Below are positions 1-64,000 of a stretch of 64,000 nt of DNA, in pieces; the first letter of the stretch is position 1; each line of letters begins with the position of its first letter. The stretch spans positions 496,001 to 560,000 of the forward strand of contig JAMLHW010000002.1 of NCBI GenBank assembly GCA_023954475.1. Direction: 5' to 3'. The notes below the pieces were generated by a model. It was not told where the DNA came from. It made no database searches and was given only the letters and a program-made list of their open reading frames with translations. The DNA comes from Anaerolineae bacterium. Its GTDB lineage: Bacteria > Chloroflexota > Anaerolineae > Promineifilales > Promineifilaceae. The position numbers and the translations under genes are program-made.

Positions 1-352
1 CGTCCGGCTGGCCGAACAGGATGAAATCGCGCGCCACTTCTTCATCAAGGCTGGTCGAAAGCAGTGAATACGTACCGGGCAGGTCCACCAATTTGTATTT
101 GCTGCCGCCGAAGCTGAACGCGCCCTCGGCACGCTGCACTGTTTTGCCCGGCCAGTTGCCGGTATGCTGGCGCAGGCCGGTCAGCGCGTTGAAGACAGTG
201 CTTTTGCCCGTGTTGGGATTGCCCGCCAGCGCGACGACATAGTCGAATTCGGTCATATCGACGCCGAGCCGCAGCAAATTGCCCGCATTGTGGGCCGGGC
301 ATGTTTGGCAGGCGGCTGGGCTTTGAATGGGGATGGATTGTTGTTCAGTCAT
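1..352 (-). CDS. feoB: FeoB ferrous iron transporter, N-terminal part (cut by window edge)
   Basis: This is the N-terminal 117 codons of a FeoB-type Fe(II) transporter; the rest lies left of the window. FeoB is an inner-membrane iron channel with a cytoplasmic G domain. The visible part is that G domain: the P-loop GNPNTGKST near residue 45, followed by the G3 motif DLPGTYSL near residue 95. Before the P-loop is a short tail with a CxxC pair (CQTC), an extension some FeoB proteins carry. I chose the ATG at 350-352 because the gene upstream ends only 19 bp away. The gene follows the DtxR-FeoA regulator at 372-1409 in the same direction, so the two probably form an iron-responsive operon driven from the promoter region near 1425. 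Identification rests on the G-domain motifs and the FeoA neighbour. Confidence 0.93.
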
Positions 353-371
353 GATAGTTCGTTGCTGGTAG

Positions 372-1409
372 CTATTTGCTGTCAACTGCAAGCTTTTGAA
401 AATTGACGTTGATGCGTTCCGCTTGTTCGCGGCGCAGGGCAATCAACGCGCCGCGAATGTTGTAGGCGGTTGGTTCACCACCGGGACTGCGCAATTCGGC
501 CGAAACCACCGTCCCCGGCACAATGCCCAAATCGAGAAAGCGGCGTCGTTCGCTGCCACGACAACTGCGGCTGATGCCGACCACTTCAGCCGCAGCGCCC
601 AGCGCCAAATCAGCCAGCGTGCCATCTGCGTGAACCGTTTCATCCGGTACAGCCAGCGGCACGACCGAAATATTGGCTGCCAACATCGGCGCCAGCACAT
701 GCTCATCGCCATTGGCCCAAAAGCGCACCCGTTGCGGCGTCACTTCAACCACGCGCACCGGCTGGCCGGGATGCAATCCTTCAGCGACGAGTTGGGCGTA
801 GACGACATCCGGTTCGTCCTCGACATGGACGATACGACCGGGCGTATCGACAGCCAGTGCGGGCAACGGCACACTGTCATGGGCGATAAAGGTGCCGCGT
901 GCCCCTGGAATCGGGTCGCCGTGCGGGTCGTGGGTGGGATTGCCGAGACGGGCAGCGAGTTGGTCGATTTCTTCCGGCGTGAGAGCGTGTTCGGCCGATT
1001 CGGCACGGGCGTGCCATTCGGCCGCGTCGTAGCCCGTTTCATCAGCCAGATGGCGTTCCCATAGACGATGAGCGCGGACAATGTGCAGAGCCGTATCACG
1101 CCCTTGCGGCGTCAGTGCAATATCACCACCGTGCATTTCGACCATGCCGTCCGTTTGCAGTTGGGCCAGCAATTCCGCCGCAGCATCCATGCTGATCTGC
1201 AACGCCCCGGCCAGGCTGGCAACAGTGGCATGCCGACCGTCCAAATCGCCCTGATGGATGTGTTTGAGCGCGTCTTCGGCCAGCACACGTTTGGTCAACT
1301 GCCGTGACCGTTGCCAACGTGCCCAAAGTCCTTTGCCCGGCCACATGACCAGAACAATGACGCCTGCAATTAAAATAGCACCGAGTAAAGTGAGAAATGA
1401 GTCTGACAT
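372..1409 (-). CDS. Membrane-anchored DtxR-type metalloregulator fused to two FeoA domains
   Basis: A 345-residue protein with an unusual order of parts. Residues about 6-26 form a hydrophobic segment ([18 protein letters not shown]), then a winged-helix region (about 35-105). Next is a DtxR-type metal-binding/dimerisation segment (about 110-165) with [16 protein letters not shown] and [13 protein letters not shown], and finally two FeoA/SH3-like repeats (about 175-245 and 270-340, the second with [11 protein letters not shown]). DtxR-family proteins sense Fe(II) or Mn(II) and repress uptake genes; FeoA domains act with FeoB. Fusion with feoB immediately downstream suggests one polypeptide serves as both iron sensor and FeoA partner at the membrane. 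Family assignment is firm; tethering and dual role are inferred. An inverted repeat 16 bp upstream of the ATG could be its own operator. Confidence 0.85.
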
Positions 1410-1424
1410 CGAGCGATTCTCTTT

Positions 1425-1444
1425 AATTTAGGTATGACTAAATT
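1425..1444 (-). promoter_or_regulatory. Candidate DtxR-type operator upstream of the dtxR-feoA/feoB operon
   Basis: A perfect inverted repeat, AATTTAG-GTATGA-CTAAATT, lies in an AT-rich patch 16 bp upstream of the regulator start codon. The core TTTAGGTATGACTAAA resembles DtxR/IdeR-type boxes, which begin TTAGGT. A second AT-rich partial dyad follows to 1457. The position fits autorepression of the iron operon by the adjacent regulator; this is inferred from symmetry and position only. Confidence 0.55.
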
Positions 1445-1565
1445 ATAATTAAATTAGACACAGGCGCAAGTGATAAATGTCATGTCGTGCATTTCGGTAT
1501 GACCCGATCTGACGCTATAATGAGCCGCTTGCCTTTCGGCAGCCCAACTTATAGAGCGAGGATTC

Positions 1566-2300
1566 GTGATGAAACACGCTGTTTTTCTGTTTTTGGGCAT
1601 AATCGCTCTGTTGTCCGTGGCATGTGGCCGCGTGATACCGACCGATAGTGTTGCTGACTCCAGCATTTCGGCCGAATTTTCTGACAGCAGCACCATTCCC
1701 AACGGCGAAAAAGCCACTGTGATCAACGTCATTGACGGCGACACCGTCGACGTACGCCTCAACGGGCGAGAATATCGACTGCGCTATATCGGCGTTGACA
1801 CGCCGGAACGCGACGAACCCTACTACATCGAAGCGACGCGGTTCAATCGCGATTTGGTCGATGATCAAGACATCATCCTTGTCAAAGATGTTTCCGACGT
1901 TGATCAATACGGTCGTCTTTTGCGCTATGTCTATCTGCAAGACGGCACCTTTGTCAACGCTGAACTCATCGCCGGTGGCTACGGTCGCCTCGTGACGTTT
2001 CCGCCCGATGTCGCCCAGGTGGAGAGATTCCAAGCGCTGCAGACCGAAGCCAGACTCGACGAACGCGGCATGTGGCGTGTTGCGGCGTTTGGCGGCGAAG
2101 GGGATGCATCCGGTTCTGCCGCTGACACAGTTGCGCCGATTGGCTGCGCACGCTGCGACAGCAACCTCTACAATTGCAGCGACTTTGAAACGCAATCAGA
2201 AGCGCAGGCATGCTACGACTACTGCTACGCTCTCGTCGGAGAAGACATTCACCGCATGGACGGCGGCGGTGACGGCGTCGTCTGCGAATCACTTCCCTAA
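1566..2300 (+). CDS. Secreted lipoprotein thermonuclease (SNase) with Excalibur domain
   Basis: A 244-residue exported nuclease. The N-terminus is a lipoprotein signal (hydrophobic [14 protein letters not shown]; lipid-modified Cys near residue 20). The staphylococcal-nuclease fold spans about residues 50-170 with [16 protein letters not shown] and [14 protein letters not shown], which carry the Asp, Arg and Glu positions used in calcium-dependent phosphodiester cleavage. The C-terminus ends in an Excalibur-type motif (paired cysteines, then [13 protein letters not shown]), a DxDxDG-like calcium-binding segment common on surface nucleases. The protein probably degrades external DNA or RNA at the cell surface. 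Two adjacent ATGs begin the frame; a GAGGA ribosome-binding sequence lies just upstream. It is divergent from the iron operon. Confidence 0.9.
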
Positions 2301-2389
2301 TCGACACCGGTCACGAATGGTACAATTGAAGACGCACCATAACGCTATTTCTGCGTGATCGTGACGCAATAAACTATGAGTAAGGCAAC

Positions 2390-3895
2390 ATGAGCACACA
2401 TTACAACACATTACTGGAAAAAGTTCACGAACTGAACGACTTACAAAAAGCAATCGCGCTGCTGCACTGGGATCGCGAGGCGATTATGCCCAAAGCAGGG
2501 ATGGCAGAACGCGTCCAGCAGATGACGACACTCACCCGTCTGGCCCACCGCATGGGCACGTCCGACAAGTTCGGTGACTTGATCGAACGCGCCGCTGAAG
2601 AAGTCGCTGATGATGACGATGAATCGACAGAGAAGCGTCTGGTCGCTGAGGTCAAATGGCAGTACGAGCAGGCGCGTAGATTGTCGCCGGAACTGGTAAA
2701 ACGTCGGGCCGAAGTAACCGGCAAGGCGAATGGTGCCTGGCAGGAAGCACGCGCCAAAGCTGATTTTGCCCTGTTTGAGCCGTATTTGGAGCAGACTATC
2801 GACATTGCCCGCGAATCGGCCGAACAGTACGGCTACGACCAACAACCCTACGATGCGTTGCTCAATCTGTTTGAACGCGGCATGACAACCGACACGGTGC
2901 GCAAAACATTTGCGGCAGTCAGTGACGCAACCGTGCCACTACTGCAAGCCATCGTCAGCGACGGCAAACAGATCGACGATTCCGTCCTGCACCAGGCATT
3001 TGCTGTCGAGAGCCAGAAAGCCGTAGCACGCACCATCGCGACAGCCGTCGGCTATGATTTTGAGCGTGGGTATCTCGGCACGGTCGTCCATCCGTTTGCC
3101 ACCAGTTTCAGCCGCAACGACTGCCGCATTACGTCGCGCTGGTATCCCGACTTTCTCAATCCGGGCTTGTTCGGCACGCTACACGAGTCGGGTCATGCGA
3201 TATATGAACAAGGCACGGATGCGGCGTTTTCACGCACACCGTTGGCACGCGGCACGTCGTCCGGTATCCACGAATCGCAATCGCGCTTGTTCGAGAATTT
3301 AATCGGCCGAAGTTACGGATTCTGGCAAGCCAACTACAGCGCTCTGCAAGCCGCCTTCCCTGCTCAACTCGGTTCGGTGACATGCGACCAATTCTATCTG
3401 GCGATCAACAAGGTACAGCCCTCGTTTATCCGTGTCGAAGCCGACGAACTGACCTACAATCTGCATATCATTCTGCGGTTTGAACTGGAAATTGCCCTGC
3501 TCAACGGCGATCTGCAAGCCCACGATGTGCCGACAGCGTGGAATGACAAAATGCAGCAGTTGCTCGGTATCACGCCGCCCAGCGACGCCCAGGGATGTTT
3601 GCAAGATATGCACTGGTCAGCCGCCATGTTTGGCTACTTCCCCACGTACGCACTGGGTAACCTGTATGCAGTACAGCTCTACGATGCGGCGTTGGCTCAG
3701 CTTCCTGCATTAAAGAGTGAGTTGGAGTATGGGGAAATCGGTGGTCTATTCTCGTGGCTACACGAAAACGTGCACCGGCACGGCAAAAAATACACGCCGG
3801 ATGAGCTTGTCACACGAGCGACAGGGCAATCATTGACGCACGAGCCGTTTGTCGCCTATGTGACCAAAAAGTTCTCACAGATTTATGGTCTCTAA
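2390..3895 (+). CDS. M32-family metallocarboxypeptidase (carboxypeptidase Taq type)
   Basis: A 501-residue cytoplasmic zinc carboxypeptidase, the usual length for family M32. The HExxH motif is HESGH at residues 265-269, preceded by LFGTLHESGHAIYEQG, and the later HESQSRLFEN segment is a family signature that supplies the third zinc ligand. M32 enzymes remove C-terminal residues from peptides and have broad specificity. The start is the ATG at 2390 with AAGG about 7 bp upstream. The gene stands alone: it follows the nuclease gene by 89 bp and meets a leftward methyltransferase gene 52 bp downstream. Typical motifs and full length make the family call secure; the physiological substrate is unknown. 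Confidence 0.95.
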   Translation: MSTHYNTLLEKVHELNDLQKAIALLHWDREAIMPKAGMAERVQQMTTLTRLAHRMGTSDKFGDLIERAAEEVADDDDESTEKRLVAEVKWQYEQARRLSPELVKRRAEVTGKANGAWQEARAKADFALFEPYLEQTIDIARESAEQYGYDQQPYDALLNLFERGMTTDTVRKTFAAVSDATVPLLQAIVSDGKQIDDSVLHQAFAVESQKAVARTIATAVGYDFERGYLGTVVHPFATSFSRNDCRITSRWYPDFLNPGLFGTLHESGHAIYEQGTDAAFSRTPLARGTSSGIHESQSRLFENLIGRSYGFWQANYSALQAAFPAQLGSVTCDQFYLAINKVQPSFIRVEADELTYNLHIILRFELEIALLNGDLQAHDVPTAWNDKMQQLLGITPPSDAQGCLQDMHWSAAMFGYFPTYALGNLYAVQLYDAALAQLPALKSELEYGEIGGLFSWLHENVHRHGKKYTPDELVTRATGQSLTHEPFVAYVTKKFSQIYGL

Positions 3896-3947
3896 ATCTC
3901 GAGACACCGGGTGATGCACATCAAGGCGATTACTACTTCTTGATCTG

Positions 3948-4580
3948 TCAGAAATCGGCTTGCTTGTGTGCCCAAACCATAAACAGGGGATCGCTGTCTA
4001 GCAGCACTTTGAAACGCGTATTGGGTGCGTCCCAATTGCCGGACATCGTGAAATAGCTCGCAACCAGTGCGACGCGCTGCGCGGCGTTGAGGAGTTTCCA
4101 ACCGCTGAGCACCTTAGCCGCATAACTGCGCTCTGAAAAAGAGACAATCAAAGGGCCACCTGCTTTGAGAATGCGGTTGACTTCGCTGAAAACGGCCAGC
4201 GGATGGATGACGTATTCAATTGATCCGGCACACAACACAGCATCGAAATACGCTTCCGGATAGGGCAACGCGGGGTCGCGATTGAGATCGTGAATGACGC
4301 GCTCGGCGAGTCGGGGATTGGCAGCCAATTCAGCGCTGTTCAAACCCAATCCGAACAGTTCACTGGTCGCATCGGCCGATAAATGTGATTCCCACCCTGC
4401 CATCAAATCCAGAACCAGGCCGTCTTCCGGCACTAATTCGCGATAGAGTGCAGCTAGCGTCGTTTGACCGGCTTCATCGACAAAGCGATTGGCACGGGGC
4501 ATGCCCCAAAACTGCGCATCATCCCCCTCATCTTCTCGATCAAAGAATCCTGCCGGAAACATATCTTCTTTTTCAAACAT
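3948..4580 (-). CDS. Class I SAM-dependent methyltransferase
   Basis: About 210 residues with a Rossmann-fold methyltransferase domain. Motif I reads LVLDLMAGWESHL near residue 55, and later segments AYFDAVLCAGSIEYV and EVNRILKAGGPLIVSFS match motifs IV and VI of small-molecule or lipid methyltransferases of the Methyltransf_11 kind. I moved the start to the ATG at 4578-4580 because this codon overlaps the stop of the upstream FHA gene (GATGTTTGA), which suggests translational coupling; a longer frame from 4619 lies wholly inside that FHA gene. The substrate cannot be read from sequence. The coupling implies a link to the FHA proteins upstream or simple co-expression. Confidence 0.75.
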   Translation of the reverse strand: MFEKEDMFPAGFFDREDEGDDAQFWGMPRANRFVDEAGQTTLAALYRELVPEDGLVLDLMAGWESHLSADATSELFGLGLNSAELAANPRLAERVIHDLNRDPALPYPEAYFDAVLCAGSIEYVIHPLAVFSEVNRILKAGGPLIVSFSERSYAAKVLSGWKLLNAAQRVALVASYFTMSGNWDAPNTRFKVLLDSDPLFMVWAHKQADF

Positions 4581-5013
4581 CGGGTAACTCCAGGCGCAGA
4601 CGCGTGTCGCCAATAGCAATCATGTCGCCGTCCTGCGCCACAATCGGTTTGGTGACAGACAGACCGTTGAGCAATGTCCCGTTGCGGCTGCCCAAATCCT
4701 CAAGCCACCAGTGAGCATCGCGGTACGACAACAAAGCGTGTTCGGCCGAAACGTACCGCTCCTCAATCACGACGGTATTGCTCGGCAATCGGCCGATACT
4801 CGTCACAGGCCGCAGTTCAAATCGACCAGCCTCCGCGCCAGTGGCCGATACCAGCACAATGGCTCCATGAGTCTGTCCGGCACGCCGGCCTTTGGACGCC
4901 CCACCACCGCGCCGCAACTCGCTGCGCACAAACCACACCAACAGCCCCAGAAATGCCAACAGCAGCGTGGCTGACAGCAGGCGGAGTACAAACAGCGTCA
5001 TTTGGGGTGACAT
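4573..5013 (-). CDS. Membrane-anchored FHA-domain protein
   Basis: About 146 residues. An N-terminal transmembrane helix (TLFVLRLLSATLLLAFLGLLV) is followed by a basic linker and a C-terminal forkhead-associated domain. The FHA signature is visible as SIGRLPSNTVVI, YVSAEHALL and DLGSRNGTLLNG. FHA domains bind phosphothreonine, usually on targets of Ser/Thr kinases. The arrangement (TM then FHA, beside a DUF3662-FHA gene) matches the FhaB/FhaA pair of Actinobacteria and Chloroflexota that sits near cell-division and kinase genes. Here no kinase or division gene is in view. The in-frame start at 5028 is a TTG, so the ATG at 5013 is more likely. Confidence 0.8.
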   Translation of the reverse strand: MSPQMTLFVLRLLSATLLLAFLGLLVWFVRSELRRGGGASKGRRAGQTHGAIVLVSATGAEAGRFELRPVTSIGRLPSNTVVIEERYVSAEHALLSYRDAHWWLEDLGSRNGTLLNGLSVTKPIVAQDGDMIAIGDTRLRLELPDV

Positions 5014-5124
5014 AGCGTTCAATCTCAATCAACTTTGGACAAATGCGTTCCCGGTCGGTGGTCAAGTTCAGTACAACCGGCAATCGGCGGCGCAATCGCG
5101 ACTGTTCCCATAGAGTAGGCAGGC

Positions 5125-5943
5125 TTAATCCGACTGGTCAGTGACAATGATCGGCGTGAACAAGTGCGTCGCTTCGCTGTCTAACGATGCCGACGTTCGC
5201 GTGCGTCGCGTCTCGTCCAAACCTTCGCCGTAGATCAGCGACTTATCGCTTAGTGTAATAACGTCACCGGGCTGCAATATGCATTCATCAATGCGGCGTC
5301 CATTGACAAACGTACCGCCGCGACTGCCCAAATCGGTAATGATGAATCGGCCGAAACGCCAGTGGATTTGTGCATGACGACGGCTCACGGTGGCAGCATC
5401 GACAACCACATCGTTGTTGGCGCGGCGGCCAATGGTAACGACAGGGCGCTGCAACGGCACATGGTGCTTGCCGTCGATAATGAGAAAAGCGTCGAGTTGT
5501 CGCACGTCAGCTTCGATCTGCCGCTCATCGGTTGTCGGCCGCAGCAAAATACCGGTTTCTTCGGCCGATGCAGCATTGTGAGCCGCATGAACAGCCACCT
5601 GATTGCGTCCCAAACCCGTGTCGGCGGTCAATTCGACCTGTGGCCAACCGATCAGACTCAAATCAGCACGCTGCGAAAAATCGACAACGATCTGCGCCAG
5701 GTCCTGCTCGATTGTGGGTTGATTTTCGCGCCAGAACATGTAGTCAGTTGGACTCAACGCCACCTGATAGTCATTGGGCAGCATGCCGTCGAGTCGGCCA
5801 GACTCCGCGACACGCAGCAATTCGGCCGAAATCTCTGTCATATCCAGCCTGCCGCTAAACAGGCGATTAAACGATCCTTCGACGAGTCGCCGTGCAATCG
5901 CTTCAAATTGGTCAATCGGTTTCTCTTTCATAAATACATTCAT
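5125..5943 (-). CDS. DUF3662 (FhaA-type N-terminal) plus FHA-domain protein
   Basis: A 272-residue cytoplasmic protein. Residues about 8-125 match the DUF3662/FhaA N-terminal domain (FEAIARRLVEGSFNRLFSGR, LPNDYQVALSPTDY), and residues about 165-245 form a canonical FHA domain with TIGRRANNDVVVD, SRRHAQIHW and DLGSRGGTFVNG. FhaA-like proteins are phosphothreonine readers tied to cell-wall synthesis and division in Actinobacteria. The role here is inferred by homology only. It is the first gene of a leftward set of three (this gene, TM-FHA, methyltransferase). Two starts are possible, 5943 and 5931; a GGATG sequence is better placed for 5931. Confidence 0.85.
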   Translation of the reverse strand: MNVFMKEKPIDQFEAIARRLVEGSFNRLFSGRLDMTEISAELLRVAESGRLDGMLPNDYQVALSPTDYMFWRENQPTIEQDLAQIVVDFSQRADLSLIGWPQVELTADTGLGRNQVAVHAAHNAASAEETGILLRPTTDERQIEADVRQLDAFLIIDGKHHVPLQRPVVTIGRRANNDVVVDAATVSRRHAQIHWRFGRFIITDLGSRGGTFVNGRRIDECILQPGDVITLSDKSLIYGEGLDETRRTRTSASLDSEATHLFTPIIVTDQSD

Positions 5944-6238
5944 CCGGACGGCACCATCTGTTTTCGGCCGACATCATCGAATTATATGACCCGTGTAGCG
6001 GCAGCGTCAATCATATGGCAACTGGTCTCAGCTTCGGTATACTAGCTGTATGGCAGTCGTAGCTTGACTCTCACTGCATTCTAACTGTTCACAGAGTACA
6101 GCACAGCGGCAGCCTTTTCATTTTCACAGCGGAGCAGCAACGACAGAGCCGGAAACCGGGTTATTCCGGTAACTCACAGGCTTTGCAGACAAGACCCGTA
6201 TCCGTGCGGGTAACGGTTGCAGTTATACGGAGAACAAC
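5944..6238. other. Intergenic region between the FHA operon and selD, with a structured selD leader
   Basis: No gene is visible in these 295 bp, which separate divergent transcription units. The 90 nt before selD hold two short inverted repeats (CCGGAA/TTCCGG near 6153-6175 and ACCCG/CGGGT near 6193-6211), so the leader RNA may be structured. I compared it by eye with common riboswitch cores and with tRNA-Sec and found no match. Confidence 0.4.
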
Positions 6239-7276
6239 ATGACACGCGAACAGATTCGCCTTACGTCGCTGGCTTCATGCGCCGGTTGAGCATCGAAACT
6301 CGGCCCGGCCGATTTGGCGCACGTGTTGCAGCCATTACACGACGTTTTCGACAAAAAGGCGTTTCCTAACCTGCTCGTCGGGCTTGAAAAAGCGGACGAC
6401 GCTGCCGTCTATCAGCTCAACAGCAAGCAGGCGATCATCAATACGACCGATTTCTTCCCACCTATCGTCGACGATCCCTACGACTTTGGCGCGATTGCGG
6501 CTGCCAATGCCATGTCCGATGTCTACGCGATGGGCGGCCAGGTGCTGTTTGCCGTCAACCTGGCTGCATTTCCCGACGATCAGGACCTCGACCTGTTGCG
6601 CGAAATCCTGCGCGGCGGCGCGGACAAAGTTGCCGAAGCAGGTGCAGTCATTGCCGGCGGTCACACTGTCAACGACAAGGAACCCAAGTACGGGCTGGCA
6701 GTGACTGGCATCATCGATCCGGCAGTTGTCAAACGCAAACACGGCGCATCCCCCGGCGACGTACTGTTGCTGACCAAGCCGCTCGGTGTCGGTGTCGTGA
6801 CGACGGCACTGAAAAACGGGCGCACGTCTGCAGAAGATGTAGCGTTTGCCACCGCCAACATGAAACTGCTCAACAGGCAAGCGGCCGAAGCAGCGCTGAT
6901 CGTCAACGCCCACGCGATGACCGATGTGACCGGTTTCGGGCTGCTCGGCCACGCTTACGAAATGGTCAACGGTACACCGGTGGACTTTCATTTTGACTTC
7001 AAAGCCATGCCGTGGACATTGGGCGTCCATCGCTACGGCGAAATGGGTGCCTTTCCGGGTGGCATGAGCCACAATCGCATGTATTTTTACCCCCATGTGA
7101 CCTTTGGTGAAGATGTTCCGGAGTTGATCCAACAAATGTTGTGGACGCCGGAAACGTCTGGTGGTTTGCTGATCGCTGTCGATCCCGATTCGGCCGAATC
7201 ATACAGCACGCTTTGTCCATCGGCCGTTGTTATTGGTCAGGTGACCATGGGCAGTGGACATCTTTTCGTGACATGA
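6239..7276 (+). CDS. selD: Selenide, water dikinase SelD containing selenocysteine (in-frame UGA at codon 17)
   Basis: SelD makes selenophosphate from selenide and ATP, the donor for selenocysteine synthesis. The obvious open frame begins only at 6314, but the frame continues upstream through a TGA at 6287-6289 to an ATG at 6239 preceded by GGAG. The translation is MTREQIRLTSLASCAG-U-ASKLG, placing the UGA at residue 17, where E. coli SelD has its catalytic Cys17. Downstream blocks follow the family: EKADDAAVY, TTDFFPPIVDDPYDFG, AGGHTVND and DVTGFGLLGHA. Total length is 345 residues, normal for SelD. A stem-loop at 6296-6315 could act as the bacterial SECIS. selB at 31945 encodes the required elongation factor. 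A gene caller treating TGA as stop would lose the active-site segment. Confidence 0.93.
6287..6315 (+). promoter_or_regulatory. selD UGA(Sec) codon and candidate bacterial SECIS hairpin
   Basis: The UGA at 6287-6289 is followed after 6 nt by a stem-loop: AAA (6296-6298) and TCGGC (6300-6304) pair with GCCGA (6308-6312) and TTT (6313-6315) around a CCG loop, with one bulged C. The loop lies about 16 nt after the UGA, within the usual bacterial SECIS window. The loop lacks the classic GU dinucleotide, so this is a candidate only. Confidence 0.5.
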
Positions 7277-7287
7277 GCTAAAACGAT

Positions 7288-9039
7288 ATGGACAGAACCA
7301 TTCCCAGCAGCGGCAGTGAAGAAATCGCGCTCTATACGCGCACCTACTATTCCCTGCTGCGCAGTTCACGTGAAGTCAAACTCAAAACATTGATCGAAGC
7401 ACACACGCGCACCCGATCCGCGCTGCACATCCATGCCGATTCGGCCGAACCGGATATGTCGGCGTTCATCTATGGACTGCTGCGCATGCCCGATTGTCTC
7501 GTCAGCGGTGTCAAGCTGGTCGTCATGGGGCAATCACAACGCGCCTTTATCGAGCATGGCTATCCCGATGTGGAAACGTGGCAGCGCGTAGCAACACCTG
7601 CCAGGCGTCGACCTTACTTCTACGACGGCAAAAGTACGCTGGCCGTCTACATCGCCAGCCGCAGCGATATTGACGACATCGTGCCGACATTGACAGCCTT
7701 TCAGATCGAGCGGCGCAAATTGCGCCGACGTTTTCGGCATGACCATGTCATTACGTTGCTCGAAATGCGACGCAAAACAGGGCTGAGCGACAATGATTTG
7801 ACCGCTTTGGAAGATTTGACGGGTGTTTCGGCCGATGACCTCGACCGCCTGCAAACAATTTGGCAAGCAGACACCGTCGACAAGCTGTTATCATTAGCCA
7901 GGACGAAAGTGTCGCTCTCAATTCGCCTGCTCTCCGGATCGCTGGCCGACTATCGTCGCGCCACGCGCAGTTGGTGGGAACACGCCGAACAAGCCGTACC
8001 CGAAATCGCCTTCGCCGATCGCCCGATCTACTTTGTCTCCAGCAATACGCACAGCGTTGCCAACGTACTCAGCGGCTTTGCACTGACGCATGAAGACGCT
8101 CTGGTCAATTACATTCGAACAGAAGGCGGCGCCGCCCTGGAACAGGAATACGCCGATATTCTGGCACGCAACGTACGCAGCAGCATGGAGAATTTTCTCT
8201 ACTACGTACTCAAGAAGTATGAGTCAGCCCATCCTGACGTGCGCACACAACGGCTGGCTCACGAGGAACGAATCGGCATCTACCGCGTTGCCAGCCGTCA
8301 TGTCTTCGACAGTGAAATCCAGATCATCGATCTCAGCCGTATGCGGTTGAATGCGATTGATCCGAGATTGCGTCTGTCAGATTTCGACAGGCTGGCAGAT
8401 TCCAGCGCTTTGATCATCAACATTGACTTTCCACTCGGTATGGCAGCATATCAGGTGCTGGCCGAGATTTCGCACAATATTGCGACGATACTGGGCGTCT
8501 ATATCATGGGCAAGGCAGCGACGTTGAATGGTCGTATTGGCGATGTGATGCTGCCGTCGGTGGTATTTGACGAACATTCGCAGAATACTTATTTATTCCA
8601 CAACTGTGTTTCGGCCGAAACAGTCTCTGACAATCTCGTTTACGGCAATGTGCTCGACAATCAAAAAGCGATTACCGTGTTGGGTACGTTCCTACAAAAC
8701 CGCGATCACATGTCTGTCTTTTACCACGAAGGGTACTCCGACATGGAAATGGAAGCGGGACCGTATCTGAGCTGTGTTTACGAAATGATTCGGCCGAAAC
8801 GCCATCCGGAAAATGAGATTATTGACCTGCACGGCGCGCCGTTCCCGATTGGAATCGTCCACTACGCATCTGACACACCGCTGAGCAAAGGCAAAAATCT
8901 CGGCGCGCAAAATCTTTCGTACTTCGGCATGGATGCATCGTATGCATCAACCATTGCTGTTTTACACAACATCTTGCGCGAAGAAATCCGCCTGCAATTG
9001 GCCAGGCACAAACGGTACGATACACTCTATTCCGGGTGA
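7288..9039 (+). CDS. Conserved protein of unknown function next to selD (583 aa)
   Basis: A 583-residue protein I cannot assign with confidence; it may belong to the family catalogued as DUF6909. It has no signal peptide or clear membrane segment. A mixed helical N-terminal half (RTYYSLLRSSREVKLKTLIEAH) leads to a helix-hairpin-helix-like patch around residues 165-210 (TGLSDNDLTALEDLTGVSADDLDRL). The C-terminal half contains glycine-rich segments such as GVYIMGKAATLNGRIGDVM and VFYHEGYSDMEMEAGPY. The second block resembles parts of nucleoside-phosphorylase-type folds, but I would not assign that activity. The gene starts 11 bp after selD ends, so the two are probably co-transcribed; any link to selenium is only by position. 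Confidence 0.6.
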   Translation: MDRTIPSSGSEEIALYTRTYYSLLRSSREVKLKTLIEAHTRTRSALHIHADSAEPDMSAFIYGLLRMPDCLVSGVKLVVMGQSQRAFIEHGYPDVETWQRVATPARRRPYFYDGKSTLAVYIASRSDIDDIVPTLTAFQIERRKLRRRFRHDHVITLLEMRRKTGLSDNDLTALEDLTGVSADDLDRLQTIWQADTVDKLLSLARTKVSLSIRLLSGSLADYRRATRSWWEHAEQAVPEIAFADRPIYFVSSNTHSVANVLSGFALTHEDALVNYIRTEGGAALEQEYADILARNVRSSMENFLYYVLKKYESAHPDVRTQRLAHEERIGIYRVASRHVFDSEIQIIDLSRMRLNAIDPRLRLSDFDRLADSSALIINIDFPLGMAAYQVLAEISHNIATILGVYIMGKAATLNGRIGDVMLPSVVFDEHSQNTYLFHNCVSAETVSDNLVYGNVLDNQKAITVLGTFLQNRDHMSVFYHEGYSDMEMEAGPYLSCVYEMIRPKRHPENEIIDLHGAPFPIGIVHYASDTPLSKGKNLGAQNLSYFGMDASYASTIAVLHNILREEIRLQLARHKRYDTLYSG

Positions 9040-9086
9040 CATAGCGATCTTGTATCTCAGTCCGCAGCATATGTTTTGGAGTTAAC

Positions 9087-10193
9087 ATGTCTATCACACA
9101 ACAACGAATTGATTACATTCGCACGCAATTGGAAACGTGGCAAGTTGATGCATTGCTGCTCGGCAACCCCACCAATCGCCGTTGGGTCAGTGGGTTCACC
9201 GGATCGTTTGGCTGGATATTGATTTCGGCCGAAGCCGCCATCCTCGGCACTGATTTTCGCTATTGGGAACAGGCCCTGCGTGAAGCACCAAACTTTACCT
9301 TGTTCCGCTGGCAGCGCAGTCAGGGCGAGGCGACATGGCGCGACTTTCTGGCCGGTGTATCTGTTGTCGGCATTGAGGCCCAGCACGTCACCCTGGCGGA
9401 ATTCGCCGCGCTCCGGCAAATTGAGGGCAAAACGTGGATTGAGTTGGATAAAACAGTCGAAACGGCGCGGGAAGTCAAATCGGCCGAAGAAATCGCCCAG
9501 ATTCAGGCAGCCGCTGCCATAACCGACCTCGCCATGGCCGAAGTGCCCCGGCTCGCCCGACCCGGCATCACCGAAAAGCAACTGGCGTGGAAACTGGAAA
9601 AAATCATGCGGCAGAATGGGGCGGACAGCCTCGCCTTCGAGACAATTGTCGCATCCGGTCCCAACGGTGCGCGACCCCATCACCGCCCCACCGACCGCGA
9701 ATTGCAAATCGGCGATAACATCACTATCGATATGGGCGCAAAACGCGACGGCTACTACAGCGATATGACCCGTTCGTTTTTCCTCGGTGACGAACCGGAT
9801 GCACACTTCTGGGATGTGTACAATCTGGTACTGGAAGCACAGCAAAACGCACTGACCAACATGCGTGCCGACATGAAAGGCAATGAAGTCGATGCGCTGG
9901 CACGGGACATCATTGAAGCTGCCGGTTTCGCGGACGAGTTCGGACACGGCCTTGGGCATGGCGTCGGGTTGGAAATCCACGAGTGGCCGCGGCTGGGGAA
10001 GACAGAAACTAATACGCTACCGGTCAACGCCATTGTCACCGTCGAGCCTGGCATCTACTTGCCCGGCTGGGGCGGCGTGCGCATTGAAGATTTGGTCGTC
10101 GTCACGGAAAGCGGCGTGGATTATTTGAGTCGTTGTCCCAAGGAACCGATCATACCCATCAGACATGCAGCAACCGGTACACGCGTTTTGTAA
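9087..10193 (+). CDS. M24B aminopeptidase P / Xaa-Pro peptidase family
   Basis: A 368-residue member of the Xaa-Pro aminopeptidase/dipeptidase family. Residues about 1-125 form the creatinase N-terminal domain (ALLLGNPTNRRWVSGFTGS). The pita-bread catalytic domain follows with the dinuclear metal ligands in IDMGAKRDGYYSDMTR (two Asp), GHGLGHGVGLEIHE (His) and VEPGIYLPGWGGVRIED (two Glu). Such enzymes cleave peptides at Xaa-Pro bonds in the cytoplasm. The start ATG has GGAG 7 bp upstream. It lies 47 bp after the preceding conserved gene, in the same direction, and may share its transcript. Confidence 0.93.
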   Translation: MSITQQRIDYIRTQLETWQVDALLLGNPTNRRWVSGFTGSFGWILISAEAAILGTDFRYWEQALREAPNFTLFRWQRSQGEATWRDFLAGVSVVGIEAQHVTLAEFAALRQIEGKTWIELDKTVETAREVKSAEEIAQIQAAAAITDLAMAEVPRLARPGITEKQLAWKLEKIMRQNGADSLAFETIVASGPNGARPHHRPTDRELQIGDNITIDMGAKRDGYYSDMTRSFFLGDEPDAHFWDVYNLVLEAQQNALTNMRADMKGNEVDALARDIIEAAGFADEFGHGLGHGVGLEIHEWPRLGKTETNTLPVNAIVTVEPGIYLPGWGGVRIEDLVVVTESGVDYLSRCPKEPIIPIRHAATGTRVL

Positions 10194-10242
10194 CGTGAAA
10201 AACCGATTCGCGCAGACCAAGCCTGTTTAGTGAGCTATCGAT

Positions 10243-11361
10243 TCACCGCAAACTTTCGTACAACACAACCGTTTGATCCACTGTTTTGGCAAAGTCAAAC
10301 CGGCGGCTGACGCTTGACGCACCTTGTGCAAGGCGACGGCGCAATGACGCATTTTCCCCAACCGCCGCAATACAATCTGCCAATTCTCCCGTTTCGGCTA
10401 ACAGTCCTGAGACGCCTGATCCAACTGTGCCGCGTATGCCGGGCGCATTGTAAGCGACGACAGGCAATCCGGATGCGAGCGCTTCGATGACGGTCAGCGG
10501 ATGCACTTCACTGTCAGACGCGGTGACGAAGAAATCGGCCGAAGCGAGATAAGACGGCACAAGGTCAAACGCTATAGAACCCACGAACCGTACAACAGGT
10601 GCAATGTCGAGTTTCCGCGCCAATTGCTGCATCCGGTCGCTGTCAGGGCCGGGACCGATCAGCAGGAGACGCAGGGCGCGATTGCAATTGTAAGCACGAG
10701 CAAATTGGTGGAGCAGGTCGTCAATGCGCTTTTCGGCCGAAATCCGTCCCACATAAATAGCTACCACATCCTCTGCTGTATATCCCAATGCGCGTTTGCT
10801 CAACGATGCCGGCGGATTGGCAAAACGGTCGATGTCAATACCGTTTTCAATGACGTGAATCGGCGTGGTCACACCGTATGCTTGCATGAGGTCGTGCAAT
10901 TCGGCCGAAGGTGCGATGACCGCATCGGCCAAACCCGCACGGCGTGGCCAGACCCGACCATGGAACCGGGTCACAAGCGGCCAGGGCAGATGGAACAACC
11001 TGGCTGTATACAAATCATAGCGGGTGTGATTGGTGTAGATGACGGGAATGTGATCGGGCGTGTATTTTCGGCCGAATTCGACACTCATGTACAGATGGTG
11101 ACAATGCACCACATCCATTTGTGCCAGTTGCGCTTGTACCGCACGTGCGAAGCGCGGGGCCACGTAGTAGCCGGTCGTTCCCAGTGCAATGCCGGGCGAA
11201 CGCACGACATTGTCAGCCTCATCGGCACTGTCCGGCTTGCCGAGTGTAAAAATCGTGACAGCATGGCCGCGAGCTGTCAGGTGCGCTTTGTACAGCATCA
11301 CCATGCGCGTGACGCCGTTCAAAACCGGCTTGTAGCAAGCCGTCACCATGCCAATCTTCAT
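10243..11361 (-). CDS. Family GT4 glycosyltransferase
   Basis: A 372-residue GT-B fold glycosyltransferase. The N-terminal acceptor domain begins MKIGMVTACYKPVLNGVTR with the Gly-rich turn typical of GT4. The C-terminal donor-binding domain has VAIYVGRISAEKRIDDLL and an EX7E-type segment around SDSEVHPLTVIEALASGLPVV. The nearest characterised relatives in style are diacylglycerol glucosyltransferases and PimB-like mannosyltransferases, so a glycolipid or cell-envelope glycan product is plausible, but donor and acceptor are not readable. The gene is monocistronic and leftward; convergent with the aminopeptidase gene on its 3' side. Confidence 0.88.
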   Translation of the reverse strand: MKIGMVTACYKPVLNGVTRMVMLYKAHLTARGHAVTIFTLGKPDSADEADNVVRSPGIALGTTGYYVAPRFARAVQAQLAQMDVVHCHHLYMSVEFGRKYTPDHIPVIYTNHTRYDLYTARLFHLPWPLVTRFHGRVWPRRAGLADAVIAPSAELHDLMQAYGVTTPIHVIENGIDIDRFANPPASLSKRALGYTAEDVVAIYVGRISAEKRIDDLLHQFARAYNCNRALRLLLIGPGPDSDRMQQLARKLDIAPVVRFVGSIAFDLVPSYLASADFFVTASDSEVHPLTVIEALASGLPVVAYNAPGIRGTVGSGVSGLLAETGELADCIAAVGENASLRRRLAQGASSVSRRFDFAKTVDQTVVLYESLR

Positions 11362-11513
11362 ACACTAAAAGCACCGAAGGTCAGGGAAAAGTGCGTCGAG
11401 CTGCACTGCGCGGCTACGACGCCTTTGGCCGACAAACCGGGAACCGTCAAGTGACGGGTGACAATTTCCACGGTACGGCAACGCCGGGAAATCATCTCTT
11501 GAGAACAGCAATT

Positions 11514-12620
11514 TCAACTGCGCTCGAAGGTACCGGCTTTTATTGCAATGGCTTCCAGCAAAGAGTCAAATGCTGCTGCAAACGAATCGACCCCGTCCCG
11601 CTGTAACTGCTCGGTGATGGCACTCAAATCGACGCCCAAATTGGCCAATTGCGCCAGTTGCTCACGCGCCTGATCGAGGTCTTTGGGGAGCGTGCAGCCG
11701 AGCTTGCCGTGGTCACGGAACGCATCCACAGTTTGAGGTGGCATTGTGTTAACCGTCTCCGGGCCAATCAACGCATCAATGTACATCGTGTCGGGATAAT
11801 CAGGGTTTTTGGTGCTGGTGGAGGCCCACAAAACACGCTGTGGACGCGCACCTTGTGCCTTAAGTGCGGCGAACGGTGCACCATGGAAAATCTCTTTGAA
11901 GCGTGCGTATGTCACCTTGCTGTTGGCAATGGCGATCTTGCCTTGCAGCGCAGCGGCGGCGGGATCATTCAGATCAGCAAGCGCCTTGTCAACAGCACTG
12001 TCCACACGACTCACAAAAAACGAGGCGACTGAAGCTACTTTCGTCACATCGCCACCGGCCGCCGCCAGGTCTGTCAGCCCGTCGATATACGCCTGGGCAA
12101 CGGCTTCGTAATGTGCCATGCTGAACATGAGCGTGACATTGATGTTGAGGCCTTCGCCAATCAGGGTGCGGATGGCGGGGATGCCTGCAGGTGTGGCAGG
12201 CACTTTGATCATCACATTCGGCCGATGTACTGCTTTGAATAAGCGTCGTGCTTCTGCAATCGTACCATCCGTATCGCGCGCCAGACCCGGCGACACTTCG
12301 AGACTCACATAACCATCTACGCCGCGCGATGCCGAAAATACTTCGACAAACATGTCACACGCTTTCTTGATGTCCACGATGACCAAACTCTCGTAGATTT
12401 GCTGTGTCGTTGCATTCGCGGCGACCAACGTGCCGATTTGCTCATCATAATCTTCGTTTTTGCCAATCGCTTGCTCAAAAATCGACGGATTACTCGTCAT
12501 GCCGCGTAACCCATCCGAGTCGATCAGCGTTTGTATTGTCTCATCGTATAAGTATTTGCGACGAATATTGTCGTACCAGAAGCTCTGGCCATAAACGTGA
12601 AGTTCAACCAGTGGGTTCAT
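11514..12620 (-). CDS. tal: Transaldolase
   Basis: A 368-residue transaldolase of the longer form found in Actinobacteria and Chloroflexota. It transfers dihydroxyacetone units between sugar phosphates in the non-oxidative pentose phosphate pathway. Diagnostic segments are GMTSNPSIFEQAI, YVSLEVSPGLARDT and VMIKVPATPAG, whose Lys (about residue 139) forms the Schiff base. The start is the ATG at 12618-12620, with GACGAGG spaced 5-8 bp upstream; in-frame codons before it lack a ribosome-binding sequence. rpiB, another pentose phosphate gene, starts 162 bp away on the opposite strand, so the two may share a control region. Confidence 0.95.
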   Translation of the reverse strand: MNPLVELHVYGQSFWYDNIRRKYLYDETIQTLIDSDGLRGMTSNPSIFEQAIGKNEDYDEQIGTLVAANATTQQIYESLVIVDIKKACDMFVEVFSASRGVDGYVSLEVSPGLARDTDGTIAEARRLFKAVHRPNVMIKVPATPAGIPAIRTLIGEGLNINVTLMFSMAHYEAVAQAYIDGLTDLAAAGGDVTKVASVASFFVSRVDSAVDKALADLNDPAAAALQGKIAIANSKVTYARFKEIFHGAPFAALKAQGARPQRVLWASTSTKNPDYPDTMYIDALIGPETVNTMPPQTVDAFRDHGKLGCTLPKDLDQAREQLAQLANLGVDLSAITEQLQRDGVDSFAAAFDSLLEAIAIKAGTFERS

Positions 12621-12781
12621 AATTGCCTCGTCAAAGTCGGTTGCGAATGCCCGTATCATCATCAAGATGAGCGGCATTCAGCTTACACGCAGATGGCTAT
12701 TGTCGTATAATTGAATCGGCCACGCAACAACGCGCCCGCATACTGTTATCGATTTTCATAATACAAGCACTGAGGATAGTC

Positions 12782-13228
12782 ATGGATGTTGTTATCGGAG
12801 CGGATCATGCCGGATATGAATTGAAACAGAAGATGCACACCAAGTTAACCGATGCGGGGTATACAGTAGTCGATGTCGGAGCGTATGCATATGAGGCGAC
12901 TGACGATTATCCCGATTCGGCCGAAGCAGTTGCGCGTGCCGTCGTTGCCGGAAAAGCGGCGAAAGGCATCCTGTTTTGCGGCAGCGGCGTCGGTGCCAGC
13001 ATTGCCGCCAACAAGGTTAAAGGGGCGCGTGCTTGTCTTTGCCACGACATCTACTCCGCTGTACAGGGCGTCGAACACGATGATATGAACATACTCGCGC
13101 TGGGCGGCAAAATCGTCGGTGAAGCGCTGGCGTGGAAATTGATCGTCGGCTTTCTGGGTGCACAGTTTGACCGCGATGAGCGCTTTGTGCGCCGCCTGGA
13201 CAAAGTGATTGCACTAGAGACAGAATAA
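12782..13228 (+). CDS. rpiB: Ribose-5-phosphate isomerase B
   Basis: A 148-residue RpiB/LacAB-type isomerase, full length for the family. It interconverts ribose 5-phosphate and ribulose 5-phosphate. The phosphate-binding start MDVVIGADHAGYELK, the catalytic Cys in ILFCGSGVGASIAANK and the segment ARACLCHDIYSA are all present. The gene is divergent from transaldolase, giving two non-oxidative pentose phosphate enzymes side by side. Its stop overlaps the start of the next gene by one base (TAATG), so the secreted protein downstream may be translated from the same mRNA although it looks unrelated. Confidence 0.95.
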   Translation: MDVVIGADHAGYELKQKMHTKLTDAGYTVVDVGAYAYEATDDYPDSAEAVARAVVAGKAAKGILFCGSGVGASIAANKVKGARACLCHDIYSAVQGVEHDDMNILALGGKIVGEALAWKLIVGFLGAQFDRDERFVRRLDKVIALETE

Positions 13229-14994
13229 TGATGGAGGTCACTCCAATATTCTTGCTCAGACATCGTATTTTGCCCTTTTTATCGCCGTTGGTGATTGGAG
13301 CATCACTACTGTTTGTACTCAGCTCATATCAAAGCCATGCAGATACAGTGCCAACGAAAAGGGTGACTAACAACTGCGATCTCTTATCTCGGGACAATGT
13401 TTGGTCAAGCTTATATGCAGAAAGCCATCTTAACAATGATGCAGATTTAACGCTTGCAGGCAACGGGAACATTTGGGTCAAAAGGAGTAGTTCGCTGCTA
13501 GAGCTTGATGGCGATGGCAACTTATTAGCTCACAAAGTTTTCAGAGGGCCGCCAGTCCAAAACGCCGTAACCAAGGCAGTTGGTCTGCACGCTAACGAAA
13601 ATGAGTTGCTGGCTCTTGTAAGTGTTGATTGGTATTCGGCCGATGAGACGGATACATTGAGCACCTTAACGCTCGATTCGGACGGAACCATACGAAGCAT
13701 ACACACGTACAACTCTGCCCAGCCCTTCTACTTGCACAGTACGACATCCAAACCAGATGGTGGTGCGCTTTACATAGCGCACGGCAGTGGCACGAACGGT
13801 TCAGGCTCTCTACTGGTCAATTTTGACGCTGACGGCACAATCATCTGGCAGCGTTGGACCGAACATGATGACTTTGTTAGCCTTAATATGGCAGATGCCC
13901 GAGCTTCAAACAATGGCAGCGTATTCGCCATCGGTAACGGGTTGGACAATGGCGATTTGTGGCTCATCAAATTTGATATATCAGGCAATATCGAATGGTC
14001 ACAACGCCTGCACTATGGAGACGCACTTTATGGCTTACTTACCGCGTATCAAGCATTGCCGACTGAAGATGGGGGCGTCATTATCCTAACAGGTTATGAG
14101 TCCATAGGTTCGATCTTGCTCAAGCTGAACTTCGCTGGAGACCTCTTATGGGCACAACAATATGGGCATGGTGAGGATGGCAATCGTGGACAATCGGGGC
14201 GCATAATTCATCAATCCAGTGAATCAACTTGGCTCTTGGGCGGAATGTGTACTACCGATTTCTGCCTGGCTGAACTCACCTACGATGGTACCGTGCGCTG
14301 GACTCGCAAACTCGATATGAACTACGATCAAATGCAGGATATGCTTATCTTGCCAGATGGTGCCATAGTCGTTGCAGGTAATGCGGGCCAGGCTCCTCAA
14401 CCCCGTCGTCAAAACCAAATCGACAGCGAAACAGAATACACGCTTGTGGCACAGTTGAATCACGTTGGCGAGATGCCAGGGTGTTCACTAGCTCAACCAG
14501 GACCAACCATCGAACGCGACATCGATCCCCCTATCAGAATAGAGAATCTTGCAGTTGTCGCAGCCGAAGGACAACTAACAATTGCACAAAATCCAGACCT
14601 CAATATCGACGATATTCCGCTTGAGTGGCATGCACAATGTTTTGGGCAAACCGCTCACATTGCAGTTGATCGCGACACATTGACGGTTACAGGATACGGA
14701 TTTCCAGCCAAGCTAGAACGGCTTCATGTAAACATAAATGATCAAACAATTGGCTATCCACTAAGCAGTTCCCCCGAAGGCGAATTATCTCCTTTCACGC
14801 TAGATTCTCACGAAGCAGAACTCGGCAATTACGTCTTGAATATCGGTGGCAGAAATGGTACAAGTACGTCATTCACACTGGCTGAACCATATCCAGAGCC
14901 AGTAAGCTCTGCATTTGTAATTCCGCCAGCCAGTGCGTTTATTGATTCGATGCATTTACCCTTCACATCTGCTTGTTTCAATTGGCCTGAGTAG
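13228..14994 (+). CDS. Exported beta-propeller-like repeat protein (588 aa)
   Basis: A 588-residue protein with an N-terminal signal (ILPFLSPLVIGASLLFVLSS) and a body of repeated blades of the type GNGNIWV, DADGTIIWQ, DISGNIEWSQ, LNFAGDLLWAQQYG and TYDGTVRWTRKL. These resemble delta-60/PQQ-like propeller repeats, so the protein probably folds as a secreted beta-propeller ending in an Ig-like region. I recognise no catalytic motif. The gene is more AT-rich than its neighbours and has only one copy of the TCGGCCGA motif in 1.8 kb, which hints at a different history. The first ATG overlaps the rpiB stop; a second ATG is at 13231. Confidence 0.65.
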   Translation: MMEVTPIFLLRHRILPFLSPLVIGASLLFVLSSYQSHADTVPTKRVTNNCDLLSRDNVWSSLYAESHLNNDADLTLAGNGNIWVKRSSSLLELDGDGNLLAHKVFRGPPVQNAVTKAVGLHANENELLALVSVDWYSADETDTLSTLTLDSDGTIRSIHTYNSAQPFYLHSTTSKPDGGALYIAHGSGTNGSGSLLVNFDADGTIIWQRWTEHDDFVSLNMADARASNNGSVFAIGNGLDNGDLWLIKFDISGNIEWSQRLHYGDALYGLLTAYQALPTEDGGVIILTGYESIGSILLKLNFAGDLLWAQQYGHGEDGNRGQSGRIIHQSSESTWLLGGMCTTDFCLAELTYDGTVRWTRKLDMNYDQMQDMLILPDGAIVVAGNAGQAPQPRRQNQIDSETEYTLVAQLNHVGEMPGCSLAQPGPTIERDIDPPIRIENLAVVAAEGQLTIAQNPDLNIDDIPLEWHAQCFGQTAHIAVDRDTLTVTGYGFPAKLERLHVNINDQTIGYPLSSSPEGELSPFTLDSHEAELGNYVLNIGGRNGTSTSFTLAEPYPEPVSSAFVIPPASAFIDSMHLPFTSACFNWPE

Positions 14995-15019
14995 TTTTTG
15001 TTGGCAGGGACGAGGCGCA

Positions 15020-15619
15020 TTAGCGGACTGTCTTCGGCCGAAACTGTTCGTAGGCATTCGGCGTGTCGATATCGATTAGAACCGCATCAGATTCAACCGG
15101 AACCAGCAACGTTTCGGCAACATGCCGGCGTACAACGGCCCGTGGTGCACTCTCCCCGCTGGGCAACGCCAATAACTCACCAAACAGGCTGGGTGCAAAC
15201 AAAACGGGATGACCGCGCTGCCCTTTGTAGGTCGGTGCAATGATGAGTGCCTGGGATTGGCGATAGGCTCGGATGACAGTGTCGATCAGGTCGGCCGATA
15301 GCAGCGGCATGTCACCGAGAACGACCAATGCCGCGTGTTCCGGTTCCAGCAACGGCAGCGCCAATTGCAGTGAAGAAACCATTTCCCCATTAGCATAGTT
15401 GGGATTGTGCATGGCAGGTAGTGCGGCTGCTGCAGCGCTGGCGGCTGTTTGTGATGCATCGGCACCGGTGATGACAAGCGCATTTTCGGCCGAACATGCG
15501 TTGACTACACGCAAAACAGCGCCTAGCATCGTCGTGTCACCCCACGGCAACGACAATTTTGCCCGCCCCATGCGCTTGCTCGCGCCTGCAGCCAGGACGA
15601 CGGCGGTAACCGGTTTCAT
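15020..15619 (-). CDS. MobA-like NTP transferase (MocA type)
   Basis: A 199-residue nucleotidyltransferase. The N-terminal signature VLAAGASKRMGRAKLSLPWG binds the nucleotide, and LVVLGDMPLLSADLIDTV carries the metal-binding Asp of the GD(M/Q)P motif. Proteins of this size and pattern include MocA, which attaches CMP to molybdopterin for xanthine-dehydrogenase-type enzymes, and other MobA-like transferases. No molybdoenzyme gene is in the window, so the exact substrate is open. The gene lies directly downstream of acs in the same direction, separated by a perfect 14-bp stem hairpin (15631-15662). Confidence 0.8.
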   Translation of the reverse strand: MKPVTAVVLAAGASKRMGRAKLSLPWGDTTMLGAVLRVVNACSAENALVITGADASQTAASAAAAALPAMHNPNYANGEMVSSLQLALPLLEPEHAALVVLGDMPLLSADLIDTVIRAYRQSQALIIAPTYKGQRGHPVLFAPSLFGELLALPSGESAPRAVVRRHVAETLLVPVESDAVLIDIDTPNAYEQFRPKTVR

Positions 15620-15630
15620 GGGGACGCACA

Positions 15631-15662
15631 GAAACCGGGTTTTTCCGAAAAAACCCGGTTTC
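15631..15662. terminator. Perfect 14-bp hairpin between acs and the MobA-like gene
   Basis: GAAACCGGGTTTTT and its exact complement AAAAACCCGGTTTC flank a 4-nt loop. The T tract ends each arm, so either strand could end transcription. It lies after the acs stop and before the next start, where it would reduce read-through. A close relative of the same design is at 38891-38921. Confidence 0.65.
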
Positions 15663-15670
15663 TCGATTGC

Positions 15671-17575
<1,905 letters not shown>

Positions 17576-17788
17576 GGCGTACCTCCTCAAATCGTGTGGG
17601 TCTTTTTGGAAATCAGGACAGCATTATCTGCCGCAATCATTGTACACAGGGATTGGCGACACGGCGACCCATTTAGCGATTGCATCACAATATCAGTTTA
17701 CAGGCGCTTCATCTTACCGTACAATGAATATGTCAAGTCGTAAATTTGTGTTTACCGGCACGTTGATGCAATATTGCAGGGGGTGATA

Positions 17789-18817
17789 ATGGTGAAACGC
17801 CGGAGAATTTACACACTCGCGCTGATCGGGGTTCTGGTTGTCATCACGGCACTGATCCATGATTCGGCCGAAGCGTTTATCGGGTCAACCTGGTACGCTC
17901 AGTACTGGAACAACACACAACAAATGGGCACACCCACTGTAACGCGCTACGAAGAGACAATCGACTACAACTGGGGATTTTACTCACCGGCTCCGACCAT
18001 CAACGATAACTATTTTTCGGCGCGATGGACACGGGCAGCGTACTTTTCACCGGGCGTCTACCGCTTCACAGCAAAATCAGACGACGGCATACGCGTCTCC
18101 ATCGACAATGTGATTGTCATCGACAATTACACCGCCCATCCGGTTCAGACCGAATACGTCGATGTCGAGCTTTCCGGAGCCACGTACACCATTCAAGTTG
18201 ATTATTTCGAGTGGACAGAACGTGCGGTCGCGGGTTTGAAATGGCAGCGAATCAGTTCGGCGGGAATAACCGTCTCCGGCTCAGCGGGAATCGGCAGCGG
18301 CGACGTCTTGACTGTTCCCGTTGTCGGTGTCGTCTATCTGCTCAACGTCAAGATTGCGCCCGACCCCGCCGCCATCCAGATCGTGGGCCGTGTCAACAAT
18401 CTCGATGATGTGCTGCTAACCGGCAAACGCAGTGAAAACGGGACCTACGTACAGATCGCACTGCCGACTGGTGCAGTCGGCTGGGTTCCTGCCGGTTTCC
18501 TCGCCGTCCCGTTTCCCGTCGCCGATTTAGAACCGCAGCGCGACGACAGCACCGAGCCGTGGGGTCTGCTGCCCTGGATACCTCACAGTGCTATCGTCGA
18601 TGTACCGTCTGCTCGGGTCTATTCGTCATTACAAAACTACGTTTACGCCGCAACCGTTTACCAGGGTGAAATGCTCGAACTCGTCGGATATCAAACATAT
18701 GACGGCAACTTTGTCCTGGTGAGTCTGCCGGACGGAACGACAGGTTGGATTTATGCCGGCAGCGTGAGCGGTGATATTCCGTTGTGGAATCTCGCTGTGT
18801 GGATCGGAGCAACTTAA
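17789..18817 (+). CDS. Secreted PA14-domain protein with SH3-like repeats (paralogue 1)
   Basis: About 342 residues: a signal peptide (IYTLALIGVLVVITALI), a PA14-like beta-sandwich (about 35-165, with YFSARWTRAAYFSPGVYRFT and VDYFEWTERAVAGLKW), then two SH3-like regions (about 180-245 and 265-335, with GWVPAGFLAV and GWIYAGSV). PA14 modules usually bind carbohydrates and SH3b modules peptidoglycan or other wall polymers, so a surface-binding protein is likely. The start at 17789 has AGGGGGTGAT just upstream. The next gene encodes a close paralogue of the same architecture 19 bp away, evidence of tandem duplication. Confidence 0.75.
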   Translation: MVKRRRIYTLALIGVLVVITALIHDSAEAFIGSTWYAQYWNNTQQMGTPTVTRYEETIDYNWGFYSPAPTINDNYFSARWTRAAYFSPGVYRFTAKSDDGIRVSIDNVIVIDNYTAHPVQTEYVDVELSGATYTIQVDYFEWTERAVAGLKWQRISSAGITVSGSAGIGSGDVLTVPVVGVVYLLNVKIAPDPAAIQIVGRVNNLDDVLLTGKRSENGTYVQIALPTGAVGWVPAGFLAVPFPVADLEPQRDDSTEPWGLLPWIPHSAIVDVPSARVYSSLQNYVYAATVYQGEMLELVGYQTYDGNFVLVSLPDGTTGWIYAGSVSGDIPLWNLAVWIGAT

Positions 18818-18836
18818 TGCGAAAAGGAGTTCTTTC

Positions 18837-19814
18837 ATGAACAAGAAAGTGCGAAATTTATTGGTATTGTGCGCAGTAGTACTGTTGGGGTTGGTCGGAA
18901 CGGTTTCGGCCGATGCTAGCACATCATCCTGGCGTGCCGTGTATTGGAACAACGACAGTCTGGCCGGTACACCGACCGTCGTCCGTATGGAAACCAGCCT
19001 CAACCATAATTGGGGCGTCGGGTCACCGGCACCCGACATACAGGCTGACTACTTCTCGGCACGCTGGACGACAACGGTCAATCTCCCTGCGGGAACCTAT
19101 AAATTCACCGCCACATCAGATGACGGCATGATGGTCCTGGTGGACGACAATCAAATCATCAATATGTGGTACGAGCACCCACCGCTGACTATCGTCGCCT
19201 ATGTCGATCTAGCAGCAGGCGAGCACAAAATTCAGGTCGACTACTTCGAGCTGACCGGCATTGCCGTGGCTCAGCTTAACTGGACACGCGTGGATGGCAG
19301 TGCGCCACCTCCCACAAACGATCTGACCGCAGTCGTGCAAAACGTCAGTGTCCTCAACGTGCGCCAGATTCCCGGTGATTTCAACTCCAAGATCGTCGGT
19401 CGCGTCGTCCGTGGCGAGACGGTCAACCTCACCGGCTGTCGCACGGCAGACGCAAAATACATCCAATTGCGCCTTGCTGACGGCGCTGTCGGCTGGGTCA
19501 ATCAAAACTATCTCAAGGCACCGTATTCGTTTAACCAATTGGCTGTTTGCGGCACCGGCGGCTCAGGACCTGATCAGCCGTTGACCGGCACGATCACCAA
19601 CGTGTCTGTCCTCAATGTGCGTGAAATTCCGGGCGATTTCAACTCGCGTATTGTCGGCCGCGTTGTGCGCGGCGAAACGGTTGGGCTGACCGGCTACCAA
19701 TCGGCCGATGGCAAATACGTCCAGCTACGCCTGCCCAACGGCGCAGTCGGCTGGGTCAACAAAGCCTACATCGATACCACGGCAAATATGTCGTCGTTTG
19801 CCGTTGCCCGCTAA
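18837..19814 (+). CDS. Secreted PA14-domain protein with two SH3b repeats (paralogue 2)
   Basis: About 325 residues, with a signal peptide (LLVLCAVVLLGLVGTVSA), a PA14-like domain (about 28-155) and two nearly identical SH3b repeats: VSVLNVRQIPGDFNSKIVGR and VSVLNVREIPGDFNSRIVGR, each ending in DGAVGWVN or NGAVGWVN. The PA14 part mirrors the upstream gene (YFSARWT, KFTATSDDG, VDYFELTGIAVAQLNW). A GGAG ribosome-binding site precedes the ATG at 18837. It is probably exported to the cell surface. The better-conserved SH3b pair here suggests recent internal duplication. A rho-independent terminator follows at 19841. Confidence 0.78.
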   Translation: MNKKVRNLLVLCAVVLLGLVGTVSADASTSSWRAVYWNNDSLAGTPTVVRMETSLNHNWGVGSPAPDIQADYFSARWTTTVNLPAGTYKFTATSDDGMMVLVDDNQIINMWYEHPPLTIVAYVDLAAGEHKIQVDYFELTGIAVAQLNWTRVDGSAPPPTNDLTAVVQNVSVLNVRQIPGDFNSKIVGRVVRGETVNLTGCRTADAKYIQLRLADGAVGWVNQNYLKAPYSFNQLAVCGTGGSGPDQPLTGTITNVSVLNVREIPGDFNSRIVGRVVRGETVGLTGYQSADGKYVQLRLPNGAVGWVNKAYIDTTANMSSFAVAR

Positions 19815-19840
19815 CATCACGTCATCACCCTCTCAGCTTA

Positions 19841-19872
19841 CCCCGGAAACCGCCTGGTTCCGGGGTTTTTTT
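19841..19872 (+). terminator. Rho-independent terminator after the PA14-SH3 gene pair
   Basis: CCCCGGAAACC pairs with GGTTCCGGGG (one bulged A) around GCCT and is followed by seven T residues. It lies 27 bp after the stop of the second PA14 gene. Confidence 0.85.
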
Positions 19873-19965
19873 GGCGTTTTTCGCCGTCAGCAGTATCATT
19901 TATAACGCACTGCGACATAAAATCGATGCAGTCTGCTATGACTGCTCACACTCACAGGATGACAC

Positions 19966-21117
19966 ATGCTCACAATGGCTCAGACCGTAAACGACTTGCA
20001 CCGCATTACCACATCCCAACTCGACACACCGCCGCGCCTGCTACTCGGACCCGGCCCATCCAACGCCCATCCGCGCGTGCTGCAGGCGATGAGCAACCGC
20101 CAGGTCGGCCATCTCGACCCGGCTTTTATTGCGCTGATGAATGAAGTGCAGGAACTGCTGCGCTACGCCTGGCAGACTGACAACAAACTGACAATTCCGG
20201 TCAGCGGCACGGGCAGCGCGGCGATGGAAGCGGCTGTCGCCAACAGCGTCGAGCCGGGCGATACGATCGTGATCGGCGTCAACGGCTACTTCGGCGAGCG
20301 GCTGTGCGATATGGCCGGGCGCTACGGTGGCAACGTCGTGCGGCTGGAAAAAGCGTGGGGCGACGTCTTTACGATCGACGAATTGCGCAGCGCCGTCAGC
20401 CAACACCGCCCGGCCGTGCTGGCGCTGGTGCATGCCGAAACGTCGACCGGCGCGCGACAACCGTTGGAAGGGGTCAGCGACCTGTGCCGCGAGTTCGACT
20501 GCCTGCTGCTGGTGGACACGGTGACGAGTCTGGGTGGTGTCCCGCTATTTGTCGACGCCTGGGGCATCGACATCGCTTACAGCGGCAGTCAGAAAGCGCT
20601 CAGTTGTCCACCGGGCATCGCGCCGCTGACCTTTGGGCCGCGTGCCGTCGACAAGCTGAATAATCGCGCCAGCGGCGTGCCTAACTGGTATCTCGACCTG
20701 ACGATGGTCAGCAAATATTGGGGCAGCGAGCGCACCTATCACCACACTGCGCCGATCAACATGAATTACGGTTTACGTGAAGCGCTGCGACTCGTGGCTG
20801 AAGAAGGGTTGGAGGCACGTTGGGCGCGACATCGAAATTCGGCCGAAATGCTCTGGGATGGCCTCGCCGATATTGGCCTGACATGCCACGTGCCGCTGGA
20901 GACACGCCTGCCGACGCTGACCACCGTGCGCATTCCGGAAGGCGTGGACGGCAAAGCGGTGGCACGCACACTGCTCACCGATTACAACATTGAAATCGCC
21001 GCCGGTCTCGGCCAACTGGGCGGCAAAGTGTGGCGGGTTGGTCTGATGGGCTTCAACAGCCGCCCGGAAAATGTCATCACCCTGTTGGGCGCATTGGAAC
21101 GCGTACTGAATGGCTAA
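19966..21117 (+). CDS. Alanine-glyoxylate / serine-pyruvate class V aminotransferase
   Basis: A 383-residue PLP enzyme of the AGXT/SgaA group. The N-terminal block RLLLGPGPSNAHPRVLQAM and the PLP-lysine segment AYSGSQKALSCPPGIAPL are typical, as is the C-terminal VWRVGLMGFNSRPENV. Such enzymes move amino groups between alanine or serine and glyoxylate or hydroxypyruvate; the serine-glyoxylate route yields hydroxypyruvate and then glycerate. A link to the glycerate kinase at 48640 is possible but distant. An AGGA sequence is well placed for the ATG at 19966. The TCGGCCGA motif appears once within it (near 20837). Confidence 0.92.
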   Translation: MLTMAQTVNDLHRITTSQLDTPPRLLLGPGPSNAHPRVLQAMSNRQVGHLDPAFIALMNEVQELLRYAWQTDNKLTIPVSGTGSAAMEAAVANSVEPGDTIVIGVNGYFGERLCDMAGRYGGNVVRLEKAWGDVFTIDELRSAVSQHRPAVLALVHAETSTGARQPLEGVSDLCREFDCLLLVDTVTSLGGVPLFVDAWGIDIAYSGSQKALSCPPGIAPLTFGPRAVDKLNNRASGVPNWYLDLTMVSKYWGSERTYHHTAPINMNYGLREALRLVAEEGLEARWARHRNSAEMLWDGLADIGLTCHVPLETRLPTLTTVRIPEGVDGKAVARTLLTDYNIEIAAGLGQLGGKVWRVGLMGFNSRPENVITLLGALERVLNG

Positions 21118-21288
21118 TCGGCGCCGGCGCGATTGCGAAACGGCCTGGATAGTAGCCGGCAATGATGGTGAGTTAATCCTGCCGGCAGCGCCAGGCATTG
21201 GCAAAGAGTCAGGCATTGGCTCGCGTTAACACCCAGATAGCCGGCGTGCGTGAATACCGACTACTCGCCGTATTTGGTTGATACTCTG

Positions 21289-21603
21289 TCAAGCGGCTAT
21301 CAATGGCCTGATTTGGGACATTTCACTTTGAATAGATTGTGCAGCATCCCACAAATCCACTGCTAGCTGTGCGTTGAGCCAAAATTCAGGTGAGTTGCCA
21401 AACAAACGTCCCAGCCGCAACGCCATCTCCGGACTCACCCGACGACGTTCACGCAATAATTCATTGACGGACTGCCGTGAGACGCCAATTGCTTTGGCGA
21501 GTGTACTGGCTGTCAAACCAAAATCCGGTAGAAAATCTTCGCGCAACATCTCACCTGGGTGAGTAGGTCGACGTTTCATTGGTATGTTGTTAGAAATCGT
21601 CAT
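21289..21603 (-). CDS. higA: HigA-family antitoxin (XRE helix-turn-helix)
   Basis: A 104-residue DNA-binding antitoxin. The segment RRPTHPGEMLREDFLPDFGL followed by STLAKAIGVSRQSVNELLRERR is the HigA/VapI helix-turn-helix. The order is toxin first then antitoxin, as is usual for higBA. The start has GAGG 7 bp upstream and lies 9 bp after the toxin stop. It would neutralise HigB and repress the pair through the dyads at 21900-21926. Confidence 0.9.
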   Translation of the reverse strand: MTISNNIPMKRRPTHPGEMLREDFLPDFGLTASTLAKAIGVSRQSVNELLRERRRVSPEMALRLGRLFGNSPEFWLNAQLAVDLWDAAQSIQSEMSQIRPLIAA

Positions 21604-21612
21604 ATTAAGCCT

Positions 21613-21894
21613 CTAGTGATAGTCACATACTTCAACGTCATAAGCATCGCCATCATCAAACCGAAAGCAGATGCGCCACTGATCATTAATCGAGATCGAG
21701 TATTGACCTTTTCGATCTCCTTTGAGCTCATGAAGTCGATTCCCGGGCGGTACTTTGAGGTCATCGAGTTTGGTCGCCAGATTAACGTACTCGAGTTTTC
21801 GGGCGGCTCGTTTTGCCACGTCTGGTGGGAATCGCTTTGCTCTTCCTGTGGTGTACAGATCTCGAGTTTGCCGATCTGCAAACGTTTTTATCAT
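21613..21894 (-). CDS. higB: HigB/RelE-family mRNA interferase toxin
   Basis: A 93-residue RelE-superfamily toxin. The segments RKLEYVNLATKLDDLKVPPGN and WRICFRFDDGDAYDVEVCDYH are characteristic of HigB, which cleaves mRNA at the ribosome. The Arg and C-terminal Asp/His positions of the group are present and the length is standard, so it appears intact. It precedes higA in one unit, next to the mobile region at 23-27 kb, a common setting for toxin-antitoxin pairs. Confidence 0.9.
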   Translation of the reverse strand: MIKTFADRQTRDLYTTGRAKRFPPDVAKRAARKLEYVNLATKLDDLKVPPGNRLHELKGDRKGQYSISINDQWRICFRFDDGDAYDVEVCDYH

Positions 21895-21899
21895 GCAAC

Positions 21900-21926
21900 C
21901 AAGTGTAATCTGTCACGTGACACTTG
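21900..21926 (-). promoter_or_regulatory. Candidate higBA operator
   Basis: Directly upstream of higB, CAAGTGT and ACACTTG form a 7-bp inverted repeat enclosing a perfect 12-bp palindrome TGTCACGTGACA (21911-21922). An overlapping dyad TGACA-CT-TGTCA follows. This nesting is typical of toxin-antitoxin autoregulatory sites. Confidence 0.6.
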
Positions 21927-22079
21927 TCAACGAGAGAACAGGTATCCTTTATTTAACGGAAGCCGCATAACGGCCAGGAAAAGCGATTTTCGCGGGAGGG
22001 CAAGAAAACTGTCCCTTGTGTTCAGCCCTTCTGCGAACTACCCACTCGCCTCATTTTTCACGCGCGTGTGGCAGCAAAC

Positions 22080-23105
22080 TCAATCGTCCAGACTTTCCGC
22101 GAATTGAAGTGCATCCTGCATCAGCCCCGGCACATCGCGGTCTATTGGCAGCCGGGCACCGTGACATTTGACCACTTCACCGGCAACGAAATTGCCGACG
22201 GCGAGTGCCTGGCGTACCGCGAGCCCCTGCATGCTCGCCGCGAGGAATGCCGCCAGAAAACTATCGCCTGCTCCCGTAGAATCTACCGCCTCAATTGGCT
22301 GTGTCGGTAGTAAAAACTCGTCAGCGCCGAATCGGGCAAAGGCACCATCGGCGTCCAACGTCACAGCCGCATCAATGGCAGTTTTGGCGAGTTCGATTCT
22401 CACTTGGTCAAGGGGAGCCTCCGGTCGGAGGCCGACGAGCACGGCGGCCTGCGCCAGGTTGCCTGCCACCATCTGGGCTTTTGGCCCAAACGTATGGAAG
22501 AAAGCGCGGTAGCTATCGACGATTTTGGTGCCGGCAAGCGTAAGCACAAACGGTACACCTCTCTCCTCTGCTGCTTGTATACAAAACAACAGCGCCGCTT
22601 CAGATTCCGGGCCAAAATCGAGCGCACTGCCGTCAAGCAACACTAGCTGTGCGCTTTTAATCGCTTCGCTGTCGATCCGGGCCGGACTCAACAGGGCGTT
22701 TGCGCCATGCGTCAAGATGATTGTCCGTGTCGCAGCAGCGCTGTACAGATAGAAGTCATACCCCGTAACGGCTCCACGTTCGAGTTCGGAGAGAAACGCA
22801 ATTGCGGCTTGCTCGAAATTGGAGACAAATAATCGGCCGAAACGGTCATCGCCACCAACACCCATGAAACCGCAGTTGACGCCGACACGTGCTAAAAGGT
22901 CCGTGGTGTTGGCGACGGAACCGCCGCTGCGAGGTTCGGGAAGAGTGCCGCGACTGCTTTCAAGCGCAAGGCGGAGCGCCGCCATGCGTTCCACAGAGAC
23001 CTCCGCATAATCACCCGGCGTAAAACCGAGTTCGCAGATTTCCGCGTCACCGGCAGCGAGATTGATACCGCCGGTAACAGCACCAAGGGCGACGACTGAC
23101 GTCAT
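22080..23105 (-). CDS. PfkB-family sugar kinase
   Basis: About 341 residues of the ribokinase/PfkB family. The C-terminal signature DSTGAGDSFLAAFL contains the catalytic Asp, and the N-terminal half has the GGSVANTTDLLARVG and GVGGDDRFGRLF blocks typical of adenosine- or fructose-kinase-like members. The substrate (a sugar or nucleoside) is not clear. I chose the ATG at 23103-23105, with AGG about 8 bp upstream. The gene begins 28 bp after an attC-like site, so it could have been captured downstream of a cassette; but it carries one copy of the genome-wide TCGGCCGA motif (22832) and fits the host composition better than the next gene. Confidence 0.88.
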   Translation of the reverse strand: MTSVVALGAVTGGINLAAGDAEICELGFTPGDYAEVSVERMAALRLALESSRGTLPEPRSGGSVANTTDLLARVGVNCGFMGVGGDDRFGRLFVSNFEQAAIAFLSELERGAVTGYDFYLYSAAATRTIILTHGANALLSPARIDSEAIKSAQLVLLDGSALDFGPESEAALLFCIQAAEERGVPFVLTLAGTKIVDSYRAFFHTFGPKAQMVAGNLAQAAVLVGLRPEAPLDQVRIELAKTAIDAAVTLDADGAFARFGADEFLLPTQPIEAVDSTGAGDSFLAAFLAASMQGLAVRQALAVGNFVAGEVVKCHGARLPIDRDVPGLMQDALQFAESLDD

Positions 23106-23133
23106 GCAAAACCTGCATCTACATTCATCTAGC

Positions 23134-23245
23134 ACCCAACGCCACCATCAGCCGCGCTGGCGCGGGTCACCAAAACCTTTGCTAATCCCAAAATAGGTAG
23201 CCGTCCGAGGCATCGCGCCAGCGTCGGCTGGATGGGTTGTTAGGT
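23134..23245 (-). other. attC-like recombination site 1 (integron cassette end)
   Basis: ACCCAAC (23134-23140, fits RYYYAAC) and GTTAGGT (23239-23245, fits GTTRRRY) bound a 112-bp site. The arms inside pair as CAGCCG-CGCTGGCGC (23149-23163) with GCGCCAGCG-T-CGGCTG (23215-23230), leaving a single extrahelical T at 23224. Core sites plus a stem with an unpaired base are the hallmarks of attC. The lipoprotein gene stop lies 5 bp away, as in a gene cassette. Confidence 0.75.
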
Positions 23246-23250
23246 GCTTT

Positions 23251-24243
23251 TTAGTTGTTTCTGCTTTCTTGCAAGATGTAATTGCCATCTTGTAACGTAT
23301 ATATCCGAACTTCCTCAAATTGACTTATTTCATGCTCTATATACTTTGTTCCGACGCTTACGATTTTGAGATCGTAGAAGTCAAGCTGTTCGCCAGGGAT
23401 GAATTCCAACGTGGATGTATAAGACCAAGAATTCCTGACAACTTCTGCCTCAGCAGTAAGTATGGAGTTCAAGAAACTTAACTTGCCGTTTAGATAAGCA
23501 ATCACAAAGGTACTCCCTGCTGAGTTGCCCGTGCTTGTATAGGTAGAGCGAAAAACCACGCCATATTGATCGGGCCCAATCTGCATCAACTGACCTTTAG
23601 GAGCACGGCCAAAGGAACCCGTTTCCACAATTTGATCGTTTCTTGTTTCTTCTAACCAAGTACCATCTCTTTTTGTAAATATTACTCCCCCAATCTTGGC
23701 GCCGCACGGATGACAATTTGTTAAGTAAATTCCCTCCGTCAAAAGAATAAATTTAGTCAAGCCATCTTGTTCAAAAAATCCACTAACTAAAGGCTTTATA
23801 GTTGTATACTGTAGGTCTGCTGGGCCAATAGATTTGACGTATACTTCTTGCTTCGCCAAATTGATGCATCCAGAATCCCCATAAAGCCATTGTAGAGCCA
23901 AATTAATACTCATTTCCTCCGTCAGTGATGCACCTGATGGCTTTGTAACTAAAACACAATCAGGTGTAGGAATTTCAGCAACACGGGGAGGAGAGGTAGC
24001 GGGAATAGGGCCTGGATACGGTGGAGAAGCAGTTGGCAAAGTTTCAATTTGAGATGGGTAGGCGATCTGCGTGAGTGGAGTGGCGGAAATTGATGAGGTT
24101 TCCATCGGTTCTTTAATGATTGGCTCCGTCAGATTGTCTATCGTTTGAGGTGGTTCGGTGCTTGTTGTACATCCAACGAGAGATATCCAACACATGCCAG
24201 TTAAAAACAACAACACGATACCTTTCAAAAAATTGGTCTGCAT
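23251..24243 (-). CDS. Lipoprotein of unknown function in an integron-like gene cassette
   Basis: A 330-residue predicted lipoprotein with a signal (GIVLLFLTGMCWISLVGC; lipobox LVGC, Cys near 25), then a Thr/Pro/Ser-rich linker to about residue 95 and a mostly beta C-terminal domain. I recognise no family. Base composition is clearly more AT-rich than the neighbours and the gene lacks the TCGGCCGA motif. The ATG lies 15 bp after attC-like site 2 and the stop lies 5 bp before attC-like site 1, exactly the layout of a mobile gene cassette with a single ORF. The protein probably acts on the outer face of the membrane. Origin by lateral transfer is inferred from composition and flanking sites. 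Confidence 0.7.
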   Translation of the reverse strand: MQTNFLKGIVLLFLTGMCWISLVGCTTSTEPPQTIDNLTEPIIKEPMETSSISATPLTQIAYPSQIETLPTASPPYPGPIPATSPPRVAEIPTPDCVLVTKPSGASLTEEMSINLALQWLYGDSGCINLAKQEVYVKSIGPADLQYTTIKPLVSGFFEQDGLTKFILLTEGIYLTNCHPCGAKIGGVIFTKRDGTWLEETRNDQIVETGSFGRAPKGQLMQIGPDQYGVVFRSTYTSTGNSAGSTFVIAYLNGKLSFLNSILTAEAEVVRNSWSYTSTLEFIPGEQLDFYDLKIVSVGTKYIEHEISQFEEVRIYTLQDGNYILQESRNN

Positions 24244-24257
24244 GTTAGCAATTCTGC

Positions 24258-24321
24258 ACCTAACGGAAAAGGATTGATGCGGCGCGAAGTCTTCGGAGCC
24301 GCCGCATAATCATTGTTGAAC
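24258..24321 (-). other. attC-like recombination site 2 (integron cassette start)
   Basis: ACCTAAC (24258-24264) and GTTGAAC (24315-24321) fit RYYYAAC and GTTRRRY. The arms GATT-G-ATGCGGCG (24272-24284) and CGCCGCATAATC pair fully except for one extrahelical G at 24276, around a short loop with a GAAGTCTTC inner dyad. At about 64 bp it is a compact attC. The last four bases, GAAC, abut the IS91-like element, and GAAC is the classic IS91 target tetranucleotide. Confidence 0.75.
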
Positions 24322-24556
24322 TGAGCCGTTGAAGGGTGAGCTATAGGGAAAAAGGTCTCTGGAAATCTGAAAAGTCGAACCCACCGCAATCAACTAGCGT
24401 ATTCATTGTAACGGGACAAGTGATAAAAACGCAAGCATTTGTGCGTGTGATTGGTTGGGTGAACAGGTGCATGGGAGAGTGAGAACAGCGAGTAGGCAAA
24501 CAAAGAGCGCGGAAACGGTAGGTCGCAACCGCAGGGCAAGCGCGTCAAAGCAAACG

Positions 24557-25636
24557 CTATGGTGGACAGCGAGAGCGGGGACGCAACGTTTGAACGAGGC
24601 GCAGTGGTTGCTGGCAGTTGGCACACAGGGGTCGATACGAAGCGCTGGCCGTTGTCGGATGGTCAGTTTCGCTGGTTGGGGTCTTCGGTGAGAGCTGCTG
24701 CCGACAAAGAGCCAGTTGAGACCGTTTGCATGGAGCGAAGAGGCCATAGTAACGGACTTTGACAAACCCTTTTGGCAAGACATGCTGCAAAAACCGCCGC
24801 AGAAACTCGAGCACGTCCAAAGTGCAGGAACGCCACTGCCCGGTGTCCGACTTGCGAAAGCGGAAAGTGACTTTGCCATTCTCGAACTTGACGATGCGAC
24901 GATTAGAAAGGGCAACACGGAAAATGTAGGGGGCAAGGTATTTGAGCGCAGCTTGCCCTTGCCCAACTGGTTGCGAATGGACAACCCAATCGCCGCGCCA
25001 AACGGAGGATGGCACAGAGGAGAACAGCGGTGTCTGGCGCAGGGCATCACGAAATTTGGCGCGGAACAGCTTCGACAGTGCTTTGACAGGCACAAAGAAG
25101 TTGTGCGTAGTGGCCCGCCACTGCGCGTTGTCACTCAAACCACCACCAGGAACGAGAAAATGCACGTGCGGATGGTAGGACAAGTTACGCCCCCAAGTGT
25201 GCAGCACACCCACCATCCCTATCTGCCCACCAATAAAACGGTCATCTTGCGCTAACTGCTGTGTCGCTTGGGCTGCACAGCGGAACAGCAAGTTGTAGAT
25301 CAGTCGCTGGTTTGCTCTGGCAACGGGGCGCAGCGGCTCAGGTAACGTGAAGGTGAGCATGAAGTAGTGGGTTGGCAGGAGACGCACCTGCTGCTTCTGG
25401 AGCCACTGTTCACCCGTCTGGAATTGGCATTGTGGACAGTGGCGATTGCGGCAGGAATGATATTGGTAGTGCGTAGTGTCGCACGACTGACAATGGTAGA
25501 CACGCCCTCCCAAAGCTGCCGTGCGACACTGTTCAATCGCGCTCAATGCTTGACGATGGCTTGACAGAAGTTGGGGTGCAAATTGGCTACGATAGGCGCG
25601 GCCCGCCTGCGCAACAATGCTGGCCAGCGTTACCAT
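24557..25636 (-). CDS. IS91-family HUH transposase
   Basis: A 359-residue rolling-circle transposase. The N-terminal zinc-binding segment is CQSCDTTHYQYHSCRNRHCPQCQ-like (three CxxC-type pairs, about residues 48-72). The HUH nuclease motif is HPHVHFLVPGGGL (about 173-185), and the region LKYLAPYIFRVALSNRRI (about 253-270) holds the catalytic tyrosine. These nick DNA at oriIS and attach covalently to it. The start overlaps the recombinase stop by 7 bp, indicating coupled translation. The C-terminal tail with CANCQQPLRL is typical. The gene appears intact. Confidence 0.93.
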   Translation of the reverse strand: MVTLASIVAQAGRAYRSQFAPQLLSSHRQALSAIEQCRTAALGGRVYHCQSCDTTHYQYHSCRNRHCPQCQFQTGEQWLQKQQVRLLPTHYFMLTFTLPEPLRPVARANQRLIYNLLFRCAAQATQQLAQDDRFIGGQIGMVGVLHTWGRNLSYHPHVHFLVPGGGLSDNAQWRATTHNFFVPVKALSKLFRAKFRDALRQTPLFSSVPSSVWRGDWVVHSQPVGQGQAALKYLAPYIFRVALSNRRIVKFENGKVTFRFRKSDTGQWRSCTLDVLEFLRRFLQHVLPKGFVKVRYYGLFAPCKRSQLALCRQQLSPKTPTSETDHPTTASASYRPLCANCQQPLRLVQTLRPRSRCPP

Positions 25637-26526
25637 GGCACAGACTCCTGAGGAATTTCTAGCTCTCCCATCAGTCGGTTGATGACGGCGGCGGCACGTG
25701 TCTCTCCGTCGCTAGTTAGATGGGTATAGATCGCCGTCGTCCGCAACGAGTTGTGTCCAAGATAGGTTTGAATTTGGCGCAAGTTGACACCCGCTTCCAG
25801 CAAGTGGGTTGCGTATGAATGACGCAAGGTGTGTACCGAAACAGCTTTTCGAATCCCTTGAGCAGCCACCGCTTGCTTGAGTGCTGTCCGCATCCCGCGT
25901 TCATTCATCGGCTTTGTCGCATCCATACCTGGTCGCTCACCTCGGCGGCGACGGCCTGGAAATAGCCACTTGGGATGCCGATGGGTTGCCCAATAGTGGC
26001 GCAATAGCTGGCACGTCCCCTCTGGCAAGGGAACATAACGGTCTTTGCCTCCTTTCCCTTTCTGAATGTGCAGCAGCATCCGTGCGCTGTCGATCTGGCT
26101 CACTTGCAAGCTCAATCCTTCACTCAGCCGCAGCCCACAACTGTAAATCGTCGTCAAACACGTTCGATAATCTAGTCGATGGATTCCTCCCAACACAGCT
26201 TTGACTTCGGCTCGGCTCAAGATGACGGGGAGTTTCTTCGACTTCTCTGGTCGGATTAAGTCGAAGATGCGCCATTCCCGTTCGAGCGTCTGCTCATAGA
26301 AGAACTTGATGCCACACAGCGCAATCGTCACGCTGCCTCGTGCCGCCTTTTTCTCGTTTTTCAAGTACAGGAAATAGCGGCGAATATCCTCCTCATTGAG
26401 TTGGTCTGGCGACCGACCATGATACTCTGCGAGTTGCCGCACCGCTCTCACGTATGCTTCTTGTGTCTTTGGGGAAAGTCCGCGTAATTGCAAGTCTTCC
26501 TGCATTTTCTGGCGTAAGATTGTCAT
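25630..26526 (-). CDS. Tyrosine recombinase associated with the IS91-like element
   Basis: A 298-residue phage-integrase-family recombinase. Residues about 3-95 form the SAM-like core-binding domain (LRGLSPKTQEAYVRAVRQLA). The catalytic domain shows the first Arg in YSCGLRLSEGLSL, HTLRHSYATHLLEAG (His-x-x-Arg) and the nucleophile Tyr in TTAIYTHL. It lacks the extra helix region expected of an integron integrase IntI between the Lys and HxxR motifs, so I do not call it IntI despite the attC sites nearby. Such recombinases are often paired with IS91-type transposases; its exact job in their movement is not settled. Confidence 0.88.
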   Translation of the reverse strand: MTILRQKMQEDLQLRGLSPKTQEAYVRAVRQLAEYHGRSPDQLNEEDIRRYFLYLKNEKKAARGSVTIALCGIKFFYEQTLEREWRIFDLIRPEKSKKLPVILSRAEVKAVLGGIHRLDYRTCLTTIYSCGLRLSEGLSLQVSQIDSARMLLHIQKGKGGKDRYVPLPEGTCQLLRHYWATHRHPKWLFPGRRRRGERPGMDATKPMNERGMRTALKQAVAAQGIRKAVSVHTLRHSYATHLLEAGVNLRQIQTYLGHNSLRTTAIYTHLTSDGETRAAAVINRLMGELEIPQESVPW

Positions 26527-26896
26527 GAGTCTATCTCCATTCGTTACTGCTTGTTAACGGTTGCTATGGAGATAGTACTCTTTTCTCTACCATCTATTCG
26601 ATTTTGTTTCTCACGGACTTCTTGACTGGCAGCCTGCGCGCAGCGCTTAGTTCAACTAGTTATTCACCTGCATGCATTGCAGGGTAATCCGCTCCTATCG
26701 CATTTATCCCGCAAAATCTGCAGCATAAACCCGCAAATCCCGGAAAATAGCTGCATAAAGTGCAGGGTAACACGCACACCGTGTGTTTATGCTGCACTGC
26801 ATGCAGGATAAACCGTCTAAACTGAGCAAAAACCGACACCCACATTTTACGCTTTCGAGTGCACCTGTCAAGGGACATTTGGCGTGTCGCAACCGC
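26527..26896. other. Gene-free, dyad-rich stretch right of the IS91-like element
   Basis: No gene is visible in these 370 bp. The left part is presumably the right end of the mobile element. The stretch holds an attC-core-like half site GTTCAAC (26651-26657) and the repeat cluster described at 26678-26814. It ends just before the stop of the flippase gene. Confidence 0.5.
26678..26814. repeat. Cluster of short direct and inverted repeats of type TGCAGNNTAA
   Basis: Copies read TGCAGGGTAATCC (26678), TGCAGCATAAACC (26719), TGCAGGGTAACAC (26761) and TGCAGGATAAACC (26802), with inverted relatives ATTTATCCCGC (about 26702) and GTTTATGCTGCA (26784-26795). The pair at 26761 and 26784 forms a large imperfect hairpin centred on CACAC-C-GTGTG. 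The pattern resembles a protein-binding array or folded DNA/RNA; I cannot assign a function. Confidence 0.55.
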
Positions 26897-28198
26897 CTAA
26901 TCTGTCGGGCTGGGCGCGTCCAGCGGGAAGGTAGGCGTGCGTCGAACGAGCGTGGTTATGCCGACCAAGTTAGCGGCGACGCCTCCGGCAACAAGAATCA
27001 GCGCGACTTGCTGCAACTCGTCGTGAAACAGGACAATGGCGCTAGCTTGCGCGACGACGATGATCGCCAGCGCCGCCACGAAGAGCGTGCGGCGCAATGA
27101 CAAGGCGTAGTTAAGCCAGATGTTGGTCGCGGCGTACAGCGTCGTGGCAATACCGACAATTCCCAGCACCAAACCCGGATTAGCATACGCGCCGCGGAAG
27201 ACCGTATCGACAATTAGGCTCGGCAACAAGAAATAGACTGCCGTCAAGGCCAATCCTGCCGCCAGCGTGGCACCGAGTGCCAACAGCAACAACGGGCGCG
27301 GATCGCGGCCTTTTGCCTGCCGATCGACAGCTTTGGGGAACAAGACCATGCCCAGTGCCAGCGGAATAAACAGGTTCATCTTGCCCAGCGTGACCACGAC
27401 GCCGTAATTGCCTGCCGTCTCCGGATCGAAGAAGCTCTTGACGAGAATGGCATCCATATTGACGAGCACGGCAAACGAGAGTAAACCGACGAGGGTCAAC
27501 ATGGTGTAGCTGCGGCTGATATGCGGCAGGGTGATGGCTTCGGCCGAATCCCTGCCTGCCCTGCGCTGTGGCCGCAAAAACCAGAGCGCGAGCACGCACG
27601 CAAGCGCGCTCGCTACCGGCAACGCCAGCAGCGCCCCAAACGCCTGCCAGCCGATCAGGATAAAGACGACGGCAAACACCATGCGCCCGATCGCCTGCGT
27701 CACCTGTACGCTGGCCAGCCCGACAAAATGCTGAATGCCCTGCAGAACGCCATCAGTTACAGGCCGCAAAAACAGCAGCAGCAGGGTCACGCTTGCCGCC
27801 CACAATGGACTGGTTGACGGCAGTTGCAGGAGTGGCGCAATCAGCGGACTGAGCAACGCCATGATCGCCGTCGCGATGACGCCCCACTGCCACGCCCAGC
27901 GCCAGCCACGCTTGAAAAATCGGCCGATAACCGGATTCGCATCAGCGCGCGTGTTGATTTCGGCCGAATAATACGCCGTCACATTGCGGATCACATTGGT
28001 CACATGCACCATGATCTGCACGATGGCCGCCACCGCTACAAATGCGCCAAACGCCACCGGCCCCAACATCGATCCCGCGACGAGATTGGTGAGATAGTCA
28101 AATCCACCCGCCAGCACCATCGCGCCGGTCATCAGGACACTGTCAAAGGCGTCGGAACGGCGTACCGTATTAAAGCGGGTGCGGAGGGAGGTTGACAC
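26897..28198 (-). CDS. Polysaccharide flippase (MATE/Wzx-like)
   Basis: A 433-residue polytopic membrane protein with about 12 hydrophobic segments and few charges, matching the MOP superfamily of lipid-linked oligosaccharide flippases (RfbX/Wzx). Typical are the early AGGFDYLTNLVAGSMLGPVAFG and the mid-protein NMDAILVKSFFDPETAGNYGVV. It would flip undecaprenyl-linked glycans across the membrane. It is the last of three leftward genes after two glycosyltransferases, with only 6 bp to the GT upstream, so they form an envelope-polysaccharide operon. The flippase 3' end is the boundary between host-like sequence and the accessory region. Confidence 0.82.
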   Translation of the reverse strand: MSTSLRTRFNTVRRSDAFDSVLMTGAMVLAGGFDYLTNLVAGSMLGPVAFGAFVAVAAIVQIMVHVTNVIRNVTAYYSAEINTRADANPVIGRFFKRGWRWAWQWGVIATAIMALLSPLIAPLLQLPSTSPLWAASVTLLLLFLRPVTDGVLQGIQHFVGLASVQVTQAIGRMVFAVVFILIGWQAFGALLALPVASALACVLALWFLRPQRRAGRDSAEAITLPHISRSYTMLTLVGLLSFAVLVNMDAILVKSFFDPETAGNYGVVVTLGKMNLFIPLALGMVLFPKAVDRQAKGRDPRPLLLLALGATLAAGLALTAVYFLLPSLIVDTVFRGAYANPGLVLGIVGIATTLYAATNIWLNYALSLRRTLFVAALAIIVVAQASAIVLFHDELQQVALILVAGGVAANLVGITTLVRRTPTFPLDAPSPTD

Positions 28199-28204
28199 GG
28201 TTGG

Positions 28205-29419
28205 TTAGCTGGCAGGTTGGTAGAGCGTTTCAAAGCGCGGCACGATGACACGCCAGTCGTATTGTTGTGCAAATGTCTGAGCGGCGTGGCTGAATTGGGT
28301 GCGTTTTTCGGCCGAATCCAGCAACGCAAGCACCTGCGCAGCGAAATCTACGGGCGCATCGGCAATACACAACTCAACGCCGTCACGCACGCCGTACCCT
28401 TCACAGCCAATCGACGTACTCACGACCGCCTTGCCCGTCGCAAATGCTTCGATTAACTTGAGGCGCGTGCCGCTGCCCATGCGAAACGGCATGACGAACA
28501 CACCGGCACCATGAATGTACGGCTCGACCTGATCGACCCAGCCTGTAATCGTCACGCCGTCGAGCCGGCGCAATCGATCGAGTCGGGCGTGCGGTTTCTG
28601 GCCGACGATGGCCCACGTCGCATCCGGTTTGGCGGCGCGAATTCTGGGCCAGATGGCATCGGCAAACCACAAGACGGCGTCGATATTCGGCCGATAATCC
28701 ATTTTGCCGGTAAACACGATGTCGAACGGGATGGTAGGTTGATCGGGTTTCGGCCGAAAACGCGACGTGTCGATACAGTTCGGGATCACCGTCACTTTGC
28801 TTGCATCGACTCCGTGCAACGACGCAACAGCCCATTTATCCGCATCGCTGACGACGGCAACGGCATCGGCCTCACGACACGCCCACGCTTCAAAACGTGC
28901 CAATCGGCCGATTTGTACCCGCGAATACGCCGCCGCAATCCACCGTTTCGGATGCGCCCGATCCGTCTCATAAGCACGACGCTGCAATGCGGTTTCGGCA
29001 TTGTGATCGTCAAACACGATCCGGCTACCGGGGCTTTCCTGCCGCACGATTTCGATAGCGCGTGCCAGTTCAATGCCCTCAATCTGTACGACGTCGCACT
29101 GATTGTCGCGCAGCAACCGCGTCAAGTCGGTGTTGAAATCCGCATCGTACAGGCGATGGGCCATGTCAGGACGGCGCGTCGTCACCAGTTGGCGCAGCCG
29201 TTTGCCGACCGTGCGGCGCGGTACAGGCACAGTCACCATATCGCGGCACCATTGCGGCAACGGGCCGCGATCCATGCTGTCGCCTTCATCGAAGGAGAGC
29301 AACACGACATCGTGATTATTTGCCAGGCCACGAATGATGTTGAAGTTGCGCAGGCTTGTACCCTGGTGTGGTGGGTACGGCAACTGCGGCGTCACAATGA
29401 GAATGGTGCGTCGACTCAC
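28205..29419 (-). CDS. Glycosyltransferase (GT4-like, exopolysaccharide type)
   Basis: About 404 residues with the GT-B fold. The N-terminus RRTILIVTPQLPYPPHQGTS and the donor-domain blocks IVFTGKMDYRPNIDAV and PFRMGSGTRLKLIEAFATGKAVVST resemble sugar transferases of exopolysaccharide clusters (style of TIGR03087). The correct start is the GTG at 29417-29419, which overlaps the upstream gene's stop (GTGA); a longer frame to 29563 overlaps that gene in another frame and is not real. It works with the flanking flippase and GT4 gene in envelope glycan assembly; donor and acceptor are unknown. Confidence 0.85.
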   Translation of the reverse strand: MSRRTILIVTPQLPYPPHQGTSLRNFNIIRGLANNHDVVLLSFDEGDSMDRGPLPQWCRDMVTVPVPRRTVGKRLRQLVTTRRPDMAHRLYDADFNTDLTRLLRDNQCDVVQIEGIELARAIEIVRQESPGSRIVFDDHNAETALQRRAYETDRAHPKRWIAAAYSRVQIGRLARFEAWACREADAVAVVSDADKWAVASLHGVDASKVTVIPNCIDTSRFRPKPDQPTIPFDIVFTGKMDYRPNIDAVLWFADAIWPRIRAAKPDATWAIVGQKPHARLDRLRRLDGVTITGWVDQVEPYIHGAGVFVMPFRMGSGTRLKLIEAFATGKAVVSTSIGCEGYGVRDGVELCIADAPVDFAAQVLALLDSAEKRTQFSHAAQTFAQQYDWRVIVPRFETLYQPAS

Positions 29420-30531
29420 GAGCTGGCGACCTCGTTGTACATGTTCAGCGTCAACCGGCCGGTCTGCTCCCAGGTAAACGTACGCGCCTGCTCGATGCCT
29501 GCGGCAATCATCCGGGTACGCAACTCTGCATCCTCCAGCACCCGCGCCAGCGCGTCGACCCATGGCTCAACTTCGTCTGCTTCAAGCAAAATGCCCGCTT
29601 CGCCGACAATCTCCGGCAGCGAACCACGATTACTGGTCACGACCGGACAACGGCAATGCATTGCTTCCAGCGGCGGCAAACCAAACCCTTCGTAATGAGA
29701 AGGCAATGTCAACACACCGGCCGCATGGTACAAATGCGCCAACTCGGCATCGTACACATCCTGCAAATGGTGCACATGCTCGCCAAGCTGCAACGTGTCA
29801 ATCGTCTTGAATACTTCGTCCGACAACCATCCTTTACGGCCTACAAGGACGAGTGGCACAGTAACGTCTCGCTCATCGCGCAAACGGCGATAGGCTTGCA
29901 ACAAGGTCGGGATATTTTTGCGCGGTTCCAATGTACCGACAAACAGAATATAGCCGTGTTCCAATTGGTATTTGGCGAGTGTTCTGTCGATCTCTTCGGC
30001 CGAATACGGTTTCTCGTACACCAGATTGGCAGCGAGGTAAATCGTCCGCACTTTTTCCGGAGGCACATTGAGACGGGTGATCAAATCACGACGCGTGTGT
30101 TCCGAATCGGCCGAAATCGCATCAGCCCGCTTCACCGCCCAACGGATTTGGTCAATGTAGTAACGTCGGCTGTCAGCGGTCAAAAAATGAGGGTAGTATA
30201 AAAAATTGAGATCGTGCACCGTGATCACATGCCGTCGTGCGCCCTTGTGCGGCGGAATGAAATCAGGTGAATGCAAGATGTCAAGGCGCTGGGGAATGGT
30301 TTCGGCCGAAAACAGCCACTTTTCAAATCGATGATGGCACGGCGTGATCACGTTAATTCTCTGGAAATTCAACTGTTCCGGTGCATAATTGCGCGGATCC
30401 TTGCGCATTTGAAACACAGCATAAGACGTTGTCTTGTCCAGAACACCCAGCGCTGCCAACAAATACAAGGTATATTGGCTGATACCGCCCATCTGATAAT
30501 AGAGCAATCTTGCGTCAATTCCGATTCGCAT
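29416..30531 (-). CDS. Family GT4 glycosyltransferase
   Basis: A 371-residue GT4 enzyme. The N-terminus MRIGIDARLLYYQMGGISQY and the C-terminal YILFVGTLEPRKNIPTLLQAYRRL with SHYEGFGLPPLEAMHCRCPVV (EX7E region) are canonical for mannosyl- and glucosyltransferases of polysaccharide loci. The start at 30531 is placed at the conserved MRIGIDAR; CAGG lies upstream. It is the first gene of a three-gene leftward operon with the next GT and the flippase. Substrates are not readable. Confidence 0.9.
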   Translation of the reverse strand: MRIGIDARLLYYQMGGISQYTLYLLAALGVLDKTTSYAVFQMRKDPRNYAPEQLNFQRINVITPCHHRFEKWLFSAETIPQRLDILHSPDFIPPHKGARRHVITVHDLNFLYYPHFLTADSRRYYIDQIRWAVKRADAISADSEHTRRDLITRLNVPPEKVRTIYLAANLVYEKPYSAEEIDRTLAKYQLEHGYILFVGTLEPRKNIPTLLQAYRRLRDERDVTVPLVLVGRKGWLSDEVFKTIDTLQLGEHVHHLQDVYDAELAHLYHAAGVLTLPSHYEGFGLPPLEAMHCRCPVVTSNRGSLPEIVGEAGILLEADEVEPWVDALARVLEDAELRTRMIAAGIEQARTFTWEQTGRLTLNMYNEVASS

Positions 30532-30664
30532 CGCAAGATTGTAACCTGACACCGGACTGCTGACACGTTATAATGCGCAGCAATACACGAAAGTTGTACC
30601 TGAGCCTGCCCGAAAAAGGGGCTGTTACAGCATGGCAGCGTGTATCTAACTGTGGAGAAACCTT

Positions 30665-31909
30665 ATGGCCGACGAAACCGTGCGAACACAAGAACTCGAC
30701 GAATTTCGCAATCGTCTCACCTGGCTGGAAAACGATCGACACAAATTATCGCGACGCATCGCCACGCTCGAACAACAAAACGAGCTGCTCAATCGGGAGC
30801 TGAGCACACGAGACGCACGCATCAAGCAGCTCGAATCGCAACTGGCATCGAGTCGACTGAAATTCAACGAAATCGAGAAAGTCGATGCGCGTATCGGCCA
30901 GATACAGGCTGAATTCACACGACTGCTCACAGAAGAGACACAAAATAGACGCGATGCCCAAAAGGAAATGAGTCGCACGCAGCGCGTCGCCCATGACCTC
31001 AACGTACGTGAAATTGCTGCGGTACGCTCACAATTGCCGGGCATTGAGCGTCTCGAAAATGCCATGGAGCAGCGCAAAGCTGAAGAATCACGCCTCTCCA
31101 AACTGATAGGGCAAATCACAAATCGCTTCCCGCCCATCGAGGGTCGCCTCGAAGACCTCGGCAATCAAGTCGCCTACCAAATGGAGTCGCACAAGAAAAA
31201 CAGTCGCGATATTGGTGAAATCCAGAGTACTTTAATCGACATCAGCAAACGTTGGGAGCCGATTGGGTCACGCCTGGACGTTATCGGCCGACAGGTGGCA
31301 CGCGCCGAAATTGAAATCCAGGAACTGCAAGCGACACAACACAACAATTCACGGCAAGTCAATGAATGGATGGAACAATCCAAGTTGTCTGACTACGAAC
31401 GCACCAAACGCGTTGAAGCGTGGATGGAATTGATCGAAGCGTACAAAACCGATATGGCCGACTTCCACAAACGCTGGAGCGAATTCGCCGAGCAAAGCAA
31501 AGTGGCACAGCAGGCGGTGCAGACGCTGGAACAATGGCGGTTGCAAATAGAGCGCCAGCAAAACGAACTCACCGAAGTGACTCGCCTCGAAATTGAGCGT
31601 TTTCAAGCCCGCTGGCAGGAATTCGTCAACGAATACAGCAAATTCCGAAAGACCTTTGAAATTGACAACGAACAGCGCTGGAATGGTGCCGATCGGCGCA
31701 ACAAGCACATCCTGGAGCAATTTGAAATGCTCGACGAAGAACTTGCCGTCATCAAAAAAGACCGCGACACCTTACAACGCATTTATCTGGCACAAACAGA
31801 TGCATTGAAACAACTCCCCACAATCTGGATGGAAGAAGTTGAGAAAGCCATTGCCAACGATCCTGACCGTCGCCGCGAACCGTCACGCATCACCGTTCGT
31901 GAAGAGTAG
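30665..31909 (+). CDS. Long coiled-coil protein upstream of selB
   Basis: A 414-residue, highly charged protein predicted to be almost wholly coiled coil. Heptad-like stretches run through FRNRLTWLENDRHKLSRRIA, LEQQNELLNRELSTRDARI and LEQWRLQIERQQNELTEVTR. It has no signal peptide, membrane helix or catalytic motif I can see, so it is probably cytoplasmic and structural or scaffolding. The TCGGCCGA motif occurs once (about 31284). selB begins 35 bp downstream in the same direction, suggesting co-transcription, although nothing else ties it to selenocysteine. Confidence 0.7.
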   Translation: MADETVRTQELDEFRNRLTWLENDRHKLSRRIATLEQQNELLNRELSTRDARIKQLESQLASSRLKFNEIEKVDARIGQIQAEFTRLLTEETQNRRDAQKEMSRTQRVAHDLNVREIAAVRSQLPGIERLENAMEQRKAEESRLSKLIGQITNRFPPIEGRLEDLGNQVAYQMESHKKNSRDIGEIQSTLIDISKRWEPIGSRLDVIGRQVARAEIEIQELQATQHNNSRQVNEWMEQSKLSDYERTKRVEAWMELIEAYKTDMADFHKRWSEFAEQSKVAQQAVQTLEQWRLQIERQQNELTEVTRLEIERFQARWQEFVNEYSKFRKTFEIDNEQRWNGADRRNKHILEQFEMLDEELAVIKKDRDTLQRIYLAQTDALKQLPTIWMEEVEKAIANDPDRRREPSRITVREE

Positions 31910-31944
31910 CGACCAACTGCCGGCGACCGGCTAACCACCCATTC

Positions 31945-33825
31945 ATGTACGTCATCGGCACAGCAGGCCACGTCGACCACGGCAAATCGACCCTTGTCCA
32001 TGCCCTCACCGGCATCGATCCTGACAGGCTGCGTGAAGAAAAAGAACGCAAAATGACCATCGACCTGGGATTCGCCTGGCTGACGCTCGACGGATTGGAT
32101 GAGGAGATCGGTGTCGTCGATGTGCCGGGTCATCGGGATTTCATCGAAAACATGCTGGCCGGTGTCGGCGGCATTGATGTGGCGTTGTTCGTCGTTGCCG
32201 CTGACGAAGGAGTCATGCCCCAAACGCAGGAACACCTCGCCATTCTCGACCTGCTGCAAATCGGCCGAGGTGTGGTTGCGCTGACCAAAGTCGACCTGAT
32301 CGATGATCCTGACTGGCTCGAACTGGTCACGCTCGACCTGCACGATGCGCTGGAAGGCACTGTATTGGCGGATGCGCCCATCGTACCCGTTGCGGCACAT
32401 TCAGGCACAGGTCTGGATGACCTAAAAACGCATTTGGTCGACGCATTGCAGCAAACAGAACCACGTCGGGACATTGGACGACCACGGCTTCCCATTGATC
32501 GCGTTTTCAGTCTGACCGGCTTCGGCACTGTCGTAACGGGTACTCTGATCGGTGGGCGGCTGCACCTCAACGACGATGTTGAGGTACAGCCCGGCGGTTT
32601 ATCCGGACGCATACGCGGCTTGCAGACCCACAAAAACAAGCTGGACATCGCATTACCCGGCAGCCGAGTCGCCGTCAACATCAGCGGCATCGACAAACAG
32701 GCGTTGCGACGCGGGATGGTGCTAACGCGACCGGGAGTCATTCGGCCGACACGCCTCATCGACGCCCGTTACCGCCACTTGGCTACAGCCGATGTCCCGC
32801 TCAAGCACGACATGAGTGTGAAGCTGTTTACCGGTTCGGCCGAAATCATTGCTCGCGCCCGCGTCGTCGGTGTCAATGAAATTGCACCGGGTACAGAGGG
32901 CTTCATCCAACTCGCCGTCAGCGAACCCGTTGCCGTGGCCCGTGGCGACCGCTTTATCGTGCGCCGTCCATCGCCGGCAGCCACATTGGGCGGCGGTGTC
33001 GTGCTCGATCCCTATCCTGGCCGTCGCCATCGCCGCTTCCGTCCGGAAACGCTGACACATTTGCAGACATTGTCCGCCGGAACTCCGCAGGAACTGCTGT
33101 TGCAGACGCTGGGCCGGCTGGAACCGACAACCGAGTCCATACTCCTGCAACAGAGCGGCATGGACCTGGAATCGGCGGCTGAAGCGCTGGCTGAGTTAAT
33201 CGAAGATGACGAAATCATCGCTTTGAACCAGCAATTCGTGACGCGGTCAACCTGGTACAAATGGGCCGTTTCGGCCGAAAATCTGGTCGCCGCCACGCAC
33301 GCCGCCTATCCGCTGCGCCTGGGCCTGGCACGTGAGGAGCTGCGCAGCCGCCTGCGCCTGAAAGCGCCTGTATTTAACCCTTTTCTCGAACAGATGGCTG
33401 AGCAGGGTTTGTTGCTGCAGGAAGGCACCTGGGTGCGCCTACCGACTCACGAAATACGCTTTTCGGCCGAACAACAAGTTGCCATCGATCAGTTACTTGA
33501 CCAATTCGCCGCCGGCGGCATCAATTCACCCAGCGTCAAGGAAGCACGCACGGCTGTAGGCGATGATGTCTACGAAGCGTTGGTGCAACTCGGCCGATTG
33601 CAGCCGGTCAGTCCGGATGTCGTTTGGCGTGCGGATGATTATGAGAAATTTACAAACAGTGTTTACAATTATTTGGTGGAAAACGGCACAGTCAACGCAG
33701 GGCAAATACGCGACCTGTTTCAAACCAGTCGCAAGTACGCCATTGCCCTGTTGGAACACCTTGATGCCATCAAAATGACGCGGCGCGTCGGGGATGACCG
33801 TGAATTAGTTCGGCGTGATCGGTGA
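31945..33825 (+). CDS. selB: Selenocysteine-specific elongation factor SelB
   Basis: A 626-residue translation GTPase that brings Sec-tRNA to UGA codons by binding the SECIS hairpin. The G domain is at the N-terminus: GHVDHGKSTLVHALTG (G1), DVPGHRDFIENML (G3) and ALTKVDL (G4). The segments KMTIDLGFAWL and VFSLTGFGTVVTGTL distinguish SelB from EF-Tu. The C-terminal third (from about 380) has repeated winged-helix patterns used to grip the SECIS RNA (EELRSRLRLKAPVFNPFLEQ, AGQIRDLFQTSRKYAIALLEHLD). Presence of SelB supports reading the UGA in selD (6287) as selenocysteine. selA and tRNA-Sec are not in the window. Confidence 0.96.
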   Translation: MYVIGTAGHVDHGKSTLVHALTGIDPDRLREEKERKMTIDLGFAWLTLDGLDEEIGVVDVPGHRDFIENMLAGVGGIDVALFVVAADEGVMPQTQEHLAILDLLQIGRGVVALTKVDLIDDPDWLELVTLDLHDALEGTVLADAPIVPVAAHSGTGLDDLKTHLVDALQQTEPRRDIGRPRLPIDRVFSLTGFGTVVTGTLIGGRLHLNDDVEVQPGGLSGRIRGLQTHKNKLDIALPGSRVAVNISGIDKQALRRGMVLTRPGVIRPTRLIDARYRHLATADVPLKHDMSVKLFTGSAEIIARARVVGVNEIAPGTEGFIQLAVSEPVAVARGDRFIVRRPSPAATLGGGVVLDPYPGRRHRRFRPETLTHLQTLSAGTPQELLLQTLGRLEPTTESILLQQSGMDLESAAEALAELIEDDEIIALNQQFVTRSTWYKWAVSAENLVAATHAAYPLRLGLAREELRSRLRLKAPVFNPFLEQMAEQGLLLQEGTWVRLPTHEIRFSAEQQVAIDQLLDQFAAGGINSPSVKEARTAVGDDVYEALVQLGRLQPVSPDVVWRADDYEKFTNSVYNYLVENGTVNAGQIRDLFQTSRKYAIALLEHLDAIKMTRRVGDDRELVRRDR

Positions 33826-33865
33826 CATTTCAAATCGATATTATGCAATTCCGGAGAGGCCCATT

Positions 33866-34858
33866 TTGACAACAACTGATCTGATTTTTGGTGCGGCAGC
33901 TTTTGAACAGCTTGCGGATGAATGGGATGCGCTGGCGCAACGCGGCATGACCGATACACCGTTTCAAACGCTGGCTTACCAACGCGCGTGGTGGACACAT
34001 CTCGGTCCCGGCTTGTTGACGACGATCACCGTGCGTGATGACGATCAGTTGCACGCCATCGGCTGCTTCTACGTTATCGATGGCGTTGTTCATTTCAACG
34101 GGTGTGTCGAAGAGACAGATTACCTCGATTTGATCTGTGCGCCGGATTCGGCCGAAACAGCCTGGAATGCTGTCATCGATGTCATATGTAGTGCGGATTA
34201 TCCCGACTGGCACACACTCGAATTCTGCAATATTCCGGAGGCATCGCCGTCACGCGCGATTCTGGAACGCATTTCGGCCGAACGCAAATTGTCATTTTCG
34301 GCCGACATACAAGAAGTCTGCCCCGTCATCATGCTGCCCACTTCGTTTGATGCGTACCTCGACACGCTGGACAAAAAACAGCGCCACGAAATCCGACGCA
34401 AGTTGCGTCGCGCTGCCGGTGCAGACGCGCAGTTGCGCATTATCGGGGAAAATGACGATTTAGCAGAGGCCATCGATGCATTTCTCGTACTGCTCCAAAA
34501 AAGTACGATAGAAAAAGAGGCATGGCTAAACGATGAGCGACGTGCCGTTTTTCACGAAACCGCACAAGCAGCACTGGAAGCCGGAACGTTGCAGCTCATG
34601 TTTCTCGAGGTGGATGGCCAGCGTGCGGCCGCTCTCTTTAATTTCGCCTATAACGACCGCATTTGGGTCTACAATTCGGGACTTGATCCCGACGCATTTG
34701 GCTATCTCAGTTCCGGCGTGGTGCTCACAGCACAAGCCATTGAAAAGGCAATCGAGATAGGCTGCCGCGAATTCGATTTTCTGCGCGGCAACGAAACCTA
34801 CAAATATCAATTTGGTGCAACAGATACGGAAATTTATCGTTTACAACTGAGTCGCTGA
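33866..34858 (+). CDS. FemAB/BioF2-like acyltransferase (Acetyltransf_6 type)
   Basis: About 330 residues of the GNAT-fold group that includes FemAB-like and CelD/BcsL-like proteins, often found in exopolysaccharide or cell-wall loci. Diagnostic segments are LDKKQRHEIRRKLRRA and CREFDFLRGNETYKYQFGA. They probably transfer an acyl or aminoacyl group to an envelope component. Two starts compete: an ATG at 33815 overlapping the selB stop, or a TTG at 33866 with a strong GGAGAGG 7 bp upstream; I prefer the latter. Three copies of TCGGCCGA lie in it (34146, 34272, 34296), two only 24 bp apart. Confidence 0.78.
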   Translation: MTTTDLIFGAAAFEQLADEWDALAQRGMTDTPFQTLAYQRAWWTHLGPGLLTTITVRDDDQLHAIGCFYVIDGVVHFNGCVEETDYLDLICAPDSAETAWNAVIDVICSADYPDWHTLEFCNIPEASPSRAILERISAERKLSFSADIQEVCPVIMLPTSFDAYLDTLDKKQRHEIRRKLRRAAGADAQLRIIGENDDLAEAIDAFLVLLQKSTIEKEAWLNDERRAVFHETAQAALEAGTLQLMFLEVDGQRAAALFNFAYNDRIWVYNSGLDPDAFGYLSSGVVLTAQAIEKAIEIGCREFDFLRGNETYKYQFGATDTEIYRLQLSR

Positions 34859-34888
34859 CGATTCGGCCGAACATTCATCCATTACACT

Positions 34889-36190
34889 ATGTTTTATTCA
34901 CGATCTTCCATCCAACGCATCGCTATTCTCAGCGTCCACACGTGTCCACTGGCCATGCTGGGCGGTAAAAAAACCGGCGGCATGAACGTCTACGTGCGCG
35001 ATTATGCCAGAGAATTGGGTCGTCGTGGCATTCAGGTAGATGTTTTCACACGCTCACAAGACGATTGCATTCCCATGGTGATGCACGATCTGGGCGAAAA
35101 CGCACGCGTTATCCACATTCCTGCCGGACCGGAATATCCAATTCCGGTTAAAGATGTCGCCAACCATTTGGATGAGTTCACTCGCAACGTTGTGCGTTTT
35201 GCGTTGGAGCAAGGTGTGGCCTATGACATCATTCACAGCCATTACTGGTTGTCGGGCCTGGTAGCCGAGTCACTACGCGAAACCTGGGGCGCACATATCC
35301 CGATTGTGCAGATGTTTCACACGCTGGGTCACATGAAAAACCAGATCGCGTCGTCTGCGGCCGAACGTGCACCGCGCGAACGCATCAATGGCGAATGGCA
35401 CATCATCCACCATGTAGCCGACAAAATCATTGCCGCGACACCGGCCGAACACGATCAGTTGGTGGGGCTGTACGCTGCCGATCCAGCCAAAATTGAAATC
35501 ATTCCGCCGGGTGTGGATTTCGGCCGATTCCATCCCATTCCCAAAAGCGAAGCACGCCGACGCGTCAATCTCGACCAATGCAAACAAAACATTTTGCTCG
35601 CAGGCCGCATTGAGCCGCTCAAAGGAATCGACACCCTACTCCAGGCCGTCGCCCTCGTCGACAAATGCTGTCCCGACACGCTCAAGAACGTCTGCGTGAC
35701 AATCGTCGGCGGCGATCCCTGGGCTGATGATCTCGACGCCGAAATGGCACGCCTGCAACAAATGCGGGCTGATTTAGGCATCACGGAATTCGTCACCTTT
35801 GTCGGCTCCAAAGACCAGATGATCTTGCCCAACTACTATGCAGCGGCCGAAATGGTCGTCATGCCTTCCCACTACGAGAGCTTTGGCCTCGTCGCGTTGG
35901 AAGCAATGGCAATGGGCACACCGGTTATCGCCTCTGAAGTCGGCGGCCTGGCCCATCTGGTACGCGACGGCGAAACCGGATTCCATGTGCCTTCGCGCAA
36001 TCCTGAGGCTCTGGCAGAACGCATTTTTGAACTGCTAAAGAACGAAGCGTTGCGTGCCGAAATGAGCCGAAACGCACGCTGCTATGCCCGTCGCTACGCA
36101 TGGCCACTGGTCGTCGATCAATTAGTGGTGCTTTTTGATAGTCTGGTGGAGCAAAAGAGCGCCGCACTCTACGCGAGTGCGGCTTTCTAG
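34889..36190 (+). CDS. GT4 glycosyltransferase (MshA/sucrose-phosphate-synthase-like)
   Basis: A 433-residue GT-B enzyme. SVHTCPLAMLGGKKTGGMNVYVRD is the loop seen in MshA and sucrose synthase relatives, and IHSHYWLSG, PPGVDFGRFHP, LLAGRIEPLKGIDTLL and SHYESFGLVALEAMAMGTPVI follow the MshA pattern. MshA makes N-acetylglucosaminyl-inositol phosphate for mycothiol, but many Chloroflexota homologues have unknown acceptors, so I do not assign the substrate. It lies 30 bp after the acyltransferase gene and is convergent with serS. Confidence 0.85.
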   Translation: MFYSRSSIQRIAILSVHTCPLAMLGGKKTGGMNVYVRDYARELGRRGIQVDVFTRSQDDCIPMVMHDLGENARVIHIPAGPEYPIPVKDVANHLDEFTRNVVRFALEQGVAYDIIHSHYWLSGLVAESLRETWGAHIPIVQMFHTLGHMKNQIASSAAERAPRERINGEWHIIHHVADKIIAATPAEHDQLVGLYAADPAKIEIIPPGVDFGRFHPIPKSEARRRVNLDQCKQNILLAGRIEPLKGIDTLLQAVALVDKCCPDTLKNVCVTIVGGDPWADDLDAEMARLQQMRADLGITEFVTFVGSKDQMILPNYYAAAEMVVMPSHYESFGLVALEAMAMGTPVIASEVGGLAHLVRDGETGFHVPSRNPEALAERIFELLKNEALRAEMSRNARCYARRYAWPLVVDQLVVLFDSLVEQKSAALYASAAF

Positions 36191-36206
36191 CCGATAAATT
36201 GGGCTG

Positions 36207-37571
36207 CTATGCGGCTGGAATGACATCCAAACCACGCATGTAGGGGCGCAGCACCTCTGGAATGACGATCGAGCCATCCAGTTGTTGATTGTTTTCGATG
36301 AGGGCAATCATGATGCGTGGCAGCGCCAACCCACTGGCATTGAGTGTGTGGGGATAACGTAATTTACCACCATCTTTCGGCCGATATTTCACATTCGCCC
36401 GCCGCGCCTGAAAATCCTCACTGTTACTGATCGAGCTGACCTCCAGCCATTCATTGCAACCACTGGCCCACACTTCAATATCATAAGTCTTGGTCATGGC
36501 AAAGCTGCAATCACCGGCTGCCAACTCGACCAGACGATACGGCAGTTCAAGCGCGTTCACCACATCCAGCGCATGCTGCTTGAGTTGCTCGTGCACATCA
36601 TAGCTCACATCAGGATGGACAAACTGATACATCTCGACCTTGTCAAACTGGTGACCGCGCTTGATGCCGCGCACATCCTTGCCCGCGCTCATCTTCTCGC
36701 GCCGGAAACACGCCGTATGCGCCACCAGCTTAATCGGTAACTGGGCTTCATCGAGAATCTCGTCGGCAAACAGATTGGTCAACGCGATTTCGGCCGTTCC
36801 GAGAAACATGAAATCTTCTTCCGCATCGCGATAGATGTTGTCGAAAAACTTCGGCAACTGCCCCGCGCCTTCAAACACCTTTGAACGCACCATCAGCGGG
36901 AGGTAAATCTCCGTATAACCGTGCTCGAAAATGTGCATGTCGAGCATGAACTGGATCAACGCCCGCTGTAAACGCGCTCCCCACCCTTTGAGCAGGTAGA
37001 AGCGGCTGCCGCTCAGTTTGACACCGCGCTCAAAGTCGATAATGCTCAATTCCGGCCCTAAATCCCAGTGCGCCTTCGGTTCAAAGTCGAAGGTCGGTAT
37101 TGGTGCACCGGCCGGCTCATGGAAGATATTGCTGCTCTCATCAGCGCCGTCAGGAGTCGTCACATGCGGCAGGTTGGGAACCCATTTCTGCAACTCATAG
37201 AACCGCGTTTCGACGTCGCGCAGTTCGTCATCGAGGACGGCGATACGGTCGCCGATTTCTCCGGCATGGTTTTTGGTCGTTTCGGCTTGTGCCTCAAGTT
37301 GAGTCAATTCAGCTTGTCCGGCTTGTGCCTCGGCCGAATCGGCATCCAGCTTACCCAACTGTTTCTCAAGTTTCTTCGCTCTGCCGATCCAGTGACCAAT
37401 TTGCTTGCTGACAATATTGCGCTCGCGTCGCAGCTCTTCCACTTCGCCCAGAATTTCGCGGCGTCGCGTATCCAATGTCAAAATCTCATCTATCGGCGCC
37501 GTTTCACCCCGGCGTGCCAATTGTGCTTTGACGAACTCAGGTTTTTCACGAATCAAATTGATGTCCAACAT
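36207..37571 (-). CDS. serS: Seryl-tRNA synthetase
   Basis: A 454-residue class II aminoacyl-tRNA synthetase. The N-terminal MLDINLIREKPEFVKAQL begins the long antiparallel coiled-coil arm (about 25-115) that grips the tRNA-Ser extra arm. Motif 2 is AHTACFRREKMSAGKD and motif 3 is TLNASGLALPRIMIALIENNQ. Length is slightly above the typical 425. The start at 37571 has GGAGAGAG just upstream. Expression is predicted to be controlled by the T-box leader at 37657-37925, which senses uncharged tRNA-Ser. Confidence 0.97.
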   Translation of the reverse strand: MLDINLIREKPEFVKAQLARRGETAPIDEILTLDTRRREILGEVEELRRERNIVSKQIGHWIGRAKKLEKQLGKLDADSAEAQAGQAELTQLEAQAETTKNHAGEIGDRIAVLDDELRDVETRFYELQKWVPNLPHVTTPDGADESSNIFHEPAGAPIPTFDFEPKAHWDLGPELSIIDFERGVKLSGSRFYLLKGWGARLQRALIQFMLDMHIFEHGYTEIYLPLMVRSKVFEGAGQLPKFFDNIYRDAEEDFMFLGTAEIALTNLFADEILDEAQLPIKLVAHTACFRREKMSAGKDVRGIKRGHQFDKVEMYQFVHPDVSYDVHEQLKQHALDVVNALELPYRLVELAAGDCSFAMTKTYDIEVWASGCNEWLEVSSISNSEDFQARRANVKYRPKDGGKLRYPHTLNASGLALPRIMIALIENNQQLDGSIVIPEVLRPYMRGLDVIPAA

Positions 37572-37656
37572 GTCTCTCTCCGTTGTACGACAGATTTGCC
37601 ACCTGCCTCTGTTTTGCACGCAGTTGAAATCTCTGCAGTACAAATGGATCAAAAAA

Positions 37657-37925
37657 GCCCCCTCGTCAATTTACCCGGACGAGGGGGCTCGTGGTGCCAC
37701 CAGGCTTCGTGAAGTTTGACCGAATTCGGCCGAAAATCACCTCATATGCGCGATAGCGGGCGCGACCGGCTTGCCTTGTGATAAGCATTCTGTGATGCTC
37801 GTCGCCCCGTTCAATAGAGCCAGGCGAAACAGAATCAATTCGTTCTCGGCAGCGACTCCAGAGTGGATTTCAGATGGTTCTCGTGTCCGTTTGCACCTAC
37901 CACGAACTCTCTGTAACGATTACAT
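37657..37925 (-). ncRNA. T-box riboswitch leader of serS
   Basis: Reading toward serS, the T-box core TGGCACCACG (positions 37699-37690) sits in the antiterminator, followed by an 11-bp terminator stem GCCCCCTCGTC/GACGAGGGGGC (37657-37689) and six U residues. Upstream elements of stem I are visible, including AGAGAG near 37911 and ACTCTGGAGTCGC near 37860. I could not pin down the serine specifier codon by eye. Binding of uncharged tRNA-Ser should favour the antiterminator. A copy of TCGGCCGA (37725) lies inside the leader. Confidence 0.85.
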
Positions 37926-37970
37926 CTTACTTGTCTCTTTCAACGTCTTCTATGTCATATTGTGCTGCTC

Positions 37971-37999
37971 ATTATAGCGATTTGCCGTGTCAAGGTCAA
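37971..37999 (-). promoter_or_regulatory. Sigma-70-type promoter of the serS T-box transcript
   Basis: On the minus strand TTGACC (37999-37994) and TATAAT (37976-37971) are spaced by 17 bp, near-perfect -35 and -10 boxes. The predicted start of transcription is about 45 nt before the T-box stem I. Confidence 0.75.
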
Positions 38000-38040
38000 T
38001 TGCCGTTAATCGAGATCACAGTGATTCTGCCACGTTTCAC

Positions 38041-38868
38041 TCAGGTCAATTCGCGCCCACCGGTGAGATTGTAAGCCTGACCGGTGATGAATTCGGCCGA
38101 ATCAGACACCAAAAATGCCACCAGTTGCGCCACATCCTGCGGCGTTCCAATACGGCCTACCGGAATCCGCGACTCCAAATCACCGACGACATCGGCATAC
38201 TGCTTGCCCGTCATCGTCGATTCGAACTGCATCCCCCACTGCTTCATGCCCGTGTCAATGTCGCCCGGCAAAATCGCGTTGACTGTAATGCCAAATTCGC
38301 CGACTTCCTGTGCCAGTGACTGCGTCAGCGCAATGACGGCTGCTTTGCTGGCTGCGTAAGCCGACATGAAGATGCGTGGGCGCACGGCGGCGATGGAAGC
38401 CATGTTGACAATTCGGCCGAAAACGCGCTCGATCATCCCCGGCAACACCGCCTGACAACACAGAAACGTGCCGGTCGCGTTAATGTCGAGTGTCTTGCGC
38501 CAGACGTCTTCCGGCAATTGCAGTACCGGCAGCGGCATGATGATCACGCCGGCATTGTTGACGAGGATATCGATTCGGCCGAAACGCTCCATCACAGCCT
38601 GCACCATTGCATCAACCTGCTGCTTGTCCGTCACGTCCGCTTTGACTGGCAGCGACTTGACACCATGCTCGGCAATCCTGTCGGCTACAGTGACCAACTC
38701 ATCCCAATTCGGATTGCCACCGTGCGGTAAATTCGACGGCGCCGCACACAGATCGCTAACAGCGACGTTCGCCCCAGCTTGCGCCAAAATCATTGCCGAT
38801 GCCGCACCGATCCCATTCAGTCGTCCCGCGCCTGTAATCAGCGCAACTTTTCCCTTCAAATCAGACAT
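38041..38868 (-). CDS. Short-chain dehydrogenase/reductase
   Basis: A 275-residue classical SDR. The cofactor-binding motif is ALITGAGRLNGIGAAS (about 8-23), NNAG is at about 107, and the catalytic Ser and YxxxK are in MASIAAV and YAASK. The end TGGRELT is typical. Cofactor and substrate cannot be fixed; a 3-oxoacyl or polyol/aldehyde role is possible. It is the last of four leftward genes (ThDP enzyme, zinc dehydrogenase, UMF1-type transporter, this SDR), which suggests a shared catabolic task, although the hairpin at 38891 separates it from the transporter gene. Confidence 0.87.
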   Translation of the reverse strand: MSDLKGKVALITGAGRLNGIGAASAMILAQAGANVAVSDLCAAPSNLPHGGNPNWDELVTVADRIAEHGVKSLPVKADVTDKQQVDAMVQAVMERFGRIDILVNNAGVIIMPLPVLQLPEDVWRKTLDINATGTFLCCQAVLPGMIERVFGRIVNMASIAAVRPRIFMSAYAASKAAVIALTQSLAQEVGEFGITVNAILPGDIDTGMKQWGMQFESTMTGKQYADVVGDLESRIPVGRIGTPQDVAQLVAFLVSDSAEFITGQAYNLTGGRELT

Positions 38869-38890
38869 TTTTGACTCCCATTAGCGCCGA

Positions 38891-38921
38891 GAAGCCAAGT
38901 TTTTTGGAAAAACTTGGCTTC
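38891..38921. terminator. Perfect 14-bp hairpin between SDR and transporter genes
   Basis: GAAGCCAAGTTTTT and AAAAACTTGGCTTC flank a 3-nt loop. Its design (GAARCCRRGTTTTT arms) matches the hairpin at 15631-15662. It can terminate transcription in either direction and may belong to a small dispersed repeat family. Confidence 0.65.
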
Positions 38922-38930
38922 TGTGCTCAC

Positions 38931-40259
38931 CTAAACCTCTCCAGCCTCATCGACCAGAGCCGCCACCCGTGCCTTATCCTCATCCACCCATAGCAACACA
39001 ATCAATCCAATGATCAAAAACACGGCAATCGACAAAATCGCGTAGCGCTGACCGATTTGCTCTGCCAACAAATCCCCCTCACCCTGCCGGATCAAATACA
39101 ACGCCACTTCCGCGGCAATGAAACCATAAACCGTCGGTCCAATTAACGACGATGTCCGACCCGCAAATGCAAACAGGCCGTAAAATTCGGCACTCTTACC
39201 AGGTGGTGCAAAAAACGCCACCATCGTACGGCTGACCGACTGGATACCAGCCATCGCGATACCCGCAATTGCACCGACGACGAAGAAACCGGCCATCGTC
39301 TGCGTAAAGTACATCGCGATGATCACGACAATCATCAACAACAGAGATAGAATCAGCGTCGGTTTGCCACGGAATCGATCCACAGCTCGGCCGAAACCAT
39401 ACGCACCAATCACATTGGTAATCTGCACCACGATTACAAAAATAATCAACTGCTCCTGCTCCATGCCAAACAGCACCGCGCCGATGATCGCTGCAAAATC
39501 GAGCGCCATAATAACACCATCGTTGTAGATGATGAACGCCAGCATGAACTTGAGGAACTCTTTGAAGCCGCCCGCCGTGCGAATCGTGTGTTTCAACTGC
39601 TTGATCGCAATCGTCCAGGAATTATCGCCTGCCGGAATCGGCTTTGGTTTGGCGCGTTCCGGCAACCACAAAAAGATCGGGATCGCCGAAACGGCAAAGA
39701 ACACGGCCGTAATCACCAGTGAAAAGCGCACGATCAACGTGCCGCCAATCACGACGACCAACGGCAAAATCAGGAGCAGACAAATCACGCCGCCTGCCGT
39801 GCCAATCGCCCAACCATTACCCGAAATGTGCCCCATTTCATCCTGATCTGCGATTTCCGGTAACAAGCCATTGTAAAAAACCTGCGCCGCACGATAACCG
39901 ATCTCTGCCAGAATGAAAAACAGCATGCCGATAAAGACCGCACCGGGCGTGGCGAAAAAAAGCAAGGATGTAAAGACAACGGCCAATGATGTGAAGAAGA
40001 ACAGAAAGCGCTTCTTGGCTCCGGAATAGTCGGCAATGGCGCCGAGAAACGGCGACGAAACGGCGACGACGAGCATGGCGATAAAGACCGCAATGCCCCA
40101 TAGCCGTGTTCCCTCCGGGCCGCCGACCACTTCACCTTGAAAATAGGCCGAATAAACGGCGAGCAACACAACTGCTGCATAAGCCGAGTTGCCAAAATCG
40201 TACATGTACCACGACCAGCGCTCGCGCCGGGTGGACTTGGGTTGAGTTGTCGCTGCCAT
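38931..40259 (-). CDS. UMF1/Atg22-like major facilitator transporter
   Basis: About 442 residues with 12 predicted membrane helices. The N-terminal YMYDFGNSAYAAVVLLAVY is the hallmark of the UMF1 (unknown major facilitator 1) family, related to the fungal vacuolar amino-acid effluxer Atg22. The ATG at 40259 has GGAGGGAAC directly upstream; the longer frame to 40436 lacks support. Substrate is unknown. The gene sits between the SDR and the zinc dehydrogenase in one direction. Its leader contains the palindrome at 40277-40306. Confidence 0.86.
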   Translation of the reverse strand: MAATTQPKSTRRERWSWYMYDFGNSAYAAVVLLAVYSAYFQGEVVGGPEGTRLWGIAVFIAMLVVAVSSPFLGAIADYSGAKKRFLFFFTSLAVVFTSLLFFATPGAVFIGMLFFILAEIGYRAAQVFYNGLLPEIADQDEMGHISGNGWAIGTAGGVICLLLILPLVVVIGGTLIVRFSLVITAVFFAVSAIPIFLWLPERAKPKPIPAGDNSWTIAIKQLKHTIRTAGGFKEFLKFMLAFIIYNDGVIMALDFAAIIGAVLFGMEQEQLIIFVIVVQITNVIGAYGFGRAVDRFRGKPTLILSLLLMIVVIIAMYFTQTMAGFFVVGAIAGIAMAGIQSVSRTMVAFFAPPGKSAEFYGLFAFAGRTSSLIGPTVYGFIAAEVALYLIRQGEGDLLAEQIGQRYAILSIAVFLIIGLIVLLWVDEDKARVAALVDEAGEV

Positions 40260-40276
40260 GTTCCCTCCACTCTTTC

Positions 40277-40306
40277 TGTGGAACGGATTGACAATCCGTC
40301 CTACAG
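40277..40306. repeat. 30-bp palindrome with core ACGGATTGACAATCCGT
   Basis: Arms CTGTGGAACGGATTG and CAATCCGTCCTACAG match at 13 of 15 positions around a single central A (core 40283-40299 is perfect). The stop codon of the zinc dehydrogenase lies inside it. It could act as a weak terminator or be a dispersed palindromic repeat. Confidence 0.5.
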
Positions 40307-41506
40307 GGTAAATGCGACTTTGATCGAGCGCGAGTTGGCTTTGTCGATGGCCACCGCAAACGCCTCGCGATAATCGTCGAGCGCGAACGTATGCGTGAGC
40401 AATGGCTCCACGCGCAATAGGCCGTCGCGCATCCAACGTTGCGCCAGATCAAATGTCGAAACCGGCTCCCCAGCCCATTCGACCACATCATGACCAATTG
40501 CGCCAAGCAAATTGACTTCTTGATACCAAATTGGTGTCACGTCGAGCTTCATGCGGTGCAAATTGACGCCGACGATGACGACATCGCCGCCCGCCCGCGT
40601 CCAGCGCAGGGCATTGTTGAGCGTGGCTTCGATGCCGACGACGTCAAACGTCACATCGTAGCCGCCAAGTAGCATGCGATTATTGCCGCGTCCCGTGTAC
40701 ACTTGCGCGTTCGTGCGCGATCCGACGACAGCGTAGCCGTCTTCATGCGCCATGAACACATCGTCTGCGCCGAGTTCGCGTGCCAGCTCAGCTTGCCAGT
40801 CAAACTGAGCCACTGCTGTAATCAAACAGTCGGGTTGTAACGCACGGATCGCTTGTACCAACAGGAAACCGATTGTACCCATGCCAATGACAAGCACTTT
40901 TTCGCCAGGGTTCGGGATGCGTCGCCAGGCAGCATGAATCGCAACGGCGCACGGTTCCGTGAAAATCGCCTGTTCGTCGCTCAGTTCGGGCAGTACTTTG
41001 ACCAAACTGGATGCGGGTGTGATGAAGCTATCGCCGAATCCGCCGCCGACCGGCTTGAAATCGCGTGGTTCGGATGCGCGTTGGCACAGTACGCGATGAC
41101 CGCGTTTGCATGCAGGACACAATTCGGCCGAACCCCGCGCCAGACAATCATCCGCCCGGCCCCAACGCACAACCCGATCCCCGACCTGAAAATTGATCAC
41201 ATTTGCGCCCACTTCGACCACTTCGCCAACCATCTCGTGACCGAGATAGATGCGCTCATTGGACGGTAATGCCACAGGCGCGACATCCAACCCGGCATCG
41301 ACAAACAATTGATGCAGGTCGCTGCCGCAGATGCCGCACAACCGGTTGCGCACCCGCACAAATTCGGCCGAATCCAGCGGCGGATCAGCCATCTCAACCA
41401 GATGCAACGGCGACGTGCGGGCAAAATACGCACCACGCCACACTTTACCCAACACACGCGTCAAGACGATACGCGCCGGGTCGAGGTCGAGATACATAGT
41501 GCGCAT
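40301..41506 (-). CDS. Zinc-dependent medium-chain dehydrogenase
   Basis: About 401 residues of the MDR superfamily. The catalytic zinc ligands are in LCGICGSDLH and YLGHEMVGEV; a structural-zinc-like set of cysteines is in LCPACKRGHRVLC. The Rossmann motif is VLVIGMGTIGFLLVQAI. Such proteins oxidise polyols, sugars or secondary alcohols with NAD(P). The start is uncertain between 41506 and 41497, both inside MRTMYLDLD; the longer frame reaching 41944 overlaps the ThDP gene in another frame and is rejected. It belongs to the four-gene leftward cluster. Confidence 0.88.
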   Translation of the reverse strand: MRTMYLDLDPARIVLTRVLGKVWRGAYFARTSPLHLVEMADPPLDSAEFVRVRNRLCGICGSDLHQLFVDAGLDVAPVALPSNERIYLGHEMVGEVVEVGANVINFQVGDRVVRWGRADDCLARGSAELCPACKRGHRVLCQRASEPRDFKPVGGGFGDSFITPASSLVKVLPELSDEQAIFTEPCAVAIHAAWRRIPNPGEKVLVIGMGTIGFLLVQAIRALQPDCLITAVAQFDWQAELARELGADDVFMAHEDGYAVVGSRTNAQVYTGRGNNRMLLGGYDVTFDVVGIEATLNNALRWTRAGGDVVIVGVNLHRMKLDVTPIWYQEVNLLGAIGHDVVEWAGEPVSTFDLAQRWMRDGLLRVEPLLTHTFALDDYREAFAVAIDKANSRSIKVAFTL

Positions 41507-41573
41507 AGTATAGTGATAGAGTGTAGAGAAAGAGGAAGAAAGTGCTCCTCTATCTTCCGACTCTATCCTCTCC

Positions 41574-43307
41574 TTACATCTTGAAGTTTCCGGAACGCGC
41601 CGCCGCCCAGAGGTCGCTGCCCGGTGGCGTGACGTTGGCTTCAGGATCGACGTAAGCGTGAATGACGGCCGGTTTGCCGGACGCCATGGCGCGTTCAATG
41701 GCCGGGCCGAGTTCGTTGGCCGTGCTGACGCATTCGCCGTAACAGCCCATCGCTTCGGCAACTTTGTCGTAGCGAACGGGTGCGTGGTCGTGCATGAACC
41801 ACGGCGCTTCTCGGCCGAAAACGCGTTGCTGCGCCGTCTTTTCCATGCCGTATGCCCCGTCGACAGCGACGATGGCAACGACAGGCAAGTTGGTGCGCAC
41901 GGCCGATTCCAGTTCCTGAATATTGAAACCAAATGCGCTGTCACCCGACACGCAGAACACCGGTCTCTCTGGTGCAGCCAGTTTCGCGCCCAGTGCGTAA
42001 GGCAAGCCGGTGCCGAGATAGCCGAAATTGGCTGTGTACAACACCGATCGCTGCATCTTCGGTTTGATGTAGTTTTGCAGCCACATCACGGTATTGCCGC
42101 CGTCGAAAGCGACGATGGCATCGTCCGGGAAAACTTCGTTGCAGACTTCGACCAGTTGGCCGCTGACCATCGGTGAACGGTCGCGATCAGCTGTGATGGC
42201 GTCCAGTTTTTCCTGCCACTGGTTTTGCATGTGGCGCAGCATCATCAGGTTTTGATGCGGTGGGCGCGGTTCAGTCAGTTGCTTGACAGCATCGAGAATT
42301 TGTTTGGCGACGGTACGTGCGTCACCGATGAGGCCGAGATTAATCGGCCGATTGACGCCGATATTGGTCGGTTCGCTGTCGATTTGGACGGTAAACTGCT
42401 GATCGGGATCGCGCCATGCAGGCACTTTCCCCCACATTGCCAATTCACCAAACCGCGTGCCGACCGCCAATAGGCTGTCAGCCATCAGATGTGCAGCAAA
42501 ATTGGCCTGTGAAAGTGGGGCGAAGAATTGCGGATGTGTTTCGGGAATGATGCCGCGTGCGCTGATGTTGCACGTCACCGCTGCGCCGAGGTATTCGGCC
42601 AGTTCGAGAATGATATCGCCTGCGCCCGAACGGGTCGCGCCACCGCCGCAATGGATGTTGATAAAATCGGCCGAAACAAGCTTCTCAGCCGCCTGTTGTA
42701 CGAGATCGGACGGAGCGGCGGCCGGCTGTGTGATGCGATAACGCTCCGGCGACCAGAACTTGATGCCGGATGCATCGCCGCGCGCATTGAGTGCGTCTTC
42801 CGTGATGGCCAGGTAAACCGGCCCCGGCGCGCCGGAGGTGGCGACGCGGAACGCATGGCGCACCATGTCGGGAATGCGCTGCCAATGATCGACGCGGCCC
42901 GCCCATTTGACCGCATTGCGGAACAGCGCGACGTGGTCCGGCGACTGTGTGCCGCCCATGTGGCGGTAGTTATCGCTGACATCACTGCGCCGTATGGTCG
43001 TGATGGCGACTAATGGGACGCCTTCCGCCTGTGCGCAAATGACGCCGGAAAGCAGATTGGCCGCTCCCGGACCGGCGCAGGCCATGACGATGCCCGGCTT
43101 GCCGGTGACGCGAGCGTACCCTTCTGCAGCATGGGCGGCGGCGGCCTCGTGACGCGGCACGATAAGAGTCATACCAAATTCGTTGCCGAGGCGTTCGAGT
43201 GCTTCGAGAAAGATCATGTAGGTGCCATCGGTGATGGCGTGGATGTGTTGGATGTCTTCGGCGTGTAATGCGCGTAACAGCAGTTCGCCGCCGGTCATTT
43301 CAGTCAT
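41574..43307 (-). CDS. Thiamine-diphosphate enzyme of the acetolactate synthase / benzoylformate decarboxylase group
   Basis: A 577-residue three-domain ThDP enzyme. The activating Glu is in IVPRHEAAAAHAAEGYAR (about residue 53), the central domain runs about 190-320, and the C-terminal pyrophosphate/metal site is FCVSGDSAFGFNIQEL followed by VAVDGAYG. Sequence alone does not separate acetolactate synthase from oxalyl-CoA decarboxylase, glyoxylate carboligase or sulfoacetaldehyde enzymes. Absence of a small regulatory subunit gene nearby argues against a biosynthetic IlvB. It heads the leftward cluster with a dehydrogenase, a transporter and an SDR, suggesting catabolism. Confidence 0.87.
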   Translation of the reverse strand: MTEMTGGELLLRALHAEDIQHIHAITDGTYMIFLEALERLGNEFGMTLIVPRHEAAAAHAAEGYARVTGKPGIVMACAGPGAANLLSGVICAQAEGVPLVAITTIRRSDVSDNYRHMGGTQSPDHVALFRNAVKWAGRVDHWQRIPDMVRHAFRVATSGAPGPVYLAITEDALNARGDASGIKFWSPERYRITQPAAAPSDLVQQAAEKLVSADFINIHCGGGATRSGAGDIILELAEYLGAAVTCNISARGIIPETHPQFFAPLSQANFAAHLMADSLLAVGTRFGELAMWGKVPAWRDPDQQFTVQIDSEPTNIGVNRPINLGLIGDARTVAKQILDAVKQLTEPRPPHQNLMMLRHMQNQWQEKLDAITADRDRSPMVSGQLVEVCNEVFPDDAIVAFDGGNTVMWLQNYIKPKMQRSVLYTANFGYLGTGLPYALGAKLAAPERPVFCVSGDSAFGFNIQELESAVRTNLPVVAIVAVDGAYGMEKTAQQRVFGREAPWFMHDHAPVRYDKVAEAMGCYGECVSTANELGPAIERAMASGKPAVIHAYVDPEANVTPPGSDLWAAARSGNFKM

Positions 43308-43615
43308 GGCATGGCTCCAGAATGTAGTAGTTTGTTAGTTGGATAGTTGGGAAGTTGGTTGCAGTGCATCAGTGATCCTTCGCTATGGGCAACTCCGTCC
43401 ATTGTACCGCAACTGGAATGGGCTTTGCAGCGTATTTCGGCCGAATTTCGGGTGTCATATGTCATAGGTACTATGGCGGTGATCAGAACGAATTAACGCC
43501 ATCATGCGCGCATGACCGAGCGCAATCTACAACATTCGGCAGATTGAGAAATGCGGTAAAACGCGTATCCTTCAAGTCCGAATGGTCACCAACGATTGTA
43601 CGGAAGGGAATTCAC
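43308..43615. other. Divergent intergenic region
   Basis: No gene is supported in these 308 bp between the ThDP enzyme and the GNAT gene. It contains three spaced AGTTGG copies near 43335-43361 and one TTCGGCCGAA (43435), one of the few copies outside genes. I see no convincing promoter match. Confidence 0.4.
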
Positions 43616-44137
43616 ATGCTTATTCTGGAAACCAACCGACTGCAACTCAGACATCCAATCCAGGACGACCTTGAAGCCCTGTTTGCACTCTACCGCAATC
43701 CGGATATAAGCCGCTACATTCCGGACGCGCCGCAAACCGTTGAGGAAACGCAAGAAGAATTGGACTGGTTTCGCAATGGGCATCCACGCCATCCGGAGCT
43801 GGGATTGTGGGCAACGGTATTGAAGGAAAATGGCCGGTTTATCGGCCGATGTGGCCTACTTCCCTGGACAATCGATGGACAGTTAGAGGTTGAGATCGCT
43901 TACCTGATCGATCAGGCGTATTGGGGATTGGGTTTGGCCACCGAAGCGGCGCAGGCGATACGCGATTATGGCTTTTACCAGTTGAACCTGTCTCGGCTGG
44001 TAAGTTTGATTGACGCAGAAAATACGGCGTCGATCCGCGTTGCCGAGAAAATCGGTATGACGTTCGAAAAAGAGGGACGCGACGAAATAGGACCCTTTCA
44101 ACTCTACACAATCGAAAGAGACGAGCGAGACACCTGA
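43616..44137 (+). CDS. GNAT acetyltransferase (RimJ/RimL-like)
   Basis: A 173-residue GNAT protein. It begins MLILETNRLQLRHPIQDDLEAL, the usual entry into the RimJ/RimL fold, and has the acetyl-CoA-binding segment AYWGLGLATEAAQAIRDYGF followed by VSLIDAENTASIRVAEKIGM. It acetylates an amine, perhaps a protein N-terminus or small molecule. The ATG at 43616 has GGAAGGG upstream; the longer frame to 43385 has no start support. It is monocistronic. Confidence 0.88.
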   Translation: MLILETNRLQLRHPIQDDLEALFALYRNPDISRYIPDAPQTVEETQEELDWFRNGHPRHPELGLWATVLKENGRFIGRCGLLPWTIDGQLEVEIAYLIDQAYWGLGLATEAAQAIRDYGFYQLNLSRLVSLIDAENTASIRVAEKIGMTFEKEGRDEIGPFQLYTIERDERDT

Positions 44138-44275
44138 CAAAATGAGATCGCGGTTGTCCTTGATCTGATGTGGCCGCATACGGTCAATGTGTGGCACAAT
44201 TCACACCACCGATCAGCGCTGAATCACTCCATTTCGCACAAACACAGCGCGGTATAACGGAATCGTGACACGTTG

Positions 44276-45676
44276 ATGTATGATGCAGTCATAGTCGGCT
44301 CAGGACCAAACGGCCTGGCGGCGGCGATTACGCTGGCGCAGGCAGGACAATCGGTTGTCGTCATCGAAGGTGCGGAAACGGTCGGCGGCGGTATGCGTTC
44401 GGCCGAATTGACGCTACCGGGCTTCACACACGACATCTGCTCCGCCATCCACCCACTCGGCATGGGATCGCCATTCTTCCACAGTCTGCCCCTGGCCGAT
44501 TACGGCCTCGAATGGATTCAACCGGACATCCCACTGGCGCACCCGTTTGATGATGGGTCGGCGGCGGCGCTGCATCGATCACTAGACGCGACAGCAGCCA
44601 CACTCGGCGCAGACGGTGCAGCATACGTGCGGCTAATGGCGCCGTTTGTGCGCGATTACGACAAGATCGTGCATGCGTTTCTGGGGCCGCTGCGACTACC
44701 ACGTTATCCGTTGGCCATGGCGCGATTCGGATTAAAGGCGTTGTTTTCGGCCGAAAAACTCGCCCGTCGCTATTTCAAGCACGACCGCGCACAAGCGCTC
44801 TTCGCCGGATTAGCTGCGCACAGCATCATGCCGCTCGACAAGGCCGCCACAGCGGCATTCGGTCTGATGCTCGGCATCCTCGGTCACGCCGTGGGCTGGC
44901 CGCTGCCACGCGGCGGCAGCCAGAATCTGGCCAACGCCTTAGCCGCTTATCTTCACAGTCTGGGCGGCGAGATCGTCACCGGTCAATGGATCGCAGACCT
45001 AGGCGATCTGCCCCCTGCTCGCGCCACATTTCTCGATATTACCCCGCGTCAATTCCTGCATATGGCCGGCAATCGGTTACCGGGCGGCTATGAACGGCGT
45101 TTGCAACGCTATCGATATGGCCCAGGCGTGTTCAAAGTTGATTGGGCATTGAGCGAGCCGATTCCCTGGCGTGCAGTCGCACCACGACGCGCCGGAACTG
45201 TCCATCTCGGCCCGCTGCTCGGTGACATGGTCAATTCTGAACGTGCCATGTGGCACGGCCCGCCGTCGGCAACCCCGTACATAATCGTCGTGCAGCAAAC
45301 TCTGTTTGACGCTACGCGTGCGCCAGCGGGAAAGCACACGGGCTGGGCGTATTGTCACGTGCCGAACGGTTCGACAGAGGATATGACGCAAGCCATCGAA
45401 CAGCAGATGGAACGGTTTGCGCCGGGTTTTGGCGACATTGTGTTGGCGCGCCACACGATGACGACGCAGGCGTATGAACGCTACAATCCCAATTATGTGG
45501 GTGGTGATATCAACGGCGGGATTCAGGATTTACGGCAACTGTTTACGCGACCGGTGGCGCGGATCAATCCGTACAGCACGCCGCTGGAGCACGTTTATCT
45601 GTGCTCGTCAGCGACGCCGCCGGGCGGCGGTGTGCACGGGATGTGTGGCTATTTTGCGGCGCGTTCATTGCTTTAG
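44276..45676 (+). CDS. FAD-dependent oxidoreductase of the phytoene desaturase-like family
   Basis: A 466-residue flavoprotein. The dinucleotide motif is DAVIVGSGPNGLAAAITLAQAG with VIEGAETVGGG at the end of the second strand, and the C-terminal FAD segment is YLCSSATPPGGGVHGMCG. This layout is shared by CrtI-like desaturases, retinol-saturase-like and other NAD(P)/FAD oxidoreductases. No carotenoid genes are near, so the substrate is unknown. The start is the ATG at 44276; TTG 3 bp earlier is less likely. Its stop overlaps that of the convergent GT4 gene by 4 bp. Confidence 0.85.
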   Translation: MYDAVIVGSGPNGLAAAITLAQAGQSVVVIEGAETVGGGMRSAELTLPGFTHDICSAIHPLGMGSPFFHSLPLADYGLEWIQPDIPLAHPFDDGSAAALHRSLDATAATLGADGAAYVRLMAPFVRDYDKIVHAFLGPLRLPRYPLAMARFGLKALFSAEKLARRYFKHDRAQALFAGLAAHSIMPLDKAATAAFGLMLGILGHAVGWPLPRGGSQNLANALAAYLHSLGGEIVTGQWIADLGDLPPARATFLDITPRQFLHMAGNRLPGGYERRLQRYRYGPGVFKVDWALSEPIPWRAVAPRRAGTVHLGPLLGDMVNSERAMWHGPPSATPYIIVVQQTLFDATRAPAGKHTGWAYCHVPNGSTEDMTQAIEQQMERFAPGFGDIVLARHTMTTQAYERYNPNYVGGDINGGIQDLRQLFTRPVARINPYSTPLEHVYLCSSATPPGGGVHGMCGYFAARSLL

Positions 45677-46929
45677 CGCTGATGATCGCCGCCAATAATC
45701 TGTAGTTCGGCCGAAAGTAACGTCCGTAGCGCCTGAAACGAATAATGTTCGAGACCCAGTTCGTAGTTGCGTTCGACCAGTGGCTCGGTTAGCTGTGGCG
45801 TCTCCAACCATTCCTTGACCATAGCAACAGCTTCCTCGGTTACGATGCCGTCTATTTCGACAAACTGGAATCCTTTTGGTCCAATATCGGCCGAATAGAC
45901 CGCGTATCGATTGACCAGCGCCGGAACCTTGAAGTAGACCGTTTCGATTAAGGCATTGCCAAATCCTTCAATCAAACTGGGGTACGTCACGAAATCCGCG
46001 TGTGGATACGCATCCCAAAGTGAGTAGATTTTGCTGCCGTTTTCGGCCGAACGGCGCACATCGTCAATCTGATCGGCAACGTAGAGCAAGTCAACGCCTG
46101 CCGCTGCTGCTTGTGCTTGCAGCGCATGCAAATAGGCCGGCCCTTCATCACCGGCGTGATGGGTGATGACCAGTTTGGCACGTGGATCGTTGAGTCCGGC
46201 CACCAACTCAACAGCCAGCTCAATCCCTTTGCGCGGCACCACACGCGTCGGCTGTAGAATCAGCCAATCGGTGTCAGCAATGCCAATTGCCTGCCGAAAA
46301 TCAGCATTGTATGCGTCGATTCCGGGCGGCGGCGTCTCGAAATCAAAGACATTGGGAATGAGAATGCTGCCCAGATTGCGTCGTTCGCGCAACGCGGTTT
46401 GGGCCAGCGAATTGATGCAGGCGTAACGCAGATTGAGCAAATCGGGTGGAAAATAGCGGTCGAGGAATGCGCCGATGTCGCTGTGCTGGAAACGGTCGCG
46501 CTCCCAGTAATAATCGTGGTTGTGCGCCAGCGCGGGTAAAGCACGCTCGGCCAGCAGGTCGGTCAGGGCCTGCGCCAACGGCAGTTGCATGGGAATGGCA
46601 AAAGCATTCTGGACGATGACATAGTCAATCTGGAAGTCGTCGAGAAAGCGTGCGAGCGGTTGTTTTAGTTGCGCAGCGCGTCGGCCGATATCCGGGATCA
46701 GGGTTTCGGCCGATTCACGCGCCACAAACGCCCGATCATGCAACATTCTGGCGTCCGCATCCTCAAAATGCAGTTCCGGAACTTCCAATCCCGGCACAGC
46801 GCCATCCAATTCGCCCGCACAATAAAAAACTGTATGTCCCATCCGGCGCAAAACGGCTGCCAATTTGGCTGTTTCGAGGGAAACGCCGTCCGTGCCTGCC
46901 AATCGTGTCGAAATAAAGCCAATATTCAT
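45673..46929 (-). CDS. GT4 glycosyltransferase, possible mannosylglucosylglycerate-type synthase
   Basis: About 418 residues. The GT-B enzyme begins MNIGFISTRLAGTDGVSLET, has ALAHNHDYYWERDRF in the acceptor domain and ILQPTRVVPRKGIELAVEL plus YPSLIEGFGNALIETVY in the donor domain. I place it with GT4 proteins that accompany glucosylglycerate genes and include the synthase of mannosylglucosylglycerate in Petrotoga; that assignment is from memory of family style and context, not proof. It lies 20 bp downstream of the GH13_18 gene in the same operon. If correct, it would make a compatible solute rather than an envelope glycan. Confidence 0.6.
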   Translation of the reverse strand: MNIGFISTRLAGTDGVSLETAKLAAVLRRMGHTVFYCAGELDGAVPGLEVPELHFEDADARMLHDRAFVARESAETLIPDIGRRAAQLKQPLARFLDDFQIDYVIVQNAFAIPMQLPLAQALTDLLAERALPALAHNHDYYWERDRFQHSDIGAFLDRYFPPDLLNLRYACINSLAQTALRERRNLGSILIPNVFDFETPPPGIDAYNADFRQAIGIADTDWLILQPTRVVPRKGIELAVELVAGLNDPRAKLVITHHAGDEGPAYLHALQAQAAAAGVDLLYVADQIDDVRRSAENGSKIYSLWDAYPHADFVTYPSLIEGFGNALIETVYFKVPALVNRYAVYSADIGPKGFQFVEIDGIVTEEAVAMVKEWLETPQLTEPLVERNYELGLEHYSFQALRTLLSAELQIIGGDHQR

Positions 46930-46949
46930 CGTGATTTGTTTGTTGCATT

Positions 46950-48647
46950 CTATGTGAGCGGTAGTTTCAGCCACACTATGCCGTAAGGTGGTACAGATAA
47001 TTTGCCGCCCATGTGATGCCGGTTGCTGAGCAAGTCGGTACCAGATTCGGCCGAAACGATCACCGCCTCATCCGACACATTCTGTAAACACAACACGCGT
47101 GACGACCCATCAGGCGCTGACCGCTCAACGGCAAACAGGGCCGGATCGAGCGTGAGAATACGCTGACCACCGTTGGGATGGAACGCTCTATCGGCCGAAC
47201 GGGCACGCAGCAACCGGCAAAACCCGTCGTATACGCGTTGACGTAAGGAGCCGGCGGTCGCCAGTGCCGCTTCGATTTGAGCCAGGCGTAGTTTTTCGCG
47301 ATTGATGGTGCGAGCACGACCGGTCTCGGCCACGCCTTCCGGCCAGCCTTGAGAGCCAAACAGACTGTGGAAATAGATGCCCGGCACACCACGCAGCGCC
47401 AACATGACGGCTTGTGCGGCCAGAAAACGGCGGGCAAGATAATCGGCCGAAACCTGCTCCCCCGGCCTACCCAGGGCATCCAGGTAATTTATATTCAACT
47501 CATACGCGCTTTGTGACCCGTCCGAATTCGTCTTGAATGAGACGAAGCCACCCAGCGCCTGCACCCGTTGCGCCAGCGCATCAATCTCGGATGAGCTTAA
47601 CAGGCCACGCGCAGGCGTAACACCAATGCCGTCATGCGATGCCAGGAAATTGAAGTACGTGGCACGATCAGATGGCGTGTCCAACGTTGCCGCCCAGCGT
47701 GACAACACAGTCGCGTCGCCCGTGTGAAAACTGTGCAACGTCAACGGCGGCAATGTGAAATTGTAGACCATCTGCGCTTCGTTTGTGCCGTTACCAAAGT
47801 AGGAAATGTTATCGCGATGCGGCACGTTGGTTTCAGTAACCAGAATCGTGGCCGGCGCAACGACATCGAGTACAGCCCGTATCAGCTGGATGGCGGCGTG
47901 CGCTTGCGGGAGATGGATACAACTCGTGCCGATTTCCTTCCACATAAAGCCGATTGCGTCGAGCCGAATCAAATCGGCACCATGTGCGACATACGACAAC
48001 AACACGTCGATGATAGCCAGCATGACATCCGGTGATGCGTAGTTGAGATCGATCTGATCGGCGCTGAAAGTCGTCCAGACATATTTTGTGCCCGATGGCG
48101 TCTCGGCTGGTGTGAGCAGCGGCAGTGTGCGCGGACGAAAGACAGCGCTGAGATCGGTGCCCGGTTCGACAACGGTAAAGTAATCTGTATAGGGCGCTTC
48201 ACCGCGCAGAAAAGCCTGGAACCATGCGGATTCGGCCGAAATGTGGTTGATCACCGCGTCAAACATCAACCGAAAACCGTTGCCGACACGGGCCACATCG
48301 TCCCAATCGCCCAGCGCGGGGTTGACCGCCAGATAATCAACAACAGAAAACCCGTCGTCAGACGTATACGGATAAAACGGCAGGACATGAATGGTGCTGA
48401 CCACGCCCGACAACGTGCGCTGTGCAAACGCGGCCAGGGTGGCGAGCGGTGCCTGCCCCTCCGCCTGCACCATGTCACCATAGGTAATCAAAACGGCATC
48501 GCGTTCATCAAAAAACGCTGCTTTATCATGATCGAACGCCAATTTGCCGCGGTAGCGTGTCAGCAACGCCTCCAGGCGCGGCAGCACATCAGCGGCAGTT
48601 TCTGCGCCATAGAGAAATGTCAGGTGATTGCGAATCATGTCATTCAT
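46950..48647 (-). CDS. GH13_18 phosphorylase, glucosylglycerate phosphorylase-like
   Basis: A 565-residue sucrose-phosphorylase-family enzyme. INHISAESAWFQAFL, the nucleophile Asp in IRLDAIGFMWKE and the acid/base Glu in VTETNVPHRDNISYFGNG define GH13_18; the ETNVPHxxNISYFG form is that of glucosylglycerate phosphorylases such as E. coli YcjM. RTINREKL near residue 450 is also typical. It would convert glucosylglycerate and phosphate to glucose 1-phosphate and glycerate. The start overlaps the glycerate kinase stop by 8 bp. With the kinase next door, glycerate is the logical product; sucrose as substrate is a less likely alternative. Confidence 0.8.
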   Translation of the reverse strand: MNDMIRNHLTFLYGAETAADVLPRLEALLTRYRGKLAFDHDKAAFFDERDAVLITYGDMVQAEGQAPLATLAAFAQRTLSGVVSTIHVLPFYPYTSDDGFSVVDYLAVNPALGDWDDVARVGNGFRLMFDAVINHISAESAWFQAFLRGEAPYTDYFTVVEPGTDLSAVFRPRTLPLLTPAETPSGTKYVWTTFSADQIDLNYASPDVMLAIIDVLLSYVAHGADLIRLDAIGFMWKEIGTSCIHLPQAHAAIQLIRAVLDVVAPATILVTETNVPHRDNISYFGNGTNEAQMVYNFTLPPLTLHSFHTGDATVLSRWAATLDTPSDRATYFNFLASHDGIGVTPARGLLSSSEIDALAQRVQALGGFVSFKTNSDGSQSAYELNINYLDALGRPGEQVSADYLARRFLAAQAVMLALRGVPGIYFHSLFGSQGWPEGVAETGRARTINREKLRLAQIEAALATAGSLRQRVYDGFCRLLRARSADRAFHPNGGQRILTLDPALFAVERSAPDGSSRVLCLQNVSDEAVIVSAESGTDLLSNRHHMGGKLSVPPYGIVWLKLPLT

Positions 48648-49947
48648 AGGTGAGGATGAGGAGAATGTCGTTGACGTTCGTGCCTCTTTCGGCCGAAATG
48701 TGGCCCCGTCCTATCGTTGCAAAAAAGTGATAACTATCGTTGTTTTCCAGATACTTGGCGGCAATCATGCCCTTTTCAGCACCCAACTGCACTGTCTCGC
48801 CGTCAACCCATGCGCCGGCGACCGGCGTCGGTCCGTCTTCGGCATCAGTCGAGAAAGCAGCGACGAGGACGTTGGGTACACGGTCCAGCGCCAGCGCAGC
48901 CGACAGCGCCATCTCCTGATTGCGTCCACCTAAGCCTGTACCGCTGACTGTGACCGTACTTTCGCCACCCCAGATCAAGCAGCGGTTGGGAGCGCATGTT
49001 TGCGCCTGACTGGCAGCCATTCGGCCGATTTCGCTTGCTTCTCCGGTCAACGTCGTGCTGACAATTGTCGACTCGAAACCCATTTCCTCCGCACATTTGG
49101 CGGCGGCTGCCACGGCAACGGTGATGTCGCCAATGATCACGTTGACCGGTTCGATTGGCAATGGGGGTTTTTCGGCCGAGTCCCGCAAATTGCGTTTCAC
49201 AGCTTCAATCGTATCCTGGTCGAGGCGCGACCACATATCGTATTGGTTCAGAATAGCACGTGCCTGCTGTGCGTCGCGCTGTGTCGGCACGGTCGGGCCG
49301 CTGCCGATATGCTCAATGCGATTGCCGATCACATCACTGAGTATCAACGTGACGCACGGGGCGGGCGACGCCCATTCGGCCATACCCCCACCCTTGACGC
49401 TGTCGAACTGCTGCCGCAGCGTATTGACCTCATTGATCGTACAGCCGCTGAAGAGCAACGCCCGGTTGAGCGTGCGCCACTGGGCCAATGACAAAACAGG
49501 GCTGGTCAACAGCGCCGATGCACCGCCCGAAATCAAGCAGATGACGAGATCGTCTGCTTGTGTTTCCGTCAGTAGATGGCGCACCGCCAGCGTTGCATCA
49601 ATGCTCAGCGACGAAGGAACGGGATGGCTGCCCTGAAAGTATTGCAGCGCGGCAGGCAATGCCGGGCTTGTATCTGGTTTACTGATGACAATACCGGCCG
49701 TCAAGCGGTCGCCGAGTTGATCAGCAGCGGCCAGCGCCATGGCAATCGCCGCCTTGCCCACGCTAACGATAAATATGCGCTCCGGAGAAAATCGCTGATC
49801 GGCAACTCGGACGGAATCACCGGTTGGCGCAATCTGCGCTGCTACCAGGCGCTGCGGATTCGCTGCTGCAATCGCGGCATCGACCAACGTCTGCACATGC
49901 CGCTCCCGATCCGCGAAACAAGGTTCCTCTTTACCTTCACCCTTCAT
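48640..49947 (-). CDS. Glycerate 2-kinase (MOFRL family)
   Basis: A 435-residue enzyme of the GckA/TtuD family. The N-terminal domain has IFIVSVGKAAIAMALAAADQ and VICLISGGASALL; the C-terminal MOFRL domain holds CLIWGGESTVTVSGTGLGGRNQE. It phosphorylates D-glycerate, normally to 2-phosphoglycerate, feeding lower glycolysis. The ATG at 49945-49947 overlaps the GH38 stop by 11 bp; the alternative at 49974 is inside that gene. Its place between a GH38 hydrolase and a GH13_18 phosphorylase indicates that both release glycerate. Confidence 0.92.
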   Translation of the reverse strand: MKGEGKEEPCFADRERHVQTLVDAAIAAANPQRLVAAQIAPTGDSVRVADQRFSPERIFIVSVGKAAIAMALAAADQLGDRLTAGIVISKPDTSPALPAALQYFQGSHPVPSSLSIDATLAVRHLLTETQADDLVICLISGGASALLTSPVLSLAQWRTLNRALLFSGCTINEVNTLRQQFDSVKGGGMAEWASPAPCVTLILSDVIGNRIEHIGSGPTVPTQRDAQQARAILNQYDMWSRLDQDTIEAVKRNLRDSAEKPPLPIEPVNVIIGDITVAVAAAAKCAEEMGFESTIVSTTLTGEASEIGRMAASQAQTCAPNRCLIWGGESTVTVSGTGLGGRNQEMALSAALALDRVPNVLVAAFSTDAEDGPTPVAGAWVDGETVQLGAEKGMIAAKYLENNDSYHFFATIGRGHISAERGTNVNDILLILTYE

Positions 49948-52660
49948 CCCGCAACGCCTCCACGACGTAGTCAAAGATGCGCCGCTTGATGCGCATTTGG
50001 TTCAGGCCAAGCGTCAGCTCGGCGATTTCCGGGTCAAGCTCGAACAAGTAAGTAGTCGATGGGGTTCCGGCCTGTTCGAGCTTGCGTTGATTGAGCAGTA
50101 GCGACAGTTGAAACTCCAGCCGTTCGCGCTTCAAGGCATAGATGCGGTGTTGCAGTCGAAGCAGATCATCGCCGGTCGTTTCGGCCGATTCCTGCTCCAA
50201 TAATGCAATTTGCTCCCCCATTTCGTCCACTCTGACCGCCAATTCAGCCAGGATCGCCCGATCAGGTTGGCCTTTGTTAATCCCTACTCGCCAGGCAGGT
50301 AACTCAGCAGCAAACAACGCCGAATCGTCGCCGATTGTGCGTGATGGAACAACATCCGATTCAATCTGCACAGTCATAATCTGTTTCGCACGAATCTGAT
50401 CGGCTTCGCCAAGCGGGCTGCCCCAAACATCCGACGCCATATACGCATGATTCAACGTCAGTTCAGACTGTAGCGGGTTGTAGAATCGCGCAAGGGCTTG
50501 CCCATCACGTATCGTCAGTGCACTCAACGGCACGTTTTCCTGCAACAATTGCCAACTGCGGCGCGATCCGTTTGCGCGATTGCTGACAATCAATGGCGGG
50601 TTCTGGTACGCTGCGTTCAACGCCTGAAACCGGATCGATTCAACTGTGGTTTGACCCAGGCATAAAGCCACTTCGTGACGAACAGTGCGCTCGCAACGCG
50701 CATCGGGAACGTAGAAAAACGGGCCGGCATCGCCAACCCGATTGCTTAGATTGGCAGCAGTCAGCCATGCGACGGAACGGCGTAACGGCAGGACAATGTC
50801 GCCGTCACCGGCGATGCGATAGCCACGCAATCCTTTCGCCAGAACGGCCACGGTCGCTTCCTCATCCGACACAGCCACGTAATCGTGAAACGGGAACATC
50901 TCAACTGCATTCAACTCTCGTTGACCCAACACGACAGCAGAGAGTTCCGGTGGAAGTTGACGTGGCAACAGTGAATCGTCAACGGTTGGCCGCTGCACGG
51001 TATCAAACGGCATGCCGGCATAGATATTGCCGGTGAGCGCCGTTTTGAACATCATCTCAACCCGCAGGTTGGTACCGCATGAATCGAGATCGATGTGCCA
51101 TTTGAGGAGGGGTGATTCGTCAAACAGCAGTTGCATGGCTGCATTAACCTCGATGTCATCCACCGTCAACGCAGCGTCAAATGCAACGACGGCGTGGTGG
51201 TCGCTGCTCTGTATCAGTTCGATTGCCGATGTCCGTTGTAGGCTGCCAACTGTTGCGCCAATTTCGTCGGAGTATGTGTCGCCATTTTCGGCCGAAACCA
51301 CCAACTCGCCAAAAACACCCTCCCCCACCTGCACCGTACCGGCCTCAGTCACAACCGCTTCGTAATGCGCATTGCGCCACGAAAACGACTCAATCGGAGT
51401 CTGATTGGTCGCGATCGGCACGCGTTCCACGACAGGCCAGACGCCGACACCGTGCGTGGTTACATGTACCAGCTCATCGCCGGCGACCTGCCACTCATCC
51501 GCAGCAAACGGATTGGTGCTGACGGCATAGCTGCCAGGCGCGAAGCCGCGCATGATAGTCGCCAAGCTGACACGTGCATCGTCCGCTGCACCGTCGAATA
51601 CCTGACGATAATTGACCGCCATCTTTTCGTGAACCTGATCGATGCTCACGCCGCAAATGCAATCGTGTACCGCATTCTGTAGCAGCATCCTGCCCCAGAA
51701 CTCGTACTGCGCTGCATTGAATTCACGCCCATGCATCCATGCCATCACAGCGAGCGGCTCGCAGAGCTGGAATAACATATGCTCGCAATCACGCGCCATG
51801 ATCTTGAGATAGGTGCGCGACGAATAGACACCGGGGAATGTTGCGCCAAACTTGCCCGAATTGAGTTCGCCCGCCATGTCGGGCAGATCGAGTGCTCTAC
51901 TCCGTATTGTTTCTACAAAATCGGCAGGCGTCGATTCGCGCAGCATTATGTCGGAAGGCAAACCGCCTAATTCTGCGTAGAAGCGCAACGGATCTTCGGG
52001 ATTATCTTCCAGATCGTAGCCGTCAAAGAGCGGGATGTCAGCCGTTGGGTAGAACGGCCGCAGCTTGTCGATTTCGGCTTTGAGTCGACGCAGAGCCACC
52101 TCCGGCGCATGGCTGACGCCGTACAGATTACGATAACCGCCAAACAGGTTGATGGTCAGTAGCTGACTTCCGTCTGCACCAAACCAGTTGAAGTATGGCT
52201 CCAGTTCCGGGACGCCGCGCCAGACAAAGACAGAATCAATGCCGAATAGTCGGTGAATCTGTGGTGACTGGCTGATATGGCCGAATGTGTCGACCATCCA
52301 GCCGGTTTTCATGGTGCCACCGAATCGGCCGATATCCTCCTGCCCATACATCAGATTGCGCAGCAACAACTCGCCACCCGTCAGCTTCCAGTCCGGCTGA
52401 CAATAGTACGGCCCAATCTGGAGACAGCCCGTGCTGACCATGCTGCGTATCTTGTCCGCATAATCAGGCGCGATTGTCAGCAAATCTTCAATGACAAGCG
52501 TTTGCCCATCGAACAAGAACCTAAACGTGTCGTTGGCAGCGGCCAGTTTCTCCAGCTTGTCGATCAAGCCGGGAATCCAGCGACTTGTATACACCGACGT
52601 TACAAACCACTCGCGATCCCAGTGCGTGTGATTGATGACATGCGCAGTTGTTGGAGACAT
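49937..52660 (-). CDS. GH38 alpha-mannosidase, likely mannosylglycerate hydrolase (MngB-like)
   Basis: A 907-residue family 38 glycosidase. Zinc-binding HTHWDREW is at residues about 11-18, and the nucleophile Asp lies in TGWMVDTFGHISQSPQI (about 125). The segment GELLLRNLMYGQEDIGRFG and the nearby WRG parallel E. coli MngB, which hydrolyses 2-O-alpha-mannosylglycerate. Length is near MngB. GH38 also includes general alpha-mannosidases, so specificity is inferred from the adjacent glycerate kinase. No signal peptide is seen, so the substrate must be imported, presumably by the ABC transporter directly upstream. Confidence 0.8.
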   Translation of the reverse strand: MSPTTAHVINHTHWDREWFVTSVYTSRWIPGLIDKLEKLAAANDTFRFLFDGQTLVIEDLLTIAPDYADKIRSMVSTGCLQIGPYYCQPDWKLTGGELLLRNLMYGQEDIGRFGGTMKTGWMVDTFGHISQSPQIHRLFGIDSVFVWRGVPELEPYFNWFGADGSQLLTINLFGGYRNLYGVSHAPEVALRRLKAEIDKLRPFYPTADIPLFDGYDLEDNPEDPLRFYAELGGLPSDIMLRESTPADFVETIRSRALDLPDMAGELNSGKFGATFPGVYSSRTYLKIMARDCEHMLFQLCEPLAVMAWMHGREFNAAQYEFWGRMLLQNAVHDCICGVSIDQVHEKMAVNYRQVFDGAADDARVSLATIMRGFAPGSYAVSTNPFAADEWQVAGDELVHVTTHGVGVWPVVERVPIATNQTPIESFSWRNAHYEAVVTEAGTVQVGEGVFGELVVSAENGDTYSDEIGATVGSLQRTSAIELIQSSDHHAVVAFDAALTVDDIEVNAAMQLLFDESPLLKWHIDLDSCGTNLRVEMMFKTALTGNIYAGMPFDTVQRPTVDDSLLPRQLPPELSAVVLGQRELNAVEMFPFHDYVAVSDEEATVAVLAKGLRGYRIAGDGDIVLPLRRSVAWLTAANLSNRVGDAGPFFYVPDARCERTVRHEVALCLGQTTVESIRFQALNAAYQNPPLIVSNRANGSRRSWQLLQENVPLSALTIRDGQALARFYNPLQSELTLNHAYMASDVWGSPLGEADQIRAKQIMTVQIESDVVPSRTIGDDSALFAAELPAWRVGINKGQPDRAILAELAVRVDEMGEQIALLEQESAETTGDDLLRLQHRIYALKRERLEFQLSLLLNQRKLEQAGTPSTTYLFELDPEIAELTLGLNQMRIKRRIFDYVVEALRDEG

Positions 52661-52663
52661 GGT

Positions 52664-53755
52664 TTACGGATAAAGTGCCATTTCACTCTCATGGTCAAAC
52701 CAGCGGATTTTATCTGCCGGAAAGCGTAGCCAGACATCCTCATCCGGCGCAATCTGGAAAGTGGGATGCGTCGATACTTTGACAGTGCCGTCGCCGATTT
52801 TAACGGTGAGCAAGTTCTGCGAACCGAGTGGTTCCACCACCTGCACGCTTACTTTCAAGGCATCATCGGTCGACGTATTGAATGTCTCCATATTCTCGGC
52901 ACGAATGCCGATGATGATCTGCTCTTTGTTGTAGTCGCGCAAAAGTGGCTGCATCGCAGGTGCAGGCGTGAGCGAGAAGTCGCCGATGTTTACCCTTACC
53001 TGGTCACCGTCTTGCCGGATTTGTCCGGTCATGAAGTTCATCGGCGGGTTGCCGATAAAGCCACCGACAAATTTGTTCGACGGCATGTCGTAGACAACGC
53101 CGGGTGCATCGCACTGCTGGATGATGCCGTCTTTCATGACAGCAATGCGGTCGCCCATGCTCAACGCTTCGATCTGGTCGTGTGTCACGTAGATCGTCGT
53201 GGCATTGATGTCGGCGAGCAGTTTTTTCAATTCAGCACGCATTTCCAGGCGCAGCAACGCATCGAGATTACTCAACGGTTCGTCCATCAGAAGCACTTCT
53301 GCGTCCATTGCCAGCGCACGGGCCACGGCAACGCGCTGCCGCTGGCCACCGCTCATCTTGCTCGGATAGCGATCGAGCATGCCTTCGATGTGCATCATTT
53401 CGGCCGATTGTTTGACACGCTTATCGATCAGTTTTGGATCAGTTTTACGCATCTTCAATCCAAAAGCGATGTTGTCTGACACTTTCATGTGTGGAAAAAT
53501 GGCATAGCTTTGAAACACCATCGAGATATTGCGATCGCGTGGTGGCAGGTATGTCACATCGCGGTCGCCGATTCTGATTCGTCCCTCATCCGCCATACCC
53601 AAACCTGCAACAGCACGCAGCAAGGTTGTCTTTCCACAACCACTTGGGCCGAGCAGTACGACAAATTCGTTCTCCCTGATCGTCAGCGTCGCATCATCAA
53701 CGGCGATAAAATCGCCAAATCGTTTCGTAACGTTTTCAATCTTGATATCAGCCAT
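52664..53755 (-). CDS. Carbohydrate ABC transporter ATPase (MalK/UgpC type)
   Basis: A 363-residue ATPase. Walker A is LLGPSGCGKTTLLRAVAG (about 34-51), the signature is KMSGGQRQRVAVARAL, Walker B is VLLMDEPLSNLDALLRL and the H-loop His is in YVTHDQIEALS. The C-terminal TOBE-like domain (about 240-363) is the MalK/UgpC regulatory extension. It powers the permease pair encoded just upstream (gap 10 bp), and the GH38 gene starts 3 bp after it. The substrate, by context, would be a glycosylglycerate or an oligosaccharide. Confidence 0.95.
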   Translation of the reverse strand: MADIKIENVTKRFGDFIAVDDATLTIRENEFVVLLGPSGCGKTTLLRAVAGLGMADEGRIRIGDRDVTYLPPRDRNISMVFQSYAIFPHMKVSDNIAFGLKMRKTDPKLIDKRVKQSAEMMHIEGMLDRYPSKMSGGQRQRVAVARALAMDAEVLLMDEPLSNLDALLRLEMRAELKKLLADINATTIYVTHDQIEALSMGDRIAVMKDGIIQQCDAPGVVYDMPSNKFVGGFIGNPPMNFMTGQIRQDGDQVRVNIGDFSLTPAPAMQPLLRDYNKEQIIIGIRAENMETFNTSTDDALKVSVQVVEPLGSQNLLTVKIGDGTVKVSTHPTFQIAPDEDVWLRFPADKIRWFDHESEMALYP

Positions 53756-53765
53756 TTCCTCTCTC

Positions 53766-54656
53766 CTATTTCGAAACCTGGCCCCACATGTTGAACAGAT
53801 AACGCCGGATGAAGAAGATGAAGATCATCGACGGAATCAACATGAAAAACGCCCCGGCAAATTGATATGCTTGCGACGACTGACTCAGTGTGTTGAATAC
53901 CTGCGCCGGCAAAGTACGATTTTGAATAGTCAGCACGCTGGCTGCAAACACTTCGTTCCAGGACATGACAAACGTGAATATTGCTGCTGCGGCAATACCC
54001 GGAAGCACCAGCGGCAAAACGACCTGTCTAAAAGCCTGAATCGGCGTGCAGCCGAAAACTTTTGCAGCTTCCTCCAATTCATAGGGCACACTGGCAAAAA
54101 CACTGCCAATAATTAGAATTGTCGTCGGCAGAGTTAGTGCTGTATGCATTAACGCCAAACTGTAGATGCTGTCGAAGATGCCGAAATTGATAAAGACCAC
54201 GACCAATGGAATCGCCAGCACGACGATGGGAAAGGCACGGACCATCAATACAGATAGTCTGTAAGTGTCGCGACCCTTGAAGATATATCGTGAAATCGCA
54301 TATCCGGCTGGCGCAGCAATTATCGTAGACAACACCAACGTAATGACAGCAACGGTGACGCTGTTGATGATGCCGGGAACGATTCCTTCCGAACTCAGGA
54401 AGAATCGCATCGTTTCCAGCGAGAATTCGATGAAGGGCAGCACCCCTTTGGGATAGGCACGCACGTTTGCGGGCGTGGTTAGTGCCATGGAACCGATGAA
54501 CCAAATGGGTACGACGATCCAAAGCAGAATCAAGATGGCAACCAGATACGTAAAGCCTTTGCTCAGTCTGCGGCGGCGCAGCATTTTGCGATGAATGGCC
54601 TTGACTTCGGCCGATGCCTGAGCAGGTTGTGTCGTTTTCTGAGTAGTGACTGTCAT
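53766..54656 (-). CDS. Carbohydrate ABC transporter permease (MalG type)
   Basis: A 296-residue permease with six predicted membrane helices. The cytoplasmic EAA loop is YELEEAAKVFGCTPIQAFRQ followed by VVLPLVLPG, which docks on the ATPase. It pairs with the MalF-like permease whose gene overlaps it by 4 bp (54653-54656). An N-terminal charged tail precedes the first helix. Part of the four-gene importer. Confidence 0.94.
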   Translation of the reverse strand: MTVTTQKTTQPAQASAEVKAIHRKMLRRRRLSKGFTYLVAILILLWIVVPIWFIGSMALTTPANVRAYPKGVLPFIEFSLETMRFFLSSEGIVPGIINSVTVAVITLVLSTIIAAPAGYAISRYIFKGRDTYRLSVLMVRAFPIVVLAIPLVVVFINFGIFDSIYSLALMHTALTLPTTILIIGSVFASVPYELEEAAKVFGCTPIQAFRQVVLPLVLPGIAAAAIFTFVMSWNEVFAASVLTIQNRTLPAQVFNTLSQSSQAYQFAGAFFMLIPSMIFIFFIRRYLFNMWGQVSK

Positions 54657-56047
54657 GCTCCAACCTCCTCTTGTGTGCGAATGGTGCGCAGGTAGAACAC
54701 GGCGCTAACCATCGAGATCAGCAAAATGAACCCGGCAAATGATGCCGCTACGTTCAAATTGCGGAAATCAAAGTATTGTCGATACGTCTCGCGCGCCAGC
54801 ACCGTGACGATATCGCCACCGCTCAACGCGACTACGACGGCAAATACTTGCAGTGCGAGAATCGTGCGTAAGATCAACGCCACCTGTAAGCTGGGTTTCA
54901 AGAGTGGCAGAATGACATGCCGCAACCGCTGCCACAAACCGGCACCAAACAACTCTGCCGCTTCCAGTACTTCGGAAGAAATCGCTTGCAGCCCGGAGAC
55001 GACAATGACCATCACGATGGATGTCGCCCGCCATACTTCTGCCAACACAATGGCAATGATGATCCAGTAACGCGTTTCGGCCGAAAGGTAGGTCACTGGC
55101 GCGTCGATAATTCCCAGACCCTGCAAAATCGTATTCAGATAGCCGTTGGTCGTAAAGATCGAAAACCAGACAATACCAACGGCAAGATCAGAAGCTGCAA
55201 GCGGAATGGCAAACACATAGAGGAACAGACCCTGACCCTTCAAATTGGCCTGAATCACCAACGCCATGATGATCGCCAAAATAAACTGGATCGGAATGAT
55301 CAACACCATCAGCAACAACGTTGTACCCAACGCCGGCCAGAAAAAGCGGTCGTTGACCATTTTCTGAACATATTCGCTCGTCAATGCACCTGAATTACCG
55401 CGATCAACGCGTCCATTGGTGCCTTCTTCAAAAACCTGAATGTAGCGGGACGGCGACCAACCCTCAACAGTTGTACCATCTTCGTCAACACCTCTGACCA
55501 GGTACCAAACTTCCAGCACAGTAAGACCATCAATGGTGACCTCGGTGCGTGCTTCCAACTGTCCGACGATTTCACTGGCTTCATTCTCAGCAGCGTAAAT
55601 TGTAGTCAAAGGATCGGCATCACTGCCCAATTTAGTGCGCACAGAACCACCGGTAGGCGTACCGGCGTCGTTTTCTTCCCGTACACGGATACGAGCCTCA
55701 GGCACCCATCCGCTAATCGGCGCGCCATCCGTACCCAAACCGGTTATTTGATACCAAATTTCCGTTTGTAGATTGCCTTCATCAAGTTCGTCAACCGGAA
55801 CCTCATTCCCCTGCTGATCCAGAATGGCAACAGCCGTTCCCTGTGGTAGCTTGCCGGCTTCGTCACTATTCTGGGATGCTTCTACCTGCAAAATCAGATT
55901 TGCCTCATCATTCCATACAGCCAGTGTTAAGCCACGAACCATCGGCCAAGCAAAAAAGACGGCAAGGTAGACCAGTGACGGCAAAATCAATACATAGGGA
56001 GCCCAATTGTATTTCTTCTTTTGTCGCGCCTGTTGATTTGTACTCAT
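54653..56047 (-). CDS. MalF-type ABC permease with two SH3-like repeats in its first external loop
   Basis: A 464-residue permease, about 150 longer than usual for six-helix relatives. After the first helix (APYVLILPSLVYLAVFFAWP) comes a region of about 190 residues with two similar repeats: EIWYQITGLGTDGAPISGWV and EVWYLVRGVDEDGTTVEGWS close each, about 95 residues apart. They look like bacterial SH3-type folds. The remaining five helices and the EAA loop (VLEAAELFGAGLWQRLRHV) are normal. In E. coli MalF the equivalent P2 loop touches the binding protein, so these repeats may do so here. The region is in frame, with no sign of a sequencing error. Confidence 0.9.
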   Translation of the reverse strand: MSTNQQARQKKKYNWAPYVLILPSLVYLAVFFAWPMVRGLTLAVWNDEANLILQVEASQNSDEAGKLPQGTAVAILDQQGNEVPVDELDEGNLQTEIWYQITGLGTDGAPISGWVPEARIRVREENDAGTPTGGSVRTKLGSDADPLTTIYAAENEASEIVGQLEARTEVTIDGLTVLEVWYLVRGVDEDGTTVEGWSPSRYIQVFEEGTNGRVDRGNSGALTSEYVQKMVNDRFFWPALGTTLLLMVLIIPIQFILAIIMALVIQANLKGQGLFLYVFAIPLAASDLAVGIVWFSIFTTNGYLNTILQGLGIIDAPVTYLSAETRYWIIIAIVLAEVWRATSIVMVIVVSGLQAISSEVLEAAELFGAGLWQRLRHVILPLLKPSLQVALILRTILALQVFAVVVALSGGDIVTVLARETYRQYFDFRNLNVAASFAGFILLISMVSAVFYLRTIRTQEEVGA

Positions 56048-56075
56048 ATCACAGACTCCTTAGCTTAAAAGAAAA

Positions 56076-56103
56076 GCGGGATGCACTGACAAGTACATCC
56101 CGC
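56076..56103 (-). terminator. Hairpin between binding-protein gene and permease gene
   Basis: GCGGGATG and CATCCCGC form an 8-bp stem with a 12-nt loop, followed in the reading direction by TTTTC and TTTT runs. Placed between the binding-protein and MalF genes, it likely works as a partial terminator or RNA stabiliser that raises binding-protein output. Confidence 0.6.
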
Positions 56104-56115
56104 CGTCTAAAAAAC

Positions 56116-57555
56116 CTAATTGCTAATCTGGCATGGTCCGCTGCTGGATGGGTCAGGTGCCCAGCACGGAGCACCTGTCTCGTCTAGCAATGCTTGCAGA
56201 TTGGCTGCTTCTTCGTCCAATACAGATTGAATGTCTTCGCCTTCCAATACGATGCGGTCGAAGGCATTCTTAAAAATCTGATTGATTTCACCGCCGCGCT
56301 CACCTAAACCGACCGGCAACAGTGCGGGCAATGCATCGGAAGCATTCGCTTGCGCCGACACGGCCGCTGCTTCAATGGCGATGCCGGGCGGCATGTTGGA
56401 CGTATCAACACCGTCTACAACCGGGAAGAAACCAAGCTCATTCAGAATCATGCCTTGCACGTCGGGCCGTGTCAGGTACTCGATCAACTCAGCACCCGCT
56501 TCAGGATGGGGTGCATCAGCCGGAATACCAAGCCCAACGACCACAGGCATAAAGCCCCTTCCACCAGGACCAGCCGGAGCCGGGAAAGCGATGAATTTGT
56601 CAGGTTCGGCATTGTACGCATCCAGCAGACGGGCTGTATGGTCAAATGCTACCCAAACCTCATCCGACAACAACGGTTCTTGCATGAACTCGTAATTGAT
56701 CGACTCGGGATGGATGGTCGGCCACAGTGAGTCGCGTGCCCACTCCATCATTGCCACAGCCTCAGGGCTGTTGAACTCAGTCACCATACCGCCTGTGAAA
56801 GACGGCCACATGTAGCCTTCCAGGAAACGATGGAACAAACCAGCATGCGGCAGACCACATTTGGTTTCACCGGTTCCTTCGAGCAGGTTTTGGCACCATT
56901 CACCGAGTTGTTCCCAGGTCAGTGCGTTGACATCAGCACCATCAGGCAGATAGTCCAGCGCTGCAACATTGGCACCCATGATGTAGGTGGCCTGCATCCA
57001 CGGAACGTAGTACAAGAAATCATCTGTTCCCAGCAAGCCGGTTTCCAGGAAAGCGGGGGCGATATCACGATCTGCAGAAAGATCATCCGCGATGTCGATT
57101 AAGTTCATCATCGCATCCTCGCGCTGGAGGGGCGGGAATGTGCCGTGCAACGCACCAATGACATCGATTTCGCCACTACCGGATTGGGCACCGGCCAGCA
57201 CGAGGTCGATCAACGGCCCTTCTTCGGAGGCATTCACATCAAAGCCGCCTTGTTGCAGAATGGCGCGGAATTTTTCCTGTTCTTCAATTGGCCCGAATTG
57301 CGTGGAGAAAAAGACAGCGTCGGCCATCATTTCATCATCGGCCATCGCTTCGTCGTCAGCCATCGCTTCGTCGTCAGCCATCGCTTCGTCGTCAGCCATC
57401 GCTTCGTCATCGGCCATCGCCTCATCATCGGCCGATGTGTCTGTTTCCGTTGTTGTCGTATCCTCTTGCGTTGGTTCGGCCGAATCGGTTCCACAGGCTG
57501 CCAGCACCATTATCATGATCAGTACCAGCGCCAGTAACTTCAGATATTTGGACAT
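56116..57555 (-). CDS. Carbohydrate ABC transporter substrate-binding lipoprotein
   Basis: A 479-residue lipoprotein of the MalE/UgpB type. The signal ends in VLAACG (Cys near 21). Then comes an acidic tether, mainly six tandem copies of a DDEAMA-like hexapeptide (about 43-78), encoded by an 18-bp DNA repeat (57325-57435). The binding domain follows from about residue 80 with family-like blocks WEQLGEWCQNLLEG and EAVAMMEWARDSLW. It delivers sugar to the permeases downstream. The repeat count could vary between strains. It is preceded by the lacI gene (143-bp gap). Confidence 0.9.
   Translation of the reverse strand: MSKYLKLLALVLIMIMVLAACGTDSAEPTQEDTTTTETDTSADDEAMADDEAMADDEAMADDEAMADDEAMADDEMMADAVFFSTQFGPIEEQEKFRAILQQGGFDVNASEEGPLIDLVLAGAQSGSGEIDVIGALHGTFPPLQREDAMMNLIDIADDLSADRDIAPAFLETGLLGTDDFLYYVPWMQATYIMGANVAALDYLPDGADVNALTWEQLGEWCQNLLEGTGETKCGLPHAGLFHRFLEGYMWPSFTGGMVTEFNSPEAVAMMEWARDSLWPTIHPESINYEFMQEPLLSDEVWVAFDHTARLLDAYNAEPDKFIAFPAPAGPGGRGFMPVVVGLGIPADAPHPEAGAELIEYLTRPDVQGMILNELGFFPVVDGVDTSNMPPGIAIEAAAVSAQANASDALPALLPVGLGERGGEINQIFKNAFDRIVLEGEDIQSVLDEEAANLQALLDETGAPCWAPDPSSSGPCQISN
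57325..57435 (-). repeat. 18-bp tandem repeat inside the binding-protein gene
   Basis: About six in-frame copies of an 18-bp unit (GCCATCGCTTCGTCGTCA on the plus strand) encode the hexapeptide repeat of the lipoprotein tether. The central copies are nearly identical at the DNA level, a sign of recent slippage or expansion. Confidence 0.85.
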
Positions 57556-57643
57556 TTTCTTCTCCTTGTGATTTGGTTTGCGAGGTAATTTGGCTCCTGC
57601 AGCCTCACCTCATTGGCATTTACTCCGATAATTCAATGCATGT

Positions 57644-57661
57644 CTTGTATACGATATCAAG
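57644..57661 (-). promoter_or_regulatory. Imperfect dyad upstream of the ABC importer genes
   Basis: CTTGTATACGATATCAAG is an 18-bp imperfect palindrome with a central CG, the same length and centre as the operators upstream of lacI but a different sequence. It lies in the lacI-importer gap and could be a second regulatory site or bind another factor. Confidence 0.4.
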
Positions 57662-57698
57662 CACCTCCTTGGCGGTTACATATCCTTTGGCCGGCAGA

Positions 57699-58715
57699 TC
57701 AAGGACAGGGGCCACTGGATTGGCGCACGACCAATGTCGAACTCAAAATGATTTGTTTTTCCTCAATCGGTTCATGATTGATCAATTGCAGGAGCATTTT
57801 GCTGACCATTTTGCCCATATGGCGGGCAGATTGATGAATTGTCGTCAGCGGAGGAGTGACGTAGCGGGACAGCAAAATATCATCATATCCCGTAGTGCTC
57901 ACGTCATGTCCGACGCGCAGCCCGCGCTCTTGTGCCTCAGCGACGGCGCCAATAGCCAACAGATCATTGACAGCCACGATGGCGGTTGGCGGCACAGGTC
58001 GATCCAATAATTGCGCCGCAGCTGCTTGTCCGGAAGGCTGGCGGAACAGCGTCTCAATAATCATATCGTCGTTCACAGGCAAATTGTGAGCACGCAACCC
58101 ATCAATGAATCCCTGTACACGATGGTAGGCTTTGGTAAGATAAAGCGGTTCGGAGACACAGGCAAACCGCTTGTGTCCCAGAGAAACGAGATGGTCGACA
58201 ATCAGCCGCATAGCGGCATAGCCGTCATCATCAACCAGATGAAAATCATTGTCATTTTCGGTTCGGCCGAAAGCGACGAACGGAATGTCGTGTTCGCGCA
58301 ACAAATTAATGCGCACATCCTCGCGCATCGTACGCACCACGATAAACCCGTCAAAGCGCCGACTGCGAATGAGGCGCAAATAGGTCTGGTGTTCGACTTC
58401 GTGCGAACTGGTAGAGACGTTGAGATTATAAGCTCGGGACGCCGTCTCCTCGACGACACCGGTCAGGAAATGGCTGAAGAAGGGATCTGAGAAACGCAGT
58501 TCCGTCGAGAGCGGCAGGATAAGACCGATCGTATCCGTGCGACGCCGCTGCAAGTTTCGCGCAGTCGTATTGGGTTCGTAGCCCAATGCTTCTGCGACCC
58601 GTTCAATCTTGCGCCGTGTCTCCTCTGCGACATCACTATAGCCGTTCAGGGCACGCGAGGCAGTTGTGACGGAGACACCAGCTTCTCGGGCAATGTCCTT
58701 GAGGTTTGCAGCCAC
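57699..58715 (-). CDS. LacI-family transcriptional regulator
   Basis: A 338-residue LacI/GalR repressor. The helix-turn-helix and hinge are LKDIAREAGVSVTTASRALNG and VAEALGYEPNTTARNLQRRR; the sugar-binding core follows (TDTIGLILPLSTELRF, ITVNDLLAIGAVAEAQERGL-like region). The start is the GTG at 58713-58715 with AGGA upstream. It heads the importer-GH38-kinase-phosphorylase operon and probably senses a sugar derived from the imported solute. Two identical palindromic operators lie 40-90 bp upstream, giving autoregulation and perhaps control of the divergent SDR gene. Confidence 0.93.
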   Translation of the reverse strand: MAANLKDIAREAGVSVTTASRALNGYSDVAEETRRKIERVAEALGYEPNTTARNLQRRRTDTIGLILPLSTELRFSDPFFSHFLTGVVEETASRAYNLNVSTSSHEVEHQTYLRLIRSRRFDGFIVVRTMREDVRINLLREHDIPFVAFGRTENDNDFHLVDDDGYAAMRLIVDHLVSLGHKRFACVSEPLYLTKAYHRVQGFIDGLRAHNLPVNDDMIIETLFRQPSGQAAAAQLLDRPVPPTAIVAVNDLLAIGAVAEAQERGLRVGHDVSTTGYDDILLSRYVTPPLTTIHQSARHMGKMVSKMLLQLINHEPIEEKQIILSSTLVVRQSSGPCP

Positions 58716-58754
58716 AACACATCCTGTGGAATCAATCGGACCTGCTAATTCGTT

Positions 58755-58772
58755 ATCCGAAACGTTTCGGAT
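58755..58772. promoter_or_regulatory. LacI-type operator 1
   Basis: ATCCGAAACGTTTCGGAT is a perfect 18-bp palindrome with the central CG typical of LacI-family sites. An identical copy lies 31 bp away (centre to centre). Both are in the space between lacI and the divergent SDR gene. Confidence 0.88.
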
Positions 58773-58785
58773 ACTTTACAGTGTA

Positions 58786-58803
58786 ATCCGAAACGTTTCG
58801 GAT
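58786..58803. promoter_or_regulatory. LacI-type operator 2
   Basis: Identical to operator 1 over 18 bp. The 31-bp centre spacing is about three helical turns, so two repressor dimers could bind the same face of the DNA. Confidence 0.88.
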
Positions 58804-58823
58804 GTCAATAACGAATCGGTTCA

Positions 58824-58844
58824 ATTTGGGCAGTTTGCCCAAAT
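58824..58844. promoter_or_regulatory. Perfect 9-bp-arm inverted repeat in the lacI-SDR gap
   Basis: ATTTGGGCA-GTT-TGCCCAAAT is a perfect inverted repeat 156 bp upstream of the SDR gene. It lacks a following T tract, so an operator is more likely than a terminator. Confidence 0.5.
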
Positions 58845-59000
58845 CCCATGGCAAACGAGGCGGCTAACGACCAACCACGTGCATACCATCGGCTGACAGG
58901 GATGAAGTCGAGTTGAGATTCGGCCGAAAAACACCTATACTGTCGTCAACACGAGCAGCCGTCGCCGTAAAGCGGCGCTATCTTCATTCTGGAAAACGTG

Positions 59001-59837
59001 ATGAAAATAGAAAACCGTATCGTCGTTATCGCCGGCGGCAGTTCCGGCATCGGTTTGGGAACGGCCCATGCCTTAGCTGAACGCGGCGCAGGTCGCATCG
59101 TCTTGCTGGCCCGCCAACAAGGCAAGCTGGATGCCGCAGCCGCAGCGGTCCACAGGCAACACGGCACAGCTGTGTCCGTTTTTTCGGCCGATTTGGGCAG
59201 CGCAACAGCGGTTCAGGAGGTTGCCGCCCAAATCACAACCGACATCGGCCTGCCCGACATCCTCGTCAACAGCACCGGTGCCGGACTGCTGCTGGGCATG
59301 AGTCAAGCCGACGACGACAACATCGTAACCCACATTGAGAGTACCTGCTATGCCGGATTCTTCCTGACCCGCGCTTTTCTCGGCCCGATGATCGCACGCA
59401 ATCGCGGCCACATCGTCTTTGTCGGTTCGCCGGCGGTCAATATCAGTTTCGCCGCAGCCGGTTACATTGCGTCGCGCAGCGCTGTGCGCGGCCTGGCGCA
59501 ATCGCTCCGCTACGAGTTGAGCCAATGCGATGTCAATGTGACCTATGCAGAGCCGTCTCTGGTGTACGACTCAGAATACTTTGGTACTTACTCAGGCTCA
59601 CTGCAGAAGTTTCCGCTTCTGGTACGCAGTCCACGCTTCCGCTTCATGCAACAGAATTCGGCCGAAGCGGGACGCATGATCGCCCGGGCCATTGAACGCA
59701 ATCGACGCTACACCGGCCACTGGCTTTCGTACTCGCTGCGCTTGACGCCGTTTCTGAAACCGTTCTACGACTGGTTTTTTCGAGTTACGTCGCTGCCGGC
59801 CAGTCAAGGCGGCCCGCATTTCCCCAAATCGCGATAG
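59001..59837 (+). CDS. Short-chain dehydrogenase-like protein with YxxxR in place of YxxxK
   Basis: A 278-residue SDR fold. The cofactor motif is VVIAGGSSGIGLGTAHALAERG (TGxxxGIG-like). The usual NNAG is NSTG, and the catalytic tetrad reads VGSPAVN and GYIASRSAVRG, so the conserved Lys after Tyr is Arg. Some SDRs with such changes still bind cofactor, but activity may differ. C-terminal helices include basic and hydrophobic stretches similar to membrane-associated SDRs of the ketosphinganine reductase style. The start is the ATG at 59001 (a GTG is 3 bp earlier). The GNAT gene follows with no gap. Confidence 0.8.
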   Translation: MKIENRIVVIAGGSSGIGLGTAHALAERGAGRIVLLARQQGKLDAAAAAVHRQHGTAVSVFSADLGSATAVQEVAAQITTDIGLPDILVNSTGAGLLLGMSQADDDNIVTHIESTCYAGFFLTRAFLGPMIARNRGHIVFVGSPAVNISFAAAGYIASRSAVRGLAQSLRYELSQCDVNVTYAEPSLVYDSEYFGTYSGSLQKFPLLVRSPRFRFMQQNSAEAGRMIARAIERNRRYTGHWLSYSLRLTPFLKPFYDWFFRVTSLPASQGGPHFPKSR

Positions 59838-60284
59838 ATGGACAAGCACATCGACATCCGGCTCGGCCCGGAGATTTCTGCTGACCAATTGGTCACTCTC
59901 TACAATGCGGTGGGCTGGTTTGCTTACACACGCGATGGCCGTAGTGCGCATCTGCCGACGGCGATCCGCAATTCGACCTATGTGGTGACAGCCTGGCACG
60001 CTGATCAACTCGTCGGACTGGCGCGAGGCCTGTCCGACGACGTGTCGATTTTCTATTTGCAGGATATTTTGGTGCATCCGGATTATCAGCGGACGGGAAT
60101 CGGCCGAAGCCTGCTGCAAAACTGCCTCGACCGCTTTCACCATGTGCGCACAAAATTGCTGCTTACCGACGACGACGAAAAGCAAAAAGCATTCTACCGC
60201 TCGCTCGGTTTCACCAATACCAGTTCACTGCGCAAAATACGCATCAACACCTTCGTGCAGATGAACAGCATCACGCTCGAATAG
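59838..60284 (+). CDS. GNAT-family acetyltransferase
   Basis: A 148-residue GNAT protein. The acetyl-CoA loop is ILVHPDYQRTGIGRSLLQNCL (R/Q-x-x-G-x-G/A motif) and the later FYRSLGFTNT is also typical of this fold. The start codon directly follows the SDR stop, so the two are translated from one mRNA. The substrate is unknown. Confidence 0.88.
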   Translation: MDKHIDIRLGPEISADQLVTLYNAVGWFAYTRDGRSAHLPTAIRNSTYVVTAWHADQLVGLARGLSDDVSIFYLQDILVHPDYQRTGIGRSLLQNCLDRFHHVRTKLLLTDDDEKQKAFYRSLGFTNTSSLRKIRINTFVQMNSITLE

Positions 60285-60319
60285 GCAAAATCAAACTGAC
60301 ACTCAGGAGACCAAAACCC

Positions 60320-60682
60320 ATGTTAACTGCTTCCTGCCATTGCGGGGCCGTTCAGATCGAAGTCGACCATACACCGCCCTCGCTCACACAATGCACCTGC
60401 TCAATTTGCCGCCGCTATGCAGCATTATGGGCTTACTACACGCGCAAAACCGCACGCGTCCACGCGGCAACCGGCGCGACCACCATCTACATGTGGAATG
60501 ACAAAGTGATCGAATTTCATCACTGTACCACGTGTGGCTGTATCACCCACTACGAAGGCATCGAGAAACACGACGACGAGCGCATCGCCGTCAATGCCAG
60601 AATGATGGCGCCAACTGACATTGTCGGTATCAAAATCCGCACCTTTGACGGCGCTGATACCTGGCAGTATTTGGATGAATAA
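60320..60682 (+). CDS. GFA/CENP-V-family zinc protein
   Basis: A 120-residue protein with the glutathione-dependent-formaldehyde-activating fold. The cysteine pattern is CHCGAVQIEV, CTCSICRR and HHCTTCGC, which binds two zinc ions. Family members are mostly uncharacterised, and the formaldehyde role is shown only for few. A GGAG site lies upstream. It follows the GNAT gene by 35 bp in the same direction. Confidence 0.9.
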   Translation: MLTASCHCGAVQIEVDHTPPSLTQCTCSICRRYAALWAYYTRKTARVHAATGATTIYMWNDKVIEFHHCTTCGCITHYEGIEKHDDERIAVNARMMAPTDIVGIKIRTFDGADTWQYLDE

Positions 60683-60816
60683 AGACCAAAAGCAAGTTTC
60701 AGGAAACTAACAAAGCGACTCGTCAATTGAGTTGCATTCGACTGTCTGGCTGTGATGGTCAGGATGTATGCAAACTCTCGCTGTGTGAACGGCTTACAAC
60801 AGCTTGTAATTTGGGC

Positions 60817-60838
60817 TTCCCCAACTCATAGTTGGGAA
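60817..60838. terminator. Hairpin between the GFA gene and the AI-2E gene
   Basis: TTCCCCAAC and GTTGGGAA form a stem with a 5-nt loop (one bulged C) between convergent genes. There is no strong T tract, so its termination strength is uncertain. The rest of the 199-bp gap holds nothing else I can name. Confidence 0.45.
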
Positions 60839-60881
60839 TACATCGATCTCCAACAACGCAAGAGATAGATTTTTGGGGAAT

Positions 60882-62072
60882 CTACATTTGCCAATTTGTG
60901 ATTGACTCCTCAGGGTAAGGATTGCCACCACGAATCTTTCGAATCAGAAAATCGACGATCTGACGCACCGAGCCTAAAGTTGGTGCAGCTAGTAATACAC
61001 CTAAAAATCCACCAATTGCTGCGCCTGCCGCCAAACCGACGATCACTAGCGATACCGGCAAGTTTAGTGCCTTACCTGTCAGTTTTGGATAAACGACCTG
61101 CCAGACAAATTGGCTAATCAGAAAATGGATTACCAAGACAAGGATCGTTAGTGGAATTGGCTCTAAGCCAAGTGTCGAAGACCCCTGAGAAAAGGTGACA
61201 AAGATTAGAATTGGCAACGCAATAAAGCCACCGACAAGCGGAATCAGCGAAGTTACAAAGATCATCAAGCTTAGCGCTAATGCTGCGGGGAGACCCATGA
61301 TCAAGAATTGGATCAGGCTAAGAGTAGCAATTAGCGCCGCGCTAGCCACAGTGCCGCGGAAGAAATTGATCCAAACGAGAATAACACGCCTTGTCAGGAT
61401 CTGATATTCGGGCCGATGTTGCGGCGAAATCTGCCCAATCAAGCTAGTGTACAAAGTGGGCAACTCTAGCAGGAAGAAAAATGCCATAACGTGGACAACA
61501 ATAGAGCCGGTGATGAAGTTAGTCACGCCGCCCACAACCTGCGGGATCAAATCAGCCAAAGTATCAATAGCCCGGTTTACTTCTTCAACCTCCTCACCCT
61601 GGACATAGCGACTTAAGGGCTCCAGGGCAAAATCAAGATTTATAAGCTTTTCGCCCGTTTCCGGATCCAAAAGCCAACCTTGTTCGGGATTATAGTCCTC
61701 AAGAAAATCTGCGAACGCCGGCAATTCCATGCTTAGTTCGGTGGCCAACCGAACAACACCCTGAATGGCAGGTATAACCAGAAAAACAAACAGAACGATG
61801 CCGACCACAAGATAGAGGCCGAAGATGATCGCTGTTGCTGCACTGTGGGACAACCTGGTACGTGTTTCGATTTTGTGCACCGGATAGTAGAGTATAAAGA
61901 CGAGGATGGCAGCCATTATCACGTAGGTCATGACCGGCCGTATGAGGGTGACACCAAATACCAAGCCAACCAAAAGCACAATGATAGTCAAGTGCCTTGA
62001 GAAAATGCTCCAATCCGAGGGATAGGATAATGTCGACTTACCGACTTCTTCTGACTGTTGAACAGGATTCAT
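60882..62072 (-). CDS. AI-2E family (PerM-like) membrane transporter
   Basis: About 396 residues with eight predicted membrane helices of the AI-2E/PerM/YhhQ-type exporter family. Typical are the N-terminal pair of helices (TIIVLLVGLVFGVTLI), the long soluble segment about 110-180, and the C-terminal LPLVGGFIALPI-like and GVLLAAPTLGSVRQIVDFL. Family members include Na+/H+ antiporters and putative exporters; the substrate is unknown. I place the start at 62072 (MNPVQQS). The 23 extra N-terminal residues of a longer frame are encoded by the IS-like hairpin region and are likely not translated. Confidence 0.82.
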   Translation of the reverse strand: MNPVQQSEEVGKSTLSYPSDWSIFSRHLTIIVLLVGLVFGVTLIRPVMTYVIMAAILVFILYYPVHKIETRTRLSHSAATAIIFGLYLVVGIVLFVFLVIPAIQGVVRLATELSMELPAFADFLEDYNPEQGWLLDPETGEKLINLDFALEPLSRYVQGEEVEEVNRAIDTLADLIPQVVGGVTNFITGSIVVHVMAFFFLLELPTLYTSLIGQISPQHRPEYQILTRRVILVWINFFRGTVASAALIATLSLIQFLIMGLPAALALSLMIFVTSLIPLVGGFIALPILIFVTFSQGSSTLGLEPIPLTILVLVIHFLISQFVWQVVYPKLTGKALNLPVSLVIVGLAAGAAIGGFLGVLLAAPTLGSVRQIVDFLIRKIRGGNPYPEESITNWQM

Positions 62073-62317
62073 AATGCTTTGGGTTTCAGCCCGTGAAGAC
62101 CTCGCTGCTTTTAGCGCGGGGAGGAAACTCACGGGCTTCAACGTGTCCTTTTCACGTTAGAACATCTACACCACAACTGTGTTCGTGATGACTGTTGTTT
62201 CCAGACTCAAGTTATGCGCTGATTAGCCGCAAGCAGAACGGCTCCGGCAAACGCCAACTAACTGCCTGGATTAAAGTTGGAATGGCCAAAACTATATCCA
62301 GCGCTTTGCATTCTTAT
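62073..62317. other. Non-coding stretch left of the DUF1989 gene
   Basis: This 245-bp gap contains the IS200/IS605-like hairpin remnant at its left and nothing else recognisable. It has no TCGGCCGA copy, in line with the whole region right of 60.1 kb. Confidence 0.4.
62085..62157. mobile_element. Hairpin pair resembling an IS200/IS605-type element end (remnant)
   Basis: AGCCCGTGA (62088-62096) pairs with TCACGGGCT (62129-62137), and inner CCTC/GAGG and CGC/GCG stretches extend the stem. A second small dyad ACGTG/CACGT follows (62141-62157). Hairpins of this design, with a CACGGGC-type stem and CCTCCCC loop arm, occur at TnpB-bearing IS ends. No transposase gene is present, so this would be a solo end or a palindrome-associated relic. 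Confidence 0.45.
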
Positions 62318-63256
62318 CTATTGATTACTCTGCTCTTCTTGCCAGTCAAACGATTCTGGGCCACCGGGCACACCACGTAAAGACTCAACCATACCGGGGC
62401 GACCTTGCTTGACATACTCAATCGGATCGGTAGATTTCATCGGTTTTACATCTGGTAGTTCAATACCCGTATCATAAATCTTGACCGCAACCGGCCATGA
62501 ATAATTAGCCGTCAAATCTTTCAGGCTTGTTTGTCCGCCTTGGGGGCAATTGGAAACGACAACCGTCAAATCCTGTTGAGCAATCAGTTCGACGTAATCG
62601 CCACGACGAAAACAACCGCCAGATGTGCCATAATTCATAATCGGCACCCCATCTTCCAGTATCCAATAAGTTGGTTGGAAAATGCAGAACACTTCACCAT
62701 GACGATGCCCATACATGAGCCGTTCGCCACCAATTTCATTCAAAGCTTTCAGGAAGTTAGAGTTACAAGAGTTAGGATTGACAATACCCAAACCTGCTTC
62801 TAGCTGCCCTTCATTACAACGATGGTTGTTGTAGTTAAACATATGTTTGCCACCAGGACCCATCTTCTTTTTCAATGCCTCATAATTAACCGTGTCGCGA
62901 ATAATGGTCGCCATCGGTCGCCAAAAAGGCGTTGTCGAAAAGAAGGTGTAGCCCTCACGTGGAACAGGCCCTTGGAAAGTGGCCGTATGGTATTGGGACA
63001 TCGATTCATATAAGGGATTGCGTTGGTTGAGCATCATAATATCAAGAATCTGGTTGCCATCTTTTAACTCAAAACGGAACGATTGCCCTTTATTGACGTT
63101 GAACCAAATGCCGTCAAATGGTTTTGTTTCCAGCTCTTTAACGAGGGTAAACTCCCCTGCTTTTTGCTTAGGCAATGCACGCTCGTACACATCACCGACC
63201 CGATCAAAAAATACATGTGCTTTTTCTGCAACAATATCGTAATTATCGTTCGTCAT
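62318..63256 (-). CDS. DUF1989 (urea carboxylase-associated) family protein
   Basis: About 312 residues of the DUF1989 family, often linked to urea or guanidino-compound metabolism. The segments FDGIWFNVNKGQSFRFELKDG, QYHTATFQGPVPREGY and TSGGCFRRGDYVELIAQQDL are typical in style. Function is not established; Cys and His positions suggest a metal or a redox site. The ATG at 63256 is preceded by GAGGTGAG, so it is preferred over the GTG at 63268. The amidinotransferase pseudogene lies 58 bp upstream in the same direction, which suggests a shared guanidino-compound pathway. Confidence 0.8.
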   Translation of the reverse strand: MTNDNYDIVAEKAHVFFDRVGDVYERALPKQKAGEFTLVKELETKPFDGIWFNVNKGQSFRFELKDGNQILDIMMLNQRNPLYESMSQYHTATFQGPVPREGYTFFSTTPFWRPMATIIRDTVNYEALKKKMGPGGKHMFNYNNHRCNEGQLEAGLGIVNPNSCNSNFLKALNEIGGERLMYGHRHGEVFCIFQPTYWILEDGVPIMNYGTSGGCFRRGDYVELIAQQDLTVVVSNCPQGGQTSLKDLTANYSWPVAVKIYDTGIELPDVKPMKSTDPIEYVKQGRPGMVESLRGVPGGPESFDWQEEQSNQ

Positions 63257-63314
63257 GATAGTTCTCACCTCGTTTTATCCTTTAAACCATCTGTTTGTAT
63301 ATTGTCGGTCTTTA

Positions 63315-64000
63315 TCAGTGCAATTCACTTTCACGCACGAGTGGATGGTGCGAACAGCGGAAAGAGCCACCCCAAAGCGAAACCGTATCATACAGAATGG
63401 TATAGACTGTTTGTCCGTGATTTACCAAGGCTTCAGCCACCTGTTCATGTTCTTCCGCACAAATGTAGGTTTGCTCATCGAAAACCAGACCATTACAGGC
63501 GAGTTTGATGATGTCCTCAACGGTGACATCGATTAGATCCAGCCGTCTAGAAAATCGGGCAACCCACATCAACAAAAGCTTCGCGGCAGACAATTGCCAG
63601 ACCGGGGCGAGGCAGGCTCAGAACCACGTCCAGGTGCAAAAAGCCGCGTTTTAACGCAATAGGATGCACGCGATACGCTGGCCCTAAAAGCGTTGCAGCC
63701 ATTGGATACCGGCCATATTCGAGGCATGGCCTGAAACGCCCGCATAAATATCGCGCCCGGCCAACAGTACATCGCCACCTTCCAGGAATGGGCCAGGACC
63801 ATAACCCATCGTGCCGCGTTCGGGGATAGGCTGTGGCATGGAAACCCAGTTAGCATTGCTGTTGACCAGCCGCTCTTCGATGGCGTGGCGAATGCCGAAC
63901 CGTTCTTTACGTCGTTCAAACTCGCGCATTGAGGTCTCTATGACATTGTTGCCAATAACCAGAAGAGGATCACGGGTGAAACATTGCTGTACGCCTTCTT
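63315..64000 (-). pseudogene. Amidinotransferase / arginine deiminase-superfamily gene broken by frameshifts
   Basis: A leftward gene entering from the right edge. Piece 1 (64000 to about 63690) reads CFTRDPLLVIGNNVIE, then MPQPIPERGTMGYGPGP and FLEGGDVLLAGRDIYAG, including the catalytic Asp of EGGD. It stops at TTTTAG after IQWLQRF, but the next frame continues LGPAYRVHPIALKRGFLHLD and VVLSLPRPGLAIVCREAFVD, and a third frame gives DLIDVTVEDIIKLACNGLV and ends GGSFRCSHHPLVRE, where Cys is the nucleophile. At least three indels (near 63690, 63572 and 63545) are needed. It is either a real pseudogene or a patch of indel errors. Confidence 0.75.

Follow-up and report, generated by a model that had tools for sequence, protein, structure and literature searches.

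A probable decayed chromosomal integron with an IS91-family element between attI and a lipoprotein gene cassette

The window analysed here, a 64,000-nt stretch of DNA from an Anaerolineae bacterium, contains what is very probably a decayed chromosomal integron that has lost its integrase gene, intI, and has retained a Pc-like promoter, an attI site and one gene cassette. Along the minus strand, the array would run from a remnant of the intI start through the Pc-like promoter, attI, an IS91-family element and the lipoprotein cassette to an attC site, here called site A (Table 1). An integron integrase would have inserted the lipoprotein cassette at the local attI, and intI would later have been deleted, leaving its first codons. 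The IS91-family element, which carries a tyrosine recombinase, would have entered at the core where attI meets the cassette; either this entry or the loss of intI may have come first. Owing to this position of the element, its 3' hairpin (site B) now resembles a second attC. It is likely that intI was once here and was lost, since attI, the Pc-like promoter and the opening codons of the gene remain. Without intI, the cassette would stay in place unless it is acted on by an integrase in trans. The locus would thus present an integron that is dying while its promoter, landing site and captured gene are kept, and an orphan cassette that can be traced to its platform.

Table 1. Positions in the window of the putative integron remains, the IS91-family element and adjoining features
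Feature	Positions	Strand	Remarks
Site A, attC closing the lipoprotein cassette	23134-23245	minus	R'' ACCTAAC, R' GTTGGGT; variable loop of about 55 nt
Lipoprotein gene cassette	23140-24263	minus	Linear form between both G^TT crossover points; 1124 bp
Lipoprotein-like ORF	23251-24243	minus	330 aa, AT-rich; ORF and signal/lipobox-like N-terminus read from sequence
Site B, attC-like hairpin, 3' end of the IS91 element	24258-24321	minus	GTTCAAC...GTTAGGT
IS91-family element with tyrosine recombinase	24264-26655	minus	Exactly between attI core and lipoprotein cassette core
IS91-family (Y2/HUH) transposase	24557-25636	minus	359 aa; NF033538 406.9 bits, over cut-off; PF04986, PF14319
Tyrosine recombinase	25630-26526	minus	298 aa; TIGR02249 207 bits, under cut-off of 265
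attI	26656-26690	minus	...GCAGGTGAATAACTA G^TT, crossover 26656/26655
Pc-like promoter	26844-26871	minus	TTGACA-16-TAAAAT; 11/12 consensus positions; directed into attI and the array
intI remnant, about five codons	26884-26898	plus	GTG TCG CAA CCG CCT, aligned to C26 ATG TCA CAA CCA CCC
Flippase (MATE) gene, chromosomal	26897-28198	minus	3' end abuts intI remnant; widespread in the family

Are the two hairpins that flank the lipoprotein gene attC sites? A preliminary description of this DNA took both to be attC-like, with one extrahelical base each. The two pairs of cores stand where that description placed them. The attC character is confirmed for site A, and site B is matched by neither of the covariance models used here. 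The single extrahelical base is right for site B, where, unlike in a canonical attC, it is on the opposite arm, but site A has two, both on the left arm (L'' side) in gene orientation: a C at about position 9 and an A at about position 15. This is the arm, and these are near the positions, of the extrahelical bases in class 1 attC sites. The cores of site A show no core mismatch, with 6/7 positions in Watson-Crick pairs, and its fold is far better than those of its shuffled versions (z -3.8, none of 200 equally good).

Two purpose-built covariance models, distinct from the attC model of IntegronFinder, were used. The first, R1, was made from 11 aligned attC sites extracted from class 1 integrons on plasmids; the second, R2, from the R1 sites and those beside intact integrases of the same phylum. 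With filters off, R1 matched site A over its full length on the gene strand (27.2 bits, E 1.2e-4 in the window), and in a genome search site A was its sole match among the matches listed. R2 gave site A 37.7 bits (E 3.2e-7 / 2.6e-5), the second-best score in the window being 13.2 bits. The E-values of both models are rough, having come from a shortened calibration, and more weight belongs to the difference in bit scores. A comparison with Rfam gave no match. Judged by its sequence, site A is a genuine, canonical attC.

In gene orientation the layout is site B, 15 nt, the ATG, the lipoprotein gene, its stop codon, 5 nt and site A, with spacings just as had been noted earlier. One gene is thus closely placed between two cores, and the start of this unit, GTTAGGTGC, is complementary to GCACCTAAC in site A at 9/9 positions. 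Complementarity between start and R'' is a hallmark of cassettes and is expected where a cassette closes on itself. The mobile-cassette layout that had been proposed is borne out by this boundary and by the one model-positive attC, and the gene is AT-rich as described, with a GC content of 42.3% for the cassette against 54.4% for the window. The encoded lipoprotein has no match in Pfam, NCBIfam or the PDB. No ortholog was found in 34 family genomes; two weak partial matches, in genomes G410 and G411, are for the most part short or of low complexity. Its AlphaFold model has a pLDDT of 45, and no fold was read from it. From the signal and lipobox-like N-terminus, our guess is that it would be an exported, host-variable surface protein. 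Lack of any attC match combined with conserved synteny of the lipoprotein gene had been named as grounds for giving up the cassette reading; what was found is a site A that matches the models and a gene without an ortholog in the family.

On the other side of the element, window positions 26653-26853 are 87% identical over 202 nt to positions 3545-3745 of contig C26 of the same genome, just upstream of an intI gene. Five family loci (L140, L141, L142, L144 and L145) have the motif ...GCAGGTNAATAA(C)TA, with GTT next, beside intact intI, so the site at 26656 is an attI. The locus therefore has an integron platform, recognised by its homology to C26 and by the motif beside intact intI in relatives. 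It is not a complete integron, which would have an intact intI beside attI, since about five intI codons are present. The Pc-like promoter is the best in the region and aligns with TTGACT-16-TACAAT upstream of the C26 intI. The local alignment score of the intI remnant was reached by none of 2000 shuffles; the remnant is short, at about five codons, and the assembly is a draft in 26 contigs. Four parts of the proposed history were demonstrated by comparison: that site A is an attC, the complementarity at the cassette boundary, the homology of attI and promoter and the boundaries of the element. Gene order around the MATE gene is not conserved, and for this reason no relative was found in which the locus is uninterrupted.

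Directly after site A is a gene for a PfkB-family kinase (22080-23105, minus strand) with no close ortholog in 58 relatives. It may therefore be an acquired cassette whose attC has been lost, or it may be the first chromosomal gene. Downstream of it is a HigB-HigA toxin-antitoxin pair (21289-21894, minus strand), where no attC was found. Toxin-antitoxin pairs are typical cassette cargo, and in genome G411 (L116) HigBA is the first cassette, with an attC. R2 found no attC past the PfkB or HigBA genes, the whole window having one model-positive attC, so the array cannot be traced further.

Site B is of a different origin. It has the cores and the hairpin, yet only 3/7 core positions are complementary, and it was absent among the R1 and R2 matches with filters off. 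A DNA search of relatives found its hairpin in many family genomes, with the conservation running into the IS91 element. In gene orientation the copies read ...CTTAGTTCAAC-hairpin and then variable sequence before an unrelated gene, and in most of them the variable sequence begins at a GTTRRRY core. Some copies are joined to a full IS91 element and most others to a shortened one. As site B fails both attC models and recurs as a conserved IS91 end, it is the 3' end of the element: its R'' (GTTCAAC) comes from the element, and the lipoprotein cassette contributes the core that forms its R' (GTTAGGT). An attC of a preceding cassette was considered for site B and dropped for these same reasons. 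Likewise, dispersed attI platforms were considered as an explanation of the recurring hairpin block and dropped, since the block ends complete IS91 elements at their 3' side and the solo copies are mostly truncated elements. Some solo 3' ends of 120-490 nt (L105-L109, L113-L117 and others) contain promoter-like sequences directed into downstream cassettes, and it is possible that such ends supply promoters to cassettes remote from any intI. The locus is also a caution that what looks like a second attC may belong to the end of a transposon.

Homology of the element with its copy in genome G428 ends at window positions 24259 and 26656, and its termini, the 5' end GTTGAACTAAGCGC and the 3' hairpin, are common to other genomes. 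When the element is removed in silico, attI joins the lipoprotein cassette directly, as ...AATAACTAG^TTAGGTGCAG. The product of its transposase gene is of the IS91 family, with the Y2/HUH transposase and the zinc-binding domain. The second protein, the tyrosine recombinase, is related to IntI by its profile and differs from IntI in its score and in the IntI-specific insert, which was sought by alignment and is missing. In a recombinase tree, the recombinases of these elements are separate from IntI, with weak support.

A scan of a genome collection by recombinase alignment identified 40 loci, mainly in Chloroflexota and Acidobacteriota. At their 5' ends, the Acidobacteriota elements have GTTGAACTAAATCCGC and most of those from Chloroflexota GTTGAACTAAGC. 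The 3' flank was readable in 16 cases, including that of the window; 13 of these start with GTT and 10 have the full GTTRRRY. The share of RRRY among those with GTT has a chance probability of about 2e-10, a figure that is only indicative because the rows share ancestry of their target sites. Several Chloroflexota copies are at attI, one of them beside an intact intI, as in genome G184, where the attI next to an intact intI holds a matching 5' end of the element. Two Acidobacteriota loci, L189 and L190, have a canonical attC whose R'' core is split by the element in reverse orientation, and when the element is removed the restored R'' is complementary at 7/7 positions to the start of the same cassette. 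Three copies, at L176, L178 and L188, are outside GTT cores. The positions of the copies support an apparent preference of the family for integron core sites and suggest core-site-specific insertion by these Chloroflexota and Acidobacteriota relatives of the IS91 element in the window. Downstream of the element in G428 (contig C35, L098, about 969-2128), genes for an 8xMP membrane protein and a TIR-domain protein are adjacent and are possibly a defence cassette.

Is the unit of IS91 transposase and recombinase a transposon that found a core, or is it a gene cassette itself? If it is a cassette, it would be the newest one, inserted at attI by an integron integrase, with site B as its own attC. 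Its ends are cassette-like, in that the R'' GTTCAAC pairs with the unit start GTTGAACTAAGC and a GTTRRRY core follows, and several copies (in the window, G184, G412 and G428) hold the first position at attI. However, neither attC model matches site B, whose extrahelical base is on the opposite arm, the reversed splitting of an existing attC R'' at L189 and L190 is not expected from a canonical attC x attI reaction, and three copies lie outside GTT cores. We regard a cassette nature of the unit as possible and somewhat doubtful. The element may instead have delivered the platform. By one-ended rolling-circle transposition past its 5' end, it could have brought a fragment with attI and Pc to a locus that never had a complete intI. 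IS91 and ISCR elements are known to overrun their terminator (PMC7923331), which favours this origin, and we retain it because G184 has a similar attI and element copy. There, on contig C7, the homology of a second attI and element copy to the intact integron on contig C37 stops 32 nt upstream of the intI start, a break near intI that resembles the window, where homology stops just inside intI. Against it, the shared break may represent two independent losses, and the lipoprotein cassette on the far side of the element, whose attC is genuine and correctly directed and whose start matches, is what would be expected of an array built at this attI. An attI borne by the element is, in our view, unlikely.

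Two further explanations dispense with a local integron. In one, an integron integrase acting in trans inserted the lipoprotein cassette off-target; there are intact or broken intI genes elsewhere in the genome and family, and it has been proposed that CALINs can arise by off-target insertion (PMC8618304). Against it, attI, the Pc-like promoter and the intI start codons adjoin the array in the correct order and orientation, and we consider it very improbable. In the other, the lipoprotein gene is an ordinary chromosomal gene between chance terminator-like hairpins. Many genes have flanking hairpins, and site B does fail the attC models. Yet a model trained on unrelated class 1 sites matches site A over its full length and in gene orientation, the boundary complementarity is 9/9, attI is adjacent and there is no ortholog in relatives. 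The attC and attI results rule this reading out, and we find it hardly credible.

Other remains of integrons are present in the genome that holds this probable decayed integron. The intI-like gene of contig C26 (L012, 3676-4759), near the contig end, is split over two frames, which may be real or an assembly error; its neighbours, on the opposite strand, are lipoprotein-type and Hypoth_Ymh ORFs. On contig C23 (L013), an attC at 5180-5279 (25.9 bits) lies next to an intI fragment (6418-6700) that is truncated and contains a stop. On contig C10 (L168, about 92.1-94.0 kb), an attC cluster near the contig end is a CALIN in the usual sense, accompanied by STAND NTPase, GNAT and toxin-antitoxin-like genes. 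The suggested check of the genome for intI and further attC sites thus produced attC on C10 and C23, but the only intI genes were frameshifted (C26) or truncated (C23), and no intact intI was seen in this genome. The genome-wide attC counts are lower bounds, because 150 first-look candidates were scored and the C10 and C23 sites, missed by the search, were seen on direct reading. Integrons had been said to be seldom discussed in this phylum, and this does not hold. Chloroflexi intI genes have been reported since 2008 (PMC2426708), and TIGR02249 scored over its cut-off in 42 of 400 Chloroflexota genomes and none of 14 controls, as well as in 24 of the 59 nearest genomes.

How does the locus compare with known types of integron? 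It had been described as a CALIN-like cassette. There is indeed no intI at the locus, but attI, the Pc-like promoter and intI codons adjoin, so it is not an isolated cassette. By the default of IntegronFinder 2.0, a CALIN has at least two attC within 4 kb and no intI (PMC9024848), and this default is not reached with one model-positive attC in the window. The locus matches what others have termed a SALIN (PMC9229058). It shares with CALINs and SALINs an attC cassette without intI, and loss of intI is a proposed origin of such loci (PMC8618304). It is unlike a CALIN in having a single attC, below the default of two (PMC9024848), and in retaining attI and a promoter, which do not define CALINs. 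With sedentary chromosomal integrons it has in common an attI with a G^TT crossover, a Pc-like promoter, complementarity of start and R'' and a canonical attC. It differs from them in an intI of about five codons, an IS91 element in the core between attI and cassette, and the one model-positive attC.

For the element, we tentatively propose a lineage of IS91 transposase and recombinase specialised for integrons, a proposal that may well prove wrong. It would insert with its own recombinase and a fixed polarity into the cores of attI or into attC R''/R' cores, and its 3' hairpin would form a new junction before the downstream cassettes. If true, integrons would gain a dedicated class of HUH transposon beside the attC-targeting introns and IS1111 elements, and this would bear on the interruption, silencing and re-expression of arrays in environmental phyla. 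Elements of related build have been described, namely ISShvi3, which like the window element combines an IS91 transposase with an extra tyrosine recombinase, and ISCR28, which has an attC at its end; reports place both next to attC sites (PMC9229058; PMC12772301). Unlike in these two, both ends here are exactly on integron cores, at attI in Chloroflexota or at the R'' box of attC in Acidobacteriota, and the termini, GTTGAACTAAGCGC and the GTTCAAC hairpin, are conserved. In the part of the literature covered, no published core-site specificity was found for elements with IS91 transposase and recombinase. Group IIC-attC introns and IS1111-attC elements are also mobile elements specialised for attC. 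Compared by description, they differ from the present family in their enzymes, a reverse transcriptase/ribozyme and a DEDD transposase, and in their insertion points.
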